Shown in pieces: positions 1-61,833 of a DNA stretch of 61,833 bases. The notes below the pieces were generated by a model. It was given only the letters and a program-made list of their open reading frames with translations, did not search any database and was not told the DNA's origin. Position 1 is the first letter of the stretch. Each line of letters starts with the position of its first letter. This stretch comes from Coriobacteriales bacterium (GTDB lineage Bacteria; Actinomycetota; Coriobacteriia; Coriobacteriales; UMGS124), in contig JAFWFL010000053.1 in the NCBI GenBank assembly GCA_017515595.1, positions 1 to 61,833 of the forward strand, given 5' to 3'. The position numbers and the translations under genes were made by a program.

Positions 1-2
1 CC

Positions 3-602
3 GGCGGCGCCTTTGTGGGCGGCATTACCTACGCGCTCGTTGACCAGTCAATGGTTGACAAGCTCATGGCCGGTGGTACCCAGGCTATTGGCTTTGACCG
101 TTCACCGGGTATGCCTCCTGAGTACAAGCCGCAGTTTGAGCCCACAACTCCGTGGGATGACTTTGACAAGGTGCTCGAAGACATGGTAGCCGGTGGCTGG
201 GGCTACAAGGGCGAGACAATCGAAGAGCTCGCTATCAATGCCGGTATGGATCCCGAGGTTCTCGCTGCAACGTTCGAGGAGTATCAGGGCTACTGCGAGA
301 CCGGCGTTGACCTGGCCTTCAGCAAGGACGCTTCGCTTCTCACGCCGTATGAGTATGGTCCATACTACCTGATTGAGATCACCTACAACCAGCTTGGTAC
401 CGTTACCGGTTTGGTCATCAACAACCGCATGCAGGTTGTCGACTCTAACGACAAGCCAATCCCCGGTCTCTTTGGCGCCGGTGCCGAGGTTTACACCAGC
501 CTCTGGGATCACAACTACAACGGCGGCGGCGACTGCATCTCCTGGGCCATTACCTCTGGCTACATGAGCGGCAACGCAGCAGCGGAGTACGCGCTTGCAT
601 AA
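3..602 (+). CDS. FAD-dependent fumarate-reductase-like flavoprotein, C-terminal part (partial)
   Basis: The reading frame is open from the left edge, so the gene starts outside the window; about 200 residues are visible. The end carries the FAD-family closing signature: 'VINNRMQVVDSNDKPIPGLF' followed by GAGAEVYTSLWDHNYNGGG and an Ala-rich C-terminus. This matches the last third of the fumarate reductase/succinate dehydrogenase-type flavoproteins (FAD_binding_2) that Eggerthellaceae use in large numbers as secreted terminal reductases. The catalytic Arg region and any Tat signal or FMN-binding domain lie upstream and cannot be seen, so the substrate is unknown. The frame ends in TAA and is followed by a strong terminator. 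Confidence 0.85.
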   Translation, partial: GGAFVGGITYALVDQSMVDKLMAGGTQAIGFDRSPGMPPEYKPQFEPTTPWDDFDKVLEDMVAGGWGYKGETIEELAINAGMDPEVLAATFEEYQGYCETGVDLAFSKDASLLTPYEYGPYYLIEITYNQLGTVTGLVINNRMQVVDSNDKPIPGLFGAGAEVYTSLWDHNYNGGGDCISWAITSGYMSGNAAAEYALA

Positions 603-697
603 AGTAAGCATATCAGGTGCCCGAGTTATGGACGCCTGATTTGAGAAGTGCGCGAGAAGGTCTCGCTGTAGCTTCCCAATAGCAGATTTTCACACAG

Positions 698-734
698 AGA
701 CGCATGTCGGATGGTATGGCATGCGTCTTTTTTT
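698..734 (+). terminator. Rho-independent terminator after the flavoprotein
   Basis: A 9-bp perfect stem (AGACGCATG / CATGCGTCT) with a 13-nt loop is followed directly by a T-run (729-734). It sits about 95 nt after the flavoprotein stop and ends that transcript. Confidence 0.85.
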
Positions 735-1004
735 AGTTTGAGCCACTTGAATAGGATCCCATCTCCCGATTGTTTCTTAATCCGGATTTTTTGGCTGCGG
801 TATACTTATCATGTTTATGTGAGTGATATGATTTTGATCTGTGTTAGTCATAAAGGTTTGTGTGAACGGCGCCTTGGGAGGGATCCGGTCATGTATAAAT
901 GAGGATACAAGCAGTTCTGAAGAAGCTCGGATGGATAGCGCGAGCGATATGATGATATATGTACTCATTTTGCTGAATAATAAATAAAGAAAGAGGCTCA
1001 CACA
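735..1004 (+). other. Intergenic leader of the moeA-like gene
   Basis: No ORF with coding character is visible. The stretch is AT-rich near 940-990 and ends with AAAGAGG at a suitable distance from the ATG at 1005. I looked for a molybdenum-cofactor riboswitch because of the gene downstream and could not match its conserved core. Confidence 0.4.
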
Positions 1005-2273
1005 ATGAGAGACCATTCAAAGCATATTGAAGTCAGCCGTGCAGAGGGTGTTGCTACGCTTTTGGAGCACTGTGCGTTTACGCCGGGAGTTGAGGAAATT
1101 TCGCTTGAACAAGCTTTTGGCCGCACGCTTGCTGTTGATGCAACGGCGCAGATCACCATGCCAAACTGCCTGACCTGCAACATGGATTCCATCGCTTTAC
1201 ACTGGAGTGATTTTGAAGGTCTTGATGGCGGCATCCCCGATATTTCGCAGTGGAAGCGCGGTGTTGAGTGGCAGTTCGCCAACACCGGCGTTGCCATGCC
1301 CGAGGGCTTTGACACGGCGATTGTGATTGAGAATGCGGTTGTGAGCAAGGATGACACAACGCTTGAACAGATAATACTGCCTCCAAGCAGGCAGTATGCC
1401 GGTACATCTTCCGAGGGTTCGCGTATGCGCAAAGGCGACCCGGTTGCTCCGGCGGGCACGCTCATTACGCCATTGATCGCAGCCGCCCTTGGAGCCGCAG
1501 GTTATACTACCGTTCCGGTTATGGCGAAGCCGCGCGTGGCGTTTATCCCCACCGGCAACGAGCTCGTAGCTATGGGCGAAGAGATTGGCAAGGGCAAGAA
1601 TATTGAGACAAACAGCCTGGTAATACGTGGTAAAGTAGAAGCCTGGGGCGGCGAGTGCAAAGTTTGGCCCATTGTGCGCGATAATCCCCAGGCGATTGAA
1701 GCCGCACTGCGCGAAGCTGCCGCGAGCTGCGATATTATTGTGCTCAATGCCGGGTCGTCAAAGGGTTCTGTTGACTGGGGCATGGAGGTTCTCGAGGAGA
1801 TAGGCGAGGTTCTTTACCACGAGACAAACCACGGGCCGGGACATCACTCAAGCGGTTCGGTTGTTGACGGAGTTCCCGTGGTGGGTATCTCGGGTCCGCC
1901 TCTAGGCGCAGCTTTTACCACAGACTTTTATCTCAAACCGCTTATTAATTACTGGTTTGGCAAATCTCCTGAGCCTCAAACCGTAACTGCACGTCTTGCC
2001 GCAGAATTCCCCGCAGGCGGTCCCGGCAGCAAACCAGGCAACGGTAAGCCCTCCGGAGAAGACAGACCGTCTGTTGTACAGGAAGGCAAACCGTTTTTCG
2101 CAATCCAGCACCTTGAGCTGCGTTATGGCGATGACGGAGTCCTCGAAGCAATCCCTATACCCTTCCGCCCCAACCTCGTGAAAGCCAACACCAGCGGAGC
2201 CTACTACGCCCTCAACCGTTCCGAGAAACTTCCCGCACCGGGAGACCTCATCGAAGTCGAGCTAAGAGGATAA
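1005..2273 (+). CDS. MoeA-like molybdopterin molybdotransferase, divergent
   Basis: 422 residues, the usual MoeA length. MoeA inserts molybdate into adenylylated molybdopterin, the last step before the Moco enzymes encoded in this window can work. Recognisable blocks are CNMDSIA at about 58-64 (the S-x-MDGYA site, with the Asp kept), 'IPTGNELVAMGEEIGKGK' at 181-198 (the PTGDEL block of the MoCF-binding domain), 'LNAGSSKGSVDWG' near 247-259 (the SGGxSxGDxD block) and a GISGPP motif in place of GLPGNP. The C-terminal part contains a Pro/Gly/Ser-rich linker and the usual beta-barrel end. The ATG is preceded by AAAGAGG. The motifs are degenerate enough that this may be a paralogue specialised for one reductase, or a regulator, rather than the housekeeping MoeA. 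Confidence 0.75.
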   Translation: MRDHSKHIEVSRAEGVATLLEHCAFTPGVEEISLEQAFGRTLAVDATAQITMPNCLTCNMDSIALHWSDFEGLDGGIPDISQWKRGVEWQFANTGVAMPEGFDTAIVIENAVVSKDDTTLEQIILPPSRQYAGTSSEGSRMRKGDPVAPAGTLITPLIAAALGAAGYTTVPVMAKPRVAFIPTGNELVAMGEEIGKGKNIETNSLVIRGKVEAWGGECKVWPIVRDNPQAIEAALREAAASCDIIVLNAGSSKGSVDWGMEVLEEIGEVLYHETNHGPGHHSSGSVVDGVPVVGISGPPLGAAFTTDFYLKPLINYWFGKSPEPQTVTARLAAEFPAGGPGSKPGNGKPSGEDRPSVVQEGKPFFAIQHLELRYGDDGVLEAIPIPFRPNLVKANTSGAYYALNRSEKLPAPGDLIEVELRG

Positions 2274-2287
2274 TTTATAGGAATAAC

Positions 2288-2317
2288 CCGGTCTCGGTAT
2301 GATAATGCCGAGACCGG
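2288..2317 (+). terminator. Hairpin after the moeA-like gene
   Basis: Perfect 10-bp stem CCGGTCTCGG / CCGAGACCGG around a 10-nt loop, 15 nt after the stop codon. There is no T-run, so it may be a weak or factor-assisted terminator. Confidence 0.5.
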
Positions 2318-2321
2318 TCCC

Positions 2322-2693
2322 AGCCTGTTATGCAAGAATGACAGCATTACTATTTATAATCCATCTTCTACATTTGCGTCTCATGAGCTTGGTCTTTATT
2401 ATTATCATGCAAAAAGCGGCTCTCCTGAGCTCGACTTTGTTTTCAGTAACAACGGAGAGGCTACGCTTATTGAATGTAAATCAACAAATAACCGGGCAGC
2501 AAGTTTAAAATATGTACTTGCAAATCCAAAGAAGTACGGTAAACATCTGGCTATAAAGTTTTCAGATACCAACGTAGGGCAAGGTGATGGCTTCATAACT
2601 TATCCGCTCTATGCTTTGGGGATCCTTGAGTTTAACCGCCAAGAACTTATTGCACCCGTGATTGATGTAACCTGCTTGGATGGGCTCTCATAG
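2322..2693 (+). pseudogene. 3' remnant of a DUF4143-type ATPase gene
   Basis: One frame is open up to TAG at 2691-2693 and reads like the C-terminal end of the AAA/DUF4143 ATPase family: it contains 'SPELDFVFSNNGEATLIECK', then STNNRAASLKYVLANPKKYG and GFITYPLYAL. The E-x(n)-ECK pattern is the nuclease-like fold typical of the DUF4143 C-terminus. No start codon with a ribosome binding site and no N-terminal P-loop domain precede it. The frame runs back through the hairpin into the moeA-like stop. I take it as a deletion remnant, about 110-120 codons of a gene normally about 400 long. Confidence 0.65.
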
Positions 2694-2721
2694 ATGATTA
2701 ATTAGTTTGCCCATAGGGAGA

Positions 2722-3813
2722 TTACGCTGAGTTTATGTGCGAAAAGAGTTGGCGATATGCGGCGCAGAGTGCATTGATGGGGGAGCCGGAGGCTGCGAGA
2801 GCGATGCGCTTTTTGGGGCATCCGCCAAAGCAGAGGCGCAAATACGCGCAGTCGAGACATTCGGGTGCGAGGTTGGTGAGCTTGGACGTTCCAAAAGGAC
2901 GGTTTTGTTCCATGAGGGTTTCGAGGTTGGTTTTAAGGAGGTTTCCCAGTATATGGGGCTTATCTGCAAACCGGTCGCACGCATAGACACTGCCGTCTGC
3001 TTCTACGCTGCCCGCATGGCCGCAGGTTGGTTCAAATTCGCAGATACCGGCAGGTTCACCTCGAGACATCCTCATGATGGCTTCAAAGGTGGAGATAACT
3101 GGCCGCGTTGCGGGGTCATCGGCCGTCCACATGTCATAAATTGTGCAAAGGAATTTGCCAAACGAATCTGCTTTTACGCTTTCTGGAGAAAGGCTTGGAT
3201 GACTGTCTTTCATAATGAGGTCGCATACCGGGAGAAATTGGATGAGTGGGAATAAACTGCGCAGAAATGTATAGACCTCCTGCGGATGTCCAACATTTGC
3301 AGCATGAACAGCACAAAGACCATCTACGCGTACCCCAGCTTCTGTACAGGTATTGATACCGGCTATAACGCGTTGCCAGGATCCTGAGCCCGCCGCATTA
3401 TGGCGGTACGCGTCGTGAACGTTCTTAGGTCCGTCGCAGCTTACGCCAACAATAAAGCTTTCCTGTGCAAAGAATTCTGCCCACGCAGCATTGATGAGCG
3501 TGCCGTTGGTTTGGATATTGTTCACAATAACACGCCCATTAGCATATTTGCGTTGGAGGGCTGCTGCCCGCCGGTAAAAGTCAATACCGGCGAGCAGGGG
3601 TTCTCCGCCATGCCATACAAACTCAACCGCTGCTTTGCTCCCGTGCATTGCAATGGTTTGTTGTATGTATGATTCAAGAACTTCGTCCGACATACGGGTA
3701 TGTGTGGCAATATCCCGGTAGTAGCAGTAGCTGCAACACAGATTACAGCTTGCTCCTACCGGTTTTGCCATCATAGCATAGGTACGGTACGGATCAGTCT
3801 TAGAAGACGCCAC
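2722..3813 (-). CDS. Anaerobic sulfatase-maturating enzyme (radical SAM/SPASM)
   Basis: 363 residues. Family role: converts the active-site Ser or Cys of a sulfatase to formylglycine without oxygen. The radical SAM cluster is C23-x3-C27-x2-C30 in ASCNLCCSYCYY, followed by the glycine-rich HGGEPLLAG SAM site. The C-terminal SPASM cysteines are in ICEFEPTCGHAG, YACDRF and CLDCAYLRLCFGGCPK, giving two extra Fe-S clusters. The gene begins inside the sulfatase gene (14-nt overlap), so the two are translationally coupled and the sulfatase is its evident substrate. The N-terminus (YRTYAMMAKPVGASCNLCC) is typical of anSMEs. No damage is seen. Confidence 0.92.
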   Translation of the reverse strand: MASSKTDPYRTYAMMAKPVGASCNLCCSYCYYRDIATHTRMSDEVLESYIQQTIAMHGSKAAVEFVWHGGEPLLAGIDFYRRAAALQRKYANGRVIVNNIQTNGTLINAAWAEFFAQESFIVGVSCDGPKNVHDAYRHNAAGSGSWQRVIAGINTCTEAGVRVDGLCAVHAANVGHPQEVYTFLRSLFPLIQFLPVCDLIMKDSHPSLSPESVKADSFGKFLCTIYDMWTADDPATRPVISTFEAIMRMSRGEPAGICEFEPTCGHAGSVEADGSVYACDRFADKPHILGNLLKTNLETLMEQNRPFGTSKLTNLAPECLDCAYLRLCFGGCPKKRIALAASGSPINALCAAYRQLFSHINSA

Positions 3814-5689
3814 CCTTTTCCTCCCAGAGCGCTTTCATCTTGTCCCAGGTAAGGCCGCCCTCATCGCCCGATTTGGCCACGTACACACCGTTTAGTTTTG
3901 CATACAGCTCTTCCAGATTGCCACCCATGTCATCCCAGAATACCTGTGCCTTTTCCCAGCTGAGCCCTGTGTCTTCGCCAATCTGCTGAGCAATAAGATC
4001 ATTAAGCTGGTTATTGAGGGCTTCAATCAAGGGTTTATAGGTCTCGCGGTCTGCGCCGAGGTTATGCAGTTCATCAGGATCTGCATCAAGGTCGTAGAGC
4101 TCAACATCATTATGGGCATAGAGCTCGTCCACAGTGGTAGGCAGGTTACGATCAGAGATGGCAAAGTAGCGGGCAAACTTGTAATGCGGGGTAATTAATG
4201 CACGCATAAAACCACGCTTGCTCAGGTCAACACTACAGTTTACGACTTTTCCGCATGCATCGCGCTCGGCAACCATGTCTCCGTCGACCATCGAGAGCAT
4301 CTCAAACGCAAAGAGCGCTTCGCCCTCGTTGTCGCTGGGCTCAAACAATTCGCCTGCAAAACTTGTTCCGCGCAGGCCTTCGCCAATTGTTGCCTGTTCA
4401 TCAGCAGATAAATTAGTTAATCCGAGAATTGTTGGGGCGACATCCACGTGCGAGGTAACTCGGCTTATGCGGTTACCGCCCGGTATTGCCGGATGATATA
4501 CCAAGAACGGTACATGGATATTCCGCTCATAGACTGAGTTGCCCTTGCCGCGCAAACCATGGTCGCCTTCCATCTCGCCATGGTCCGAGGTCATCATGAT
4601 AATCGTGTTTTCAAAAAGACCGAGATTCGCGATTTCATGCAGCAGCTCGAGCACGTAATCATCATTGTCCTGAATGCAGTTAAGATAGAAATCGCGGAAA
4701 CGAGCCCATTGTTCATCAGTTCCCTCAAACGAACCGGCGTTCTTCTCCCAGGCGCGTTCATACTCTGCGTGAGCAGGGATTCGTCCCTCGTTGTCCAGGG
4801 TGTCCCGGAGTCCTGCAGGCAGTCCGAGATCAGGATACGCTTTTTGATAAACAGTATTGCCCGGTGTGCGTGTTACCGTGAGACGTGCGCTGTCCTTCTG
4901 TGACGTGTCGCCTTCGTCTGTGGCATCAAAGTACATAATATCATGCGGGTTTACAAAATTGACCGCGAGGAAGAACGATTGTCCATCGGCATTAACAGCC
5001 GAGCCCTTCTCGCGCAGCCACTGAGTAGCTTCGCCCTCAATGTAGTCGTCGTAATGGTATCCCTGAAGCGGCGCTCCTGCAATTTCGCCAATTGCGTTCC
5101 AGTCCGAGAAACCATAGGGCTCCATGCCGTTTACCTGGAGAACCGTATCGTCATCCGGAACATCAAACGCGCCGGCTGAGCCCATGTGGAACTTGCCTTT
5201 GTAAGCGGTGTAATAACCTGCGTCGCGCATACGGTCGCCAATGGTTGGGGGCTTCTCGTCAAGCGGCAGCTGCCAGGGGAACTCCACGTTGTCACGCATG
5301 AGGTTCTCGGTTACATGAGTACCGGTGTACAAAACAGCGCGGCTTGACGTGGACATGTTCGAGCACGCATAGTGTTTCTCGAACGTTGTGCCCAGCTCGG
5401 TCAGCAATTCACGAGCACGGAAGTTAGTACCCTCAGGATAATGATCATAGTAATGCTCTTGATCAGTCACAATGAGGATGATGTTGTAGTTCCCGTCAGC
5501 GTTGGTATGCGGAGAAACAGGTGCGGCGATGCCTGCGCGCTCAGATGCACTGGTTGCTTCTGCGCTATCAGCAGCCGCCTCGTCTGCAAGGCAAGCAGCA
5601 AGCGGCGTTTGTGCGGCTACTGCTGCTGCAGCCCCTCCTGCCAGGCCAACAAAATCTCTTCGAGAGAGATTGCGCTCGGTGTCTTCCAT
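3800..5689 (-). CDS. Secreted sulfatase, serine-type formylglycine motif variant
   Basis: 629 residues. The N-terminus carries a Tat-type signal (SRRDFVGLAGGAAAAVAAQ), so the enzyme is probably exported. The sulfatase fold follows: IILIVTDQEHYYD at 70-82 gives the first metal-binding Asp, and SDHGEMEGDHG gives the later metal site. The modified residue lies in S113-T-S-S-R117. The family motif is C/S-x-P/A-x-R, so this is a Ser-type site with Ser in the third position, unusual but compatible with Ser-processing anSME. The maturase overlaps the 3' end. The substrate cannot be read from sequence; sulfated glycans, choline sulfate and host sulfoconjugates are all possible. The ATG is preceded by an AAAGGAG Shine-Dalgarno. 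Confidence 0.9.
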   Translation of the reverse strand: MEDTERNLSRRDFVGLAGGAAAAVAAQTPLAACLADEAAADSAEATSASERAGIAAPVSPHTNADGNYNIILIVTDQEHYYDHYPEGTNFRARELLTELGTTFEKHYACSNMSTSSRAVLYTGTHVTENLMRDNVEFPWQLPLDEKPPTIGDRMRDAGYYTAYKGKFHMGSAGAFDVPDDDTVLQVNGMEPYGFSDWNAIGEIAGAPLQGYHYDDYIEGEATQWLREKGSAVNADGQSFFLAVNFVNPHDIMYFDATDEGDTSQKDSARLTVTRTPGNTVYQKAYPDLGLPAGLRDTLDNEGRIPAHAEYERAWEKNAGSFEGTDEQWARFRDFYLNCIQDNDDYVLELLHEIANLGLFENTIIMMTSDHGEMEGDHGLRGKGNSVYERNIHVPFLVYHPAIPGGNRISRVTSHVDVAPTILGLTNLSADEQATIGEGLRGTSFAGELFEPSDNEGEALFAFEMLSMVDGDMVAERDACGKVVNCSVDLSKRGFMRALITPHYKFARYFAISDRNLPTTVDELYAHNDVELYDLDADPDELHNLGADRETYKPLIEALNNQLNDLIAQQIGEDTGLSWEKAQVFWDDMGGNLEELYAKLNGVYVAKSGDEGGLTWDKMKALWEEKGGVF

Positions 5690-5697
5690 TTGTCATG

Positions 5698-6020
5698 AGC
5701 TCCTTTCTGTTCTTGTTTGTTGTACATAGCTCATCAGCATTTTCTTTTGAAGACAGAGGGCACCCCGGCAATTCAGCCGGTTCCTCGTGGGATAAATCAA
5801 ATCAAACGAGAACTTCACTGTAAAAGTAAGTCTCGAATATATAACTGTATACCAAAACCTCTTTGTCAAGGTCGCCGTGCAGAGTGTATTAATGCCAATA
5901 ATAATATTATTTATTGATAATATTATCAATAAACTAATCTGGATAGACAGATGTAACCTTGGTAACGGCCATTCTGGTTCGGACAACGGTCTGGAATCGC
6001 ATTGGCATAACACGGACTGG
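5698..6020. other. Intergenic region between sulfatase and MerR gene
   Basis: No gene is visible. It contains an AT-rich palindrome (ATTGATAATATTATCAAT) at about 5917-5934 and runs into the REP-like cluster at 6021. The part next to 5690 should hold the sulfatase promoter. Confidence 0.4.
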
Positions 6021-6080
6021 CCCCTGTTACGGTCAAGGGGCGTAACAGGGGGCGTAACAGGGGACTGACCCCTGTTACGG
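6021..6080. repeat. REP-like GTAACAGGGG palindrome cluster
   Basis: CCCCTGTTACGG and its inverted form CGTAACAGGGG alternate four times here and can fold on each other. The same word recurs at 43384-43409 and 45268-45425, so it is a dispersed family and not part of a gene. Confidence 0.7.
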
Positions 6081-6106
6081 TAAATAACGTGCAAATGGTC
6101 AAGTTG

Positions 6107-6922
6107 CTACTTTTTCTTCACGGGGTAGCAAATCTCGGTTACAAATTCATTGGGATTCTGGGTCTCGTGCGGACTTACGTGGTAGATGTTGAACATGGGA
6201 CCTGCGGGCTCGTATCCGTTTGCTTCAATCCAGGCTGCAACGGCTGCGTATACATCCACTATGAGCGTATAGCTTCCCTGGTATGTACAACTCGCGACTG
6301 TAACCTCCGGCAAGGTTTGAAATTTCACATGCTCCGTGTCTGGATAGGTGCCTTTCACGGTTTTCCAGGCCATCATTTCGACGTTTTCTTCTTTATACTC
6401 GCCATCGAGGTAGGTTACCGCGCACAGACAAGGGTCTGCCTCAACAAGCTTCATGCCGGCGGTTTCTTCTACGAGTATGCCCCATATTATTCCCTCGTCT
6501 TCATAGCGGGGGAGGGTCATATGAACTGTAGCGGCATAGCGGGCGGGAATTGTCTTAATGGTAACATTATAGCTCATGTTTTCTTCCTTTCTCAGCCTCT
6601 TTTGGGCTGCGTCCAGAAGCGCTAGTTTGTTTGCCGTATCATGAGATAAAGCTTCGAGTTCTTTTTGCCGGGTGCAAAAGAATTGCTCTAGCTGCGTGCG
6701 GTCATCATAAACCGCAAGGATCCTTACAATGTCGGCAAGCGAGAAACCCATATCCTTTAGCGCCGTGATGCGGGCTGCAATTGGGAGCTGGTCTTCTCGG
6801 TAATATCGGTAATCCGTAAAGCGATCTGTTTCGGCCGGTTTTAAGAGGCCTATCTCATCATAGTGGCGAAGCATCCTGATGCTGACTCTGGACAGCTTCG
6901 AAAATTCTCCGATTTTCAGCAT
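6107..6922 (-). CDS. MerR-family regulator with GyrI-like effector domain
   Basis: 271 residues. The N-terminus MLKIGEFSKLSRVSIRMLRH plus YDEIGLLKP is a classic MerR winged-helix start, followed by the dimerisation coiled coil (about 75-115). The C-terminal half (120-271) is a GyrI/BmrR-type small-molecule domain with KTIPARYAATVHMT and the IYHVSPHETQNPNEFVTEIC end. Such proteins (BltR/BmrR class) activate efflux or detoxification genes on binding cationic or aromatic compounds. No efflux gene is adjacent; a GNAT gene is divergently placed across a short gap and could be a target. The 3' end abuts the REP-like cluster. Confidence 0.9.
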   Translation of the reverse strand: MLKIGEFSKLSRVSIRMLRHYDEIGLLKPAETDRFTDYRYYREDQLPIAARITALKDMGFSLADIVRILAVYDDRTQLEQFFCTRQKELEALSHDTANKLALLDAAQKRLRKEENMSYNVTIKTIPARYAATVHMTLPRYEDEGIIWGILVEETAGMKLVEADPCLCAVTYLDGEYKEENVEMMAWKTVKGTYPDTEHVKFQTLPEVTVASCTYQGSYTLIVDVYAAVAAWIEANGYEPAGPMFNIYHVSPHETQNPNEFVTEICYPVKKK

Positions 6923-7068
6923 GGCGGTACCTCCTGTTGCTGATTCCTTGCGAGCTCACGCTTATACTAATGTCTGCCACAGTGAGAGAGACAAGCGTGG
7001 TTTTGTCACAACACAGTTTCGCCACAAGTTGTAAGTATTCCAGGCCAAGGTGTGTGAAGGAGAGCCTT

Positions 7069-7509
7069 ATGATTGTAAAGGTAGACCAAACAAATATCAT
7101 GGAGGCTGCATCCGTTCACTCGGTATCATGGCAAGAATCGCACAGTTCATTTTGCACTCCGGAATTCATCGCGCTCCATACGCCTGAGCATCAGCGAATA
7201 TACTTACAAAATAAGATTGACAACGGAAGCACGGTATACATGTTTGTCGAGAAGGAACCCATTGGTATAGTATCAGTAATCGGGAATCTTATAGAGGATC
7301 TCTATGTTCTTCCGAGCCATCAAAACCAAGGGCACGGAACTCAACTGTTGCAATTTGCTATGAATCATTGTGATGGCATACCCACGCTATGGATTTTAGA
7401 AAACAACATGAAAGCAGAAAAGCTCTATCGCAAGATGGGATTCAAAGAAACAGGAAGAGTTAACGCGGTAGCAAGTGGTCTTGATGAGATTGAATTCGCA
7501 TTGGCATAA
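7069..7509 (+). CDS. GNAT-family N-acetyltransferase
   Basis: 146 residues from the ATG preceded by GAAGGAGA; an upstream in-frame extension has no coding character. The acetyl-CoA motif is LYVLPSHQNQGHGTQLLQFA (V-x3-H-Q-x-Q-G-x-G), followed by 'LWILENNMKAEKLYRKMGF', the usual motif B. The acceptor is unknown. It stands alone between the divergent MerR gene and a secreted protein gene. A REP-like fragment follows the stop codon at about 7509-7552. Confidence 0.88.
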   Translation: MIVKVDQTNIMEAASVHSVSWQESHSSFCTPEFIALHTPEHQRIYLQNKIDNGSTVYMFVEKEPIGIVSVIGNLIEDLYVLPSHQNQGHGTQLLQFAMNHCDGIPTLWILENNMKAEKLYRKMGFKETGRVNAVASGLDEIEFALA

Positions 7510-7698
7510 CGGGAGACTCGTAATAGGGGACTGACCCATGTTATGCACCAAGAACGTAAACGAGATTCATTAAATAACGTATTCTTGCCTATGAATATTT
7601 CGTGCTGGACATGCTTTTTAAGGTTCGATTCAGCGATTTTTGGTTTTATGGTTACGAGACAGGATGGTAAGGAATATCTGTGAGAAAGGTGATTTGCC

Positions 7699-9030
7699 AT
7701 GAAGTCTGTTTTAACACGCAGGTCATTTATTGCGGGAGCCTCAGGGTTCGCAGCAGCACTGACATCTTGCGGAGTATTTGCCGCAGTAGCTTTGGCAGCT
7801 CCGGGACAGCCTCCGCAAAAACCCGGTGAAGGTGGCGGTCCTGGTGGTGGCCTGGGCGGAGGACCCGGTGGTGGTGATGCAGGTGCCAATACCGAGCCGA
7901 ATGCTACGGTTATCCTTCAGGATGGGGATGCTCTGAGCGGCGGCACTTACACTGCAACTGAAGTTGACCAGAGTGTTTTTGAAGCGTCGGGCAATGTGAC
8001 TGCGACCCTTGACGGAGTATCGATTCAAAAAACTGCGGGCAATGCCTCAAGTGCTGATGGGTCGAGCTTTTATGGGGTTAACGCGGCAGTTCGTGTTTAC
8101 GGAGACGCTCATGTGACGCTCAAAAACTGCAAGGTTACCGCTCAGGCAGAAAACGCAACCGGAGTCTTTGCGTATCAAAACGGTGTAATTGAGATCGCCG
8201 ATTCTACGGTTGAAGTGACCGGTGGTGGTGCCGGAGGCGTCCAGGTTTCCGGCGGAGGTACCCTTTACGGTTCGAATCTTACGGTTACCTCGGCAAGCAA
8301 AGCGGCAATACGCTCGGACCGAGGAGGCGGTATTCTCGACCTTACCGGAGGAACCTATACTTCTACCGGTACAAACGGCTGTCCTGTCATCTATAGTACA
8401 GCAGATATTACCGTGCGCGATGCTACCTGCATCTCGGAGCAGTCCCGTGCAGTTATTATTGAAGGTAAAAACTCGGTTACGGTTGAGAATTGCGAGCTTA
8501 TTGCTAACGACCAGTCAACCAAAGAAGACAGCCTCCGTGCAAATGTCATGCTTTATCAGAGCATGTCGGGAGACGCATCTGAGGGTACGAGCGTATTTAC
8601 CATGAAAAAGGGCTCGATGCGCAGCGAAAGCGGAGCAATGTTCTACTGCACCAATACCGCGTGCATCGTGAACCTCGAGGAGGCGGAACTCACGCTTTCA
8701 GATGATAAGAGTCTGCTCATTATCTCAACGGGACGCTGGGGCAAGGAAGGCTCAAACGGAGGAGAATGCGCCTTTATCGCGACCAAACAGGCTCTCGAAG
8801 GAAGCATTACCGTAGATGAGATATCAGCGCTTTCACTCAGACTGACAGGTTCAACCTACACCGGCGCAATCAACGAGGGCGGCCACGCCGGCTACGTCGA
8901 GGTAAAGCTTGACGAGTCATCTACCTGGACCCTCTTGGGCGACAGCTACATCAGCGATTTTAGCGGCGACCTCGCAAACGTTAAACCAAACGGCTTCATG
9001 CTCTACATAAACGGTGAGCCGGCACTGTAA
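7699..9030 (+). CDS. Secreted parallel beta-helix-type surface protein
   Basis: 443 residues. A Tat-like signal (LTRRSFIAGASGFAAALTSC) is followed by a Gly/Pro-rich linker (about 35-55: PGQPPQKPGEGGGPGGGLGG and on). The rest is short repeats of 20-25 residues with the pattern G-x-hydrophobic-x-hydrophobic-x-[ND]-[CST], e.g. VTLKNCKVTA, VIEIADSTVEV and VTVENCELIA. This is the stacking pattern of right-handed beta-helices seen in proteins annotated as carbohydrate-binding. No catalytic residues could be recognised and no sortase motif is present. GAGAAAGGTG precedes the ATG. Function unknown; cell-surface or exported polysaccharide binding is an inference. Confidence 0.75.
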   Translation: MKSVLTRRSFIAGASGFAAALTSCGVFAAVALAAPGQPPQKPGEGGGPGGGLGGGPGGGDAGANTEPNATVILQDGDALSGGTYTATEVDQSVFEASGNVTATLDGVSIQKTAGNASSADGSSFYGVNAAVRVYGDAHVTLKNCKVTAQAENATGVFAYQNGVIEIADSTVEVTGGGAGGVQVSGGGTLYGSNLTVTSASKAAIRSDRGGGILDLTGGTYTSTGTNGCPVIYSTADITVRDATCISEQSRAVIIEGKNSVTVENCELIANDQSTKEDSLRANVMLYQSMSGDASEGTSVFTMKKGSMRSESGAMFYCTNTACIVNLEEAELTLSDDKSLLIISTGRWGKEGSNGGECAFIATKQALEGSITVDEISALSLRLTGSTYTGAINEGGHAGYVEVKLDESSTWTLLGDSYISDFSGDLANVKPNGFMLYINGEPAL

Positions 9031-9054
9031 CCAGGTAGCTGAGATTGAACTGAT

Positions 9055-9114
9055 GTGTCAAAGAGACAGGTGCTTAAGCACTATAGCGTGCTAAAGCACC
9101 TGTCTCTTTGACAC
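9055..9114. repeat. REP-like inverted repeat (21-nt arms)
   Basis: Perfect 21-nt arms starting GTGTCAAAGAGACAGGTGCT flank an 18-nt loop. It resembles the GACAGGTGCC palindromes that are dispersed in genomes carrying REP-associated transposases. It may also serve as a terminator for the gene ending at 9030. Confidence 0.75.
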
Positions 9115-9120
9115 GCTTGA

Positions 9121-9247
9121 CTCTTGCAAGTTATGACGAGCGCTAGCATGATCAATTCTCAAATGTTTAAAATTATCTGGGCTTTTGCCGAGAAAACCTT
9201 CAGAATTTGCTTACCGTCATGCTAGTACTCGGCATAACTTGCAAGAG
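9121..9247. mobile_element. Small inverted-repeat element, family A copy 1
   Basis: 31-nt terminal inverted repeats (28/31 matching; CTCTTGCAAGTTATG at the ends) enclose a 65-nt core with AAATTATCTGGGCTTTTGCC. A second copy at 49004-49122 has different but equally long arms, the same CAAGTT and CTAG words, and almost the same core. There is no ORF inside, so it fits a MITE-like element or a conserved structured RNA or DNA element. Confidence 0.6.
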
Positions 9248-9346
9248 TAAGATCTTTTGACCCCAATATCATATAATGCATTTATTTCGAGGTACAAATG
9301 TGTGATCTGAGCATTCGTAGATTGCATGTGCAGAAGTACGCTCTGC

Positions 9347-12300
9347 TTACTGATTTTTGAGTTTCCAGGTGTCATGATCCAGGTTTTTCTTCATTTTTTG
9401 CGTGCGCTGATGATCTTCTCCGTAGAGGTTTCGCTCGTATTCCCAGCAGGCCAGGTCTGCATCATAGGCTTCCTGATACCTGTTGAGTTTGCGGAGGCAG
9501 TAACCCACCCATTCCATGAGAACAACTCTCCAGCGGTTCTTTGGAGGAAGATTGCACTCCGCATAAGCGAGTCCTTCTTTGTTTATGGATAGGGCTTCTA
9601 AATATCTCTCCTGATAGTACAGGTCGTTGAGAAGGTGCTCGTATATCTCGGCAATTTTCTCATGCGGCTGTGGCTCCATTTGTGCTAAATGGTTCAGGAG
9701 CTGCCTGTTTGCCTGCTCGGCGTCTTTGAGCTTGCCCTGGTGATAACAATAGATACCCAGCCACTCCAGGTACTGAGCCTTTTGTTTGACCACAATAGCC
9801 GCCATGTCGGGATAGTGCTCGCACATAGTGACGCCTTCCAGGCAGACCGCTTCGCCTTTGGCATATTCATCTTTGGAGTTATAGAGCGGAGATAAATTGC
9901 AGAGGATATAGCGGCTTCTTGGGTGGTTGAAACCCACAGCTTTGTGCATGCCGTCCAGCGCCTGCTCCAGCAGCGGCTTTGCCTTTTCTTTTTCTCCCAG
10001 ATTGAGGAGGTTAAGAGCGATCCCGTTGAGCGAATCATAGACGTCCGGATGATTTTCGCCAAGGAGTTTTTTGCGGGCATCATATGCTTTTTGATTTAAC
10101 TCGAGGGCTTCTTGATACCGTTTTTGCCTTAAGCGGGTATTGGCGAGGTTGTGTATAACCGTAAGCCCTTCACTGTCGTAGTAGCCGTATTTTTTGTCAT
10201 AGATATCGAGAACCCGGGTTAAGATTTCTTCCTTTTTATCTTCCTGGTTAAGGGCGCCGTAGGCGAGAGCGACACTGTTCATTTCATGCAGTGTGAGCAG
10301 ATGATTGTCTCCATAAGTTTCCCGTGAAATCTCGAGCGCTTGTGAATAGGCCTCCAGAGCCTTTTGGGGCTCCCCAATCGCAATATAGTTTTTGCCGAGA
10401 AAATGCAGAGTGTTATAAAGACTCCACTTTGTACGCAGCCCTTTTGAAAGCTCATCAAGCTCCCGTTCTCTGATTATCTCCAATACTTGGATAGCCATCT
10501 TGTTGCGTCCAAGCAGTGTAAGTGCAGTGCCCATTGAGCCCGTGACATCAGTGTAGTCAAGCCCATATTCGCCGAGAAGCTCCAGTTCCTCTTTGAGATC
10601 ATAGGCCAGATCATAAGCGGTTTCGTATTGGCGGTTATTATGGTATGCGTTAATGCGCGTTTTGCGCACTTGCAGCCAAGGTGTTCCTTCAACGTGATTT
10701 GCAGCGTAGGCATCATAGATTTTCTCGGTCAGTGCAAGGAACATATCAGGATGATCAGTATAGTAAAGTGCCCACAGGTATTGTTCCAAGATGGGATACA
10801 CGTCTGTGTCCTCAAATTGTACGCTCTCCTGGTACCGGTACAAAGGCTCTAATATGCGGCAAAGTTCGAAGTAGTTGCTTTGGTGCTTGAGCGTCTGTAT
10901 TTTTTGCATGACAGCATCTGAAGATACTTGAGCATGCTTTTTGAGACCCTCAATAAGCCGGTCTACGTCATTATCGAGAACTGCAACATAATCCAGTGAG
11001 AAGAGTGCTTCTTCCTGCGCGTTTTCTTTGGCAATCTTGTTCATAAGCTCCTGCACGCGCTGGGCCGGCATTTGGGCCAGGATGGCATCTCTCACAACCC
11101 TGTGGAGGTAGCAACTCCCGGCACTGTTGGTTTGGACCAGGGTAGATCCCATAATTGTTTGATAGATGTTTTCGCTAAAACTGCCGGTGATGGCCGGAGC
11201 TTTTTGTTTGATTTCGCTGTCTGTCCATGTTCCAAAGCAGGCGAGCAGTTCTGTCATATCCCGGTGGGCCGAGTCCATGTAGCGCAGGTAGCGGCTTACC
11301 AGCTGGGTATGGTCACCAAAGTCCTCAAATGTAGGCGTCTTCCCTTTAGATAGAAGGTTATCCCAGGTGTTGACGCAAATATCGAGGTAAAGCGGGTCAC
11401 CCTCGGTGAGGGCAAAAAGACTTTCGCAGAGGCTCTCTTGGGCAATACCCGCCTCCTTTAAATAATGGACAGCATCGGTTTTCCCCAGTTGTCCCAGCAG
11501 ATGGTCTTCGTAGTAAGAATCATCTTTCCAGTTCTCGTCTATCTCCCGCCAGCGCAGACGGTCCCGGCCGGCGATAGTCCAAACGCTGTTGGGTGTATAT
11601 TGAATTATAGTGTCTCTCAGCCACTTGTCTTCCTGCCCCGCCACTCCTGTGTCGCTCATGTAGTTGACCAGGCGCTCGTATGTGTCAAAGAAGAAGACCA
11701 CCGGTTTATGCAGCTCTTTGCAGCACTTGCTCAGATCTTCGCTAAAGTACTCGGGCATGAGCGACAAAAGCTCGTTCATTCGGAGACTCTCAATGCAAGT
11801 GGCCTTTTTAAGCAAATGCGTTCTGTGGAGCTCGCTCATATCTTTAACGTAGTGATAACCCTTGGTGAGCTTCTCGACAACCGTAGAGATAATAGATACG
11901 CCGGGGATAACCGTCATTCCCTCTAAAAGAGCCGAGAGAATAGGATTGCTCTCGATAATGGTTTTATCTTCGCGCTCAACCAGCTCGTTATGCTCTCCGG
12001 CGAGCTCGCTGAACTTGAGTAGTGTGAGATCAAAGAGTTCAAAAGAAAACTCCTTGGGGTATTGATTCCGGAGCATATTGTGCAGCCGGGTGAGGATACG
12101 GCGCATCTCAACGCCTTCTTCCATGTCATAGAAGACGCAATAACCGTTTTTCTCGAGCAGCTGTTTATGGAGCAGGTGCAGAAGAGCGCTTTTGCCAATG
12201 CCGCCCCGTCCGTAGAAATGAAGCACGTTGTAATCTGCCGGGTGAGAGCAGGCTTTTGAATAGGTGTCCCAAAAAGCGCTCTGCGGTTCTTCGCGATCAG

Positions 12301-12361
12301 TAAAGACACGTCGAGACGGGAGATAAGTCTTTTTTTCTTCGCTTCGGTCTTTTGCCGGCAT
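9347..12361 (-). CDS. STAND-type P-loop NTPase with TPR array
   Basis: 1004 residues from the ATG preceded by GAGGAGG. Walker A is GRGGIGKSA (51-59) and Walker B is VVFFFDTYE (about 221-229), the arrangement of STAND/AP-ATPase regulators. A winged-helix-like linker region (about 330-440) follows. From about 480 to 1000 there are tetratricopeptide repeats of the kinesin-light-chain type, e.g. LGENHPDVYDSLNGIALNLL and GEPQKALEAYSQALEISRET. Family knowledge: STAND proteins keep ATP bound until a ligand on the repeat domain triggers oligomerisation. No N-terminal effector domain is present (only about 50 residues precede Walker A) and no partner gene is adjacent. It could be a signalling regulator or a defence sensor whose effector is encoded elsewhere. 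Confidence 0.82.
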   Translation of the reverse strand: MPAKDRSEEKKTYLPSRRVFTDREEPQSAFWDTYSKACSHPADYNVLHFYGRGGIGKSALLHLLHKQLLEKNGYCVFYDMEEGVEMRRILTRLHNMLRNQYPKEFSFELFDLTLLKFSELAGEHNELVEREDKTIIESNPILSALLEGMTVIPGVSIISTVVEKLTKGYHYVKDMSELHRTHLLKKATCIESLRMNELLSLMPEYFSEDLSKCCKELHKPVVFFFDTYERLVNYMSDTGVAGQEDKWLRDTIIQYTPNSVWTIAGRDRLRWREIDENWKDDSYYEDHLLGQLGKTDAVHYLKEAGIAQESLCESLFALTEGDPLYLDICVNTWDNLLSKGKTPTFEDFGDHTQLVSRYLRYMDSAHRDMTELLACFGTWTDSEIKQKAPAITGSFSENIYQTIMGSTLVQTNSAGSCYLHRVVRDAILAQMPAQRVQELMNKIAKENAQEEALFSLDYVAVLDNDVDRLIEGLKKHAQVSSDAVMQKIQTLKHQSNYFELCRILEPLYRYQESVQFEDTDVYPILEQYLWALYYTDHPDMFLALTEKIYDAYAANHVEGTPWLQVRKTRINAYHNNRQYETAYDLAYDLKEELELLGEYGLDYTDVTGSMGTALTLLGRNKMAIQVLEIIRERELDELSKGLRTKWSLYNTLHFLGKNYIAIGEPQKALEAYSQALEISRETYGDNHLLTLHEMNSVALAYGALNQEDKKEEILTRVLDIYDKKYGYYDSEGLTVIHNLANTRLRQKRYQEALELNQKAYDARKKLLGENHPDVYDSLNGIALNLLNLGEKEKAKPLLEQALDGMHKAVGFNHPRSRYILCNLSPLYNSKDEYAKGEAVCLEGVTMCEHYPDMAAIVVKQKAQYLEWLGIYCYHQGKLKDAEQANRQLLNHLAQMEPQPHEKIAEIYEHLLNDLYYQERYLEALSINKEGLAYAECNLPPKNRWRVVLMEWVGYCLRKLNRYQEAYDADLACWEYERNLYGEDHQRTQKMKKNLDHDTWKLKNQ

Positions 12362-12552
12362 AGCTGCGTCCTCCTCGTATCCTCTTGTTATCAAGATAAT
12401 GGTACCTCACAACAAGCGCCTCGTAAATATTGAAGAAAGGATTTGTGCCACAGAGTACCGTCTTGTTATCAATAACGCCTCTGTAAACAGAAACCTTAAA
12501 CAAGCCATTCGTCAGTCATTGCAGGGAGTGAGCGCTTCATGTGGCCGGGCTA

Positions 12553-12561
12553 TGGTATAAT
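12553..12561 (+). promoter_or_regulatory. Extended -10 promoter for the MBL hydrolase
   Basis: TGGTATAAT gives a consensus -10 hexamer with the extended TG. No good -35 box lies 17 nt upstream, as expected for extended -10 promoters. The gene starts about 120 nt downstream. Confidence 0.45.
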
Positions 12562-12683
12562 TCCTGAAAAGAGAGGGGAGCAGGCACGGCTGAAGCTGAG
12601 TTCGCAAAGCGATAGTTTTGGCAGGGTGGGCTGTCTTTTAATATGAGTATGACCAGGGGAGAACCCAAGCAAGAGGAGGCACC

Positions 12684-13307
12684 ATGGATACCGGTTTTAT
12701 CACAATCAATACGCATTCTTCTATTCGTATCGATGCAGGCCCGGGCGCGGTTGTTTATGTCGATCCGTTCAAGCTTACCCGCGAACCGCATGATGCAGAT
12801 CTGGTGCTTGTGACGCATTCGCATTACGATCATTTCTCGCCCGAAGATATCGCCCGGGTTGTGAATGAGACTACACGGTTTGTAGCTCCTGCCTCCATGG
12901 CGGCTGAACTTTCTCATGCGGAGTTGGTCAAGCCCGGTGACAAGTGTGAGCCTCTCGAGGGTCTGCGCGTTGAAGCTGTTCCCGCGTACAATCCCCACAA
13001 GAAGTTCCATCCAAAGGCTAACGGCTGGGTAGGCTATGTTGTCACGACCCTCGACGGTACGCGTGTCTATATTGCCGGCGATACTGATGACCTGCCAGAA
13101 AATCGCAAAATAGCCTGCGATATCGCTCTTGTACCTGCAGGAGGTACCTACACCATGGATGCCCGCGAGGCAGCTGCTTTTGTGAATGCTTTAAAGCCCA
13201 AGGTTGCTATCCCTGAGCACTATGGCACCGTTACCGGTTCCCCTGAAGACGGGAAAGTGTTCGCGAGTCTCGTTAACAAGGATATTGAGGTTGTTCTAAA
13301 ACTCTAA
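12684..13307 (+). CDS. Metallo-beta-lactamase-fold hydrolase (UlaG/UPF0173-like)
   Basis: 207 residues. The metal site is H45-x-H47-x-D49-H50 in VTHSHYDHFS; GDTDD (about residue 133) and PEHYG near the C-terminus supply the remaining ligands. This compact version without extra domains groups with UlaG/UPF0173-like metal-dependent hydrolases of unknown substrate. The ATG follows AAGAGGAGGCACC. It is monocistronic, with a GNAT gene converging on it. Confidence 0.88.
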   Translation: MDTGFITINTHSSIRIDAGPGAVVYVDPFKLTREPHDADLVLVTHSHYDHFSPEDIARVVNETTRFVAPASMAAELSHAELVKPGDKCEPLEGLRVEAVPAYNPHKKFHPKANGWVGYVVTTLDGTRVYIAGDTDDLPENRKIACDIALVPAGGTYTMDAREAAAFVNALKPKVAIPEHYGTVTGSPEDGKVFASLVNKDIEVVLKL

Positions 13308-13387
13308 GCAGCTACTCCAAAAGCTGACAAACGACCAATCATGCCGAGAAGCCCTTATGGTTTATCTGGGAAAATGGGAGTAATATA

Positions 13388-13915
13388 TTACATCCTTTTC
13401 TCAAACCGGAACATGCCGTCGGGGAACTGGTCATCTATCTGCTCGGCCATATCTGGATCGTTTGGATCTGGGTGATGGCTGTTATAGAACTCTACTATGT
13501 GAAATCCACAGCGGTTAACGTAGAAGTGGATGTTGCGCGTCTCGAAATACGGCGTGACGGTTTCCCAGACAGTCACTTCCGGGTGTAGTTGTTCGATAGC
13601 GCACCAGGCAGCATAACCAATACCTTTGCTGTGTACTTTGGGGGAGACAAACAACAGATCAAGATCACCATGATTCCCGTTCACTGTGATGACTGCCCCG
13701 CCAACCGGCCGGTCATCCTGCATGATACGGTATGCCTCTCCGCTGTCGATAGCAGCTTCAATGGTTTCTCGGGAGATAATTTCACCTTCTTCTTCAAAGT
13801 GATCATCCCGGCGGCCAAATTCTTCTAAGGCGCCGTAGTTAAATGCTTCCTGATTGTCTCGGATAAACTGATCACGGTCATCCGGAGTCAGGGGAGTCAG
13901 ACTAATGTTTGCCAT
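13388..13915 (-). CDS. GNAT-family N-acetyltransferase
   Basis: 175 residues, taking the ATG of MANISLTPLT because GAGGTG lies 8 nt upstream. The acetyl-CoA region is LLFVSPKVHSKGIGYAAWCA (V-x4-H-S-K-G-I-G), followed by 'WETVTPYFETRNIHFYVNRC' and GFHIVEFYNS. This subfamily is common in Firmicutes and Actinobacteria; the acceptor is unknown. Nothing is linked to it functionally. Confidence 0.88.
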   Translation of the reverse strand: MANISLTPLTPDDRDQFIRDNQEAFNYGALEEFGRRDDHFEEEGEIISRETIEAAIDSGEAYRIMQDDRPVGGAVITVNGNHGDLDLLFVSPKVHSKGIGYAAWCAIEQLHPEVTVWETVTPYFETRNIHFYVNRCGFHIVEFYNSHHPDPNDPDMAEQIDDQFPDGMFRFEKRM

Positions 13916-13976
13916 CAAAATACACCTCAACAATCTTTATTACTCAATCTTGACGGCATTATAAGCAATTTTGCGC

Positions 13977-14014
13977 AAAAAAATACGCCCGCCAGTCAAT
14001 AAAGCTGGCGGGCG
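13977..14014 (-). terminator. Terminator of the DmsB/DmsA-like pair
   Basis: On the minus strand an 11-bp stem (ACGCCCGCCAG / CTGGCGGGCGT) is followed by ATTTTTTT. It lies about 50 nt after the ferredoxin-subunit stop codon. Confidence 0.85.
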
Positions 14015-14061
14015 TAAAACTTACAGGGTTAAGCCTGTAGCACTTCTAAGATGACGGTACC

Positions 14062-14682
14062 TTATACCAGGAGGTAAATTGAAGGCTCGGTGCCGGCTTC
14101 AGGCAGGAGCTGCTCGTAGTCGCGAGAGGCGATGAGCTTGCTGATGTCAGAATTGGGGTCGTCGAGATCTCCAAAGACACGGGCACGAGCCGGGCAGACC
14201 TCTACACAGAAGGGAACTTCGCCGTTCACAACGCGGTGTGCGCAGAACGTGCACTTCTCTACGGTGTTGGGAACGTGGTCTTGAATGCCGTCGCCGCCAA
14301 TGTTGAAAGCCGTGTAGTAAACCGGCTCGTCAGCCTGAAGCGTACGTACGCCATAAGGACAGGCGTCAATGCATGCTTTGCAACCAATGCAAATATGAGG
14401 GTCAATCATTACGATTCCGGTTTCAGGATCCTTGGTGGTAGCACCCGTAGGACATACCGGTACACATGCGGGATTTGCGCAGTGCTGGCAAGAAAGGGTG
14501 TACGTTGTCATGGTAAGTGAGGGGTATGTACCTGCCGGAGAATCCGGGTTTGGGCCGCCCTCGTTGATTACGCGGTTCCACCACATATCCTGAGGCAAGT
14601 TATTCTCAATTTTGCAGGCAACGCAGCAAGTATTGCAGGCAACGCAACGTTTTTTATCAATAGCCATTCCGTAGCGGGTCAT
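14062..14682 (-). CDS. DmsB-like four-cluster 4Fe-4S electron-transfer subunit
   Basis: 206 residues. Four cysteine groups typical of the DmsB/NrfC/PhsB family are seen: CVACNTCCVACK near the N-terminus, CQHCANPACVPVCP, CIGCKACIDACPYG, and CTFCAHR with CVEVCPARA. It passes electrons to the molybdopterin subunit encoded immediately upstream (adjacent, no gap). The gene itself looks intact, but its catalytic partner lacks its 5' end, so the subunit may be orphaned. No membrane anchor gene (DmsC/NrfD) is adjacent. Confidence 0.92.
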   Translation of the reverse strand: MTRYGMAIDKKRCVACNTCCVACKIENNLPQDMWWNRVINEGGPNPDSPAGTYPSLTMTTYTLSCQHCANPACVPVCPTGATTKDPETGIVMIDPHICIGCKACIDACPYGVRTLQADEPVYYTAFNIGGDGIQDHVPNTVEKCTFCAHRVVNGEVPFCVEVCPARARVFGDLDDPNSDISKLIASRDYEQLLPEAGTEPSIYLLV

Positions 14683-16527
14683 TTATTCAGCTCCTTCCCA
14701 AGCGCGAACGTCTACGCGGCAATCCATGAAGCTCTGGTTTACGGCAACCGGGTCACATTGACGTGAAAGCGGCTCGGACCAGCTACCTGCAATGTGCTGG
14801 TCTGACTGCCAGCTCTTTGGATACACCAGGGTACCGGGTCGTATGGCTTCATTGTAGACAAGCTTGGCGACAGCATGGCCGTGCTCGTTGAAGCACTCCA
14901 CATGGATACCATCCTCCAAGCCGCGAGCTATAGCATCAGCAGGGTTCATTTTGACAGTGGGCTCGGGGTCAATTTCGCGCAAAATGCGGTTGTACGCCCA
15001 CTGGCCATGTACGCGGAAGCGCGGACGTTCCGACATAAGAACAAACGGGTACTTCTCGGCCAATTCGCCTTCTGGCCATGCTTCGCGAGGTTCGAACCAG
15101 TGAGGCAGGTGCTCGCGGTCGAGATCTGGTACGGCACCCACATAGCCGTCGGCAACGGGGTTCTCGGTATAGAATTCTGCGCGGCCGGAGGCGGTGAGGA
15201 AGGCGCCGTTCTCCCACAAGCGGTAGTTCTCGGGGAAGCACCTGATCACGCGCTGTTCAACCAGGTTGTCATAGGTTATACCCATAGCTTCACAGGTGGG
15301 GGAGCTAAAGTATGAACGCAAATACTCCTCGTTGGATGCAGGATACAGATCTTCGCGCAGTCCCATCTTGCTTGCTAACATGCGCATGATATCCAGGTCG
15401 CACTTTGATTCTCCCAACGGCTCAGCCGCTTGGCCGGAGTACAAAACATGATACGTATTGCCGTAAATAACGGCGTCCTCGTATTCAAACCAGTGGGCCA
15501 ACGGGAGTACGTAATCTGACCAGCGTGCTGTGTCGGTCATCATATTGTCAACGGTGACCACAAGCTCAAACTTGTTAAAGACCTCGTCACGCAACGTGTT
15601 GGTGTCTACCCAGGTACACATTGGGTTGCCGGAATAGACCCACAATGCCTTGGGTGTAACGGGCGTGCCGTTAAATTCATTGCTGGCCATGACGTCGGCC
15701 ATATACATGTTGCTAATGGTGGGCGAAGTGACCGGAGCGCTGGAAGCCTGCATTGCCATATTTCCGCCAAGGAACATGAGCCACGGAGCGGGACCATAGT
15801 TGGCGCCGGGCTTGCAAAGCTGGCCGGTGAGGACGCCAAGCGCCGCGCCTGCCAAATGAGGATGGATACCGTTGTCATAAGCCTGGGGACCCCAGCCAAC
15901 ACGGTGGGTAACGGGTCCGTCAACGGCCAGATGTGCGAGCTCATTGATGGTCTCGACCGGTACGTCACACAAAGTAGATGCATACTCGGGCGGGAACTTC
16001 ATGATCTCGTCTTTAAGCAGGCTGTATGCTGTGGTAACGCTGATTCCTTCAACCTCAAAGCTGCCTTCCATAGCAGGGTTGGCGACTGCACCCAGCTCAC
16101 CGTAGGCATTGGCATCTGCATCCCAAACAACATACGGGTCAACTGCTGCACCATTGTCGCCCACTGCCGGCTCTACTCCCAGGTCGCTCATGCGCAGGAA
16201 CAGGCCGTCAGAATCCTTGACAAGGAACGGTGCGCAAGAATGCTCGCGCATAAAGTCCCAATCTACAAGGTCTTCTTCAACGATGACATACATCATCGCC
16301 ATAACAAGCGGCATATCCGCTCCGGGACGAATAGCAACAAACTTATGGGATTTGGCTGCCATCTGCGTAAAAATAGGATCGATACATACTACGTAGGTAC
16401 CGTTCTCAATAGCGTCAGCCACAAAGTGCCAGTCCTGAAGCTGGGCATCAGTAAGGTTGTTGCCCCATAAGAACAACGTCTTGGTGTTCATGTAGTCATG
16501 AGGATCAAGTACAGGTAGATAGACAGT
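14683..16527 (-). pseudogene. DmsA-like molybdopterin oxidoreductase, 5' truncated
   Basis: The longest ATG ORF (16491 to 14683) gives 602 residues. It begins at LFLWGNNLTDAQ, which in this family lies about 200 residues into the protein (compare LIWGNNP in the two DmsA-like proteins at 33008 and 35455). The Tat signal, the N-terminal Fe-S motif and the first Moco-binding segment are missing. Native-looking sequence (LPVLDPHDYMNTKT) continues to about 16524 and then meets the inverted-repeat element at 16538-16733. The remaining two thirds, including the MopB dinucleotide-binding C-terminus (ADAIARGLEDGIHVECFNEHG), look intact. The missing part is not on the other side of the element, so insertion came with deletion or rearrangement. 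Confidence 0.8.
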
Positions 16528-16537
16528 CCAAAACCTA

Positions 16538-16733
16538 TCTCGTGCAGAGAATTTGCCAATTCATGACTACTCAAACGCATTTGAGTAGCCTGCCAAGGAG
16601 AGCAAGAAAAACTAGCCGAGAAGAACCCGCAGGTCAGCGATGCGGGCTTCTCGGCATATTGGGTTGAGTATAGAAAAACAGACTACTCAAATGCGTTTGA
16701 GTAGTCATGAATTGGCAAATTCTCTGCACGAGA
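16538..16733. mobile_element. Inverted-repeat element, family B copy 1
   Basis: 51-nt perfect terminal inverted repeats beginning TCTCGTGCAGAGAATTTGCC. Each arm holds an inner palindrome (CTACTCAAA/TTTGAGTAG), and the centre is a second hairpin (GCCGAGAAG...CTTCTCGGC, about 16615-16654). There is no ORF. A second copy starts at 61738 in the other orientation and matches through the centre until the window ends. It borders the truncated reductase gene, so it is mobile or recombinogenic. Confidence 0.72.
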
Positions 16734-16765
16734 CCGCGCTTGTGGGTCTTTGATCCGGCCTCGTG

Positions 16766-17329
16766 TCAGCTGGCCTGTATGTTTCTTTGATAGGTACCGT
16801 CGGAGCGCTGCATGAGGCCTTCGTCTACGAGTTCGCGGCGTAAGGTGCAAAAGTCATCATGATAGTCGGCAATGATGATATTGACCTCGCGCTCTGAATA
16901 CGTTTTCCCGGGTTCAAAGGCTTGTGCCAGTTGTTCGAGAATGATGAGGCGTTTTTTGCGCTGCGCGGGAATGGTTTTGAGCTTACCGTCTTTATCAAAG
17001 AAGGAGTCAAGTACCTTCTTTTTCCAGGTTATCTCCCGCTGAGCTTGTATCTCTGCCTCGTCGGGCTTTTGCGCGATAATTGAGAGGATGGTTTGGTTAA
17101 ATACCTCCCGGTGCAGGGAGTACATCGTGTAGTATTGCGACTTGCACGATGTCACCGCGCCTATCTCGGCAAGTTTTTTAAGATGGAATGATACGGTAGA
17201 TGCCGAGAGATTCAGCCGCTCGGCAAGAAGCTCTACGTACATATCTTCCTGGGCGAGTGAACGCAGAATCTGGAGCCGTGATTTATCTGCCAAGCATTTA
17301 AAGAGCGCCACCGCTTCTTGTTCTGTCAT
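16766..17329 (-). CDS. ArsR-type HTH regulator with DUF2087 domain
   Basis: 187 residues. The N-terminal winged helix (FKCLADKSRLQILRSLAQED, then LSASTVSFHLKKLAEIGAV) is ArsR-like and has no metal-binding cysteines in the recognition region. The C-terminal 70 residues (KRLIILEQLAQAF, YSEREVNIIIADYHDDFCTL, RRELVDEGLMQR) match DUF2087, commonly fused to such HTH domains. It overlaps the upstream hypothetical gene by 4 nt (ATGA), so the two form one operon. The signal it senses is unknown. Confidence 0.9.
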   Translation of the reverse strand: MTEQEAVALFKCLADKSRLQILRSLAQEDMYVELLAERLNLSASTVSFHLKKLAEIGAVTSCKSQYYTMYSLHREVFNQTILSIIAQKPDEAEIQAQREITWKKKVLDSFFDKDGKLKTIPAQRKKRLIILEQLAQAFEPGKTYSEREVNIIIADYHDDFCTLRRELVDEGLMQRSDGTYQRNIQAS

Positions 17330-17679
17330 GATGCATCACCGCAAAATTGCCGGTAAGCATCACGGATTTCCTGGATTGCATTAAGTTTGACCTCTTCCTG
17401 CACAACGCGAACGGTGTCGCCGCGTTCCCGGGCTTTATCACGTGCAATAACCCAGCCAGAAGGAATGCGCTCAAGATTCTTCTCAAAAAAACTCTTGAGC
17501 TCCTCGGGTGAGCCGGTGTGCGTTGTGCCTGTCTCGATGACCGAGACAAAGATGCCATAAATATTCCCGCGAATCTGTTCAAGCGCCGCTTCATCCTCGC
17601 GACCGTCTGCTCTGAGATCGCAAGCGCTCTTTTGTGCGTCTGCGATCCGGTTCTTGAAAAATGTCATTAGTTCTTCCAT
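17326..17679 (-). CDS. Hypothetical cytoplasmic protein in an ArsR operon
   Basis: 117 residues from the ATG of MEELMTFFKN, which has AAAGGAG 6 nt upstream; a longer reading adds a non-coding-looking N-terminus. It is highly charged, without signal peptide or membrane segment, and predicted mostly helical by eye (RGNIYGIFVSVIETG, SPEELKSFFEKNLERIPSGW). I do not recognise a family. Its stop overlaps the start of the ArsR/DUF2087 gene, so it is probably made with the regulator and may be a partner or a target of the same signal. Confidence 0.7.
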   Translation of the reverse strand: MEELMTFFKNRIADAQKSACDLRADGREDEAALEQIRGNIYGIFVSVIETGTTHTGSPEELKSFFEKNLERIPSGWVIARDKARERGDTVRVVQEEVKLNAIQEIRDAYRQFCGDAS

Positions 17680-17867
17680 GAGAACTCCTTTCAAAATATA
17701 ATTCGATAAACATCGATATAAATATAAACAATACAGTGAGATATGTATAGATGTATATAAAATCAACACATGCGCTTGTTTTCGCATGCTTCGCATGGGT
17801 GTCTTATTGTGGTAACATTCCTCTTGAATACAACTACCACGAGTTTTGTAACAACAAGGAGTCTGAT

Positions 17868-19377
17868 ATGTCTTACACTCTTGATACCGCCCGCGACAGT
17901 CTCATGTCGCTGCAGCGCAAAATGGCCGCCTTCAATCATGCTGTAGAATCTATATGGTATGACGGCGCAACCGTTGCTCCCAAAGATACTGCCGAGAACC
18001 GCGCGGCGAGCCTGGGCATTCTCTCCGAGGAAATCTATAAGCTTCAGACCTCGAGCGAGACGGTTGAGCTTCTCGACTTCCTCGACGAGCATTCTGAGGA
18101 GCTGAGTTTTGACGAGAAACGCATGGTTCAGCTGCTTATGAAAGATCTCAAAGAAATGCGGGCAATTCCTATGGCCGAGATATGTTGCCTACGAGGAACT
18201 TATTGTGCGTTCCGAGGATGTGTGGCACCGTGCCAAGGAGGCCTCTGATTTTGTGATGTTCGCTCCGCTTTTGGAGGAGGTCTTTGCTACAGCCAAGCGC
18301 TTCTCCCTCTATATTGAGCCGGACCGCGATCCCTATGAGCAGCGTCTTGATGATTATGAGGAAGGCCTCACCGTTGCGGCATGCGATGCCTTTTTTGCAA
18401 AACTCCGCGAGCGCATTGTGCCCCTTGTTGCCAAGGTAAGCGCTGCACCGCAGGTAGACGACTCTCTGCGCTTTGGGGAATTTCCGGTCAAGGAGCAGGA
18501 GGAACTTGCCTACTATCTTATGCGCACCATGGGTCTTGACCTTGGCCATGTGGGCCTCTCAACCACCGAGCATCCCTTTACCACAAACCTTGGTTCCCAT
18601 TTTGATGAGCGTATTACCACTCATTACCATACTGATGATTTTGCTTCCTCAATGTACAGTGTTGTTCACGAGGGCGGGCATGCGCTTTATGATACCGGTT
18701 CAGAAGACGGACTCGCATACACTGCCCTTGACTGCGGAGTTTCTATGGGTATCCATGAAAGCCAGAGCCGCTTTTACGAGAATATCATTGGCCGCAGCCG
18801 CGCCTTCTGCGAGCTTGTTTTCCCAAAGATTGCCGAGCTTTACCCGGGTCAGATGGCAGGCCATAATGCCGAGGAGCTCTACCATGCCGTCAACAAAGTG
18901 CAGCCTTCTCTCATCCGCACCGAGGCTGATGAGGTGACCTACTCCCTCCACGTTATGATTCGTTACGAGCTCGAAAAGCGCATCTTTGCCGGACAGCTTG
19001 CCATTGCCGATCTTCCTGCAGAGTGGAACCGCCTCTATAAGGAATACCTTGGCGTTGACGTTCCGGACGACAAACACGGTGTTCTTCAGGACAGCCACTG
19101 GTCGAGCGGTTTGATTGGCTATTTCCCCTCATATGCACTCGGTAACGCCTACGGAGCTCAATTCCTCGCCAAGATGCGCGAGACGGTTGACGTGGACGCC
19201 TGCATAGCAGCCGGTGATTTTGCCCCCATTAACGCCTGGAACCGCGAAAACATTTGGCGTCACGGTCACCGCTACACCCCGGCCCAGCTGCTCGACCGGA
19301 TTTATGGCGCTCCTTTTGATCCCGAGTTCTACTTAACCTATCTCGAGACCAAGTGTCACGATATCTATGGAGTATAA
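17868..19377 (+). pseudogene. M32 carboxypeptidase (Taq-type) with a single frameshift
   Basis: Together the two frames encode about 500 residues, the normal M32 length. Frame 1 (from ATG 17868 after AAGGAG) covers 'MSYTLDTARDSLMSLQRKMA' to IPMAE. Frame 2 resumes at VAYEELIVRSEDVWHRAKEA and continues to the end. Removing one A at 18178-18180 (GAGATATGTT to GAGTATGTT) restores one protein. The active site is intact: HEGGH (HExxH) in SVVHEGGHALYDTG, then MGIHESQSRFYEN. The family are cytosolic zinc carboxypeptidases of broad specificity. Only one base separates it from a working gene, so sequencing error cannot be excluded. Confidence 0.85.
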
Positions 19378-19511
19378 TGCAAGTTCATAAGTACGTGACA
19401 ATAAGTCAGGCTCTTATGTATCATGTACTAATGTGCTCGATGGATTCAAGTATTGAGTGTTTGATTCTAGACAGATACAAGCAGTAAAGTGTATGGCAAA
19501 AGGAGGATATG

Positions 19512-19700
19512 ATGGATATTGCAGAGGTTAAACAAGCGGTATTACAGGCCATGAAAGAAGCAGGTGAACCAATTGCCGCCGGTAAAGCTGCCGAGCTTAC
19601 CGGGATAGACCGCAAGCTCATTGACAAAGCTTTTGCAGAGCTTAAAAAGGAAGGCGCTATAGTCTCCCCAATTCGTTGCAAATGGGAGCCTGCTGCATAG
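19512..19700 (+). CDS. Small winged-helix-like protein
   Basis: 62 residues from the second of two tandem ATGs, which is 5 nt after AGGAGG (the first is too close). KQAVLQAMKEAGEPIAAGKA, then AELTGIDRKLIDKAFAELKK and EGAIVSP, read as a complete winged helix-turn-helix. It could be a DNA-binding protein or a transcription-factor-like accessory. Similar single-domain proteins are common in this class of bacteria and lack assigned function. Confidence 0.75.
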   Translation: MDIAEVKQAVLQAMKEAGEPIAAGKAAELTGIDRKLIDKAFAELKKEGAIVSPIRCKWEPAA

Positions 19701-19717
19701 AGTAGCTTGACAAGTGC

Positions 19718-19808
19718 AAAAGTGATTGCTGCAACCCCCCTACATTTGTTGATTCTGTAAACGGGGCAGTAAAGTGATTGCTGCAACCCCCCACATTTGT
19801 CGATTTTT
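19718..19808. repeat. Two direct repeats in the 19.7-20.3 kb gap
   Basis: The block AAAGTGATTGCTGCAACCCC followed by ACATTTGT[TC]GATT occurs twice, about 53 nt apart. There is no coding character. It could be a duplicated operator or a short dispersed repeat. Confidence 0.55.
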
Positions 19809-19809
19809 A

Positions 19810-20304
19810 TTGAACAAGTGTTTATATTTGGCTTTAAGAGTTCTCTCTGTTAACGAGTCGGTAAGAGCTCGAACATCAGCCCTAAATACTCCTGCAAAAT
19901 GGGATTACAACCTCAGTTTGAGACCACAAAGCGGCTTGCGATCTCGGGTTTTAAGGCTGTTTTTATCGCTGAGACAAACCTGCAGGTCAGAAGTGCAGGG
20001 CTTCTGGGAAGCATCATCTCGAAAGTATGGTTTGCACAAAAGGCCTCAATTTGAGACCGCAAAAGGAGCTTTTGCGGTCCGCGGTTCCCTTTTGCGGTCT
20101 GAGCTTTTGGTTTCATAAGGCAGCGCCTTGGCTTTGTGCAGAAAACCCCGGTTTTGGTTTAAGATTATATCCAAGGCGTTGCGTTTTTACTTTGCCTCGG
20201 CTCACAACTGCTTCTCAGCATCAACAATCGTACCTAACAGGTAAAACTTGAAATACTTCATTCTGCGAAGTATGAGAAAATGATTGTTTCCTTAGGGTAA
20301 ACCC
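19810..20304. other. Structured gene-free region with alternative hairpins
   Basis: No credible ORF. GAGACCGCAAAAGG (about 20053) can pair either with CTTTTGCGGTC (20069-20079) or with CCCTTTTGCGGTCTGAG (20088-20103), so two exclusive hairpins are possible. A related GAGACCACAAAG lies near 19921. The facing gene (20305-21060) is on the minus strand, so on that strand this would be 3' untranslated RNA. Confidence 0.4.
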
Positions 20305-21060
20305 CTACTTTTTTACCAAGAATGTCAGGCAAAGGTATACGACCGCGGTAATAACCAAAAGCAGAGCAATAACCACCCACACCATAGGTCGGGCAAAATT
20401 AATGGTCCAGCCAACGCTTAGTCTGTCCGGAATCATAATGCGCTCGTCGTCCCTGTTAAAATAAATAAAACCAAGCTTCCAGTGCTCAGGATCATAGTCG
20501 CCTGCTTTGATATCCTGCCCTGATAATTGCTCTTTAAGCTGACGGTTTCCCTTCACGGAGATGGCTATCATGGATGCAACGCATGCAAAAACAAATACTA
20601 TTATGGCTATGGCCAGCTGACCGAGATTAATGACACCCATAAAGGACAACTCAATCCCATAGCCCAAAACTGCGCTTAAAAGAAGGCCGGATACCAGGCA
20701 CCATATGCTCAAAGGCCGCGCCATAATGTCATAGTATTGTTTGATCCGCTCTTCATCTGCAGCAAATTGGTATTTGTACATACGGGGAACAATTATTTGA
20801 CAGATTATAAAAATAAGCGCTATAAAAGCGGCCATTCCAAAAGGAAACACCGCAAGCCAAGGTGATTTTTCTTTCCATTCGTTTACGTTACCGCTAAAGT
20901 CTCCGTGTGTAGGAATAACATCGGGAAGCGTGGGATACGCAAGAACACTCAAAACCGCAATTCCCACCAGCATCGGTATATAAAGCCAACACCATTTGAG
21001 AGATATCCTGTTCCGGTCAGATAACTTACCCGGCTTATTGTCAGAATCAAATCCCTGCAC
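20305..21060 (-). CDS. Membrane protein with DUF1648 and DUF5808 domains
   Basis: 251 residues. Five or so hydrophobic segments are visible: about 23-43, 71-91, 115-135, 143-168 and 222-246. 'LPDVIPTHGDFSGNVNEW' after the first segment is the DUF1648 signature (SdpI/YhgE-like: hydrophobic helix, then IPxHxxxxG). The soluble stretch DPEHWKLGFIYFNRDDERIM with the following PDRLSVGWTINFARP is the DUF5808 signature. Such proteins sit in the cytoplasmic membrane; some relatives give immunity to bacteriocins (SdpI), but that role is not shown here. There is no partner gene. Confidence 0.8.
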   Translation of the reverse strand: MQGFDSDNKPGKLSDRNRISLKWCWLYIPMLVGIAVLSVLAYPTLPDVIPTHGDFSGNVNEWKEKSPWLAVFPFGMAAFIALIFIICQIIVPRMYKYQFAADEERIKQYYDIMARPLSIWCLVSGLLLSAVLGYGIELSFMGVINLGQLAIAIIVFVFACVASMIAISVKGNRQLKEQLSGQDIKAGDYDPEHWKLGFIYFNRDDERIMIPDRLSVGWTINFARPMVWVVIALLLVITAVVYLCLTFLVKK

Positions 21061-21071
21061 CTCAACACCGC

Positions 21072-21231
21072 TTTCTCAAACTAAGGCCGACCGCCCCATT
21101 GGTTTTCTCAAACAAATTCCGACCGCCCGATTGGCTTTCTCAAACAAAGGCCAACCGCCCGATTGGCTTTCTCAAACAAAGGCCAACCGCTCGATTGGCT
21201 TTCTCAAACAAGAGCTGACCGCCCCATTGGG
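21072..21231. repeat. 32-bp minisatellite, five copies
   Basis: Five head-to-tail 32-bp units, each starting TTTCTCAAAC and ending with an inner palindrome (GCCAA..CGATTGGC or variants). Copies 3 and 4 differ by one base; copies 1 and 5 are the most diverged. The period is not a multiple of three and there are no spacers, so it is neither coding nor CRISPR. It lies just upstream of the DUF1648 gene start. Confidence 0.85.
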
Positions 21232-21476
21232 TACTAAACAATCTCGGCATATTATACTCATTCCAGACAAACGAATCGTGTCAGCGCATTTTGTTACTCG
21301 ATTTAATAGCAATAGCAAACATTGACTTGTTTTCAAGCTGCCTAAACTGAAGACAAGCAAGCAATTCCTGTGCACGTGAACAGTTTTTTGTACTTTCACC
21401 CACAACCTCGGGTCGCAATAGTGCAATAATTATAAGGTTTTAAAACTACATACCCAATTTGATTTGGGATGGAGGT

Positions 21477-23732
21477 ATGCAATATAAAACTCGGTTCTTA
21501 GTTTTGTTTGCGTTAAGTTTGGCAATAGCGTCGCTCTGTCTTTGCGTAGGGGCAATGGCTTCAACAGACTTCTCTGCTGCTGCCTTTTTTAAAGATAACG
21601 CCGTTGATGCAAAAGCATCTGAGCCAAACAGTGCCTTAGAGGCAAGTCCGGACGAGGCCGCTTTAGAAGAAGATGCAGCTCTGGCTTTGGCTGCATTTGA
21701 TGAGGATGAAGCATTCCCGGACGAATTCGAGTTTGATTCTGCTCAAGCAGGTTCGGTCACAATGCCTATCCGTGTTGAATACAATGAAATAGCCGATGCT
21801 CAATTTGTCGATAAAAGCGGCAAAACTATCTCGGTTAAAGATTACGGTTTCCCCGCAAACGGCGATTGGATGTATCAGGGAAAAGTCACCATTATTGCCC
21901 AAAGCGCCAGTAAAGTTTATGATGGCACGCCGCTCTCCCGCACCGATGGCATACTCGTGACCGGTCTGCCCAAGCAGTTCACCATAACTGCCAAAGCCGG
22001 CGGCAGCCAAACAAAAGCAGGCGAAAGCGATAACCCCATTGCAGGTTATGAGATTTATAACCAAGCAAAAGAGAATGTCACAAACCATTTTAGCAGCATC
22101 GATACCGTTCCGGGCCAGCTGCTGGTTGATCCTTTGCCCATAACCGTTTGGACCGGCAGTGCCTCTAAAATATATGACGGAAAGGCGCTTACCAATGAAA
22201 AAGCCGGCATTGATTTAGTCGACGGCAATCACCAGCAACAGCCCTGGCGTAATCTTGCACTTACATTTTCCGAGAAGGACGGCGAAGCACTTTACTGTCT
22301 CTGCGGCACTGTTTGGGTGTACGGCATCAATCCGCTGACCGGTGAAGCCCAGCAGACCGAGCTGAGCGCCGGTCAAAAGCTGACTTCCGTGTACATCAAT
22401 GATGCAATTGACAAAGAAAATATAACATACAAAATCGAAAAAATGACTCAAGAGACACTTCCAGATGAAGTACTGGGTCTGTACGCCTCTAATCCTGATC
22501 TGATGGCACAATTCTGCAAAGATGCAAAATGGAATGAAGCCGAGTTCGCCAAATACATTGAGTCCCGACTCCCATCAGATGATCTTGATGATCTTGATGA
22601 TCTTGATGATGAAGACGACTTCTCTGATGAGGAGCCTTTTGACGATGGGTTCTTTGATGGTGAGGATTTCTTTGACGATGAATCGTTTGATGAAGAACCC
22701 CTTGACGAGGAATCGTTTGATGAAGAACCCCTTGACGAAGAATCATTTGATGAGGAGCCCCTTGACGAGGAACCTGCAGATGAGGAGCCTGTTGTAGAAG
22801 AGCCTGCAGACGAATTACCTATTGAAGACAATCCTCTTGATGAGGACCCCTTTGCTGAGGGATCCTATATCATCGAGTCCGTTGAAGTATCATACACTGA
22901 AGAAGTGATATATGATGAGAATCCCATTGTTGCGGACTCTTCTGATGAGGATTCTTACGATGAATACCCCATTGTAGATACTACTTACGATGAGGATTCT
23001 GACAACGAATACCCCGTTGTTGAAGGGTCTAATGATGATTCCGATGACGAGTATCCCGTTGTTGAAGGGTCTTTCGATGAGGATTCTGATGACGAGTATC
23101 CCAATCCGGAAGAATCATATGATCAGGATATAAGTATTAGCCATTTGGAGGTGATTATGGGAGATACCAAGCAAAGGATACTCACAGAAGCCGTCAAGTT
23201 GTTTGCTCAAGAGGGGTACGAGGCGGTAACTGTCGAAGATATTGCGCAGGCAGTGGGCATAAAAGCGCCCTCTTTGTATAAGCATTACAAAAATAAGCGC
23301 GATATCTTTGATCATATCCTCCAAAAAATGGAACAAAACGATGCTCATAATGCCGAGGAGTGCTCTGTTCCTACAGGGACTCTTGAGATTATGCCTGAAG
23401 CTTATGAGAACTCCGCTTTGGAGGATCTCTTGGCATTTTGCAAAGTCCAGTTTCGATACTGGACTGAGAATGAATTTGCCTCGTCATTCAGAAAGATGCT
23501 GACCATAGAGCAATACCGCAGCGAAGAAATGAATGTTCTTTATCATCAATACCTTGGTTCGGGTCCGCTTCACTATGTTGCTGACCTGCTGGGTTCAGAG
23601 GAAAAAGCGCTGGAGCTGTATGGCCCCATGTACCTGCTCTACAGTGTGTACGATGAAGCTGACAACAAAGAAGCGGTATTTGAGCTTCTCAACCAGCACA
23701 TACAACAATACCAAACACAAAAGAAAGGATAA
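21477..23732 (+). CDS. Secreted YDG-domain protein with acidic repeats, running in frame into TetR
   Basis: The frame encodes a signal peptide (FLVLFALSLAIASLCLCVGA), two YDG/MBG-type segments (SASKVYDGTPL and GSASKIYDGKALTN) and a 'WRNLALTFSEKDGEALYCLC' block. A very acidic repeat region follows, and then, without a stop, a complete TetR regulator from MGDTKQR (23157). The first 370 residues are paralogous to the 1656-residue protein at 24579. Aligning the two shows the paralogue's initiator ATG corresponds to TAT here (21483). The only nearby ATG (21477) is 1 nt from GGAGG, too close for good initiation. A secretory protein fused to a DNA-binding protein makes no functional sense, so I infer a deletion that removed the old stop. 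The real products are probably little or no surface protein plus an independent TetR. Confidence 0.65.
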   Translation: MQYKTRFLVLFALSLAIASLCLCVGAMASTDFSAAAFFKDNAVDAKASEPNSALEASPDEAALEEDAALALAAFDEDEAFPDEFEFDSAQAGSVTMPIRVEYNEIADAQFVDKSGKTISVKDYGFPANGDWMYQGKVTIIAQSASKVYDGTPLSRTDGILVTGLPKQFTITAKAGGSQTKAGESDNPIAGYEIYNQAKENVTNHFSSIDTVPGQLLVDPLPITVWTGSASKIYDGKALTNEKAGIDLVDGNHQQQPWRNLALTFSEKDGEALYCLCGTVWVYGINPLTGEAQQTELSAGQKLTSVYINDAIDKENITYKIEKMTQETLPDEVLGLYASNPDLMAQFCKDAKWNEAEFAKYIESRLPSDDLDDLDDLDDEDDFSDEEPFDDGFFDGEDFFDDESFDEEPLDEESFDEEPLDEESFDEEPLDEEPADEEPVVEEPADELPIEDNPLDEDPFAEGSYIIESVEVSYTEEVIYDENPIVADSSDEDSYDEYPIVDTTYDEDSDNEYPVVEGSNDDSDDEYPVVEGSFDEDSDDEYPNPEESYDQDISISHLEVIMGDTKQRILTEAVKLFAQEGYEAVTVEDIAQAVGIKAPSLYKHYKNKRDIFDHILQKMEQNDAHNAEECSVPTGTLEIMPEAYENSALEDLLAFCKVQFRYWTENEFASSFRKMLTIEQYRSEEMNVLYHQYLGSGPLHYVADLLGSEEKALELYGPMYLLYSVYDEADNKEAVFELLNQHIQQYQTQKKG
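22576..23105. repeat. Tandem repeats encoding acidic segments
   Basis: Three kinds of in-frame DNA repeats follow one another: GATGATCTT x3 (about 22577), a 30-bp unit encoding ESFDEEPLDE x3 (22681-22770), and a unit of about 45 bp encoding DSDDEYPVVEGSFDE-like peptides (about 22930-23105). All are multiples of three, so copy-number changes keep frame. Confidence 0.75.
23157..23732 (+). CDS. TetR-family transcriptional regulator
   Basis: 191 residues. The ATG at 23157 has its own GGAGGTG Shine-Dalgarno 3-9 nt upstream, so it can be translated alone although the frame is open from the preceding surface-protein gene. KQRILTEAVKLFAQEGYEAV, then TVEDIAQAVGIKAPSLYKHY and KNKRDIFDHIL, form the canonical TetR HTH. 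The ligand-binding domain is unrecognised. Four nt after the stop, a GNAT gene begins, forming a two-gene unit. It probably autoregulates; no operator palindrome could be singled out. Confidence 0.9.
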   Translation: MGDTKQRILTEAVKLFAQEGYEAVTVEDIAQAVGIKAPSLYKHYKNKRDIFDHILQKMEQNDAHNAEECSVPTGTLEIMPEAYENSALEDLLAFCKVQFRYWTENEFASSFRKMLTIEQYRSEEMNVLYHQYLGSGPLHYVADLLGSEEKALELYGPMYLLYSVYDEADNKEAVFELLNQHIQQYQTQKKG

Positions 23733-23736
23733 GGCC

Positions 23737-24366
23737 ATGAGTGATCAGGTGGTAATCCGGTTAGAACAAGAGTCTGAGTACCGTGAAGTAGAAAACCTCG
23801 TAAGAGAAGCTTTTTGGAACGTGTACCGTCCGGGATGTCTCGAGCATTACGTGCTTCATCAATTGAGAAGCGACCCCGCGTTTGTTCCTGAGCTTGACCT
23901 TGTTATGGAGAAAGACGGAGAACTCATTGGGCAAAACATGTTCATGAGAGCAGCAATTCAAGCTGATGACGAGAAAGAAATCCCCATTATGACCATGGGA
24001 CCCATCAGCATCTCCCCTGCTTATAAGCACCAAGGCTATGGCAAAATGCTCTTGGACTATTCTCTGGAAAAAGCCGCGGAACTGGGTTGCGGAGCTGTAT
24101 GCTTTGAGGGCGACATTAACTTTTACGGGAAAAGCGGGTTTACCTATGCAAGTGATTTTGGCATTCGCTATCACGGCCTGCCCGAGGGTGAAGATGCTTC
24201 GTTCTTTCTCTGCAAAGAACTCATTCCCGGATATCTGGACAACGTATGCGGAGAATACGCTCCCCCAAGCGGTTATTTCGTAGATGAGAAAGCCGCCGAA
24301 GCCTTTGACTCAGCTTTCCCACCCAAAGAGAAGCTCGTACTACCTGGCCAGCTCTTTCAGGCATAA
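23737..24366 (+). CDS. GNAT-family N-acetyltransferase
   Basis: 209 residues from the ATG preceded by AAGGATAAGG. 'PISISPAYKHQGYGKMLLDY' is the acetyl-CoA motif (V/I-x-P-x-x-K-x-Q-G-Y-G) and 'CFEGDINFYGKSGFTYASDF' follows the usual YxxxGF pattern. This is the YhbS-like subfamily. It sits 4 nt after the TetR gene, so its expression is likely coupled to that regulator. Confidence 0.9.
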   Translation: MSDQVVIRLEQESEYREVENLVREAFWNVYRPGCLEHYVLHQLRSDPAFVPELDLVMEKDGELIGQNMFMRAAIQADDEKEIPIMTMGPISISPAYKHQGYGKMLLDYSLEKAAELGCGAVCFEGDINFYGKSGFTYASDFGIRYHGLPEGEDASFFLCKELIPGYLDNVCGEYAPPSGYFVDEKAAEAFDSAFPPKEKLVLPGQLFQA

Positions 24367-24578
24367 CAGCATACTGTAGAACAAAAGTCTCTCCGTTCTC
24401 TAGCGACTTTGGGACGGCTCATTGCCTCCGTTACTTACCTATTATTTGTAACCGCACAGCCAGGTACTTTTGTTTCTCCGCACTTTCATAAAGCAGTAAC
24501 TCCTATAATTCCTGAGAGCAATAATACTGCAAGTAACAACCTGTATGTTCGATTTGCTATGGTACGGAGGTTACACAA

Positions 24579-27500
24579 ATGAAAGCACGGTCTTTAGCGT
24601 TCTTTGCGTTGAGTTTGATCATAGCGTTATATTGTCTCTGCGGTTTAGAAATAGCACACGCTACTGTAGAATATGTAGGTACTGTCGATGGCGAAGCGGT
24701 ACGTATTAGCGATGCCGAGGCAAACCAAGAACAGCCCGCATCCGCAGCAAACCGGACAAATCAGGCACCGGCTGCTACGGAGTCAGCTGGAGTAGCCCAA
24801 ACTCAAATTGAACCGGATAATCTGAAAACTGACCAGGTTGATCTCAACAACCAGATAATCCAACAGGATAATCTCCAGGTAATCGATACAGATGACACAT
24901 TGATTCTACCTAATGATGATAATGATCCTTTCCCCGCAAATGGCGATTGGAAGTACTCAAAACCAGTCACCTTGATCGCCCAAAGCGCCAGTAAATACTA
25001 CGATGGCCTGCCGCTCAGATGCCCCGATGTATTCGTGTATGGTCTTCCCGATAACTTCAACATCACTGCCGAAACTTCCGGTTCTCCGGTAGTAGCAGGT
25101 TCCGTCAAGAATTTAATTAGTTCGTATACAATTTTCAACCAAGCAGGCCAGGATGTTACAAAGCATTTTACTAATATTAATACAGTTGCCGGTACGCTGA
25201 TAATCAACCCCCTGCCCATTACTGTATGGACCGGCAGTGCCTCCAAGTTTTACGACGGCGAGCCGCTGACCAATGAAGAAGCGGGGTTCTACATAAACAC
25301 CAGCGCCATGGTCGATAACATCACAAACGACATAGTTGATAACAACACAAATGCTTTAGTAGATACCAATACAAACATCTCGGTTGATATCAACAACCCG
25401 TCGGCCCATACAACCAACTTAAACATTAGTAGTTCGTACCGCATTGCTGATAACGTGCAAAAACAACCCTGGCGTAATCTTGCCCTTTTGCTGCCCGAGA
25501 AAGACGGAAATGCACTTTACTGTCTCTGCGGTTCTGTTTACGTGTTTGCCATCAAGCCACTGAACAATACTAACGATCATATCTATCTGCAAGCCGGTCA
25601 AAAACTCATTTTTGATGATTCTCCAGATAACTTGGAAAGCAAGCACTTTGCTATTGAAGACCTTTCCGTAAATACGCTTCCCATAGAAGCGTTGCACCTG
25701 TACGCCGATAATCCCAATCTTAGAGAACAATTCATCCGGGACACCGGCTGGAATACAAACGATTTGGCTAAACGTATACAGCAATATTACCGTCTCGCCA
25801 CGCAACCCGCCGACACCTCCGAAAAGCTCATCACGGGTGAGCTCGCCACAGGTGGTTCTGCGACAGAGAATCCCGGCGTAAGAGAGCTTGCCACGGGTGA
25901 GCTTGCAATAGAGGAGTTAACAGCAGATGATCTCACAAAAGGGAGCTCCTCAATTGACATCGGGGAAACTATTGAGATGTTTGGACTGAAGGTTAGCGAG
26001 GGCCTCTCAGAAAACCTGATAAACACTGGCGTCAGGGCACGCGTCGTCCCCAAGGGTCAATCCGGCCTTCAGAACAACACTTTTATTGTGGTAAAAGAGC
26101 TACAGGAATTCATGACGCTTGCCGTTAACGCCACCGGCAGCCAAACAGAAATCGGTGAAAGTGAAAACACCTATGAGATATTCTGGGGCAGAGACTATTC
26201 CATTAACTTCGCCATAAGCGAAGACCTGGGCATGCTGGTAGTAAAAGCATTCGAGAATCCCGTCGTTATTACTGCCGGGTCTGCCACCAAATCCTATGAC
26301 GGAACGGCTCTCACAGACAATTCGTTTACCGTATACGGTCTTCCTGAGGGCTTTAGAGTGATGGATGTAACGATTGACGGCAGCCAGACAGAAGTCGGTT
26401 CAAGCAGCAATATAATAACAGGTTTCAATATACTTGACAAAAACGGAAATAGCGCTCTCGATTACTTTACCAATATTCGGCCGGTTCCGGGTACGTTGGA
26501 AGTTACCGCTCCTCCCATTATCGAGATCACCGTCACAACAGGTTCCGCAAGTAAGGTTTACGACGGTACACCTTTGACTGACAACACAGCATCTATCACC
26601 GGTCTCAAAGCTGAAGATGCAGGCAAAGTAACCGTTACCGCTACCGGTATTATCACAAACGCGGGAACAGCTCAAAATACCTACTCCATCAACTGGGGAG
26701 ATGTGAATCCTGAAAGTTATAATATTGTAGAAGAGGATCTTGGTACCCTTGAAGTAGAGAAGCTTGGTTTAAGCCTTAACATGGGTTCAGAAAGTGTAGG
26801 CTACTCCGGATCCACGTATATACCTGATCCTACGCTTACCTACCTTAACGGTAGTCACGCCGGCGAAACCGTTACGGGAATACGCATGCGTTCCCTTGAT
26901 GTTATCTTTGCTTATAACCTGTTCACAGAAGACAGCATGCAACTGACAATAACGGGAATCCCAAGCGATGCAGGCACCCACACGTTTACTGTCTCGGCAA
27001 ACTTTGGCGAAAAAGAGTCTGATTACTCTCTCGACATTCCTTCAGATCTCTCAATTACCATAGAACCAGCGCCTCTCTCGATCAGTACAGGCAGTGCAAG
27101 CAAACCCTATGACGGCACAGCCCTCACCTCGGACGAAGCAAACGTGACCGGCCTCCAAGGCGGAGACAGCATACTTGTTACAGCCACCGGCACAATAACC
27201 CAGATTGGCACCACAGACAACACCTACGCCATTGATTGGGGCGACGTAAACTCCTCCAATTACGTTATCACCCAGGAAAACTTAGGCACGCTGGAAGTTA
27301 CCGCTCCCCTCATTACCGAGATATCTGTCACCACCGGCTCTGACAGCAAAACCTATGACGGTACACCTTTGACCAACAGCGAAGCCTTAATTGTTGGCCT
27401 CAGAGCAGAAGATGAGGGCAAGGTAACCATTGCCGCAACAGGCACCATCACTGATGCCGGCACTACACAAAACACCTACACCATCAACTGGGGAGATGTA

Positions 27501-29549
27501 GACCCGAATACGTATTCCATCACCGAGAGCCTTGGTACCCTGGAAGTAGAAAAGCTTGCCTTGACTGCAAATATTGATTTAGCCAAGAATCGGTTTACCT
27601 ATGGCGAACTATCCTCTTCTCTTATTAAAGATGCACTTAGTTTCCAAACCACACCTTCTATGACTTGCAATATTTATGATGATGAAAGCAGCTATCGAGT
27701 ACAATTCTCTGGTTTCATACTTGTCTTTGGTGTAGCTCAGAAGGACTCGCTTCCCAATATATACACGGTGGGAGATCATGAAATTGGCTTGCAATTAGAA
27801 ATGGTCCTTGAAGGAAACCAAGATAATCTTGAGATTCGGTATGAAAACAGCACATACAATGTTCAACCCGCTGCCCTTACCATCACTACCGGTTCTGACA
27901 CCAAGGATTATGACGGCACACCGCTCACAAAAGATGAAGCAACTATATCAGGATTGATCGAGTCAGAAAAAGATAAGGTTACCATCTCAGCCACCGGCAC
28001 CATCACAGATGCAGGCACACAGACAAACACCTATACAATAAACTGGGGCGACGTTGACTCCGGCAACTACCTTATTACCACGGTAAACCTGGGCGAACTC
28101 AAGGTCACAGCAGTTGCTGTTATCTTTGACATGGACTGTTGGGATCATGATTTTGACGGCTATCCCGCACTTCCCGGATTAGAGGAGGGAATAAGCGGTA
28201 CATATGCCGACGGAAGCGAAATAGAGAAAGTATCCCAAACAAATACAACAGACGACGTCAGCGGCCGGTATGTGAGCGTAAGCGCCGTATTCAACCTGAT
28301 AGGCAACGACCAAGTAGAGCTCTCTAGCGCAGGAGTCGTTGATGTGGCTGAAGAAGGATATACCATTATCCCCGACATCAACATGGTATCAGGCACAAAA
28401 GACAACTACATCTTCGACTTCACAAACAACACCCGCATGATTTACCCAATAGAGGTTGAGTTTAGTGTAAGCGATGGCGTCGACATATTCTACGATGGAT
28501 GTTTCCATGGCGGTAACCTGCAAATCATCAGCAAAGATGAAGACTTCTTCAGCGTAGAACTACAGAGTTCCACGGACGGCAAAGCAGTATGGAAAGTTTA
28601 TTGCGCCAATGGTGACATAATTAGCGTGACTATTACCGGGGGTGGCATACAGCCGAGTGACTATATGCTGAACTGTACGTACGATTTCTCTTACTGCAAT
28701 GAAAGTAATTACCAAATATCTACTGCAAATACATCGCTGACCATCACAACATGGGACTTAACCGTTATCTTAGCCTCCGACACCGCAAGTAAAAACTATG
28801 ACGGTTCCCCGTTAACCGCAGAAGGCTGTAGCATAACCACAACCGAGGGCTGGTTACCCGGTACCTGGAATTTAGTCGTCACAGCTACCGGCAGTCAAAT
28901 TGAGGTGGGCAGCAGCGAGAACACCATTGATTACCATGTCTATAACGAATACGGCAACGAAATCACAAATGCCGTGAGTGTGTGTTTCACACTGAAACCC
29001 GGCACGCTGACAATAATAGGACCGGAACCGGAAAAAGAAACATATGACTTAACACTTTATATTGATATGACCTATACCTTATTATTTAATGAAGAACCGT
29101 ATTACGGTGATGTGGTAATAGAAGGTGCTGAGTGTACTTTAACCAAGGCATCCAATACATATTGGACAGTTACTCTTCCGGATGAAAGCTCGTTTGCTGT
29201 TAAATTCTTAGAATCTGGAGAAGCGAAACCTAACGGCGAAACTCCCAGTTATGGCTACGCGGTCGCAGATGTAATCCTCTCGGATGAAGTTGCAGAGAAC
29301 TGCACAATAAACTACGGAGGCTGTTACCTTTTAATGTCAGGCGATGAATCAAATAACGGAATAATATATTATACTTGGATTGGAGATAACGGGACCGTGA
29401 CGTTAGATGGACAGGGCATAGATGGTTGTTGTTCCTTCCATCTGTTAGATTTACCTGCTTTTATGTCAGTATTTTCTAATTACCGGTCTTCATCAAGCAC
29501 TGAATTCATTAGTGCTGCCCTTAGTCAAGGGATCATCAGGAAACCGTAA
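24579..29549 (+). CDS. Giant secreted YDG/MBG-repeat surface protein
   Basis: 1656 residues with a signal peptide (SLAFFALSLIIALYCLC...AHA). Eight units carry the SK-x-YDG-x-x-LT signature (e.g. GSASKFYDGEPLTNEEAG, GSATKSYDGTALTDNSF, GSDTKDYDGTPLTKDEAT). Each is followed about 45-50 residues later by TYxINWGDVxxxxY and a closing LGTLEV. These are the YDG/MBG-type beta domains of large adhesins. The N-terminal 400 residues match the neighbouring protein at 21477. No LPXTG motif, membrane anchor or SLH domain is visible at the C-terminus (ending ALSQGIIRKP), so anchoring is unclear; the 3' end may have been replaced. The ATG follows GGAGG at 8 nt. Role in adhesion or mucin binding is inferred from the family. 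Confidence 0.85.
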   Translation: MKARSLAFFALSLIIALYCLCGLEIAHATVEYVGTVDGEAVRISDAEANQEQPASAANRTNQAPAATESAGVAQTQIEPDNLKTDQVDLNNQIIQQDNLQVIDTDDTLILPNDDNDPFPANGDWKYSKPVTLIAQSASKYYDGLPLRCPDVFVYGLPDNFNITAETSGSPVVAGSVKNLISSYTIFNQAGQDVTKHFTNINTVAGTLIINPLPITVWTGSASKFYDGEPLTNEEAGFYINTSAMVDNITNDIVDNNTNALVDTNTNISVDINNPSAHTTNLNISSSYRIADNVQKQPWRNLALLLPEKDGNALYCLCGSVYVFAIKPLNNTNDHIYLQAGQKLIFDDSPDNLESKHFAIEDLSVNTLPIEALHLYADNPNLREQFIRDTGWNTNDLAKRIQQYYRLATQPADTSEKLITGELATGGSATENPGVRELATGELAIEELTADDLTKGSSSIDIGETIEMFGLKVSEGLSENLINTGVRARVVPKGQSGLQNNTFIVVKELQEFMTLAVNATGSQTEIGESENTYEIFWGRDYSINFAISEDLGMLVVKAFENPVVITAGSATKSYDGTALTDNSFTVYGLPEGFRVMDVTIDGSQTEVGSSSNIITGFNILDKNGNSALDYFTNIRPVPGTLEVTAPPIIEITVTTGSASKVYDGTPLTDNTASITGLKAEDAGKVTVTATGIITNAGTAQNTYSINWGDVNPESYNIVEEDLGTLEVEKLGLSLNMGSESVGYSGSTYIPDPTLTYLNGSHAGETVTGIRMRSLDVIFAYNLFTEDSMQLTITGIPSDAGTHTFTVSANFGEKESDYSLDIPSDLSITIEPAPLSISTGSASKPYDGTALTSDEANVTGLQGGDSILVTATGTITQIGTTDNTYAIDWGDVNSSNYVITQENLGTLEVTAPLITEISVTTGSDSKTYDGTPLTNSEALIVGLRAEDEGKVTIAATGTITDAGTTQNTYTINWGDVDPNTYSITESLGTLEVEKLALTANIDLAKNRFTYGELSSSLIKDALSFQTTPSMTCNIYDDESSYRVQFSGFILVFGVAQKDSLPNIYTVGDHEIGLQLEMVLEGNQDNLEIRYENSTYNVQPAALTITTGSDTKDYDGTPLTKDEATISGLIESEKDKVTISATGTITDAGTQTNTYTINWGDVDSGNYLITTVNLGELKVTAVAVIFDMDCWDHDFDGYPALPGLEEGISGTYADGSEIEKVSQTNTTDDVSGRYVSVSAVFNLIGNDQVELSSAGVVDVAEEGYTIIPDINMVSGTKDNYIFDFTNNTRMIYPIEVEFSVSDGVDIFYDGCFHGGNLQIISKDEDFFSVELQSSTDGKAVWKVYCANGDIISVTITGGGIQPSDYMLNCTYDFSYCNESNYQISTANTSLTITTWDLTVILASDTASKNYDGSPLTAEGCSITTTEGWLPGTWNLVVTATGSQIEVGSSENTIDYHVYNEYGNEITNAVSVCFTLKPGTLTIIGPEPEKETYDLTLYIDMTYTLLFNEEPYYGDVVIEGAECTLTKASNTYWTVTLPDESSFAVKFLESGEAKPNGETPSYGYAVADVILSDEVAENCTINYGGCYLLMSGDESNNGIIYYTWIGDNGTVTLDGQGIDGCCSFHLLDLPAFMSVFSNYRSSSSTEFISAALSQGIIRKP

Positions 29550-29560
29550 ATCCCAAACTA

Positions 29561-29597
29561 AGACCGCCTGCGCCCAATCCCGCCGGCGGTCTTTTTT
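29561..29597 (+). terminator. Terminator of the giant surface-protein gene
   Basis: Stem AGACCGCC / GGCGGTCT with a 16-nt loop, followed by TTTTTT, 11 nt after the stop codon. Confidence 0.85.
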
Positions 29598-29667
29598 ATG
29601 TGACAGGGGACAGGTAGCCATTTCTTCTCAATAACCTGACCCCTATACACAATTAATCATCGTTTCC

Positions 29668-29725
29668 TTAAGACAGAAGGGGTGTAACTGGTGCCTGTCT
29701 CCTGTTGCACCCCCTTCTGTCTTAA
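29668..29725. repeat. REP-like inverted repeat
   Basis: Arms TTAAGACAGAAGGGGTG and CACCCCCTTCTGTCTTAA (one extra C) flank TAACTGGTGCCTGTCTCCTG. The loop contains the same GGTGCCTGTC word as other dispersed palindromes of this window. A GGGGACAGG fragment precedes it at about 29604. Confidence 0.65.
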
Positions 29726-29775
29726 CTTAATAGAGGTGGGACCGACCTCTGTCCACAAACGCTGTATACCGGCTC

Positions 29776-32007
29776 TTACAGCGTATCAATGTATGCCGAG
29801 GCATTCAGCGCGGCCAGACGTCCGGTGGTGTAGGCGTTGGTGCTGGTGGAGCACTTGGTCTCGTAGTACGGATATGCGAAGAAGCCGGCGCCTTCCTGTC
29901 CTGCCACATAGAGACCCGGGATGGGCTTCTCGTTGGTATCAACGGCCTCGATGCGCTGGTTAATCTTAACACCGCCAAGGGTTCCCATGATGGGGATGGC
30001 CATACGCACTGCGTACAGGGTGCCCTCATAAGGCCTCATCATCTGCGGAATCTTGCCAAAGTCAGCGTCGACGCCTTCTGCGCAGAGCTCATTGTAGCGG
30101 TTGAACTGCTCCACAAAGACTGACGGATCAGTAAAGCCAATCATCTGGGCAAGTTCCTCGGGTGTCTCGGCCTTCCAGGCGAGGCCCTTCTCGATGGTGA
30201 GGTTCAGGTTATCCTGAAGCGTTGGCAGCGGAGTAATGGCGCGGCTCATAATACCGGTATCAAAGTAGGTTGCAAGCTCGCCGTTATAATAGCCGTCCAC
30301 GCCCTTCTCGACCAACTCGTCAAGCATGCCTTGGGTCATAATAATATAGTAGTATCCCTGAACACGCAGTGCTGCGCAGCCGTAGCCCATGGGGTCGGAG
30401 ATGCAGCGGGACTCGTCCATGAAGCGCAGGCCCTCGGAGTTGACCTGCAGGAATCCCGCATAGGTAATGTACTTGATGTAGTTTGCCGTGAAATCAAAAC
30501 CAAAGTTGGCGCCAAATTCCTGCATATGGGGCATGATCTCCGGGCCAAGCTGAGCGCCAATGGCCTCGCACATAAGTATGCCGTCGCCGGAGCACATGGT
30601 GGTTAAACCACGGTCATAAAACTGGTCGTTGAACAGGAACCTGCGCAAAAGGGCGGGGTTACCGCCAAAGCCGCCGGTAGCCACAATTACTGCCTTGGCG
30701 TGGACAATGACCTTGGTGCCATCCTGCTTCTTGGCCTCGACACCCACAACTCGGCCATCCTCGGTAATGAGGCTCTAGGCGCGGGTCTCGAGCAGGTAGG
30801 TGCCTCCGTTGGGCAGGATATAGTTGGTGTAGAGGTTATCAAACTTCTCCTGGCCTTTGCCGCTCGAATGGTTAAATACATTATCCCAGGTAGTTTCAGC
30901 ATTGGGAGCCTTGAAGGGGAAGCCGCACTCGCACAGGAGGTCAACGGTCTTGCCGGACTCGGCAGTGATGGTCTTGAGCAAAAGGGAGTTGGCGCGGCCG
31001 CCTGATTGTGAGTAAAGCGACTGGTAGAAGTCATCGGGAGTTATACTGAGACCGGCTTCGGCCGCCACTTTGGAGCCTGCGGCAGAGATACCGCCCGAGC
31101 AGAAGCCCTTGCCGCCCAAGCGGCCCGACTTCTCAAGGACGAGAACCTTTTTGCCCTCCAAGGTGCCCACAAGGGCTGCCGTGGTACCTGAGTGGCCACC
31201 GCCTACGATGCAGATATCAGTCTCGTATTCCTCGGTAGCGTCCAGACGAGGCTTGGTCTTGGTGAATCCGGCCAGGTCAGCGCCGGCCTCACGCAGAGCC
31301 TTGGCTGCAGCGTAGAGAACCGCGGCAGACGTACGTGTGGCACCGGAGACGACGTCAACAAACAAGCTCTGCTGTTCAACAATGGCGGCGGGGATACGCT
31401 CAATGACAGGATTGGCAAAGGCGGGGACGTCGGTGCAGGTGGTAACCTCAACATTCAGGATGGACTTCTCGTTGACGGTCACCAGGACCTCAACGGGCAG
31501 AAGCTGTTCTGCCGCGCCAAAGCGCTGGCCCTCAATGGAGCCGGGTATCCAGCAACCAATTGCGTAGCCGCCATACGTGCCGGGAGTCATGTTCTGTTGT
31601 ATGGCGTCGATGCCATCTGGGGTTGCTACCAGGACCCCGACTCCGCCGGCTGTATTCAGGGCTTCGTCAACAGCAGAAAGAACGGCTACACTGGTGAGAG
31701 TGGCACCGCTCACCACGTCAATATCTGTTGATTGCAGAGCCATGATTTTGAGCGGCAGGATGTTAAGGGCATTGCTGCTCAGGACGTCAGACTCATTGTG
31801 GCTCAGAATCTCGATGCCCGTGATGGCGTGCTCGTCCACGGTAACTGCAACCTTCACCACGGAATTCTTGCCCTGGCCGGAACCCTCATACGTGCCGGGA
31901 ACAAACGTCTTGGCCTCAGCCGCTTCAGCGCCGGTCACGGGTGCGGCGTGAAATGTGGCTTCAATGTCTACTTTTGAAAGTATGGTTCCGGCTCTGGTGT
32001 CCACCAA
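29776..32007 (-). pseudogene. FMN/FAD fumarate-reductase-like flavoprotein, amber-interrupted and 5' truncated
   Basis: Two minus-strand ORFs in one frame are split by TAG at 30775-30777 (...LLETRA-stop-SLITEDGRVVGVE...). N-terminal part: two FMN-binding domains, each with the flavinylation-type motif (VVSGATLTS and VVSGATRTS), then the FAD dinucleotide fold 'CIVGGGHSGTTAALVGTLEG'. C-terminal part: 'VIVATGGFGGNPALLRRFLF', active-site region and the GLYVAGQEGAGFFAYPYYE end. The start is missing: TAG lies just upstream of GTG at 32007, there is no Shine-Dalgarno, and no Tat signal as in relatives. The 5' side joins a truncated HTH gene. Both lesions point to a dead gene, unless amber readthrough occurs. 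Confidence 0.82.
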
Positions 32008-32014
32008 TCTCTAG

Positions 32015-32365
32015 CAAAATCAAAATAATTGTCTACGAAGCTTGACAAGTGCACTACGAGAAGCCCAAGGTTTAGGGCAAAGGGCTCTTGCTCAATGTGT
32101 TGGAGTTAATGAATCAGCATATGGGAAGTGGGAGAGGAACGAAAACCAGCTCAAACTCGCTGATGCCGCCAAGATCGCAGACCTTCTCGGCTGCAAAATT
32201 GATGACTTGGTTGGCAGGGAAGCCCGTGAGCTTGGCCCCGAGATGGAGCGGCATGAAGCGCTTGAACGCCAGTGGGCGCTCCTCAACCACGAGGGTAAAA
32301 CCAAGCTCCTCGATTATGCGAGGCTTCTTGCGCTCGATCCCAACAATACGCGCAAGAGTATCTGA
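32015..32365 (+). pseudogene. XRE-family HTH protein, 5' truncated
   Basis: About 108 codons read as a Cro/C1-type HTH (QGLGQRALAQCVGVNESAYG, then KWERNENQLKLADAAKIADL and LGCKIDDLVG) plus a helical tail. There is no ATG in frame after the upstream TAG (32012). The only starts are TTG at 32042 with no ribosome binding site. The first helix is nearly complete, so only a few residues may be lost. It abuts the truncated flavoprotein gene head to head, which suggests one deletion removed both 5' ends and the promoter region between them. Confidence 0.6.
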
Positions 32366-32445
32366 GAAATTCTTGTATAGTCACACAATTTGATGCTCGT
32401 GCTAAAAAGTGAACATGTGCCACGGTTCTCTGATATAAACCGGCT

Positions 32446-33006
32446 TTAGTTACCGGCGTCTTCTGTTAGGCTGCCGGGATTGAGCGGATGGGTAAAGCGG
32501 ATGGCTAGATTGGGAGCGGTTGAGATGTGGGCTTTGGCTTCATATGCATCAGGATTGGCGGTAAGAAGCTCCCGGTAATCACCTGCTTGGAGGGCATTTG
32601 CGGGGCAGGTGGCCACGCAAATGGGGTCTAGGCCTTTGGCAACTCTGGCGGTACATCCGTCGCATTTATAAACGGTTGCTTCTGTTTCATAATAAACAGG
32701 AACCCGGAACGGACACGCATCAATACATGCTTTGCATCCAATGCAAAGAGTATGGTTTTGAACTACAAGGCCGGTAACATCGTCAAGAGAATAAGCCCGC
32801 ACGGGGCATGCGGCAATACAGGAGGGCTTGTCGCAATGGTTACACCCTATGCTTAAAAACGCCTGGCCGGGAGGTTTTTGCTGCACATATTCGCGTACGT
32901 GGCGCTGCAGCACGCCAAGCGGTAAATCATGTCCAAAAGCGCAGGCCACAGCGCATGTTTTGCAGCCATAGCAGCGGGATGTGTCTATAAGGAATCCGTA
33001 TGCCAT
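32446..33006 (-). CDS. DmsB-like four-cluster 4Fe-4S electron-transfer subunit
   Basis: 186 residues. Cysteine groups in order: CYGCKTCAVACA, CNHCDKPSCIAACP, CIGCKACIDACP, and CDGC with CVATCPANA. Starts 1 nt after the stop of the catalytic-subunit gene, so both are made together. It transfers electrons to or from the molybdopterin subunit; no DmsC/NrfD quinol-oxidising anchor is adjacent, so the electron donor is not defined. The region 32366-32445 downstream shows no obvious terminator. Confidence 0.92.
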   Translation of the reverse strand: MAYGFLIDTSRCYGCKTCAVACAFGHDLPLGVLQRHVREYVQQKPPGQAFLSIGCNHCDKPSCIAACPVRAYSLDDVTGLVVQNHTLCIGCKACIDACPFRVPVYYETEATVYKCDGCTARVAKGLDPICVATCPANALQAGDYRELLTANPDAYEAKAHISTAPNLAIRFTHPLNPGSLTEDAGN

Positions 33007-33007
33007 A

Positions 33008-35341
33008 TTAATCGCCTGTCTTGCGTACTTCTACCAGGGTTGAGTTGCAGGTATGGACGTTCCCCAGTGTGGGCCACGCGTTATTGGTTACATGAGACGC
33101 GCTGGCACCCGCAGGGTTATCCCAGCCATCTTCCAAAATCACAACGCCTTGTTTTACGAGGTCTGTGACGTGGGCAATACCATGATGCTCACCCCGCTCA
33201 TTGAACACTACAACGTGATCGCCCTGTTCAATGCTTCTTTGGGAGGCATCCAAGGTGTTGATTATTACAGGAGGCTGTGTTCCGTCAAGTGCCTGCATGG
33301 TTGTAAGGCTGCAAAATGTTGAGTTAACACTGTGCCTGGTTTTGCGCTGAACGGCAGCAAGAGGGTAGGCATCGGGGGCATTATGAATGCTCTCGGTTGG
33401 ACGCACATGTCTTGCTATAGGCCAATATCCCTCATCAAGCCACTTCTGAACCCAAAGCTTGGCTCTGGTGTTGCCGGTATAAAAGATTCCGTTTTCATAG
33501 GGAATGTAGTCAGGGTAATAGTCCCACATATTTACTGCTTTTTTAAGAGCGAGTTCCTCATAAGCCAGCGGTGTGGGTTCAAGAACACGGCGCACGTACT
33601 CCTCAAACGGCCGGTCAAATACCCCGGTGATACCCATTCTGCGCGCAACTTCTCCAACAATTTGCAAGTCGCTTTTTGCTTCTCCCGGAGGGGTTACCCC
33701 TGCTTCGTTGAGCTGGATAAGCGCTGATCTGTTTGCTGTTGCGATATTAGGTGTTTCAAAAACAGCAGTACAGGGAAGTACGAGATCGCTCCATAAGGCT
33801 GTGGAAGTCATGAACTGCTCCACCGTGACAACAAAGGGAATATGCTCAAGCGCCCGCTTTACCGAGTTTGAGTTTGGATACTGCGATGCAATATTTGCTG
33901 CAGATATCCATGCTATTTCAAGCGGAACGGGGCGGTCTGCGCAAATCCATTCGCCAAAGCGTGACAGAGGAATTGATTCTTGGGTTGCTGCCTGCGGGTT
34001 TGTTTGATACGCTTTGCCTGCACCACACAAGCCGGCTGCTCCGCCCGCATCATAAATCCCTTCTCCGGCGTGCCCAATATGTCCGGTAAAAAGTGCAAGA
34101 TATACCTGAGTGGCTACTGCGTACGTGCCCCATTCACTGCGCGTGAAGCCTCCCATGTTCTCAATAATCATAGCGCAAGAAGCCCGTGCGTAGGCGAGTG
34201 CTACACGCTTTATATCAGAGCCGGGTATGCCGGTCTCCTTTTGTGCGCTTTCAAGATCCCACTTCCAAGCTTGTTCAACAATAAGGTCATACACTGTTTT
34301 GGCACTGTTTTGCAGTATTGTGCCTTCTGTGCTTAACGCAACCGCAGATGACGCGATTGAGTCAAGAGGTACCATTGTTTGCGTTTTTGTATCATAACAA
34401 AGACAATCTGAAGCATCATTGGCGAGCGGGAGTCCGGTCACGGTATCAACAAGCTGCGCTGCTGTGGTGTGCTCAAGTAAAAATTCCTTATTTACCAGAC
34501 CCTCCTCAATAATGACCCTGAGCATAGCCAAAGCAAGAGCACTGTCTGAGCCGGGCCAGGGCTGCAGCCACTCTTGGGAAACAGCGGCGGTCTCGCTGTA
34601 ATAGGGATCAATGGTACAGAGCGTAGCTCCATTCTCGAGCGCTTTATAATAGTAAGAAAAATACCCCGACATAGTTACAGCCGGGTTATTGCCCCAAATG
34701 AGGAGGTAATCTGCCCGGGCAATATGATTGCGCGCCGGGAGAAAGCGTTTTCCCAGCATGGGTGTGAGTGCTGCCTCAACGGCCCCACAGCAAATGTTCC
34801 CGCTGACACGTGTCCCGCCACCCAGCCAGCCCATAAGTACAGCCATGGGGTTCTCGGATGTTAAAGAACAAAAATTGCCTGAGCCGGTAATGCTGAGTAC
34901 GGATTGAGGTCCTTTGGTATTGAGCGCATGGCGCAGTTTGGCTTCTATGAGGTCAAAGGCCTCTTCCCAAGAGATTGTTTTGAACTCGCCGGAGCCCTTT
35001 TTACCGGTACGCAACAGCGGGTAACCAAGACGTTTTTTGCTCGAGCAAAGCTCTATGCGGGCGTATCCCCGGGCACATGGTTTGCTCTCGTTTTGAGGAG
35101 CGGATTCTACCGCAATAAGCCTGCCGTTTTGCACGGTGCCTTTGAGCACATGGTGCTGGCAATCAGGGGAGCAGGTAGCATAAATGGTTTGAATGTTGTT
35201 GTCAGATGCCGGGTCCAAAGTCTGCGGAGAAGAACAGCCTGTTTGGGCGAGAGCTGCCGCAGAAGCCGCTGCTATAGCCTGCAAAACAAACACCCGCCTT
35301 GATATGATCTTATGATACCGCCGGCTCCCTTGTTTTTTCAC
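33008..35341 (-). CDS. DmsA-like molybdopterin oxidoreductase (Tat-exported)
   Basis: 777 residues. A Tat-type signal (SRRVFVLQAIAAASAAALAQ, then TGCSS) may include a lipobox-like Cys. The N-terminal cluster region is 'CSPDCQHHVLKGTVQNGR' with a later SKPCARGYAR. The paralogue at 35455 has HHNLC where this has HHVLK, so one possible ligand is absent. LLIWGNNPAVT and 'TIDPYYSETAAVSQEWLQPW' form the Moco domain, and the C-terminal barrel has 'QGDHVVVFNERGEHHGIAHV'. Complex iron-sulfur molybdoenzyme catalytic subunit; substrate unknown. It forms an operon with the ferredoxin subunit. Confidence 0.92.
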   Translation of the reverse strand: MKKQGSRRYHKIISRRVFVLQAIAAASAAALAQTGCSSPQTLDPASDNNIQTIYATCSPDCQHHVLKGTVQNGRLIAVESAPQNESKPCARGYARIELCSSKKRLGYPLLRTGKKGSGEFKTISWEEAFDLIEAKLRHALNTKGPQSVLSITGSGNFCSLTSENPMAVLMGWLGGGTRVSGNICCGAVEAALTPMLGKRFLPARNHIARADYLLIWGNNPAVTMSGYFSYYYKALENGATLCTIDPYYSETAAVSQEWLQPWPGSDSALALAMLRVIIEEGLVNKEFLLEHTTAAQLVDTVTGLPLANDASDCLCYDTKTQTMVPLDSIASSAVALSTEGTILQNSAKTVYDLIVEQAWKWDLESAQKETGIPGSDIKRVALAYARASCAMIIENMGGFTRSEWGTYAVATQVYLALFTGHIGHAGEGIYDAGGAAGLCGAGKAYQTNPQAATQESIPLSRFGEWICADRPVPLEIAWISAANIASQYPNSNSVKRALEHIPFVVTVEQFMTSTALWSDLVLPCTAVFETPNIATANRSALIQLNEAGVTPPGEAKSDLQIVGEVARRMGITGVFDRPFEEYVRRVLEPTPLAYEELALKKAVNMWDYYPDYIPYENGIFYTGNTRAKLWVQKWLDEGYWPIARHVRPTESIHNAPDAYPLAAVQRKTRHSVNSTFCSLTTMQALDGTQPPVIINTLDASQRSIEQGDHVVVFNERGEHHGIAHVTDLVKQGVVILEDGWDNPAGASASHVTNNAWPTLGNVHTCNSTLVEVRKTGD

Positions 35342-35386
35342 CGCGCAACCAGCCCTCCGTCATCTGTAAACAGGTATTATTATACG

Positions 35387-35415
35387 CAAAAGCCCCGCCA
35401 AAAGGCAGGGCTTTT
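35387..35415 (-). terminator. Terminator of the orphan DmsA-like gene
   Basis: On the minus strand AAAAGCCCTGCC / GGCGGGGCTTTT with a 4-nt loop forms a strong A/T-flanked stem about 40 nt after the stop codon of the gene at 35455. Confidence 0.75.
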
Positions 35416-35454
35416 ACCGTGTTTATTTATGTGGCAACACGTATGTTTGCCAAA

Positions 35455-37860
35455 CTACGCAAGAGCAACCTCAACAAGTGTCTCGTTGCAGCAGTGTTCG
35501 CCGGCAATAAAACCTGATGCGTCGTTGGTTACATAGCTTGAAGAACCGCCATGCTGTTCCCAAACACCGTTGTCAAGGCCAACTACGCCGGGCATGATAC
35601 CTGTGGTTACAACGGCTACAGCGCTGTGCTCGCCACGGTCATTGAAGACCTTAACGGCATCGCCGTCTGCAATGCCGCGTGCATCAGCATCTGCAACGTT
35701 GATGAGGCAATGAGCAACACCCGAGCCTGCCGCAATCATGGTAGGCAGGTTTGCAAAGGTTGAGTGAACCTCGGTCATAAGCTTGCGCTGAACAGCCTGA
35801 AGCGGATACTTTGTGTCAAGACCGGAAGCGCCGCCCGGAGCCTCGGGACCCTTGATGTAGGTAGGAACACCCGGGTGATCCAGGGCAAGCCAGTTGGGCT
35901 GATAAAGCTCGGCCTTTTGTGACTTGGTCTTAAAGATGCCGCCCTCATAGGGTACAAACTCGGGAGGCATAGCATCGATGGACTTCTCCTCCTTAAGCAG
36001 GTCATAGGGGTAGTCAGTGCTGTCGGTTGCGCGACGGATGGCTTCCTCATTGGTGATGAGCATGTCATCGCCCAAGCCCATCTTCTGGGCAAGCTGGCCA
36101 AATACCCAAAGGTCATCTTTTGCCTCGCCCGGAGCCTCAATGGCCTTCTCGGAGAGCTGGATAAGGTGGCTGCGGCTGCTCCAAAGCAGGTCCTCGGTCT
36201 CAAAGACGGCAGCGCCGGGGAGAATAAGGTCTGCATACAGAGCGGTTGAGGTCATAAACTGATCCATAACGCATACAAACGGAATCTTCTTGAGGGCTTC
36301 CTTCAAACGGCCGGAGTTGGGCCACTGGGTCATGGGGCTCTCGCGATACGAGACAAAGACCTTTACGGGGTTGGGATCGTCGGCCAGCACATGGTGTGCA
36401 AACTGAACGCGGGGAACGGTGGGCAGGCCTTCAAGAGGCTTGGGATTTTGGAATATTGGCTTAGCTGCGCAGATATTGGTAATGCCGCCTGCATCATATA
36501 CGCCGTTACCGCGGGCGCCAAGCTGGCCGCAGAAGAGCGAAAGGTTTGCGATGTTGGCTACTGCATCAGAGCCGTAGTAAACGCGCATAAAGCCGCCCAT
36601 GTTCATGATAATCATGGCTTTACCTGCAGCTGCGTATTCGCGGGCAAGGCGGACAACGGTCTCGGCAGGAACGCCGCACTCAGCCTCTACTGCCTCGGGA
36701 GTCCAGGGCTGGGTCTGAGCAACAATAAGGTCATAAACGGTGGTGTAGTCCTGCTCAAACTGGGTGCCGGCGGCGCTCAGAAGAGCGGTTACGCCCTCTG
36801 CGTCATGGCGTGCGAGTTCCCCGGTTGCCGAGTCAATAACGGCATAAGAAAGTTCGTCTTCAGGATCAAGAAGAACCTTAGCGCCTTCTGCGTCAATGAG
36901 AACAGGAGCGGTGGTGTGGGCAAGCAGGAACTCGGTATTCTGGAGGCCTTCCTCAATAATAACCTTGAGCATACCAAGGGCCATAGCGCCGTCGGTAGAA
37001 GGACGGATGGCAACCCACTCGTCAGAAAGCTCGGCACTCTCACTCTTAACAGGGTCAATAACGGTAAGTTTGCCGCCGTTAGCCTTGCATGCCTCAAAGC
37101 GCTCCCAGTAACCGCCCATGGCTACAAAGGGGTTATTGCCCCAAATGAGCACGTAGTCGCTCTCGGCAATGGTGTTGCGGGTGTCATTAAAACGCTGGCC
37201 CCAAATGGGAGTAAAGCCGCCGTTCATACCGGCGCAGCAAAGGGTGCCGGTAAGGCTCATGGTGCCGCCCATGCGGGCAATAAAAGCGCTGGCAGCCTGG
37301 CCGGGCAGCGAATGGAAGTTACCTGCGTGGCCGTCAAAGACTATAGACTGGTTGCCGCCCTCGTCAATGGCTTCCTGAAGCTTGTTGGCAAGAAGGTCCA
37401 GAGCCTCGTCCCACCCGATCTCCTTGAACTTGCCTTCGCCCTTCTCGCCGTCGCGCACAAGCGGCTTGGTGAGACGCTCATCAGAGTTAAGCCAGTCAAT
37501 ACGGGCAAAACCGCGCAGGCAGGGAGCAGACTCGTTGTTCAGGCCAATACCAACGCGCAGAACCTTGCCGTCCTTTACATAAGCGCAAAGGTTGTGATGC
37601 TGGCACTCAGGGCTGCATGATGCATAATACTTCTCGCAGCTGTCCCAAAATGCCTCGTCCTGATCTTCAAAACCATCAGCATAGCCGTTCTCGAGGTCAA
37701 GGGAGTTGGCCTGGGCCAGGTTAATGCCCTGTGCCTTAAGAGCGGCAAAACCGGCTGCGGTGATGCCTGCAAGCTTTGCGAACGAACGGCGGCTGAGCTT
37801 GGTGCGCCCTGCTTTGTACTCTTGTTCCCACATTTGATCCATGGTGATTTGCTGTGACAT
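35455..37860 (-). CDS. DmsA-like molybdopterin oxidoreductase, no adjacent Fe-S partner
   Basis: 801 residues from the ATG (MSQQITMDQMWEQEYKAGRT) preceded by AGGAGG. The Tat signal LSRRSFAKLAGITAAGFAAL sits after a longer than usual N-region. The cluster region is CSPECQHHNLCAYVKDGK with APCLRGFAR. The Moco domain has 'YVLIWGNNPFVAMGGYW', and 'VFNDRGEHSAVAVVTTG' lies in the C-terminal barrel. It is closely related to the protein at 33008 but has its own promoter region and terminator, and no DmsB or DmsC gene adjoins. It may share the ferredoxin subunit encoded at 32446. The gene lies divergently from the heme-kinase operon, which suggests regulation by that system. Confidence 0.92.
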   Translation of the reverse strand: MSQQITMDQMWEQEYKAGRTKLSRRSFAKLAGITAAGFAALKAQGINLAQANSLDLENGYADGFEDQDEAFWDSCEKYYASCSPECQHHNLCAYVKDGKVLRVGIGLNNESAPCLRGFARIDWLNSDERLTKPLVRDGEKGEGKFKEIGWDEALDLLANKLQEAIDEGGNQSIVFDGHAGNFHSLPGQAASAFIARMGGTMSLTGTLCCAGMNGGFTPIWGQRFNDTRNTIAESDYVLIWGNNPFVAMGGYWERFEACKANGGKLTVIDPVKSESAELSDEWVAIRPSTDGAMALGMLKVIIEEGLQNTEFLLAHTTAPVLIDAEGAKVLLDPEDELSYAVIDSATGELARHDAEGVTALLSAAGTQFEQDYTTVYDLIVAQTQPWTPEAVEAECGVPAETVVRLAREYAAAGKAMIIMNMGGFMRVYYGSDAVANIANLSLFCGQLGARGNGVYDAGGITNICAAKPIFQNPKPLEGLPTVPRVQFAHHVLADDPNPVKVFVSYRESPMTQWPNSGRLKEALKKIPFVCVMDQFMTSTALYADLILPGAAVFETEDLLWSSRSHLIQLSEKAIEAPGEAKDDLWVFGQLAQKMGLGDDMLITNEEAIRRATDSTDYPYDLLKEEKSIDAMPPEFVPYEGGIFKTKSQKAELYQPNWLALDHPGVPTYIKGPEAPGGASGLDTKYPLQAVQRKLMTEVHSTFANLPTMIAAGSGVAHCLINVADADARGIADGDAVKVFNDRGEHSAVAVVTTGIMPGVVGLDNGVWEQHGGSSSYVTNDASGFIAGEHCCNETLVEVALA

Positions 37861-38049
37861 ATTTCCTCCTAGAGCAATTCTCTCTCGCGCAATGCCGTAT
37901 TGCATGCGCAATTTACTCTAAGATGCATCATGAACGGTCCCGGTCTTGAATCCAATTGAAACATGCTTAAGAAATTATTAAAAAATTCTTAACAAGAATA
38001 AGTACCCGGGTTTGTTCTCATGATGCCGTTGTTATTACAAAATCATAGC

Positions 38050-38078
38050 TTGTGATCTGGCTTCCAAAATGTCATAAT
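38050..38078 (+). promoter_or_regulatory. Predicted promoter of the kinase-regulator operon
   Basis: TTGTGA, 17-nt spacer, CATAAT; about 30 nt before the TTG start of the kinase gene. Placed by eye only. Confidence 0.35.
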
Positions 38079-38109
38079 CAGCTTAAACATTATGATGTAA
38101 GGAGGCGCT

Positions 38110-39801
38110 TTGGGGAGCAGTCAAAAGCCTAAGTACATAGGCGTCCGGACAAAAATAGCCATGGTAATTGTGTTTGTGGTCTTGGCGGCCACAGCAGCTG
38201 ATCTTATATGGAATCAGGTTTTTTACCAGAACGTTGCTCAAAGTCAGGCTCTCGAGAAGGCCGAGCTTCTGACTCAGGAGATGAGGGCTGTTTGGGATTA
38301 CAACAATAATGTCCAGGATGTTGCCAACCGCAATGAAGACGGTACTGTGCGCAGCAAACAGCTGGTGTGCGTGGTTGCAGCTAAGGCGGTCAGTGCGCTT
38401 TTTACCCAAAAGACAGATTATGAGATTACCTTTGTGCGCAACAATCCCCGGCAAGCTTCAGCTGAACCTGATGAATTTGAGCGGCAGGCTTTACAGGCGT
38501 TTGAACAGGGTGAACAAAGTTATTACGGTGTTGTGCATGCACAGACCGGTGATAGTTTTCGCTATCTTGTTCCTTTGTATACTGAGCAAAGCTGCCTTGA
38601 ATGTCACGGAGATCCTGCAGGCGAGCTTGATCAATACGGATACGCTAAAGAAGGCATGAAAGAAGGTGACATTGCCGGGGCAATCTCGATTACCGAGCCC
38701 ATGGCGATGTATTACGAAGCAGCCCGTACGAGCAGCCTGGGACAGCTTACTGTTATGCTCGCTCTGGTATTCTTTATTTTGGCTGTTCTTTATGCCGCAA
38801 CAAGCCGCCTTATCCTAAAACCGGTGCGTCTTTTGGAGCATGCTGCTTCGCAGGTGGCTAACGGAGATTTATCGGCAAGCTTTACCTTGCCCGCCACGCG
38901 TACAAAAGACGAGATGATTCAGCTGGGCGACGAGCTTGAAAACATGGCATGCCGCCTGCGCGTACTTTATAATGACTTTGAAACTGAAGTTGCGAGCCAA
39001 ACAGAGGAACTGACCCGTCTTAACGCTGAGCTTGTTGAGCGCGAAAAAGCTCTTCAAGATGCCATGGAGCGTCTTACAGAAGAGATGTCCTACAAAAACG
39101 ACTTTTTTGCGATTGTGAGTCATGAGCTTAAGACACCGCTTACCTCCATTATTGCGTATTCCCGTATGCTTGATGATGACAAGACGCTCTCGCCGCATGT
39201 TCACGACTCGATTCAGGAAATACAACACAACGCAGTAAACCTTTTGAATATGGTGAATAACATTCTGATTCTTGCAAAAAATGATGCAGGGCGTAATGAA
39301 GTTGTGCTTGATCCGGTAGATGTTGTTGACCTTGTGGGTCATCTTAAGAATACCGTGAAACCCATAGCCCAGGCAAAAGGAATAGAACTGACAACGCGCA
39401 TAGCGCCGGGTGTCTCGCTCATAATGGCAGATCAAGAAAAACTGCGCCGCATTTTAGAGAATCTTGTTGACAACGCCATTAAATATACGCGAAGCGGTGG
39501 CCATGTAGACGTTGATGTTTCGCTCGCAAACAATATGGTCCAGTTCAGGGTTTCTGACACGGGTAACGGCATTGATTCTCAGGACATCAAGTATATTTTT
39601 GAACGGTTCCTACAGCTGGGGTCTTCCAAAAAACGCAGCAAAGGAACCGGCCTTGGTCTTGCCGTGGTAAAAGAACTTGCCTTGCTTATGGGCGGCTCTG
39701 TGCGAGTGGAGTCTGCTGTTCAAAAAGGCAGTACGTTTATTGTGGACATTCCTAATATTCCGGTAGACATGGAGGAATATAATGAAGATACTTGTTGTTG
39801 A
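38110..39801 (+). CDS. Sensor histidine kinase with DUF3365-type c-heme sensor domain
   Basis: 563 residues from a TTG start with AAGGAGG upstream. Domains: TM1 (about 16-34); extracytoplasmic DUF3365/Tll0287-like domain (35-205) with the heme c motif C162-x-x-C165-H166 (SCLECHGDP); TM2 (about 212-230); HAMP (about 230-285) with 'PVRLLEHAASQVANGDL'; coiled coil; HisKA with H338 in VSHELKTPLTS; and HATPase with NLVDNAIKYT, DTGNGI and GTGLGLAVVKEL. CxxCH in an exported domain implies covalent heme, so redox, NO or oxygen sensing is likely. It overlaps its response-regulator gene by 20 nt and is divergent from a DmsA-like reductase gene. Confidence 0.92.
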   Translation: MGSSQKPKYIGVRTKIAMVIVFVVLAATAADLIWNQVFYQNVAQSQALEKAELLTQEMRAVWDYNNNVQDVANRNEDGTVRSKQLVCVVAAKAVSALFTQKTDYEITFVRNNPRQASAEPDEFERQALQAFEQGEQSYYGVVHAQTGDSFRYLVPLYTEQSCLECHGDPAGELDQYGYAKEGMKEGDIAGAISITEPMAMYYEAARTSSLGQLTVMLALVFFILAVLYAATSRLILKPVRLLEHAASQVANGDLSASFTLPATRTKDEMIQLGDELENMACRLRVLYNDFETEVASQTEELTRLNAELVEREKALQDAMERLTEEMSYKNDFFAIVSHELKTPLTSIIAYSRMLDDDKTLSPHVHDSIQEIQHNAVNLLNMVNNILILAKNDAGRNEVVLDPVDVVDLVGHLKNTVKPIAQAKGIELTTRIAPGVSLIMADQEKLRRILENLVDNAIKYTRSGGHVDVDVSLANNMVQFRVSDTGNGIDSQDIKYIFERFLQLGSSKKRSKGTGLGLAVVKELALLMGGSVRVESAVQKGSTFIVDIPNIPVDMEEYNEDTCC

Positions 39802-40474
39802 TGATGAAGAGAGCATCCAAAAGGTTATTTGCTCCATGCTCGAGGCAGCCGGATATGAATGTCTCATAGCAAAAGACGGCGCTCAGGGTGTAGGGCTTGC
39901 TCTCGCTCATAACCCTGATCTTATTATCATGGATGTTATGATGCCGGTACTTGACGGTTTTCAGGCAACCGAGAAAATCCGTGCTACGGGGCTTGATATG
40001 CCTATAATTTTCTTATCTGCTAAAGGGGACATTGTTGACAAGGGCACCGGTTTTAGCAAAGGCGCTGACGACTATATGGCCAAACCCTTTGATCCGCGCG
40101 AACTAATGATGCATATAGAAGCCCACCTGCGCCGTGTCTCAAGGTTCTCAAAACCGCAGGAAGCTTTGCAGGATACAATTCGTGTGGGCAGAATTACCAT
40201 TGACATGCGCTGTCACCGGGTTGAGAAAGACGGCATCGAGATACCCCTCACTCCTAAGGAGTTTCAAATAATCGCAACGCTCGCGTCTGATCCGAATGCA
40301 GTTTTTTCGCGCGACCAGCTTACCGAGGCCGTTTGGGGCAAAGATTTTGTGGGCGAGACCACGAGCATTACCGTTTTTATTCGCAAGCTCCGCGAGAAAA
40401 TAGAAGATGACCCCTCAGATCCCACCATCGTAGAAACCGTCTGGGGTATTGGATACCGGTTGCTGAATCAATAA
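39782..40474 (+). CDS. OmpR/PhoB-family response regulator
   Basis: 230 residues. Receiver domain with acidic pocket DDEE near the N-terminus, phosphoacceptor D51 (DLIIMDVMMPVLDGF), a Ser/Thr switch (IIFLSAKG) and K (DDYMAKPFDPREL). The C-terminal winged helix is typical (EIPLTPKEFQIIATLASDPN, then VFSRDQLTEAVWG and TSITVFIRKLREKIED). Its start lies inside the kinase gene, so it is the cognate partner. An inverted-repeat element begins 5 nt after its stop codon. Confidence 0.95.
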   Translation: MKILVVDDEESIQKVICSMLEAAGYECLIAKDGAQGVGLALAHNPDLIIMDVMMPVLDGFQATEKIRATGLDMPIIFLSAKGDIVDKGTGFSKGADDYMAKPFDPRELMMHIEAHLRRVSRFSKPQEALQDTIRVGRITIDMRCHRVEKDGIEIPLTPKEFQIIATLASDPNAVFSRDQLTEAVWGKDFVGETTSITVFIRKLREKIEDDPSDPTIVETVWGIGYRLLNQ

Positions 40475-40478
40475 TCAT

Positions 40479-40711
40479 GTTGCGCATAAAACTGATCCTA
40501 TTTTGGCCACAAATTTTGAATGTGTGTCCACTCCAAGTTAAACCATAGTCCAAATCTCTCCAGCCGAGAAACCCTCGAAATGCGTTAGGCTTTTTACCAG
40601 CGAGTTCTTCTCGGCAGGGTAATTTGAAGGTTGCGATAAAGCTTGGATGGAGCGCTGAGTGGCCACACATTCAAGATATGTGGCCAAAATAGGGTCAGTT
40701 TTATGCGCAAC
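40479..40711. mobile_element. Inverted-repeat element, family C
   Basis: 55-nt terminal inverted repeats (51/55 matching; ends GTTGCGCATAAAACTGA) enclose a 123-nt centre, itself with GCCGAGAA...TTCTCGGC pairing as in family B. No ORF. It begins directly after the response-regulator stop and could end or stabilise that transcript. The rest of the gap to 40829 shows no gene. Confidence 0.65.
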
Positions 40712-40829
40712 TACCTTGATTACGAATTTCCACACCCCGGGACAACCCAAGACCGGATTTCCTCTCTCTGGCGTAACCAAGCAAAGTACTTATTTGCTTT
40801 GGGAGGTTTTGCATACTGCAGCTGGTTAA

Positions 40830-41693
40830 TTATCGACAACAAGAAGAGTCTCCATTGTCAGCCAACCTACTGAGCAGCTCAATCTCTTTGCCCCAGCCTG
40901 GGAGTTTATCTTGGGGCGTCTCGAGAATAAAGGGTAAGCCACACAATGCGGGATGGGTAACTACACGGCTTAAGGCTTCGAGGCCAATAAAGCCGTTGCC
41001 AATGGTCTCATGGCGGTCTTTATGGCTGCCGAGTGGATTCTTGGAATCATTGATATGGATGGCATAGAGGTGTTCAAGGCCAATTACCCGGTCAAACTCT
41101 TGGAGCACTTCATCAAGCTTATTGACAATATCATAGCCTCCGTCAAAAACGTGGCAGGTGTCAAGGCAGACTCCAAGGTGCGGTTGTAATTCCGGGCGAA
41201 TATGTGAGCGTATAGCGGCAAGCTCTTCAAAAGTTTTGCCAACCTCGGTTCCTTTGCCTGCCATGGTTTCGAGCAAAACCGTTGTGGTCATACCTTCAAA
41301 AAGCAGATTATCAAGGGCTTCCGCAATCATGGCAATGCCTGCGTCAACTCCCTGATTCATATGGCATCCGGGATGAAAGTTTAAATAGTTTCCGGGCAAA
41401 AGCTCCATGGCAGCAATGTCTTTCGCAAAGGATTCCCGGGCGAATTCGCGTGTATCAGGTTTGTTTGAACAAAGGTTCATGGTATACGGTGCATGAGCAA
41501 CCAGTTGTACAAAATGATGCTCCTGGAGTAAACTGAGCAATGCCGCAACATCATGAGGATCAGGATCCTTTGAGCGTCCACCCCGTGGATTCCTGGTAAA
41601 GAAGGCAAAGGTATCTGCGTTGATGGAGAGCGCATCCTCACCCATGTGGGCAAACCCCAAAGATGTTGACAAGTGGCAGCCAATATGCAGCAT
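40830..41693 (-). CDS. nfo: Endonuclease IV (AP endonuclease)
   Basis: 287 residues from [15 protein letters not shown], the standard Nfo N-terminus; GAAGGGA lies upstream of this ATG. Cleaves DNA at abasic sites in base-excision repair. Zinc ligands are seen in family order: [32 protein letters not shown], '[16 protein letters not shown]', '[20 protein letters not shown]' and 'PFILETPQ'. Length is normal. It ends facing the family C element. Confidence 0.95.
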
Positions 41694-41748
41694 TAAATAT
41701 AAGTCCCTTCGCGGTCTCGGCTTTGGCAAACGCTAAAAGGATATTATA

Positions 41749-42447
41749 CTACATGCATAGTTCATACATTGACATAAAGTGGCACAGGCTTCCTGCCATT
41801 ACAAAGACATGAAATACCTCATGTGAGCCCCAAAGCGAATTGCGCGAGTTGAACTTAACCAATTTAAGAGCGTAAATGATTCCACCGACGGTATATATAA
41901 TGCCTCCCGCCAAAAGCCATGCAAAGCAAGCAGTACTAACAGCCGGGATAAAACGAGGCAGGGCAAATGCTACAATCCAGCCCATGCTTATGTACATGAC
42001 AGAAGAAAGCCATTTTGGACAGGTTACCCAAAACAGTTTAAAGATCATCCCTGCTATACCTATGGCCCAAACTATGGCAAGCAATACCTGTCCGTATGCG
42101 CCTAAGGCACAAATACATAGAGGTGTGTAGCTGCCTGCGATTAACACAAAGATCATCATGTGGTCTATGCGTTTAAAGACAAGACCGGCTTCTCCGCCGA
42201 GCCTGACTGCATGATACACAGCGCTGGCTCCGTAGAGAAGAACCATACTGAGCATGAATACTGTCAAAGAGATAAGCCCGGCTTTGTCAATACCGTGATC
42301 TGCTGCATGTATGAGCAAAAGCGGCAATGCAAATACCGCTGCTACACAGGCAAAGGCATGAGTTAGACAGCTCACCGGGTCTTTGAGCAAATTGCGGATA
42401 TCGAGTTTTTCTATCTTGATCGCAGAAGCGGTTTCCATGTTACTCAT
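41749..42447 (-). CDS. Hemolysin III/TrhA-family membrane protein
   Basis: 232 residues from the ATG of MSNMETAS (GGAG about 10 nt upstream; a TTG further up is possible). Seven hydrophobic segments and the family residues are seen: 'DPVSCLTHAFACVAAVFALP' with the early His, 'SAVYHAVRLGGEAGLVFKRI' with DHMMIFVLIAGSYTP, and a C-terminal 'SHEVFHVFVMAGSLCHFMSM'. The conserved His and Asp form the metal-binding site of this PAQR-like family. The hemolysin name is historical; relatives affect membrane fluidity. Confidence 0.92.
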   Translation of the reverse strand: MSNMETASAIKIEKLDIRNLLKDPVSCLTHAFACVAAVFALPLLLIHAADHGIDKAGLISLTVFMLSMVLLYGASAVYHAVRLGGEAGLVFKRIDHMMIFVLIAGSYTPLCICALGAYGQVLLAIVWAIGIAGMIFKLFWVTCPKWLSSVMYISMGWIVAFALPRFIPAVSTACFAWLLAGGIIYTVGGIIYALKLVKFNSRNSLWGSHEVFHVFVMAGSLCHFMSMYELCM

Positions 42448-42583
42448 ACTATCAATCTCCAAATAACTCAAGTGCGGGTATTGAATAACCGATCATAGAA
42501 TAGAGTAATCTATGTATGATATCCTGACAAGAGTTATTAAAAAACCTACACACTAATATTGAATAACCGTATTGAGATATGAT

Positions 42584-42740
42584 ATGATGCCATGGTTAAA
42601 AGGTTAAGATGAGTGAAACTGGGGACTGGCTCCTGTTGCATTTGCAGGAAAGTCTTTGGTAAAAGGTTAGACCCATGTGCAAATGTAACCGGTGTCTGTC
42701 CCCAGTTTCACTCATTTTAACCTTTTAACCCTGGCATCAT
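42584..42740. mobile_element. Inverted-repeat element, family D
   Basis: Arms of about 46 nt (ATGATGCCATGGTTAAAAGG / its complement with few mismatches) that include ATGAGTGAAACTGGGGAC. Two internal GCAAATG words also face each other. ATGAGTGAAAC recurs at 43294. No ORF. The remaining gap 42448-42583 is AT-rich with repeated ATTGAATAACCG (42480 and 42559), likely the promoter region of the hemolysin III gene. Confidence 0.6.
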
Positions 42741-42813
42741 GTATGATGCTGAAGACGAAAAGTGATAAAGCTCCGTAGCACATAATTACTATCCATGAGA
42801 GGAAAGCACCGTA

Positions 42814-43293
42814 ATGACTATTGATTTCAAACTGCCAAAATATAGCGAGATACCGGGTGTTGGCCTTTTTCTTGAACAAGTCTCCAAGTATATCAACGAG
42901 ATACTCTCGCCGCTTGAAGAAGCGGATCTTACCGGTTCAATGATTAGCAATTATGTAAAAAAGGGGATTATTGACAGTCCGGTCAAGAAGCAGTACAGCC
43001 GTGATCAGATAGCCTATTTGATATATATCACCATGGCAAAGAACGTGATCTCCTTGGACAATATTCGTACCATGATTATGCTGCAAAAACAGGAATGTGA
43101 TACACAGACAGCCTATCATTTCTTTTGCGACGAGTTCTCCGAGGTCCTCTCGGCAGTGTTTGAGAACAGAGAAATCCCAGCTAAGTCTTCAGAATCAGAG
43201 CTTAAGCAGCTTTCTAAAAACGTATCCGTTACCATTGCTTATAAAGTTTATCTGGATATGAGCTTCAAAAAACTCTCCTCAGAGAAAAGCTAA
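42814..43293 (+). CDS. DUF1836-domain protein, MerR-like HTH
   Basis: 159 residues. The pattern LPKYSEIPGVGLFLEQVSKY, then LTGSMISNYVKKGII, PVKKQYSRDQIAYLIYI and KNVISLDNIRTMI, matches DUF1836. Family members resemble the DNA-binding half of MerR regulators (winged helix plus short dimer helix) without a ligand domain. Role unknown. AGAGGAAAG precedes the ATG. Repeat palindromes follow the stop. Confidence 0.85.
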   Translation: MTIDFKLPKYSEIPGVGLFLEQVSKYINEILSPLEEADLTGSMISNYVKKGIIDSPVKKQYSRDQIAYLIYITMAKNVISLDNIRTMIMLQKQECDTQTAYHFFCDEFSEVLSAVFENREIPAKSSESELKQLSKNVSVTIAYKVYLDMSFKKLSSEKS

Positions 43294-43317
43294 CATGAGT
43301 GAAACAACGGAGGCGGT

Positions 43318-43409
43318 AGACTGTCCAAAAACATTTCTGTGCGCAGTCGGTAGTTTTTGGACAGTCTCGCGGGGGTATTGTCAGGTAATAGGGACATATC
43401 CCTGTTACC
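43318..43409. repeat. Two palindromes between DUF1836 and flavoprotein genes
   Basis: First AGACTGTCCAAAAAC / GTTTTTGGACAGTCT (43318-43367). Then GGTAATAGGGACATATCCCTGTTACC (43384-43409, one bulge pair), a member of the GTAACAGGG family. TGTCCAAAA also flanks the family B copies. The 43410-43555 remainder should hold the promoter of the flavoprotein gene. Confidence 0.65.
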
Positions 43410-43555
43410 ACCATTACCACCTCTGTTATCTAATGGCTTATTATCAGAGTACTTCCGGATTGTATTAATTTCTGATGACATGCTTTACCGGGATATTCAT
43501 TATTCTTATGGGTGCCTTGTTTTATCTGACAAACAGAATGGAGGATAATACGACC

Positions 43556-45226
43556 ATGGAAGTATCGCGTAGACAAGTTCTTAAGGGTAGTGCAGCGGCG
43601 GGTGTTGCTGTAGCTGGTTTGGCTTGTGTTCCGCAGGCAGCAAAGGCAGACGAGCCTGTATGGGACGAGGAGTATGACGTTGTTGTGGTAGGCTCAGGTA
43701 CCGGCTTGGCTGGTGCAATAGAAGCTTTTGATGCCGGCGCGCGTGTTATTGTGCTTGAAAAAGGCGGCCATGCAGGCGGTAAGACCTGTGCTGCCGGCGG
43801 TGGCTGCGGATTGGGCGGTAACAACCCTGTGCAGCAGCGTGAAGGTATTGAGGATGATAATGACGCCTGGTTTGAAGAAGAAATGCGCGCAAGCGATTAC
43901 CGCGCCCAGCCTTCTGTAGTACGTGCTTTAGTTGATGACGGTGCCGGCACTGTTGAGTTTATGATGAACCTTGGTATGGACTTCACCATAGATACACAAA
44001 GGGCTCCGGCGTTTTTCTCGGCTGCCCGTTGCATGCAGGTGGCTCCGCTTGATGATGAATACGGAACCCGTTCAGGCCTAACCTGGGTAAAGGTCATGAA
44101 ACGTGGCTGTGAAGAGCGTGGCATTGAGATCAGGCTTAACAACCGCATGACAAAAATCATCCGAGACGGTATAGACGGGCCCGTTATGGGTGTTGAGGTT
44201 GAGACTCCTGAAGGTGTTAAGAATATCAAGGCTAAGCGTGGCGTTGTGCTTGCAACCGGTAACTGGTCTACCGGCCGCGATCTTTTGAATATTTATGACC
44301 CGCGCATAGTTGACGAGGACTATTACGGATGCGGTTATGTTTCTGCGCTTGATGAATACTTGGTTGATGACTGTGGCGATGGACATAAGGCTGCCGCTGC
44401 CATTGGCGCTATCCTTACAGACATGGATATCGCCGGATTCTATAACATTGTAGCTGCCGGCCGTGACTATTTTAGGTGGGGCTTGCCGCCTTATAACTGG
44501 GATACTGACCAAAGTAAAGGCGCGGGGAGAGGAATCTCGCTGGGTGCAAAGGGCTATGCACGTACCATACTTGTGAAAAATGATGGCCGCCGTTACGTTG
44601 ACGAAGGTCTTGGTGCGGCAAATGGTCAATTTGCGGGCAATATTGCAGAAAACCAGGAGCTTCCGTTTAACCAGGCATTCCTTGCGGTTGCGCATCCAAG
44701 GCGTATTTGGGCAGTTGCCGACAGTGCCGCTGCCGAGGAGCTTGGCTGGGATATGGAAAAAATCCAAAATCCCGACGGTATAGCAAACGGTGTTTACCCT
44801 GATGACGTTGTTATTGCCAATACGCTTGAAGAACTTGCCGCCGGCATGGGAATCGATGCGGAATGGCTGGTAGACGAAGTTGCCCGCTACAACGGATTTG
44901 TTGCTGCAGGTGTAGATGAAGACTTTGGCAAAGCTAATATGACCGGTACTATTGAGGTTCCTCCGTTCTATGGTTTACGTATGAATCTCATTGTCCATAC
45001 CTGCCAAAACGGTGTTATGGTTAACTCAAAGATGCAGGTACTTGACGGACGCGCGCCAATGGTTGAAGACTACGAGTCGCGTACCGTTATTCCGCATCTG
45101 TACTGCGGTTCCGAGACGGCAAACATCGAACCGCGCCGTCGTTTGCACTGGTCATTAGGCCATTTTGTCACAAGTTGCCGTATTGCCGGCCGCAATGCTG
45201 CCGCAGAACCCGCCTGGGATGAGTAA
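43556..45226 (+). CDS. Tat-exported FAD-dependent fumarate-reductase-like flavoprotein
   Basis: 556 residues from the ATG of MEVSRRQVLKGSAAAGVAVA; GGAGG lies about 10 nt upstream and a Tat signal follows at once. The FAD fold VVVGSGTGLAGAIEAFDAGA is complete, with 'ATGNWSTGRDLLNIYDPRI' as second FAD element and 'VNSKMQVLDGRAP' in the C-terminal part. No FMN-binding domain is present, so electrons must come from another carrier. The C-terminal end (ETANIEPRRRLHWSLGHFV) departs from the usual GGGN-x-x-G ending. The gene is followed by a LuxR-type regulator split over two ORFs, the arrangement in which Eggerthellaceae regulators sit beside the reductase they control. Substrate unknown. Confidence 0.9.
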   Translation: MEVSRRQVLKGSAAAGVAVAGLACVPQAAKADEPVWDEEYDVVVVGSGTGLAGAIEAFDAGARVIVLEKGGHAGGKTCAAGGGCGLGGNNPVQQREGIEDDNDAWFEEEMRASDYRAQPSVVRALVDDGAGTVEFMMNLGMDFTIDTQRAPAFFSAARCMQVAPLDDEYGTRSGLTWVKVMKRGCEERGIEIRLNNRMTKIIRDGIDGPVMGVEVETPEGVKNIKAKRGVVLATGNWSTGRDLLNIYDPRIVDEDYYGCGYVSALDEYLVDDCGDGHKAAAAIGAILTDMDIAGFYNIVAAGRDYFRWGLPPYNWDTDQSKGAGRGISLGAKGYARTILVKNDGRRYVDEGLGAANGQFAGNIAENQELPFNQAFLAVAHPRRIWAVADSAAAEELGWDMEKIQNPDGIANGVYPDDVVIANTLEELAAGMGIDAEWLVDEVARYNGFVAAGVDEDFGKANMTGTIEVPPFYGLRMNLIVHTCQNGVMVNSKMQVLDGRAPMVEDYESRTVIPHLYCGSETANIEPRRRLHWSLGHFVTSCRIAGRNAAAEPAWDE

Positions 45227-45237
45227 GTAATGATTAA

Positions 45238-45267
45238 ATATCCTGCCGAAAAGCCCCGGCAGGATAT
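45238..45267 (+). terminator. Hairpin after the flavoprotein gene
   Basis: Perfect 11-bp stem ATATCCTGCCG / CGGCAGGATAT with an 8-nt loop, 11 nt after the stop codon. No T-run follows, because the REP-like cluster begins there. Confidence 0.5.
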
Positions 45268-45425
45268 ATGGTAACAAGGTAACAGGGGAGGTAACAGGGG
45301 ACATGGAGGTAACAGGGGACATATCCCTGTTACCTTAATATTGAAATAATAGAAGAACACACAGCTACAAATGTATATATACTTACATTATTAAGGTAAC
45401 AGGGATATGTCCCCTGTTACCTTAA
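45268..45425. repeat. GTAACAGGGG REP-like cluster
   Basis: GGTAACAGGGG occurs three times head to tail, then its inverse (CCCTGTTACC), then after about 55 nt a further palindrome AAGGTAACAGGGATATGTCC with CCTGTTACCTTA. It is the largest cluster of this dispersed family in the window. Confidence 0.75.
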
Positions 45426-45529
45426 TTGGGAGAATAGGGTTTTTGTTTGGCCGGTCTTTTATCATATATCCAAGCACCTCTTGTATATAATGCATTTTAC
45501 TACTCAATATCCTGCGTGGAGGTGCAGGC

Positions 45530-46825
45530 GTGGGCATACGTACACATGCTTTTAACAAACTGTCTCTTTTTGCATGCCGTAAGCAGCGCCTTTGTGAATG
45601 GTCATCTGTTTTTAGTTCCTTGCCGCAAACAGCAATCATTATTATGGCAATAATAGCCATGACGTCACTCCAGCTTGTAGGCATACTTGATCGCGAAATA
45701 CAAACGGACACCTGGCAAAACGGTGGATATGCAAAAAGGATCGCGTCGTTCATAAGCGAAATAGTGCTATTAATCTGGCTTTGCATATCCTTTAAAAAAG
45801 AGAGTGGAACTCAAAGCAGAGCCTTGGCCAAAATCAAGCCAATATTCGGATTGGGCGTTACTGCGTATCTAATTACACTTATGATACTGCCTTTTATAGC
45901 AGAACCTGGCAGACTGAGTTTTGCCGGCAACGCTTTTGGCATTGCGCATGGGATCGGCACAGCGTTACTCGATGTTTGTATGATTGCAATATTCTCTTCT
46001 TTTGGTTCTTTAACAGGTATGGTTGCATACTTGCTCGGAAGAATGCTTCCCCATGTTATCAATATGGTTTTGCTGGGCTTAGGCATACACGTTGGTTATG
46101 AGTTTCATGTAAGCGGCGTAGTAACAGGTTGTGTTTTGCTTATCCCTGCACTTTGCACCTATTATCAACACAATACTGATAGCCCTCATAAACAGATAAT
46201 GCAGGAATCGTACAGCAATATTGTCAAACATACCTTTATGAGATTCCCAGTCTTGTTTTTAGGACTTCTGCTTTTTACCATGTTTTATATGCTGATTAGC
46301 CAAACATGTGCTGCCTATGAGGTGGGAGCCGGTATTGTGCTGCCTCCTACAGCTTTTACCAGCGAACTTGTAAGTGTTATTATTTTAGCTCTTGCTTTTG
46401 TGCCAATTATTAAAACTCTGTCAAAAGTTGATATCGAAACCTATTTTACCTTTTTGCTGCCCATCATCGCGCTTGGCGTTGCTCTGATCCCTGCAATTGA
46501 TATCGAACTCCTTTGGCTGCCTTGGTCAATAGTCAAGCATGCGTCACTCTTATATCTGTTTATTGTCGGCGCGTTTTTGGTGCATTTTCCTTTTGAAGAT
46601 GAGCACGAACGATTACTCGCTTATGTACTATCAGCTTCAATCTCTGATTTGGGATCATTTGTAGGACTCTTTTTTGGGTATATCCTTAACGAAGCTATGA
46701 GCCTTGATACGACATTTTCTATGGTTGCATCTGCTGTGCTTATATGGGCAACTTCCATGGTTTTTGGTTCCTCTGGCGCAGAGAGTGCGCGCAGCGCGAT
46801 AATTCCGGTTTTTATGAAAGCATGA
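45530..46825 (+). CDS. Membrane-sensor half of a LuxR-type regulator (12-TM type), split
   Basis: 431 residues with about twelve hydrophobic segments from about residue 35 to 420, e.g. TAIIIMAIIAMTSLQLVGIL and LFLGLLLFTMFYMLISQTCA. This is the sensor half of the membrane-anchored LuxR regulators frequent in Eggerthellaceae. The ORF stops at TGA 46823-46825, overlapping by 4 nt the ATG of the HTH ORF. ATGAAAGC at 46814-46821 is repeated as ATGAAAGA at 46822; removing one 8-bp copy joins both ORFs in frame (...IIPVF-MKENQYAD...). The natural protein is therefore probably one polypeptide of about 530 residues. Start codon choice is uncertain (GTG at 45530). Confidence 0.8.
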   Translation: MGIRTHAFNKLSLFACRKQRLCEWSSVFSSLPQTAIIIMAIIAMTSLQLVGILDREIQTDTWQNGGYAKRIASFISEIVLLIWLCISFKKESGTQSRALAKIKPIFGLGVTAYLITLMILPFIAEPGRLSFAGNAFGIAHGIGTALLDVCMIAIFSSFGSLTGMVAYLLGRMLPHVINMVLLGLGIHVGYEFHVSGVVTGCVLLIPALCTYYQHNTDSPHKQIMQESYSNIVKHTFMRFPVLFLGLLLFTMFYMLISQTCAAYEVGAGIVLPPTAFTSELVSVIILALAFVPIIKTLSKVDIETYFTFLLPIIALGVALIPAIDIELLWLPWSIVKHASLLYLFIVGAFLVHFPFEDEHERLLAYVLSASISDLGSFVGLFFGYILNEAMSLDTTFSMVASAVLIWATSMVFGSSGAESARSAIIPVFMKA

Positions 46826-47139
46826 AAGAAAATCAGTACGCAGATTCCCGCCTTGCTGAGTCTGTAAAGACTGACACAATAAACTTGTCAGACACACAAG
46901 CACCAGCAGAAACCAACAATACTGAAGAATCCCCCTACAGTCTTAGCGACCAAGTACAAAAGCTGCTTTCGCAGCGCGAAATAGAAGTACTGAATCTCTA
47001 TGTAACCGGACGCAGCGCCGAGCGTATTGGTCAGACGCTCTACCTCTCAACAACAACCGTACGCACATATATCCAACGTATTTATGGCAAACTTGGCGTA
47101 CACAGCCGGCAAGAACTTCTCGATTACCTTCAAGAGTAA
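46822..47139 (+). CDS. LuxR-type HTH half of the split regulator
   Basis: 105 residues starting at the ATG of the ATGA overlap. 'LSQREIEVLNLYVTGRSAER', then IGQTLYLSTTTVRTYIQRIY and GKLGVHSRQELLDYL, form a full LuxR/FixJ-class HTH. The first 45 residues are a Thr/Asp/Glu-rich linker. It could be made by translational reinitiation at ATGA and would then act as a soluble DNA-binding protein, freed from its membrane sensor. Likely target: the flavoprotein gene upstream. Confidence 0.85.
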   Translation: MKENQYADSRLAESVKTDTINLSDTQAPAETNNTEESPYSLSDQVQKLLSQREIEVLNLYVTGRSAERIGQTLYLSTTTVRTYIQRIYGKLGVHSRQELLDYLQE

Positions 47140-47399
47140 AGGTGTGAGACAATGGGGAAGGAGGCAATGTCCTTTAAACTAGTGATTAATGAGGGAAAAA
47201 ATGTGCAACTTTCATAGTAAGAAAAAAATCAATAAAAGTTCCCAGTTACTACGAGGCGATTCCTGTGCGCTTCATATGGACGTTGATTTTTGTAGAAGGT
47301 TGACTGCTATAATGCGCTGCAAGAGTATATCCCGCAGGGTTACAGCATAAACATGAGCTATAAAACCTGGCGGGCCGCCTTTGAGCAAGGAGGACCAAC
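47140..47399 (+). promoter_or_regulatory. Leader and possible promoter of the SH3 protein gene
   Basis: TTGATT (47283-47288), 19-nt spacer, TATAAT (47308-47313), then AAGGAGG before ATG 47400. The spacer is long, so the -35 assignment is weak; the -10 and ribosome binding site are good. Nothing else is seen here. Confidence 0.35.
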
Positions 47400-48923
47400 A
47401 TGACCATCAGACTGAATGCGGAGTTGTTGGGTAAACGCTTCGTTGCCATCATACTTATCCTTGTAACAGCTGTGGCAATCCTGCTATCTACAACAGCATT
47501 CTCCCGGGCAGCATATGCGAACGAGACAATTGTGTCGGCAGAATGCACCGTCGCGGCTCCGCTCGCAAACGCGAATCCTGATTATACAGGCGTATCGGCG
47601 GACCCATCCAAATATACGGTGACGGTCAGCAAATGGTACATGGTTGGGGGTGTGGACTCAGTTCTTTATGAAACAGATGTTTTCGATCCAAACCGGTACT
47701 ACTGCGTAAGGGTTACATTCGAGCCGGAAGAAGGATACTGCTTTGATGAGAGCACAGAGTTTACCATCAACGGCGAGGTGACTATCTCTGTCAACTCAGA
47801 TCTCGAAAAACCGATGCGGGAGAGTAGTACGCTGATCGCGATGGGTTGGCTGATCGAGGACGCGCACTGCACCGTCAAAGCCCCGCTCGCGGGCGCCCAT
47901 CCTGACTTCGCGCCAGTGTCGGATGAACCGGATTTCTACTCCGTGGAGACTGAACAGTGGTACGCGCAAATTGACGGATTCCCCAATGTCGCAGAAACCG
48001 ATACTTTCGAGAACGGGTTGCATTACTGCGTGAGGATCCTGTTCAAACCGGAGCCCGGATACTACTTCGATGATGATACGATGTTCACCATCAACGGCAG
48101 GATGACCTCTTTAGTTGGTATGGGCGTCATTGGGACAAGGATGCAGGAGATTGGCGGTCTGTACGCATACTCCCGTCCTCTGGGGTTCTATGTTGTCACG
48201 GTAGGAGCGCTCAATGTTCGGAGTGATCCCTGGTCCTCCTCTACAAGGATTGCCGGCCTTTCTTACGGAGACGTTGTTGAGGCGGTGCTGATGCAAGGGA
48301 GTTGGCTGGGACTCGCGTCTAGCGCTGATGCCTGGGTCGACGGGGACTACCTCGCTCTGACATACAGTAGAGAAACCGCGATTTACCCCACCGAGTATAC
48401 GGTCACTGTTGGCACGGTGAATGTGCGCGAGGACATCTCGACGGACTCTGCGCGCATTGGCGGCTACAAGGAGGGTGACAAGATCCTCGTAACGGGTGTA
48501 AGGACCGACGCTGTAGGCGAGGACTGGCTTGTACTCGATTACGTGACAGATGGAGGATACCACCAGCTTGGCTATGTTATGGCCAAGTACACCGATGCTA
48601 AAGGTACCAACTTTGATTTTCTGTTCGCCCACATCGACATGCCGGATTTCTTTGATGAAATCAATGAGTATCTCATCGATCCCGAGTCCACAGAGCCGTC
48701 CATCATATGGGATGACGAGATAACGTACTTGCCCGGCTTGCCGGATTTCCCCGATGGGTTCTATGAGTACCCCATCGACCCCGAGTTTTCACAACCGCTT
48801 GTTGTATGGGATGGTGAGATATCGGCCCTGGGCGAGAACTACTTCCCGGTCACCAATGGCGACGCTGTTTTCACAGTGTTTCCCGGAAACGTCACCAGAT
48901 TCAGCACCTTGCATAACGGGTAA
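47400..48923 (+). CDS. Secreted protein with two internal repeats and two bacterial SH3 domains
   Basis: 507 residues. Signal peptide (FVAIILILVTAVAILLSTTA...AYA). Two copies of a domain of about 80 residues follow, each CTV-x-AP-LA-x-A-x-PD ... WY ... YYCVRV/HYCVRI-x-F-x-PE-x-GY-x-FD ... FTING (about 50-125 and 158-232). Then come two SH3_3-like domains ('VVTVGALNVRSDPWSSSTRI' and YTVTVGTVNVREDISTDSAR, about 265-400). The tail has two related acidic segments with IDPE[FS] (about 415-470). SH3b domains usually bind peptidoglycan. No catalytic domain is seen, so it is likely a wall-associated protein. Confidence 0.8.
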   Translation: MTIRLNAELLGKRFVAIILILVTAVAILLSTTAFSRAAYANETIVSAECTVAAPLANANPDYTGVSADPSKYTVTVSKWYMVGGVDSVLYETDVFDPNRYYCVRVTFEPEEGYCFDESTEFTINGEVTISVNSDLEKPMRESSTLIAMGWLIEDAHCTVKAPLAGAHPDFAPVSDEPDFYSVETEQWYAQIDGFPNVAETDTFENGLHYCVRILFKPEPGYYFDDDTMFTINGRMTSLVGMGVIGTRMQEIGGLYAYSRPLGFYVVTVGALNVRSDPWSSSTRIAGLSYGDVVEAVLMQGSWLGLASSADAWVDGDYLALTYSRETAIYPTEYTVTVGTVNVREDISTDSARIGGYKEGDKILVTGVRTDAVGEDWLVLDYVTDGGYHQLGYVMAKYTDAKGTNFDFLFAHIDMPDFFDEINEYLIDPESTEPSIIWDDEITYLPGLPDFPDGFYEYPIDPEFSQPLVVWDGEISALGENYFPVTNGDAVFTVFPGNVTRFSTLHNG

Positions 48924-48953
48924 CCTTACAAAAGGACTGACCTTTTGTCAGGT
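48922..48953 (+). terminator. Hairpin at the end of the SH3 protein gene
   Basis: AACCTTACAAAAGG / CCTTTTGTCAGGTT with loop ACTGA, starting at the stop codon. CCTTTTGTCAGGTT recurs near 59783, so this is also a dispersed repeat. Confidence 0.5.
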
Positions 48954-49003
48954 TTATAGAACCACCCCAATGCCATGATGTGAGAGTTAATACTATACGG
49001 AGT

Positions 49004-49122
49004 TGCAAGTTGTTGCCGATACTAGCGTATCAATATCTTAATAGTAAAAAATTATCTGGCCTTTTGCCGGGAAACTCATGGATATTTGTTCATCGATACG
49101 CTAGTATCGGCAACAACTTGCA
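49004..49122. mobile_element. Small inverted-repeat element, family A copy 2
   Basis: 28-nt perfect arms (TGCAAGTTGTTGCCGATACT...) around a 63-nt centre with AAATTATCTGGCCTTTTGCC, nearly the same centre as in 9121-9247. The arms of the two copies differ but each copy is internally complementary, which means base pairing has been conserved while sequence changed. Confidence 0.65.
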
Positions 49123-49146
49123 TAAGGTTGTCTTATGACATTGAGC

Positions 49147-49191
49147 ACGACCCCGTGTCATACCGTGTCATAAACGACCCCGTGTCATAAA
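49147..49191. repeat. CCCCGTGTCATA direct repeats
   Basis: CGACCCCGTGTCATA occurs twice with a shorter CCGTGTCATA between. It sits just before the glycosyltransferase gene and shares words with the REP-like palindromes. Confidence 0.5.
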
Positions 49192-49244
49192 CCGGAACGG
49201 TTCTCGTGGCACATTGGTTTGGATATCCTCATAGGGGGGAGTAT

Positions 49245-50341
49245 ATGCAAGCTGCCGAGAAGGACAATGCGCTGCTTACAGAGTCTGATGCGGAGCGTTC
49301 TGCGCCATCGCAGGGGCCGTATGCGCTCCCTTTGATTTCTGTGATTGTCCCAATTTATAACGTTGAAGTATATTTGGACAGGTGTATTGAGAGTATTTGC
49401 GGGCAAACGTATCAGAACCTCGAGATTATTCTGGTGGATGACGGGTCGCCAGATAACTGTCCGGCTATTTGTGATGCCTGGGCAGAGCGCGACAGCCGTA
49501 TCACCGTGATTCGCCAGGAAAACAAGGGTGTCTCGGCCGCGCGAAACGCGGGGTTATGTGCTATGAAGGGAGAATACTTTGGTTTCATCGACAGCGATGA
49601 TTATATTCTTCCCAGATACTTTGAGCATCTGTATGGCCTGGTAGTTGACTATAATGCTGATATGGCTCTATCGAAGTTCCTGATGATTGATGAGAACGGA
49701 GCGGCTGTACCCAGCGAGCTCCTCAGAACGAGAATTAATGCCGGAATCTATCGCGGTAAAGACATTCTCGAGGAGATATTTCTGATCTATGTATGGGGGA
49801 AGCTGTACAGATCAGAAGTCTGTCAAAATACCGGTTTCCTGAGAACCGCGCTATCTCGGAGGATGTGGCGTGGCTCTGCGCGGTATTGCCTGATTGCGGC
49901 ATTGTGGCTGTATCGAGCAAAAAGCTGTATCGATATACGAGACGCAAGGACAGCGCTGCTCACGAGATGCTCTATGAGCTGCAAGAAAACAAACTGGTTG
50001 ACATGGCCGAGGTCTCCATGGAACTCTACCGTCAATTAAAAGCAAAAGGTATGCCAAAACCTGCGTTTCGCGCTCTGCAAGGCGCTTTTTATATTCTCAA
50101 CCAAACCATAGTATTTGGAATCTACTGGAAAAACGGGAACTACCGGGTTATTAACCGGATTCGGCGCTCCTTAATCAGAGAAATCTGGCATGAAGAAAAG
50201 CTCAAATCTATTCCCATGCTGGTACGTATTGCGGCAAATATTTTTAACGACACCGTAATTAAAAGGCTTAAACATCATTTATTTTGGAAATCGAGCCGGT
50301 TCAGAAAATGGATGATGCTAAAGAAACGGCATGACAGATAA
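49245..50341 (+). pseudogene. Family 2 glycosyltransferase with a one-base frameshift
   Basis: Start at the ATG after AGGGGGGAG. Frame 1 gives 'LISVIVPIYNVEVYLDRCIE', then SICGQTYQNLEIILVDDGSP, 'NKGVSAARNAGLCAMKGEYF' and FIDSDDY: the GT-A nucleotide-sugar site and DxD. Frame 2 continues the fold after YVWGKLYR with 'KYRFPENRAISEDVAWLCAV' and a basic C-terminus. The join is at the A4 run 49825-49828; one additional A would restore a protein of about 365 residues. A homopolymer position means either real inactivation or a sequencing slip. It converges with the radical SAM gene and overlaps it by 24 nt. Confidence 0.82.
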
Positions 50342-51783
50342 TTCGCTGGGAATCTCGGCAAAGTCTGTATATGGCAGCTTCTGTAAATATCCTGTATCAA
50401 GATCAACAGGCAAAGGAGAGAGGTCCTCAAAACCAGGGAGTACTGTTCTGAGTTTATGGTGATAGCTGTCTCTGAAGAATATGCAGGAGGAATCATCCCG
50501 GTTTAAATATGTCCCGTATGTCATGAGGCTCATAGCAGGGCATCCTCCATGACAATATGGCAAAAACGGGCATTGCCTGCATTCTTCGCATGCGTTAATG
50601 AGGTCTTTTACCTGAGTGGAGATGATCTGCTGGATTGGGCTTTCGTAAAGCAGAGATTCCAGAGAATTTGTTTTGAGATTACCCAGGTGTACATGTCTGG
50701 ATTTGAACCCTCCCGACATTTGCATGCAGGGAACCGCTTCTCCGTTTGCGCAGACAGAAAGCCCTTTTGAACAAAGCAGATAGTTCTCAAATTTTTCTTT
50801 TGGTTTATGAATCTTTTTTGCTGTAAAAGCGGCGGTTTTTTTATATCCAGGACTTCAAACTGCCAGAATTCCAGATCCATGTGATGTTCTTCTGAGGCAT
50901 AGCTCTGCATGATTTCAAGCGCGTTGTCAAAATATTCGTTCCAGGTCAGACAGGAATCTTTTCCGTTTTCAAACCACCTTGGGGCTTCTGTGGTTCTGAT
51001 CACCCGTGTGTTATCAACACCGAGTGCATCCATAGCTTTGAGAGTTGGCAGAATACAACTAAGGTTCCGACGGTTTATATTTGTTTGTGTCTGAACAGGA
51101 AATCCATTTTCAATACATGTCCGGATAGCGCGTATAGTGCGTTCCTCCGCACCTTCTTTATTGCGCATCCAGTCGTGAAAACCAATTCCGTCAAAAGAAA
51201 TTTTCATCAACGGGCGGCTGCCAATTTGTTTCATTTCTTCGAGAATGTTTTGGGTGATAAAAGCGCCGTTGGTATTTACCGCATAAAGTTCCAGTCCCTT
51301 GTCTTGTATGATTTGCACTATCTCCAAAAAGTCTCGGTGCAGCAAGGGCTCGCCGCCGGTGAGCATAACATGGGATATTCCGCATTCGACAGCCCCCTCA
51401 AGAATCCGGCGAATATCGTCGAGGGACAGCTCTTCTGCGGAACGCTCTGAATCCGCCGCGTTAAAGCAGTGGAGACAATTGTAGTTGCAGCGTTCTGTCA
51501 GCTCTATAGTAAGCAGCTTAACAGGGAGGTTACCGAAGAAGTGGAATGCTTGCCAATCTGTGAGTACCTCACCTTCAGAGGCTTCATGTATTAACCCCCT
51601 CGCCGCCAGTGCTTCTAGTTGCGGTGAGGGGGTTAGCTCTTCTGTTCCGTCACAGTGCATGAGCAGCAAAAAATCGCTTTTTGATAACCGGTGTGGCTCC
51701 GTCTCGCCTTTTACACAGTAAGTATATGGAACCCCGGACCAAGATCGCAGACCAATTGTTTTATTCAAAAGGTATTTTGCCAT
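50318..51783 (-). pseudogene. Radical SAM/SPASM peptide maturase, frameshifted in an A7 run
   Basis: Frame 1 (from ATG 51783): about 80 N-terminal residues that could be a precursor-recognition domain, then the radical SAM site C99-x3-C103-x2-C106 (LTERCNYNCLHCFN), MLTGGEPLLHRDF and the rest of the barrel to LEFWQFEVLDIKK. Frame 2 takes over after the A7 run (plus-strand T7 at 50836-50842) with NYLLCSKGLSVCANGEAVPC, then MQMSGGFKSRHVHLGN and the SPASM cysteines in 'CEECRQCPFLPYCHGGCP'. The unshifted protein would have about 490 residues. It starts 9 nt after the precursor gene without its own Shine-Dalgarno, so it is coupled. The frameshift may be inactivation, sequencing error or slippage. 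Confidence 0.82.
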
Positions 51784-51792
51784 CTGTTTTGA

Positions 51793-52116
51793 TTAGCAAT
51801 AGTCGTGCTGAGCGCTGGCGGGCTCGATCTCGAGAGGCTCATCAATAACCAAGATGCCGCCGCTGATTTTGTCGAGGTTTTCGCCGCTCATGTTGGTGAG
51901 ATTGGAATTGGTAGCCACAATATCCTCCGAGTACAAGCGGAGCAAAAGCTCGGCTTGCTCATCAGTTAATTCTTCGCCGTAACCACGGACAATTTCCTTA
52001 ACTTCGTCAGCGTTCTCAGCTTTTGTAACATCCTTGATTACTTGCGCAATTGTTTCTTTGGGGAACTTGTCCATCATCTCTACGAGATTCTTTTTGATTG
52101 CTTGTATGTCTGACAT
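51793..52116 (-). CDS. RiPP precursor peptide with Gly-Gly leader
   Basis: 107 residues. Residues 1-87 form a charged helical leader (LVEMMDKFPKETIAQVIKDV, then ELTDEQAELLLRLYSE) that ends LSxExL-like in MSGENLDKISGG. This is the Nif11/double-glycine leader ending cut by C39-type peptidases. The predicted core is residues 88-107: ILVIDEPLEIEPASAQHDYC, hydrophobic and acidic, with a single Cys at the end. A GAGG ribosome binding site lies upstream. A radical SAM/SPASM gene follows at 9 nt. No ABC-C39 exporter is in the window. The core does not match a class known to me, so the modification is unknown. Confidence 0.72.
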   Translation of the reverse strand: MSDIQAIKKNLVEMMDKFPKETIAQVIKDVTKAENADEVKEIVRGYGEELTDEQAELLLRLYSEDIVATNSNLTNMSGENLDKISGGILVIDEPLEIEPASAQHDYC

Positions 52117-52190
52117 GCTGTACCTCGCTGTTGTGTTGCCGCTGATACCTGTGTTTTTCTCCCCTTAGGGAAGAAATAAAACGTTGTAAG

Positions 52191-52219
52191 ATCATGGCAA
52201 TCTCGTGCAGCTGTGTCAA
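52191..52219 (-). promoter_or_regulatory. Promoter of the RiPP operon
   Basis: On the minus strand TTGACA (52219-52214), 17-nt spacer, CATGAT (52196-52191). The start of transcription would lie near 52184, about 70 nt before the precursor ATG. Confidence 0.5.
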
Positions 52220-52344
52220 ACGGATCCCAGAAAGCTCAGGTCTTTTGCTTTCTTTGGGTTTCTTGGCGTTTGGTGTTATGTAGCTGCTTGGGTCGTGTAT
52301 GATCATATTTGTCAAAGGGCACGCATCTGTGCAGGGATGCACCG

Positions 52345-52522
52345 GCAGGTTTTTTGGTTAGGTGAGAGACAACGGGTGAGACAACGGGGACGGAGGGTAT
52401 TGTCTCATTGTTTTTGGTATGGCCATTTTTTGATACGATACCTCTCACTCTGAAAACAATGAGACAATACCCTCCGTCCCCGTTGTCTCACCCGTTGTCT
52501 CTCACCTAACCAAAAAACCTGC
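52345..52522. mobile_element. Inverted-repeat element with 70-nt perfect arms, family E
   Basis: The arms 52345-52414 and 52453-52522 are exact reverse complements over 70 nt (ends GCAGGTTTTTTGGTTAGG), with a 38-nt loop. GAGACAACGGG occurs twice within each arm. No ORF. The right arm ends where the cobalamin aptamer core begins, so the element is either inserted into the riboswitch leader or forms a giant hairpin on its RNA. Confidence 0.8.
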
Positions 52523-52655
52523 TGAGGGAACACGACTGAGAATGTCGGACTACCCCAGTAACCGTGATGCTGACGAACGGGCATCCAAGTCACTCTCCGT
52601 ATTTGGAGGGGAAGACGTCCGCAAGGATGAAGCTAAGCCGGGAGACCTGTTTGCG
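52521..52655 (+). promoter_or_regulatory. Cobalamin riboswitch
   Basis: Conserved elements in the right order: GAGGGAACACGACTGAGAAT, then CGGACTACCCCAGTAACCGT, AAGTCACT, GGGGAAG, and the B12 box AAGCCGGGAGACCTG (52634-52648). It stands 58 nt before btuF. The P1 partner of ACCTG would be CAGGT, which is found at the outer tip of the neighbouring inverted repeat (52346). When B12 binds, expression of the transporter genes is expected to fall; the expression platform probably masks the GAAGGAG at 52693-52699. Confidence 0.85.
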
Positions 52656-52705
52656 AGCCACCACCCATACATGCCGCTGGGACGCGGCACGGGAAGGAGA
52701 AAGCC

Positions 52706-53791
52706 ATGTTTGGCACATTTCATGCACTGCAAAAACACGTAAGGAACTGCGTCTTGCCTGTTATAGCGCTTGTTGTGGCGCTCGCGATCGCATCGCCCGC
52801 ATTGGGTGCGACCGCTCCTGCAACCGCACAGGACGCCGGCTCCAAAGATGCCGCTGCCAAGACGGCGCCTGCTGCAACCGATGCAGCTTCAACGGCAAAA
52901 ACACCTGAGAAGGCCAAAGAGGTTGTGAATGACCCAACCGGTCCGGCCAAGATTGTTGACATGACCGGCCGCGAGATTTCGCTCGACGCACCGGCGACCA
53001 ACATTGTTGCTCTGTCAGCCGCTGACTGCGAGATTCTTTTTGCGGTTGGTGCGGGCGAGACGCTTGTGGGCAGGGGAGAATACTGTGATTATCCTGCAGA
53101 AGTGCTCAAGGTCCCGTCGGTACAGTCGGGATACGAGACCAACATTGAGCAGATTATTGCTCTTGAGCCCCAGGTACTCCTTATGAGCACCATGGCTCAG
53201 ACAAAAGAGCAGGTAGAGGAGCTTGAAGCCGCCGGTATTACCGTGGTTGTCTCGGACGCTCAGGATATTGAGGGTGTCTACGAATCCGTGCGCATGATTG
53301 GTGCGCTTACCGGCCATGCCGGCGATGCCGAGAAGGTTGTCAAAGACATGCAGAAAGATCTTGAGGAGCTTGCCAAGCTTGCGAAAGACAACAAGGGCAA
53401 GACCATTTACTTTGAGGTATCACCCCTCCAATATGGTCTTTGGGCTGCCGGCAAGGGCTCGTTCATGAACGAAGTCTCCGAGCTTTTGGGTCTCGAGAAC
53501 ATTTTTGCCGATATGCCCGCCTGGGCCGAGGTTTCTGAGGAGCAGGTTATTGACCGCAATCCTGACTACATTGTGACCATTTCTATGTACTATGGCGAAG
53601 GCCCCACTCCCATTGAAGAGATCATGGCTCGTCCTGGTTGGGATGTTATTTCTGCCGTTGAGGATGGCAATATCATTAACCTCCCCAACAATGAGCTTTC
53701 GCGCCCGACTCCGCGCATTGCCGAGGGTGCCCGCATGCTTGCAGACTTTATTGCTGCCGAGGATAGCGCACCTGTAGCCAAGGCCGCATAA
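52706..53791 (+). CDS. btuF: Cobalamin ABC transporter substrate-binding protein
   Basis: 361 residues. Signal peptide (VLPVIALVVALAIASPALGA), then a low-complexity Ala/Thr/Lys linker (about 35-75), then the periplasmic-binding fold of class III. It has IVDMTGREISLDAPATNIVA, the family N-terminus, and later 'YPAEVLKVPSVQSGYETNIE', 'QVLLMSTMAQTKEQVEELEA' and 'VISAVEDGNIINLPNNELSR'. It captures corrinoid for the BtuCD-type permease downstream. Siderophore binders share the fold; the riboswitch upstream decides for cobalamin. It lacks a lipobox, which is unusual in a Gram-positive lineage. Confidence 0.88.
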   Translation: MFGTFHALQKHVRNCVLPVIALVVALAIASPALGATAPATAQDAGSKDAAAKTAPAATDAASTAKTPEKAKEVVNDPTGPAKIVDMTGREISLDAPATNIVALSAADCEILFAVGAGETLVGRGEYCDYPAEVLKVPSVQSGYETNIEQIIALEPQVLLMSTMAQTKEQVEELEAAGITVVVSDAQDIEGVYESVRMIGALTGHAGDAEKVVKDMQKDLEELAKLAKDNKGKTIYFEVSPLQYGLWAAGKGSFMNEVSELLGLENIFADMPAWAEVSEEQVIDRNPDYIVTISMYYGEGPTPIEEIMARPGWDVISAVEDGNIINLPNNELSRPTPRIAEGARMLADFIAAEDSAPVAKAA

Positions 53792-53809
53792 CACAGGACT
53801 CCGGGCACA

Positions 53810-54856
53810 ATGGCCTCGAAGGGACATATCCAAGACGGGCACTTTGGCCTGCGGGTTTATATTGTTTTTGGACTTGTGACGCTGCTCACGTTCATTCTTT
53901 GTGTAAGCGTGGGCAGCGTTGCCGTACCTCCTGACGAGACCGTCTCGCTCATCTTCAAAGCGATTACCGGTGCCGAGCTGCCCCGCAGTTCTGCCGCATC
54001 AATTATCATCTCATCGCGCGTGCCGCGCGTTCTTTGTGTGGCGCTTACCGGAGCGGCGCTTTCTTTAAGCGGCGCGGCAATGCAGGGTTTGCTCAAAAAC
54101 CCTCTGGCTGACGGTTCTACTCTTGGGGTTTCTTCCGGCGCAAGCCTCGGCGCTGTACTTGCGATTGCGCTTGGACTGGAGTTTGCGGCTTTGCCGTTTG
54201 CCGGAACCATGGTCACGGCTGTGGTCTTTGCTTTTGTGTCACTTCTGGCCATTCTCTCGCTTGCCTGGCGCATGGACCGCAGTCTCTCCACCAACACCAT
54301 CATTCTCATAGGTGTGATTTACTCAATGTTTGTGAGCAGCCTGCTTGCGCTCATTGTTACCTTTGCGTCCGATAAGGTCAAGACCATTACATTCTGGACC
54401 ATGGGGTCGCTTGCGGGGTCGAGCTATGCCAACGCTCTTGTGCTCTTAGGCGCGCTTTTGGTTGGCGGCAGCATCATCTTGAGCAAAGCGCGCGAGCTCA
54501 ACGCGTTCGCTGTGGGAGAAGAGAACGCGGTTCACATAGGTGTTAACGTGAGACGTGTCCGTTTGACAGTACTTGCTGCCGTGGCGCTGCTTACCGGAGT
54601 ATGCGTCTCAATTGGCGGATGCATTGCCTTTGTGGGCCTTGTGGCTCCGCATATGGTACGTATGATTACCGGCCCCAACCATGCACGGCTTCTCCCGGCT
54701 TCTGCTTTTGGCGGAGCTACCTTCCTTATGCTTTGCGACCTGGTAGCTCGTATTATTTTGAATCCTCTCCAGTTACCCATTGGTGTTGTTACCTCGCTCA
54801 TTGGCGCGACGCTGTTTGTAGTGATTCTCTACCGTGGCAGAAAGAAGGCGCTATGA
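53810..54856 (+). CDS. btuC: Cobalamin ABC transporter permease (BtuC/FecCD family)
   Basis: 348 residues with about ten membrane segments. Family signatures are 'LPRSSAASIIISSRVPRVLC', then ALTGAALSLSGAAMQGLLKN and PLADGSTLGVSSGASLGAVL, and late 'GGCIAFVGLVAPHMVRMITG' with PLQLPIGVVTSLIGATLFVV. It is 18 nt after btuF and overlaps btuD by 4 nt, one operon under the riboswitch. Confidence 0.93.
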   Translation: MASKGHIQDGHFGLRVYIVFGLVTLLTFILCVSVGSVAVPPDETVSLIFKAITGAELPRSSAASIIISSRVPRVLCVALTGAALSLSGAAMQGLLKNPLADGSTLGVSSGASLGAVLAIALGLEFAALPFAGTMVTAVVFAFVSLLAILSLAWRMDRSLSTNTIILIGVIYSMFVSSLLALIVTFASDKVKTITFWTMGSLAGSSYANALVLLGALLVGGSIILSKARELNAFAVGEENAVHIGVNVRRVRLTVLAAVALLTGVCVSIGGCIAFVGLVAPHMVRMITGPNHARLLPASAFGGATFLMLCDLVARIILNPLQLPIGVVTSLIGATLFVVILYRGRKKAL

Positions 54857-55653
54857 TTTCTGAGACGGACAGCACGCTGCTCAATGTGACCGGACTAACC
54901 GTGCAGTTCGGAGGACGTTGCGTTGTGCACGACGTGAGTTTCTCGGTTGCCGAGGGGTCGTGGCTTATGCTTGTGGGTCCCAACGGGGCAGGGAAGTCGA
55001 CCATTGTCAATGCCATAAGCCAGACAGTTCCCCATGAGGGGAGCGTTACCTGGTGCGGGCAGGATGTACGGAGTATGAAGCCGCGTGAACGAGCGCGTAT
55101 TATGGGTGTTCTTGCTCAGGGCAACTCGGTTGGATATTCTTTTACCGTTGATGAAGTTGTGAGGCTCGGAAGGTACGCGCACCGACCGTCCCTGTTTGCA
55201 AGAACACAGAACAGTGACCGGTCATATGTTGATGCAGAAGAAAAAGCAATCGAAGAAGCGATTGAGCAAACCGGCCTCACAGATTTACGGTCAAAGTCTG
55301 TTCTCGAGCTCTCGGGCGGCGAGCTCCAGCGCGTGTTTTTGGCGCAGGCGCTGGCACAGCAGCCGTCGCTTTTGTTGCTTGACGAGCCCACCAACCACCT
55401 CGACCTTCTCTACCAACGCCAAACATTCGAACTTCTTGACCACTGGCTCAAAGCTCCCGGTCACGCCATCATCTCGGTTGTTCATGACCTTAGTCTCGCC
55501 TATGCATTCGGCTCAGGCGTTATTCTCCTGCATAACGGCCAAATCATGGGCAAAGGCCCCGCATCCGAGGTCCTCACACCGGACCTTCTCGAACAAGTCT
55601 ACGGCATGGACGTCCAAGCCTGGATGCGAAGCCTCCTGCAACATTGGTGCTGA
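54853..55653 (+). CDS. btuD: Cobalamin ABC transporter ATP-binding protein
   Basis: 266 residues starting at the ATGA overlap with btuC. Walker A is GPNGAGKST (about 42-50), the Q-loop is at VLAQGNS, the signature is LELSGGELQRVFLAQALAQQ, Walker B is LLLLDEPTNHLD and the switch His is in SVVHDLS. It drives uptake through the permease. The gene ends 5 nt before the end of a converging dehydrogenase gene, with no terminator visible between. Confidence 0.93.
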   Translation: MISETDSTLLNVTGLTVQFGGRCVVHDVSFSVAEGSWLMLVGPNGAGKSTIVNAISQTVPHEGSVTWCGQDVRSMKPRERARIMGVLAQGNSVGYSFTVDEVVRLGRYAHRPSLFARTQNSDRSYVDAEEKAIEEAIEQTGLTDLRSKSVLELSGGELQRVFLAQALAQQPSLLLLDEPTNHLDLLYQRQTFELLDHWLKAPGHAIISVVHDLSLAYAFGSGVILLHNGQIMGKGPASEVLTPDLLEQVYGMDVQAWMRSLLQHWC

Positions 55654-55658
55654 GACTC

Positions 55659-56666
55659 TTAAATTACCAAAAGTCGCTTAGCTGCAGCTATCTCCAGAGC
55701 TTCTGGGTCGCCGTCCATGGCGCGGGCTCCTTCTACGACGGTAAGCGCCATCTGGTACACAACAATATCCGAGTAAAACGCCGTGTGTGGCGTAAGAATT
55801 ACGTTGGGGAATGACCGCAGGATGGCCATGGGATGGTTGGCGATGACGTCGTCAACGCGGTTGTTGTAGTAGAGACCGTCTTCTTTCTCGAGTACGTCAA
55901 GCGCTGCACAACCCAAATGGCCGGATTCAAGCGATTCAATTAGAGCATCAGTATCTACCAGAGTACCGCGTGCGGTGTTTACGAGCATGGCACCTTTGGG
56001 CATAAGGGCAAGCGCCCGGGCATCAATCATGTGGTAATTCTCGGCATTTGCGGGAGCGTGAATGGTGACCACATCGCTTAAGCTCAGCAGCTCGTCGAGG
56101 GGGACATATGTTGCGATGTGTGCGATATCGTCGCGTTGGTACAGGTCATAAGCCAGAATCTTGCATCCAAAACCGCTCAGGTGCTTGACAACGGTTCCTC
56201 CAATGCTTCCCGTGCCAATGACGCCAATAGTGCAGCCTGAGATGTCCCGGCCAAGCTTGGTTGCCGCAAGCGCAAAGTCCTGCACGCCGGCGCGCGAAAG
56301 CGTCTGAGGCATGCGGCGCAAAAGCATCATGGCAAGCATAATGGCATAGTTTGCCACCGTATCAGGCTCATAGGCATTATGCGAAACATGCATGCCCAGG
56401 TCTTTAATGGCATTCAAGTCTATATGGTCAACACCAATCGAACGCGTAGCCACACCCTTAACGCCCAGCTCATGCAGGCGCGTAAGCAGCGCACGGTCCA
56501 TGGTTTGAGGAGTTGCGCTCACATAATCAAACCCGCGTGCAAGCTCGATATTCTCAAAAGAACAATACTCCTTTGCCCAGCCTAATTCCACGCCGGAATC
56601 TTCGCACAGCTTCTCAAAAATCCCCAGCTCATCAAAGGTCCGCATCGCATATACAAACAGCCTCAT
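55659..56666 (-). CDS. D-2-hydroxyacid dehydrogenase (D-lactate dehydrogenase type)
   Basis: 335 residues from MRLFVYAMRTFDE, the usual start of the D-LDH branch. NAD fold GVIGTGSIGGTVVKHL with an acidic residue ending the second strand (LAYDLYQ). Catalytic Arg in MLVNTARGTLVDTDALIESL, Glu in CAALDVLEKEDGLYY and His in ILTPHTAFYSD. It reduces pyruvate or related 2-oxoacids to D-hydroxyacids with NADH. Relatives also act on 2-hydroxyisocaproate, so the exact substrate is open. Confidence 0.92.
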   Translation of the reverse strand: MRLFVYAMRTFDELGIFEKLCEDSGVELGWAKEYCSFENIELARGFDYVSATPQTMDRALLTRLHELGVKGVATRSIGVDHIDLNAIKDLGMHVSHNAYEPDTVANYAIMLAMMLLRRMPQTLSRAGVQDFALAATKLGRDISGCTIGVIGTGSIGGTVVKHLSGFGCKILAYDLYQRDDIAHIATYVPLDELLSLSDVVTIHAPANAENYHMIDARALALMPKGAMLVNTARGTLVDTDALIESLESGHLGCAALDVLEKEDGLYYNNRVDDVIANHPMAILRSFPNVILTPHTAFYSDIVVYQMALTVVEGARAMDGDPEALEIAAAKRLLVI

Positions 56667-56840
56667 AAAAAACGCCTGCTTTCTCAACCGGTAAGTTCTG
56701 CCTCAAAGTTACTGACCTCATTATACCTTTTATTCGCGAACTTCTTTGCATATGTCCACTTTTCACCTTTTTCATGTGAGCGTCATTGGAGCGCTGAAGA
56801 TACGCTCTCATCTGTTTGTGCTTACAAGCGGCATGAAAAT

Positions 56841-56872
56841 GAAAAAGCCCGCCTCATGATTGAGGTGGGCTT
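56841..56872 (-). terminator. Minus-strand terminator
   Basis: AAGCCCACCTCA / TGAGGCGGGCTT (one G-U type pair) followed by TTTTC on the minus strand. It ends transcription from the secreted protease-like gene or from the remnant just upstream of it. Confidence 0.75.
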
Positions 56873-56899
56873 ATTTAAGAACTTAAATGTGCGCTAAGC

Positions 56900-56991
56900 C
56901 TACAGCGCTGCAAGGTCGGCGGCAAGCAGGTAGGGGAGGGTGCAGCAAGTGGCGCCGAGAAGACCGCTGATTGAGAGTGCCTCAGCTATCT
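56900..56991 (-). pseudogene. Possible 3' remnant of an unidentified gene
   Basis: Between the stop of the protease-like gene and the terminator, one minus-strand frame reads IVKIAEALSISGLLGAT, then CCTLPYLLAADLAAL and a stop. It looks coding and is placed as a gene end normally is, but has no start and I do not recognise it. Chance is possible over 30 codons. Confidence 0.25.
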
Positions 56992-56997
56992 TAACAA

Positions 56998-59304
56998 TTA
57001 TCGGCAGACTATAAGGTCTTTTTGGGAATCGGTTGAATAACCTGCAGCGGCATCGACTTCGCATATCCATATCAGACTGTCTGAATTATCAAATACCTCA
57101 GTCACCCGGTGTTTGTTGGTTTCTGTGAAATCACTGAGAACTGAACCGGGGCCAAAACGCAGAGTATTACGTTTGAGACCGGCTGCGTCTAACTCTGAGG
57201 CATATGCTTCAAATAGAGCTGTTTTTGTTTGGGCAAAAGTTTCATATGCCTCGGCAGAATAACTCTCATCAATAGTATTTTCGGCAGTCTTTTGCCAACT
57301 GCGTCCGCTTGATGCGCCGTAGAGTATAAGCTGGGCGACAGAGATGATGCCGGAGCATTCTTCAGAGCCGCTGAACCTGCTGCACCATTCGTCATTTGAC
57401 CAGAAAATTTCAGCTTTTAACAAAGTAAACTGCGAACCGTCATACGCATACTGACGCATAATCTCTTCATTGTCATTCATGGAATAAGAAGCGTAAACAT
57501 TCAACGTGTAGCCTGAGTTCTTTGATGATCCATTCGGTGCTAGGAAGACCGCAGTTCTCAGGTCATCATATACCCAAGAAAAACTCTTGGTTTCAAAATC
57601 GATTCGGGCAGAAGAAACGGCGTTAGAATCGTTTCCTACTTCAAAAACCTCTATCTGTATGCGTGTGCCCGGGGCAGTGCCTGCGTATTCGTCATCCACA
57701 CTGCCTGGTTCAAAGCGTACCACAATCATTTCCTGACGGTTATCGGTATCAAGGTCAAGAATGACATGGCCCGCAATTCCGTTGAGATCCGATCGCAAGT
57801 GTTGGATGTGCATATCCTGGTCAGCCTCTTTTGACATATATGTCGTCTGCCCCTCGGGAATTAAGCCCATCTCCTGAACAAGCCGTTCAAACGCTAACTC
57901 GAGAATCTCTGTGTCAGATTTGGCAGATTCGGAAGCATTGGAGCCGGGAACTTCGACGGGTTTCTCGGCATCCGGTTTTGCTTCTGCAGCTATTATTATT
58001 TCGCCCAGATACGCATAGGTGTCTCCAAAATTAGCTTGTGCACAGGCAGTGCGACCGTCAGGGGTTTCGACGTATACCACAAATGTTCCCCAGCCAATTT
58101 TGTCAAAACCAAAGCTGCCGTCTACTCCGGTTTTTGTGGCGCCATACGGTTCAAAATTTTTATCGAGTACTCTCCAAACGCCTACATTAGCACCCTCTAC
58201 CGGCTTGCCGTTGGCGTCGAGAACTCTGGCTTCCATCTTACCGTAACCCCAGAGAACAAAGTCGGTCGAGCGCTGCAACAAACTGGGCGAGGTCATTTTA
58301 ATCATCCTGAGAGCTGTACTGAGCCCGGATTCGTCAACACTATATAATGCTTCCTGAACGGTGTTGGTGCGCATATAGGATTCATCTGTTGTACTGCCAT
58401 TTTGTGCGCCTCCCATATAGTATTTAGGCAGCATATCGCCTAATCCTATACAATAAACCTTATCTATATAGGATGAGTCACCTAAATAGTTTGCAATGAT
58501 GCATTGTGCTCCATGGTTGAGCAAGAAGTTGCAAAAGACAGGATCCCTCATGGCATAGCACACCCCAAAATAGAATATAGTGTTGTCAAATACTGCGTTT
58601 TGGTAGTGCTTCATAATGAGATCGCTGGAAATATAGAGGGTTCCTTCTGAATTTCGCCTCATGAGGCCTTCTATGACGATCATGTCCTTTTCATACGTGG
58701 TGACTTCGTACCCATAGCGCAAAGCAAAATCATAGACAAAACTATCAGGACAGGGGGTTATAGTATGGTCTACAAACGGATCATATTCTGCTGCGACCAT
58801 CCAAAGGCGCTGCGTGCCGTCATCGCGATAGTCTTCTTGCTTTATGCCATGCGCATTGATAACAACCATTCCGTATTTTGTGAGGGTAGTACCGTCCGTT
58901 AAAGCTTCAACAAAATCCTCATAACCATAGTATTTAGAAACCTTACCGTAAGTAAACTTCGCAATTGGTTGGCAGAGATACCATTCGTGGTAATTTGTTA
59001 AGGTCAAAGCTTTCCACGGCTGAATAAACAATACATCGCGGTTGGTTATGACTCTGTCATTCCAGGCGTGAAGGTCTTCTTGTTTTACAAGCCCGCCGGC
59101 ATGAACCTGTTCAGAAATACTGGTCAGCTCAGTGTTTTGCTCAAAAAGAGAAGCAGAATGTGTTGGGGTGTTGAGAGAAAAGTAATCAACCGTACTTTCC
59201 GCAAAAGCTAAAGAGCGAAAGCCAGCCATGCTCAAAGCGATGCCCAAAACACAAAGAAACATGCAGATGCGTACAACAGACCTGATAGTTTTGAAGTTTT
59301 GCAT
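56998..59304 (-). CDS. Secreted protein with C25/caspase-like His-Cys dyad and a Cna/carboxypeptidase-type beta domain
   Basis: 768 residues from the ATG of MQNFKTIRSV, with AAAGGA upstream. Signal peptide ICMFLCVLGIALSMAGFRSL...FA. Residues about 85-350 look like a caspase-fold domain: YGMVVINAHGI (H152) and, after a strand and helix, FYFGVCYAM (C249), the order and spacing of clan CD cysteine peptidases (gingipain, clostripain, CHAT). A CarboxypepD_reg/Cna-B-like beta domain follows (MEARVLDANGKPVEGANVGV, then KTGVDGSFGFDKIGWGTFVV), then a linker and a C-terminal module with DLDTDNRQEMIVVRFEPGS resembling an FG-GAP/VCBS strand. No anchor motif. Substrate unknown; the assignment rests on dyad spacing only. 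Confidence 0.6.
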   Translation of the reverse strand: MQNFKTIRSVVRICMFLCVLGIALSMAGFRSLAFAESTVDYFSLNTPTHSASLFEQNTELTSISEQVHAGGLVKQEDLHAWNDRVITNRDVLFIQPWKALTLTNYHEWYLCQPIAKFTYGKVSKYYGYEDFVEALTDGTTLTKYGMVVINAHGIKQEDYRDDGTQRLWMVAAEYDPFVDHTITPCPDSFVYDFALRYGYEVTTYEKDMIVIEGLMRRNSEGTLYISSDLIMKHYQNAVFDNTIFYFGVCYAMRDPVFCNFLLNHGAQCIIANYLGDSSYIDKVYCIGLGDMLPKYYMGGAQNGSTTDESYMRTNTVQEALYSVDESGLSTALRMIKMTSPSLLQRSTDFVLWGYGKMEARVLDANGKPVEGANVGVWRVLDKNFEPYGATKTGVDGSFGFDKIGWGTFVVYVETPDGRTACAQANFGDTYAYLGEIIIAAEAKPDAEKPVEVPGSNASESAKSDTEILELAFERLVQEMGLIPEGQTTYMSKEADQDMHIQHLRSDLNGIAGHVILDLDTDNRQEMIVVRFEPGSVDDEYAGTAPGTRIQIEVFEVGNDSNAVSSARIDFETKSFSWVYDDLRTAVFLAPNGSSKNSGYTLNVYASYSMNDNEEIMRQYAYDGSQFTLLKAEIFWSNDEWCSRFSGSEECSGIISVAQLILYGASSGRSWQKTAENTIDESYSAEAYETFAQTKTALFEAYASELDAAGLKRNTLRFGPGSVLSDFTETNKHRVTEVFDNSDSLIWICEVDAAAGYSTDSQKDLIVCR

Positions 59305-59488
59305 TGCCGGTCCTTTCATCCCAACAGCTGGTTGTCCACCGTCAATTTCAGATTCCCTTCATTATAGACTATTGGTCTAGGCTATAAAACACAACGCTTT
59401 ACCTAAAGCTAATAGTAAGTAATATTGGGATTATTTTGTTCATAACCATGCGAGAAGCGTATTTAAATTCTTTATGCTTAAGATATGT

Positions 59489-59521
59489 AAAAAGCCCAGA
59501 GACATTTTATATCTCTGGGCT
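59489..59521 (-). terminator. Terminator downstream of the tRNA remnant
   Basis: AGCCCAGAGA / TCTCTGGGCT with a 9-nt loop followed by TTTTT on the minus strand. It lies 13 nt beyond the tRNA 3' end, the normal place for a tRNA terminator, so the left flank is the original chromosomal side of the tRNA gene. Confidence 0.8.
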
Positions 59522-59533
59522 AGGGTTTTCATA

Positions 59534-59582
59534 TGGTCGCGGGAGCCGGATTCGAACCGACGACCTTCGGGTTATGAGCCCG
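59534..59582 (-). other. 3' half of tRNA-Met(CAU), probable attachment site
   Basis: 49 nt equal to the anticodon arm, variable loop, T arm and acceptor 3' strand with encoded CCA: CGGGCTCATAACCCGAAGG, then TCGTCGGTTCGAATCCGGCT and CCCGCGACCA. The GGG/CCC pairs next to the CTCATAA loop are the initiator-tRNA hallmark. The 5' half (D arm, acceptor 5' strand) is absent; unrelated sequence begins at 59583. This is what an integration into the 3' half of a tRNA leaves at the distal junction. The element would extend to the right, with the restored tRNA beyond the window. A tandem 11-nt repeat (ATTCTGCTCAA, 59661-59682) nearby may be integrase arm sites. Confidence 0.75.
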
Positions 59583-59807
59583 GCAAGAAACAGAAAACTC
59601 TTGGTAAAACAGGTAAATAGTGGTATATAACATTATCTGTTTGTACATAACGCAAGAATTATTCTGCTCAAATTCTGCTCAAAGAGTCCAATTGGTCTAC
59701 AGAGGAACCGTATGTTGATAGAATGAATAGAAAGGCGAGTAGTATAAGTCCGAGGTATGGGGTTTTATGATAAAAGGAACACCTTTTGTCAGGTTACTTC
59801 TGTGAGA

Positions 59808-59987
59808 TTATGACTTCCGTCTCTCAAGGACAAGAGCAGAGACGGTAAAGCAAAGAGCTGAAATAGCTATAAGAGCGAGAGCTGATGTGGCCGAGAAGGT
59901 CGCGTCGCCGGTCTTGGGGATGGACGAGGTTTGGGTCGGAGTGGGTTTGCGGGGGCTTCTCGGCTTGCTGACGTTATGCCTTGTCAT
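59808..59987 (-). pseudogene. Orphan LPXTG-type sorting tail
   Basis: 59 residues in one frame: a Pro/Thr/Lys-rich stretch (SPRKPTPTQTSS), IPKTGDAT, a hydrophobic segment (SALALIAISALCFTVSALVL) and ERRKS at the end. This is a complete sortase sorting signal (LPxTG-like IPKTG, membrane span, positive tail) without the protein it should anchor. The frame is closed by TGA a few codons before the ATG. The AlbA_2 gene ends 23 nt away. I infer the 3' end of a surface protein cut off by rearrangement; a short ORF made on its own is less likely. Confidence 0.65.
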
Positions 59988-60010
59988 GTATATGCATCAA
60001 TTCGACCGCT

Positions 60011-61606
60011 TTATTCAGATGTTTCACTGCGCAATTCTGAAAATCTGTATTTCCCTTTTCCCTGGCCATATACCGGCACAATCAAATGAAGCTCATTATA
60101 CAGACGCTTAATGTATGCGGTTGAGGTTACTTCTGTGCAGGATAATACCTGGCTGACCTGAGAATTGCCAAAGACTTCCGAGCCAAGTACTTCATAGATC
60201 TTTAGCAGATTGGTACGGGTCTTTTCTGAGTACGATGATTGGATTATTTTGTCTTTGATTGCTTTGGTTTCATCTTGAACCCAAAGATTTTTCTTTGGTT
60301 TCATTCCGCCTTTAATTTCAAGATACTCTTCATTAACAGGAATCACAACAGAAGTAATGTTTTCGTTACCATCAAATACTTTATAATACAGTTCCGGTGA
60401 ACCGTTCTCAGCTAAAGAACGCTTAGCTTCGCCGATCCCCGTCCCAAATGATTCAATGATACCAAGCTGTTTAAACATATCCCGAAGTTCCGGGTTTTCT
60501 GTATCTCTTTCGCTGAAATAGGCTCTCTCATTTAAGTCACTAATTTTAAGCGGAGGAAGAGGCTTGTTATAATTGACAATATTGATCTGGTTTTCTGAAA
60601 TATAGATCTGAATTGGCTTTGCGTTCTCATAATTATTATGCACAAGAGCATTTGCGACCAGTTCTTCAACAGCGGTATAGGGAAAATTGGATACTTTTCT
60701 GTTTGTTGCTTCTGCATCCTCTCTGATGGTCAATGTATTGAGAAAACGATCATTGATGTAATCCACAACCGAGTGGTATTGCTTCCAGACCGGCCCTTTA
60801 AACATTTTGGATTCCATTATTCTCTTTGTTCCATACATGTCAATGATCATTTCGACATAAGAGTACGGTATATACTTCTCCGGATGATCTGTAAACATTA
60901 ATACTCCGAAGTTTCTGATCCTTGCTCCCGTTGGATCATTCATATCCAATAATTCCAATGCCTTACACATTTCAATTTTGCTCATGGTGGCAGATATGGA
61001 CCGGTCACTGCTAATAGAAAAAAACTCGCGTATAAGGTCAACATTCAACGCATCAATTATTGCATCAGTACTGGAAATAGAGCTAAAGTGGTAATTCGCG
61101 AATTTTCGCAGCAGATCGTATTCTTCATCCACTCTGGCCAGCCTGGTATCCGCTTCAATTCTGACATACCTGCCTGCTTTCAGTTTTATTCTCTTGTCTT
61201 TCTCTGCCTTTTCACTTACCATAAAAGGACCGCCGGTTTGTCTGGGAACAACAAGCAGGATATACGCCTGTCCATCTATTTGATTGGTGATCAATTCAAA
61301 AGAAACATTGGGATACAAAAAAGACCGGAGTGAGTTTAAAGTGTTTTTGAGTTTTTCGATTTTACCCTGCGGAATACCGGATATTGGCAACAGCGGTACC
61401 GCTTTCTCGATATCTGTATTTGATTCTGCAACTCCCACAAACAGATATTGGAAGCCATGATCATAATAATTATTTCCATATGCACAGATTGTTTTTAATA
61501 TTTTGTCAAGCTGATCCGCAGAAGCTTTATATTCCACATTGGAACATTCTGCGACTTTACTCCTCAGGATATCATTAGCCTGTTTTTTGATTCTTTCAAA
61601 ATCCAT
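60011..61606 (-). CDS. AlbA_2/HATPase_c_4 ATP-binding regulator
   Basis: 531 residues, ATG after GAGGAGGTG. N-terminal AlbA_2 (Schlafen-type) domain: VEYKASADQLDKILKTICAY, GNNYYDHGFQYLFVGVAESN and later GRYVRIEADTRLA. Middle region followed by the HATPase_c_4 block: FPYTAVEELVANALVHNNYE and LGIIESFGTGIGEAKRSLAE. A C-terminal winged-helix-like part (FGNSQVSQVLSCTEVTSTAY). Members are common in mobile regions and are thought to be ATP-dependent regulators; targets are unknown. It lies just inside the tRNA attachment site, which fits a mobile element cargo. Confidence 0.88.
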   Translation of the reverse strand: MDFERIKKQANDILRSKVAECSNVEYKASADQLDKILKTICAYGNNYYDHGFQYLFVGVAESNTDIEKAVPLLPISGIPQGKIEKLKNTLNSLRSFLYPNVSFELITNQIDGQAYILLVVPRQTGGPFMVSEKAEKDKRIKLKAGRYVRIEADTRLARVDEEYDLLRKFANYHFSSISSTDAIIDALNVDLIREFFSISSDRSISATMSKIEMCKALELLDMNDPTGARIRNFGVLMFTDHPEKYIPYSYVEMIIDMYGTKRIMESKMFKGPVWKQYHSVVDYINDRFLNTLTIREDAEATNRKVSNFPYTAVEELVANALVHNNYENAKPIQIYISENQINIVNYNKPLPPLKISDLNERAYFSERDTENPELRDMFKQLGIIESFGTGIGEAKRSLAENGSPELYYKVFDGNENITSVVIPVNEEYLEIKGGMKPKKNLWVQDETKAIKDKIIQSSYSEKTRTNLLKIYEVLGSEVFGNSQVSQVLSCTEVTSTAYIKRLYNELHLIVPVYGQGKGKYRFSELRSETSE

Positions 61607-61737
61607 GCTTTCACCTCCTCAAACCAAAGATATTTTATACCAATCCATAGTATTTGTAAAGCAAAACAAAGATTCTTGTGATAACAACATGCATCTTTGG
61701 CTACTGTTCACGGGGGACTGTCCAAAACCAATCCCGT

Positions 61738-61833
61738 GCAGAGAATTTGCCAATTCATGGCTACTCAAACGCATTTGAGTAGCCTGTTTTTCTCTATTTG
61801 ACCCAATATGCCGAGAAGCCCGTGTCTCTGACC
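61738..61833. mobile_element. Inverted-repeat element, family B copy 2 (cut by window end)
   Basis: CCGTGCAGAGAATTTGCCAA, then CTACTCAAACGCATTTGAGTAG and the central CCCAATATGCCGAGAAGCCC match the reverse complement of 16538-16733 with few changes. ACTGTCCAAAACC precedes it; GTCCAAAACC lies just outside copy 1 too (16527-16536). The second arm is beyond the window. Confidence 0.7.

Follow-up and report, generated by a model that had tools for sequence, protein, structure and literature searches.

The window analyzed here, a 61,833-nt stretch of DNA from a Coriobacteriales bacterium, contains a btuFCD cobalamin riboswitch that very probably carries a mobile palindrome of a REPIN/TIR-dimer-like kind in the apical part of an accessory hairpin, with the palindrome folding as a rod and ligand sensing probably kept. 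Both components belong to known kinds, a known riboswitch class and a known kind of palindromic repeat; it is the site that is unusual. As we reconstruct it, a ∼47-nt repeat is present in two inverted copies that enclose a 38-nt loop, and the resulting palindrome is lodged between P2 and P3, presumably through transposase-mediated insertion. The base of the native hairpin (CGGCAGG/CCTGCTG) is kept, as are P1, P2, P3, the expression platform and the B12 box, and the transcript can fold the insert as a ∼72-bp rod directed away from the core. Feature coordinates are collected in Table 1.

The two arms of the palindrome are complementary at 70 of 70 positions with 38 nt between them, as a first-pass annotation of this DNA had described. 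With a 26-nt minimum, eight inverted repeats were found in the window, and this structure is both the longest and the sole perfect one. The same annotation had pointed to GCAGGT and ACCTGC at the arm tips and had placed the palindrome directly beside the aptamer core. Both observations hold, with the Rfam match to the core starting at 52525, three bases past the end of the right arm. For the segment 52343–52524, a free energy of −149 kcal/mol is predicted for folding as a ∼72-bp rod. Minimum-energy folding of the leader transcript (52310–52705) gave a z score of −16.6 relative to shuffled sequences, with 0 of 100 shuffles equal to it. The seven further long inverted repeats in the window measure 27–63 nt and are 89–98% complementary; among their spans are 42584–42740, 16538–16733, 40479–40711, 45307–45422, 49004–49122 and 9055–9248. 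The genome seems to be rich in palindromic repeats, which fall into several families.

The core to the right of the palindrome matches the Rfam cobalamin model RF00174 with 64.3 bits (gathering score 31.5; E = 1.3e-13) and is the single match to that model genome-wide. Because this local match covers model positions 45–169 of 189, P1 and P2 go unseen by the standard model; it reports the core alone because the insert hides these two elements from it. Both are nonetheless recognizable. The strand TGCGAGCC pairs with GGCACGCA to form P1, bar one A-A, and the window's P2 is homologous to GTGCGGGGACGCAC and GTACAGGGATGTAC in two relatives (L055 and L056, respectively). By inspection, L5 is complementary to the CTGGG motif of the expression platform, and a CTGGG-type loop was also present downstream in those relatives inspected. 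The TATGAT upstream would give a transcription start at about 52310, to the left of P1, and in many relatives P1 is likewise preceded by TATAAT/TATACT-like boxes. A consensus scan returned no full plus-strand promoter near this element.

Relatives were collected via the BtuF-like protein, many of them with the same riboswitch upstream, and an alignment of 23 btuF-linked cobalamin riboswitches formed the basis of a covariance model, R1. All 23 share a short covarying hairpin between P2 and P3, right before the AGGGAA of the core. In this alignment, two-sided changes were found at 6/6 pairs of the accessory hairpin, covariation supported 5/5 pairs of P2 and 4/6 of P1, and 96% of alignment cells were paired versus 34–43% once the partners were slid. 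The window follows the same order as the relatives, with GGCACGCA, the P2 hairpin GTGCAGGGATGCAC, and then CGGCAGGT...ACCTGCTG directly before AGGGAAC. Based on this shared order, the outer arm tips (CGGCAGG..CCTGCTG) are assigned to the base of the native P2-P3 accessory hairpin and not to P1.

R1 matched the window over its full length at 52307–52663 with 131.2 bits, placing P1 and P2 as listed in Table 1 and assigning 168 additional nt to the accessory-hairpin loop. This match was obtained with default filters, while the unfiltered search returned only a shorter one. Applied to 52458–52662 alone, the model scored 113 bits, with right-arm sequence substituting for P1 and P2. A class-wide R1 search trimmed the window's own match to this same span, so the spans from that search cannot show long insertions to be absent elsewhere. 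The accessory hairpin occupies 182 nt in the window versus 12–33 nt in the relatives measured and, as modeled, has been stretched from ∼7 to ∼72 bp with the core and the closing stem still readable. Because of the R1 match, the retention of 51 of the 53 core residues that are invariant across the aligned relatives, and the preserved CTGGG, the leader is read as a single, intact aptamer whose side hairpin is enlarged. One caveat is that, when the whole leader is folded to minimum energy without constraints, P1 does not form and a competing GCAUC/GAUGC hairpin appears at P2. Moreover, the P1 duplex energy of −11.3 kcal/mol is marginal, with 5% of shuffles as good, so the P1 assignment needs the covariance model and cannot stand on energy alone.

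The placement of P1 bears on a further proposal of the first-pass annotation, namely that the natural 5′ strand of P1 is GCAGGT at the tip of the left arm and that ACCTGC in the right arm competes with the end of the B12 box for it. GCAGGT is indeed complementary to ACCTG at 52645–52649, and a duplex between the arm tip and this 3′ region has a predicted energy of −8.6 kcal/mol, but the P1 identified by R1 does better (−11.3 kcal/mol). In the relatives, the equivalent strand pairs inside its own short hairpin and P1 lies farther out, while in the Rfam structure the CCT at the end of the B12 box pairs with the AGG of P3. The assignment of GCAGGT to P1 was therefore mistaken: it pairs with ACCTGC as the accessory-hairpin base, whose pairs covary at 6/6 positions in the 23 relatives. 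Since R1 builds P1 from other strands, competition for P1 is not supported and we consider it highly improbable; the annotation had itself named a P1 on other sequence as evidence against its idea. Its suggestion that the palindrome was inserted inside the aptamer stands, but the palindrome lies apically in the accessory hairpin that separates P2 from P3.

Table 1. Features of the riboswitch leader, the palindrome and the downstream genes (window coordinates).
Feature	Position	Strand	Basis
Possible −10 element TATGAT	52298..52303	+	sequence and position only; weak
P1 5′ strand (GGCACGCA)	52318..52325	+	model R1 match 52307–52663; fold of shortened version
P2 hairpin GTGCA-GGGA-TGCAC (GTGCAGGGATGCAC)	52329..52342	+	folds; model R1
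Native accessory hairpin, 5′ side (CGGCAGGT)	52343..52350	+	covariation in 23 relatives; R1 placement
Left arm, perfect inverted repeat	52345..52414	+	inverted-repeat detection
Left copy, dispersed REP/TIR-like repeat	52362..52408	+	BLAST boundaries of other genomic copies
Palindrome loop, 38 nt	52415..52452	.	inverted-repeat detection
Right arm, perfect inverted repeat	52453..52522	+	inverted-repeat detection
Right copy, same REP/TIR-like repeat, inverted	52459..52505	-	BLAST boundaries of other copies
Native accessory hairpin, 3′ side (ACCTGCTG)	52517..52524	+	covariation in 23 relatives; R1 placement
Cobalamin riboswitch core (RF00174)	52525..52648	+	Rfam; P3 = 52525–52527 with 52646–52648
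L5 CCCAG	52554..52558	+	sequence; possible kissing-loop partner of CTGGG, role inferred
P1 3′ strand (TGCGAGCC)	52652..52659	+	model R1; fold of shortened version
Expression-platform hairpin GCCGC-TGGGAC-GCGGC	52673..52688	+	sequence and relatives; CTGGG motif 52677–52681
Ribosome binding site AAGGAG	52694..52699	+	sequence; 6 nt before ATG at 52706
BtuF-like substrate-binding protein gene	52706..53791	+	PF01497 over cut-off
BtuC-like permease gene	53810..54856	+	PF01032, 288 bits
BtuD-like ABC ATPase gene	54853..55653	+	PF00005; start at 54853 likely

BLAST analysis indicated that each arm contains a ∼47-nt repeat, around TGAGACAACGGGGACGGAGGGTATTGTCTCA, with matches at about ten further sites in this genome; its GACAACGGGGAC motif has 18 exact occurrences there. 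Related copies are arranged as inverted pairs on contigs C50 and C105, and the arms of the other inverted pairs are imperfect (93–96% complementary). The repeat went undetected in the 19 other genomes searched, and a search for the element in plasmids gave no match. Six Y1_Tnp genes were identified in the genome. The product of one of them, at C105:19329, has an HVHL motif and matches Pfam Y1_Tnp over the cut-off, and a related repeat stands in inverted copies on the two sides of this Y1 HUH gene (31 nt, 90% complementary). Against the REP_Tyr_transpos model the protein scored 70.4 bits (E = 1.4e-19), under the NCBIfam cut-off of 80. The transposase-adjacent repeat copy contains GGGGACAG, which fits the TIR motif GGGGWSAS, and the window copies contain GGGGACGG, with one mismatch to it; no GTAG tag was found at the ends of either window copy. 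The dispersed repeat, the inverted pairs and the repeat-flanked Y1 HUH gene together identify the element as a REPIN/TIR-dimer-like palindrome in a peripheral hairpin. Given the missing tag and the score below the family cut-off, it is called REPIN/TIR-dimer-like rather than a member of either group. Near other Y1_Tnp genes (L013–L016; contigs C122, C42 and C4), the repeats differ, with GTGGCAC, GTGACAC or GAGTCA beside GGGACGGTTCT, as though a separate repeat went with each transposase. Contigs C43 and C44 (L141 and L142) end in what appears to be a further inverted pair, whose inner arm is particular to it (CATCAGGTAGCC / GGCTACCTGATG), and breaks in the assembly seem to fall within these palindromes.

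Insertion into a hairpin loop explains the position of the element. The arms are also perfect past the repeat core, by 17 nt on its outer side and 6 nt on its inner side, and plain insertion into a short loop does not account for this. The first-pass annotation had suggested recent insertion or gene-conversion-like maintenance, and either may apply: the repeat is of a dispersed family, but perfection extends past it. The long hairpin may have grown or been repaired in place, with template switching in replication copying one arm onto the other once a repeat had arrived and so perfecting the locus-specific flanks too. In line with this, the perfect stretches 52345–52361 and 52409–52414 lie outside the repeat core (52362–52408) and are not common to the other copies, and the other inverted pairs show the imperfect complementarity noted above. 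The outermost 6 bp are nevertheless native hairpin regardless, and the remainder could come from a long native stem or from a distinct element subtype. A longer native stem, a distinct subtype or template-switch copying of an arm would each explain the perfect flanks. We give growth or repair in place a substantial chance, if somewhat short of even; arm copying is compatible with, and not opposed to, the insertion of a mobile palindrome as the explanation of the position.

A fold-back join at the repeat during assembly could also generate a palindrome, and the assembly comprises 134 contigs, with repeat copies at the ends of C43, C44, C55 and C112. Such a join would not give a result in which one model reads both flanks, but here the two flanks form one homologous riboswitch covered end to end by a single R1 match, and portions of the arms are locus-specific. 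We regard an assembly artefact as exceedingly doubtful and rejected it, along with a chance origin.

Because the inserted palindrome is self-complementary and located at the site of the relatives' hairpin, the rod can form with the topology of the aptamer kept. Judging from conservation, sensing of adenosylcobalamin is probably largely intact, and the palindrome most likely folds as a ∼72-bp rod. The still readable core and closing stem suggest that the riboswitch RNA tolerates a large insertion at its accessory hairpin. The element could, on the other hand, be harmful, with terminator-like repeats or RNase III cutting reducing btuFCD expression whatever the ligand state. Two terminator-like sites, at 52387–52406 (+) and 52480–52461 (−), were detected versus 0.6 expected, and a perfect 70-bp duplex of RNA makes a good substrate for RNase III. 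The terminator-like stems are weak, however, with 7 pairs of which 3 are G-C and a single-repeat fold of about −8 kcal/mol. They also compete with the full helix at −146 kcal/mol, and no decay is seen in the aptamer core or the genes. A general loss of expression therefore appears rather unlikely, and termination and RNase III cleavage may be costs of the element. More speculatively, and as a long shot, the transposase-mobilized palindromes of this family may favor pre-existing hairpin loops, giving structured RNA leaders long rods at no cost to their fold, with the rod here now a maintained part of a working riboswitch that serves, for example, as a handle for stability or RNase III processing.

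The btuF reading frame downstream is intact, and its product scores 108 bits against the NCBIfam BtuF model, under the cut-off of 234. The nearest BtuF relatives found were in Clostridia metagenome-assembled genomes at no more than 75% identity, and the btuFCD genes and their riboswitch may have been acquired horizontally. A search of 60 genomes close to the window's own with the riboswitch and gene DNA returned no empty site; the matches were distant, with a clear match in only two others. In the two genomes of the same family, neither an RF00174 riboswitch nor the repeat was detected. On the opposite strand, 50608–52116 includes a gene for a radical SAM protein (PF04055), adjoining a 107-aa ORF ending in ...KISGGILVIDEPLEIEPASAQHDYC that resembles a leader-type peptide precursor, and a promoter-like site is located at 52219–52191 on the strand of the radical SAM gene. 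These genes might represent a RiPP cluster divergent from the riboswitch.

If the mobile-palindrome reading is correct, the btuFCD leader is a natural experiment in the amount of structure that one peripheral helix of a riboswitch can bear, and it illustrates one way in which structured RNAs may be enlarged by mobile palindromes. In the literature titles and abstracts retrieved, with most subscription journals outside the coverage, no description of a riboswitch aptamer with an inserted REPIN or REP element was recognized. REPINs are REP doublets that form hairpins (Bertels & Rainey 2011, PMC3116915). Like them, the window element combines two inverted repeats and a spacer into a single long predicted hairpin, is dispersed in the genome, and is accompanied by a Y1 HUH transposase gene flanked by related repeats. 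Unlike REPINs, it has another repeat sequence, no GTAG tag and a low copy number, and this copy is found inside a structured RNA with arms that are perfect beyond the repeat. The GGGGWSAS motif belongs to the TIR repeats and TIRtrons of TIRYT genes (Di Nocera et al. 2013, PMC3733652), described in a text without mention of Eggerthella, Slackia, Clostridia or riboswitches. As in TIRtrons, inverted repeat copies flank a tyrosine transposase gene and dimers occur; the transposase-adjacent GGGGACAG fits the TIR motif, whereas GGGGACGG in the window copies is one base off.

Cobalamin riboswitches are known to vary in their peripheral elements (PMC11260477). The window's riboswitch is like RF00174 in its core, B12 box, P1, P2, P3, L5/CTGGG loop pair and position before btuFCD, and unlike its relatives in a P2-P3 accessory hairpin of ∼182 nt versus 12–33 nt. 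Palindromic or tandem repeats in other RNA genes likewise lengthen a peripheral helix without obvious loss to the core, as with the Rickettsia palindromic elements and the repeats that extend helices of cyanobacterial RNase P RNA. Their hosts, however, are housekeeping RNAs and not ligand-sensing leaders, and those elements are unrelated to the one described here.
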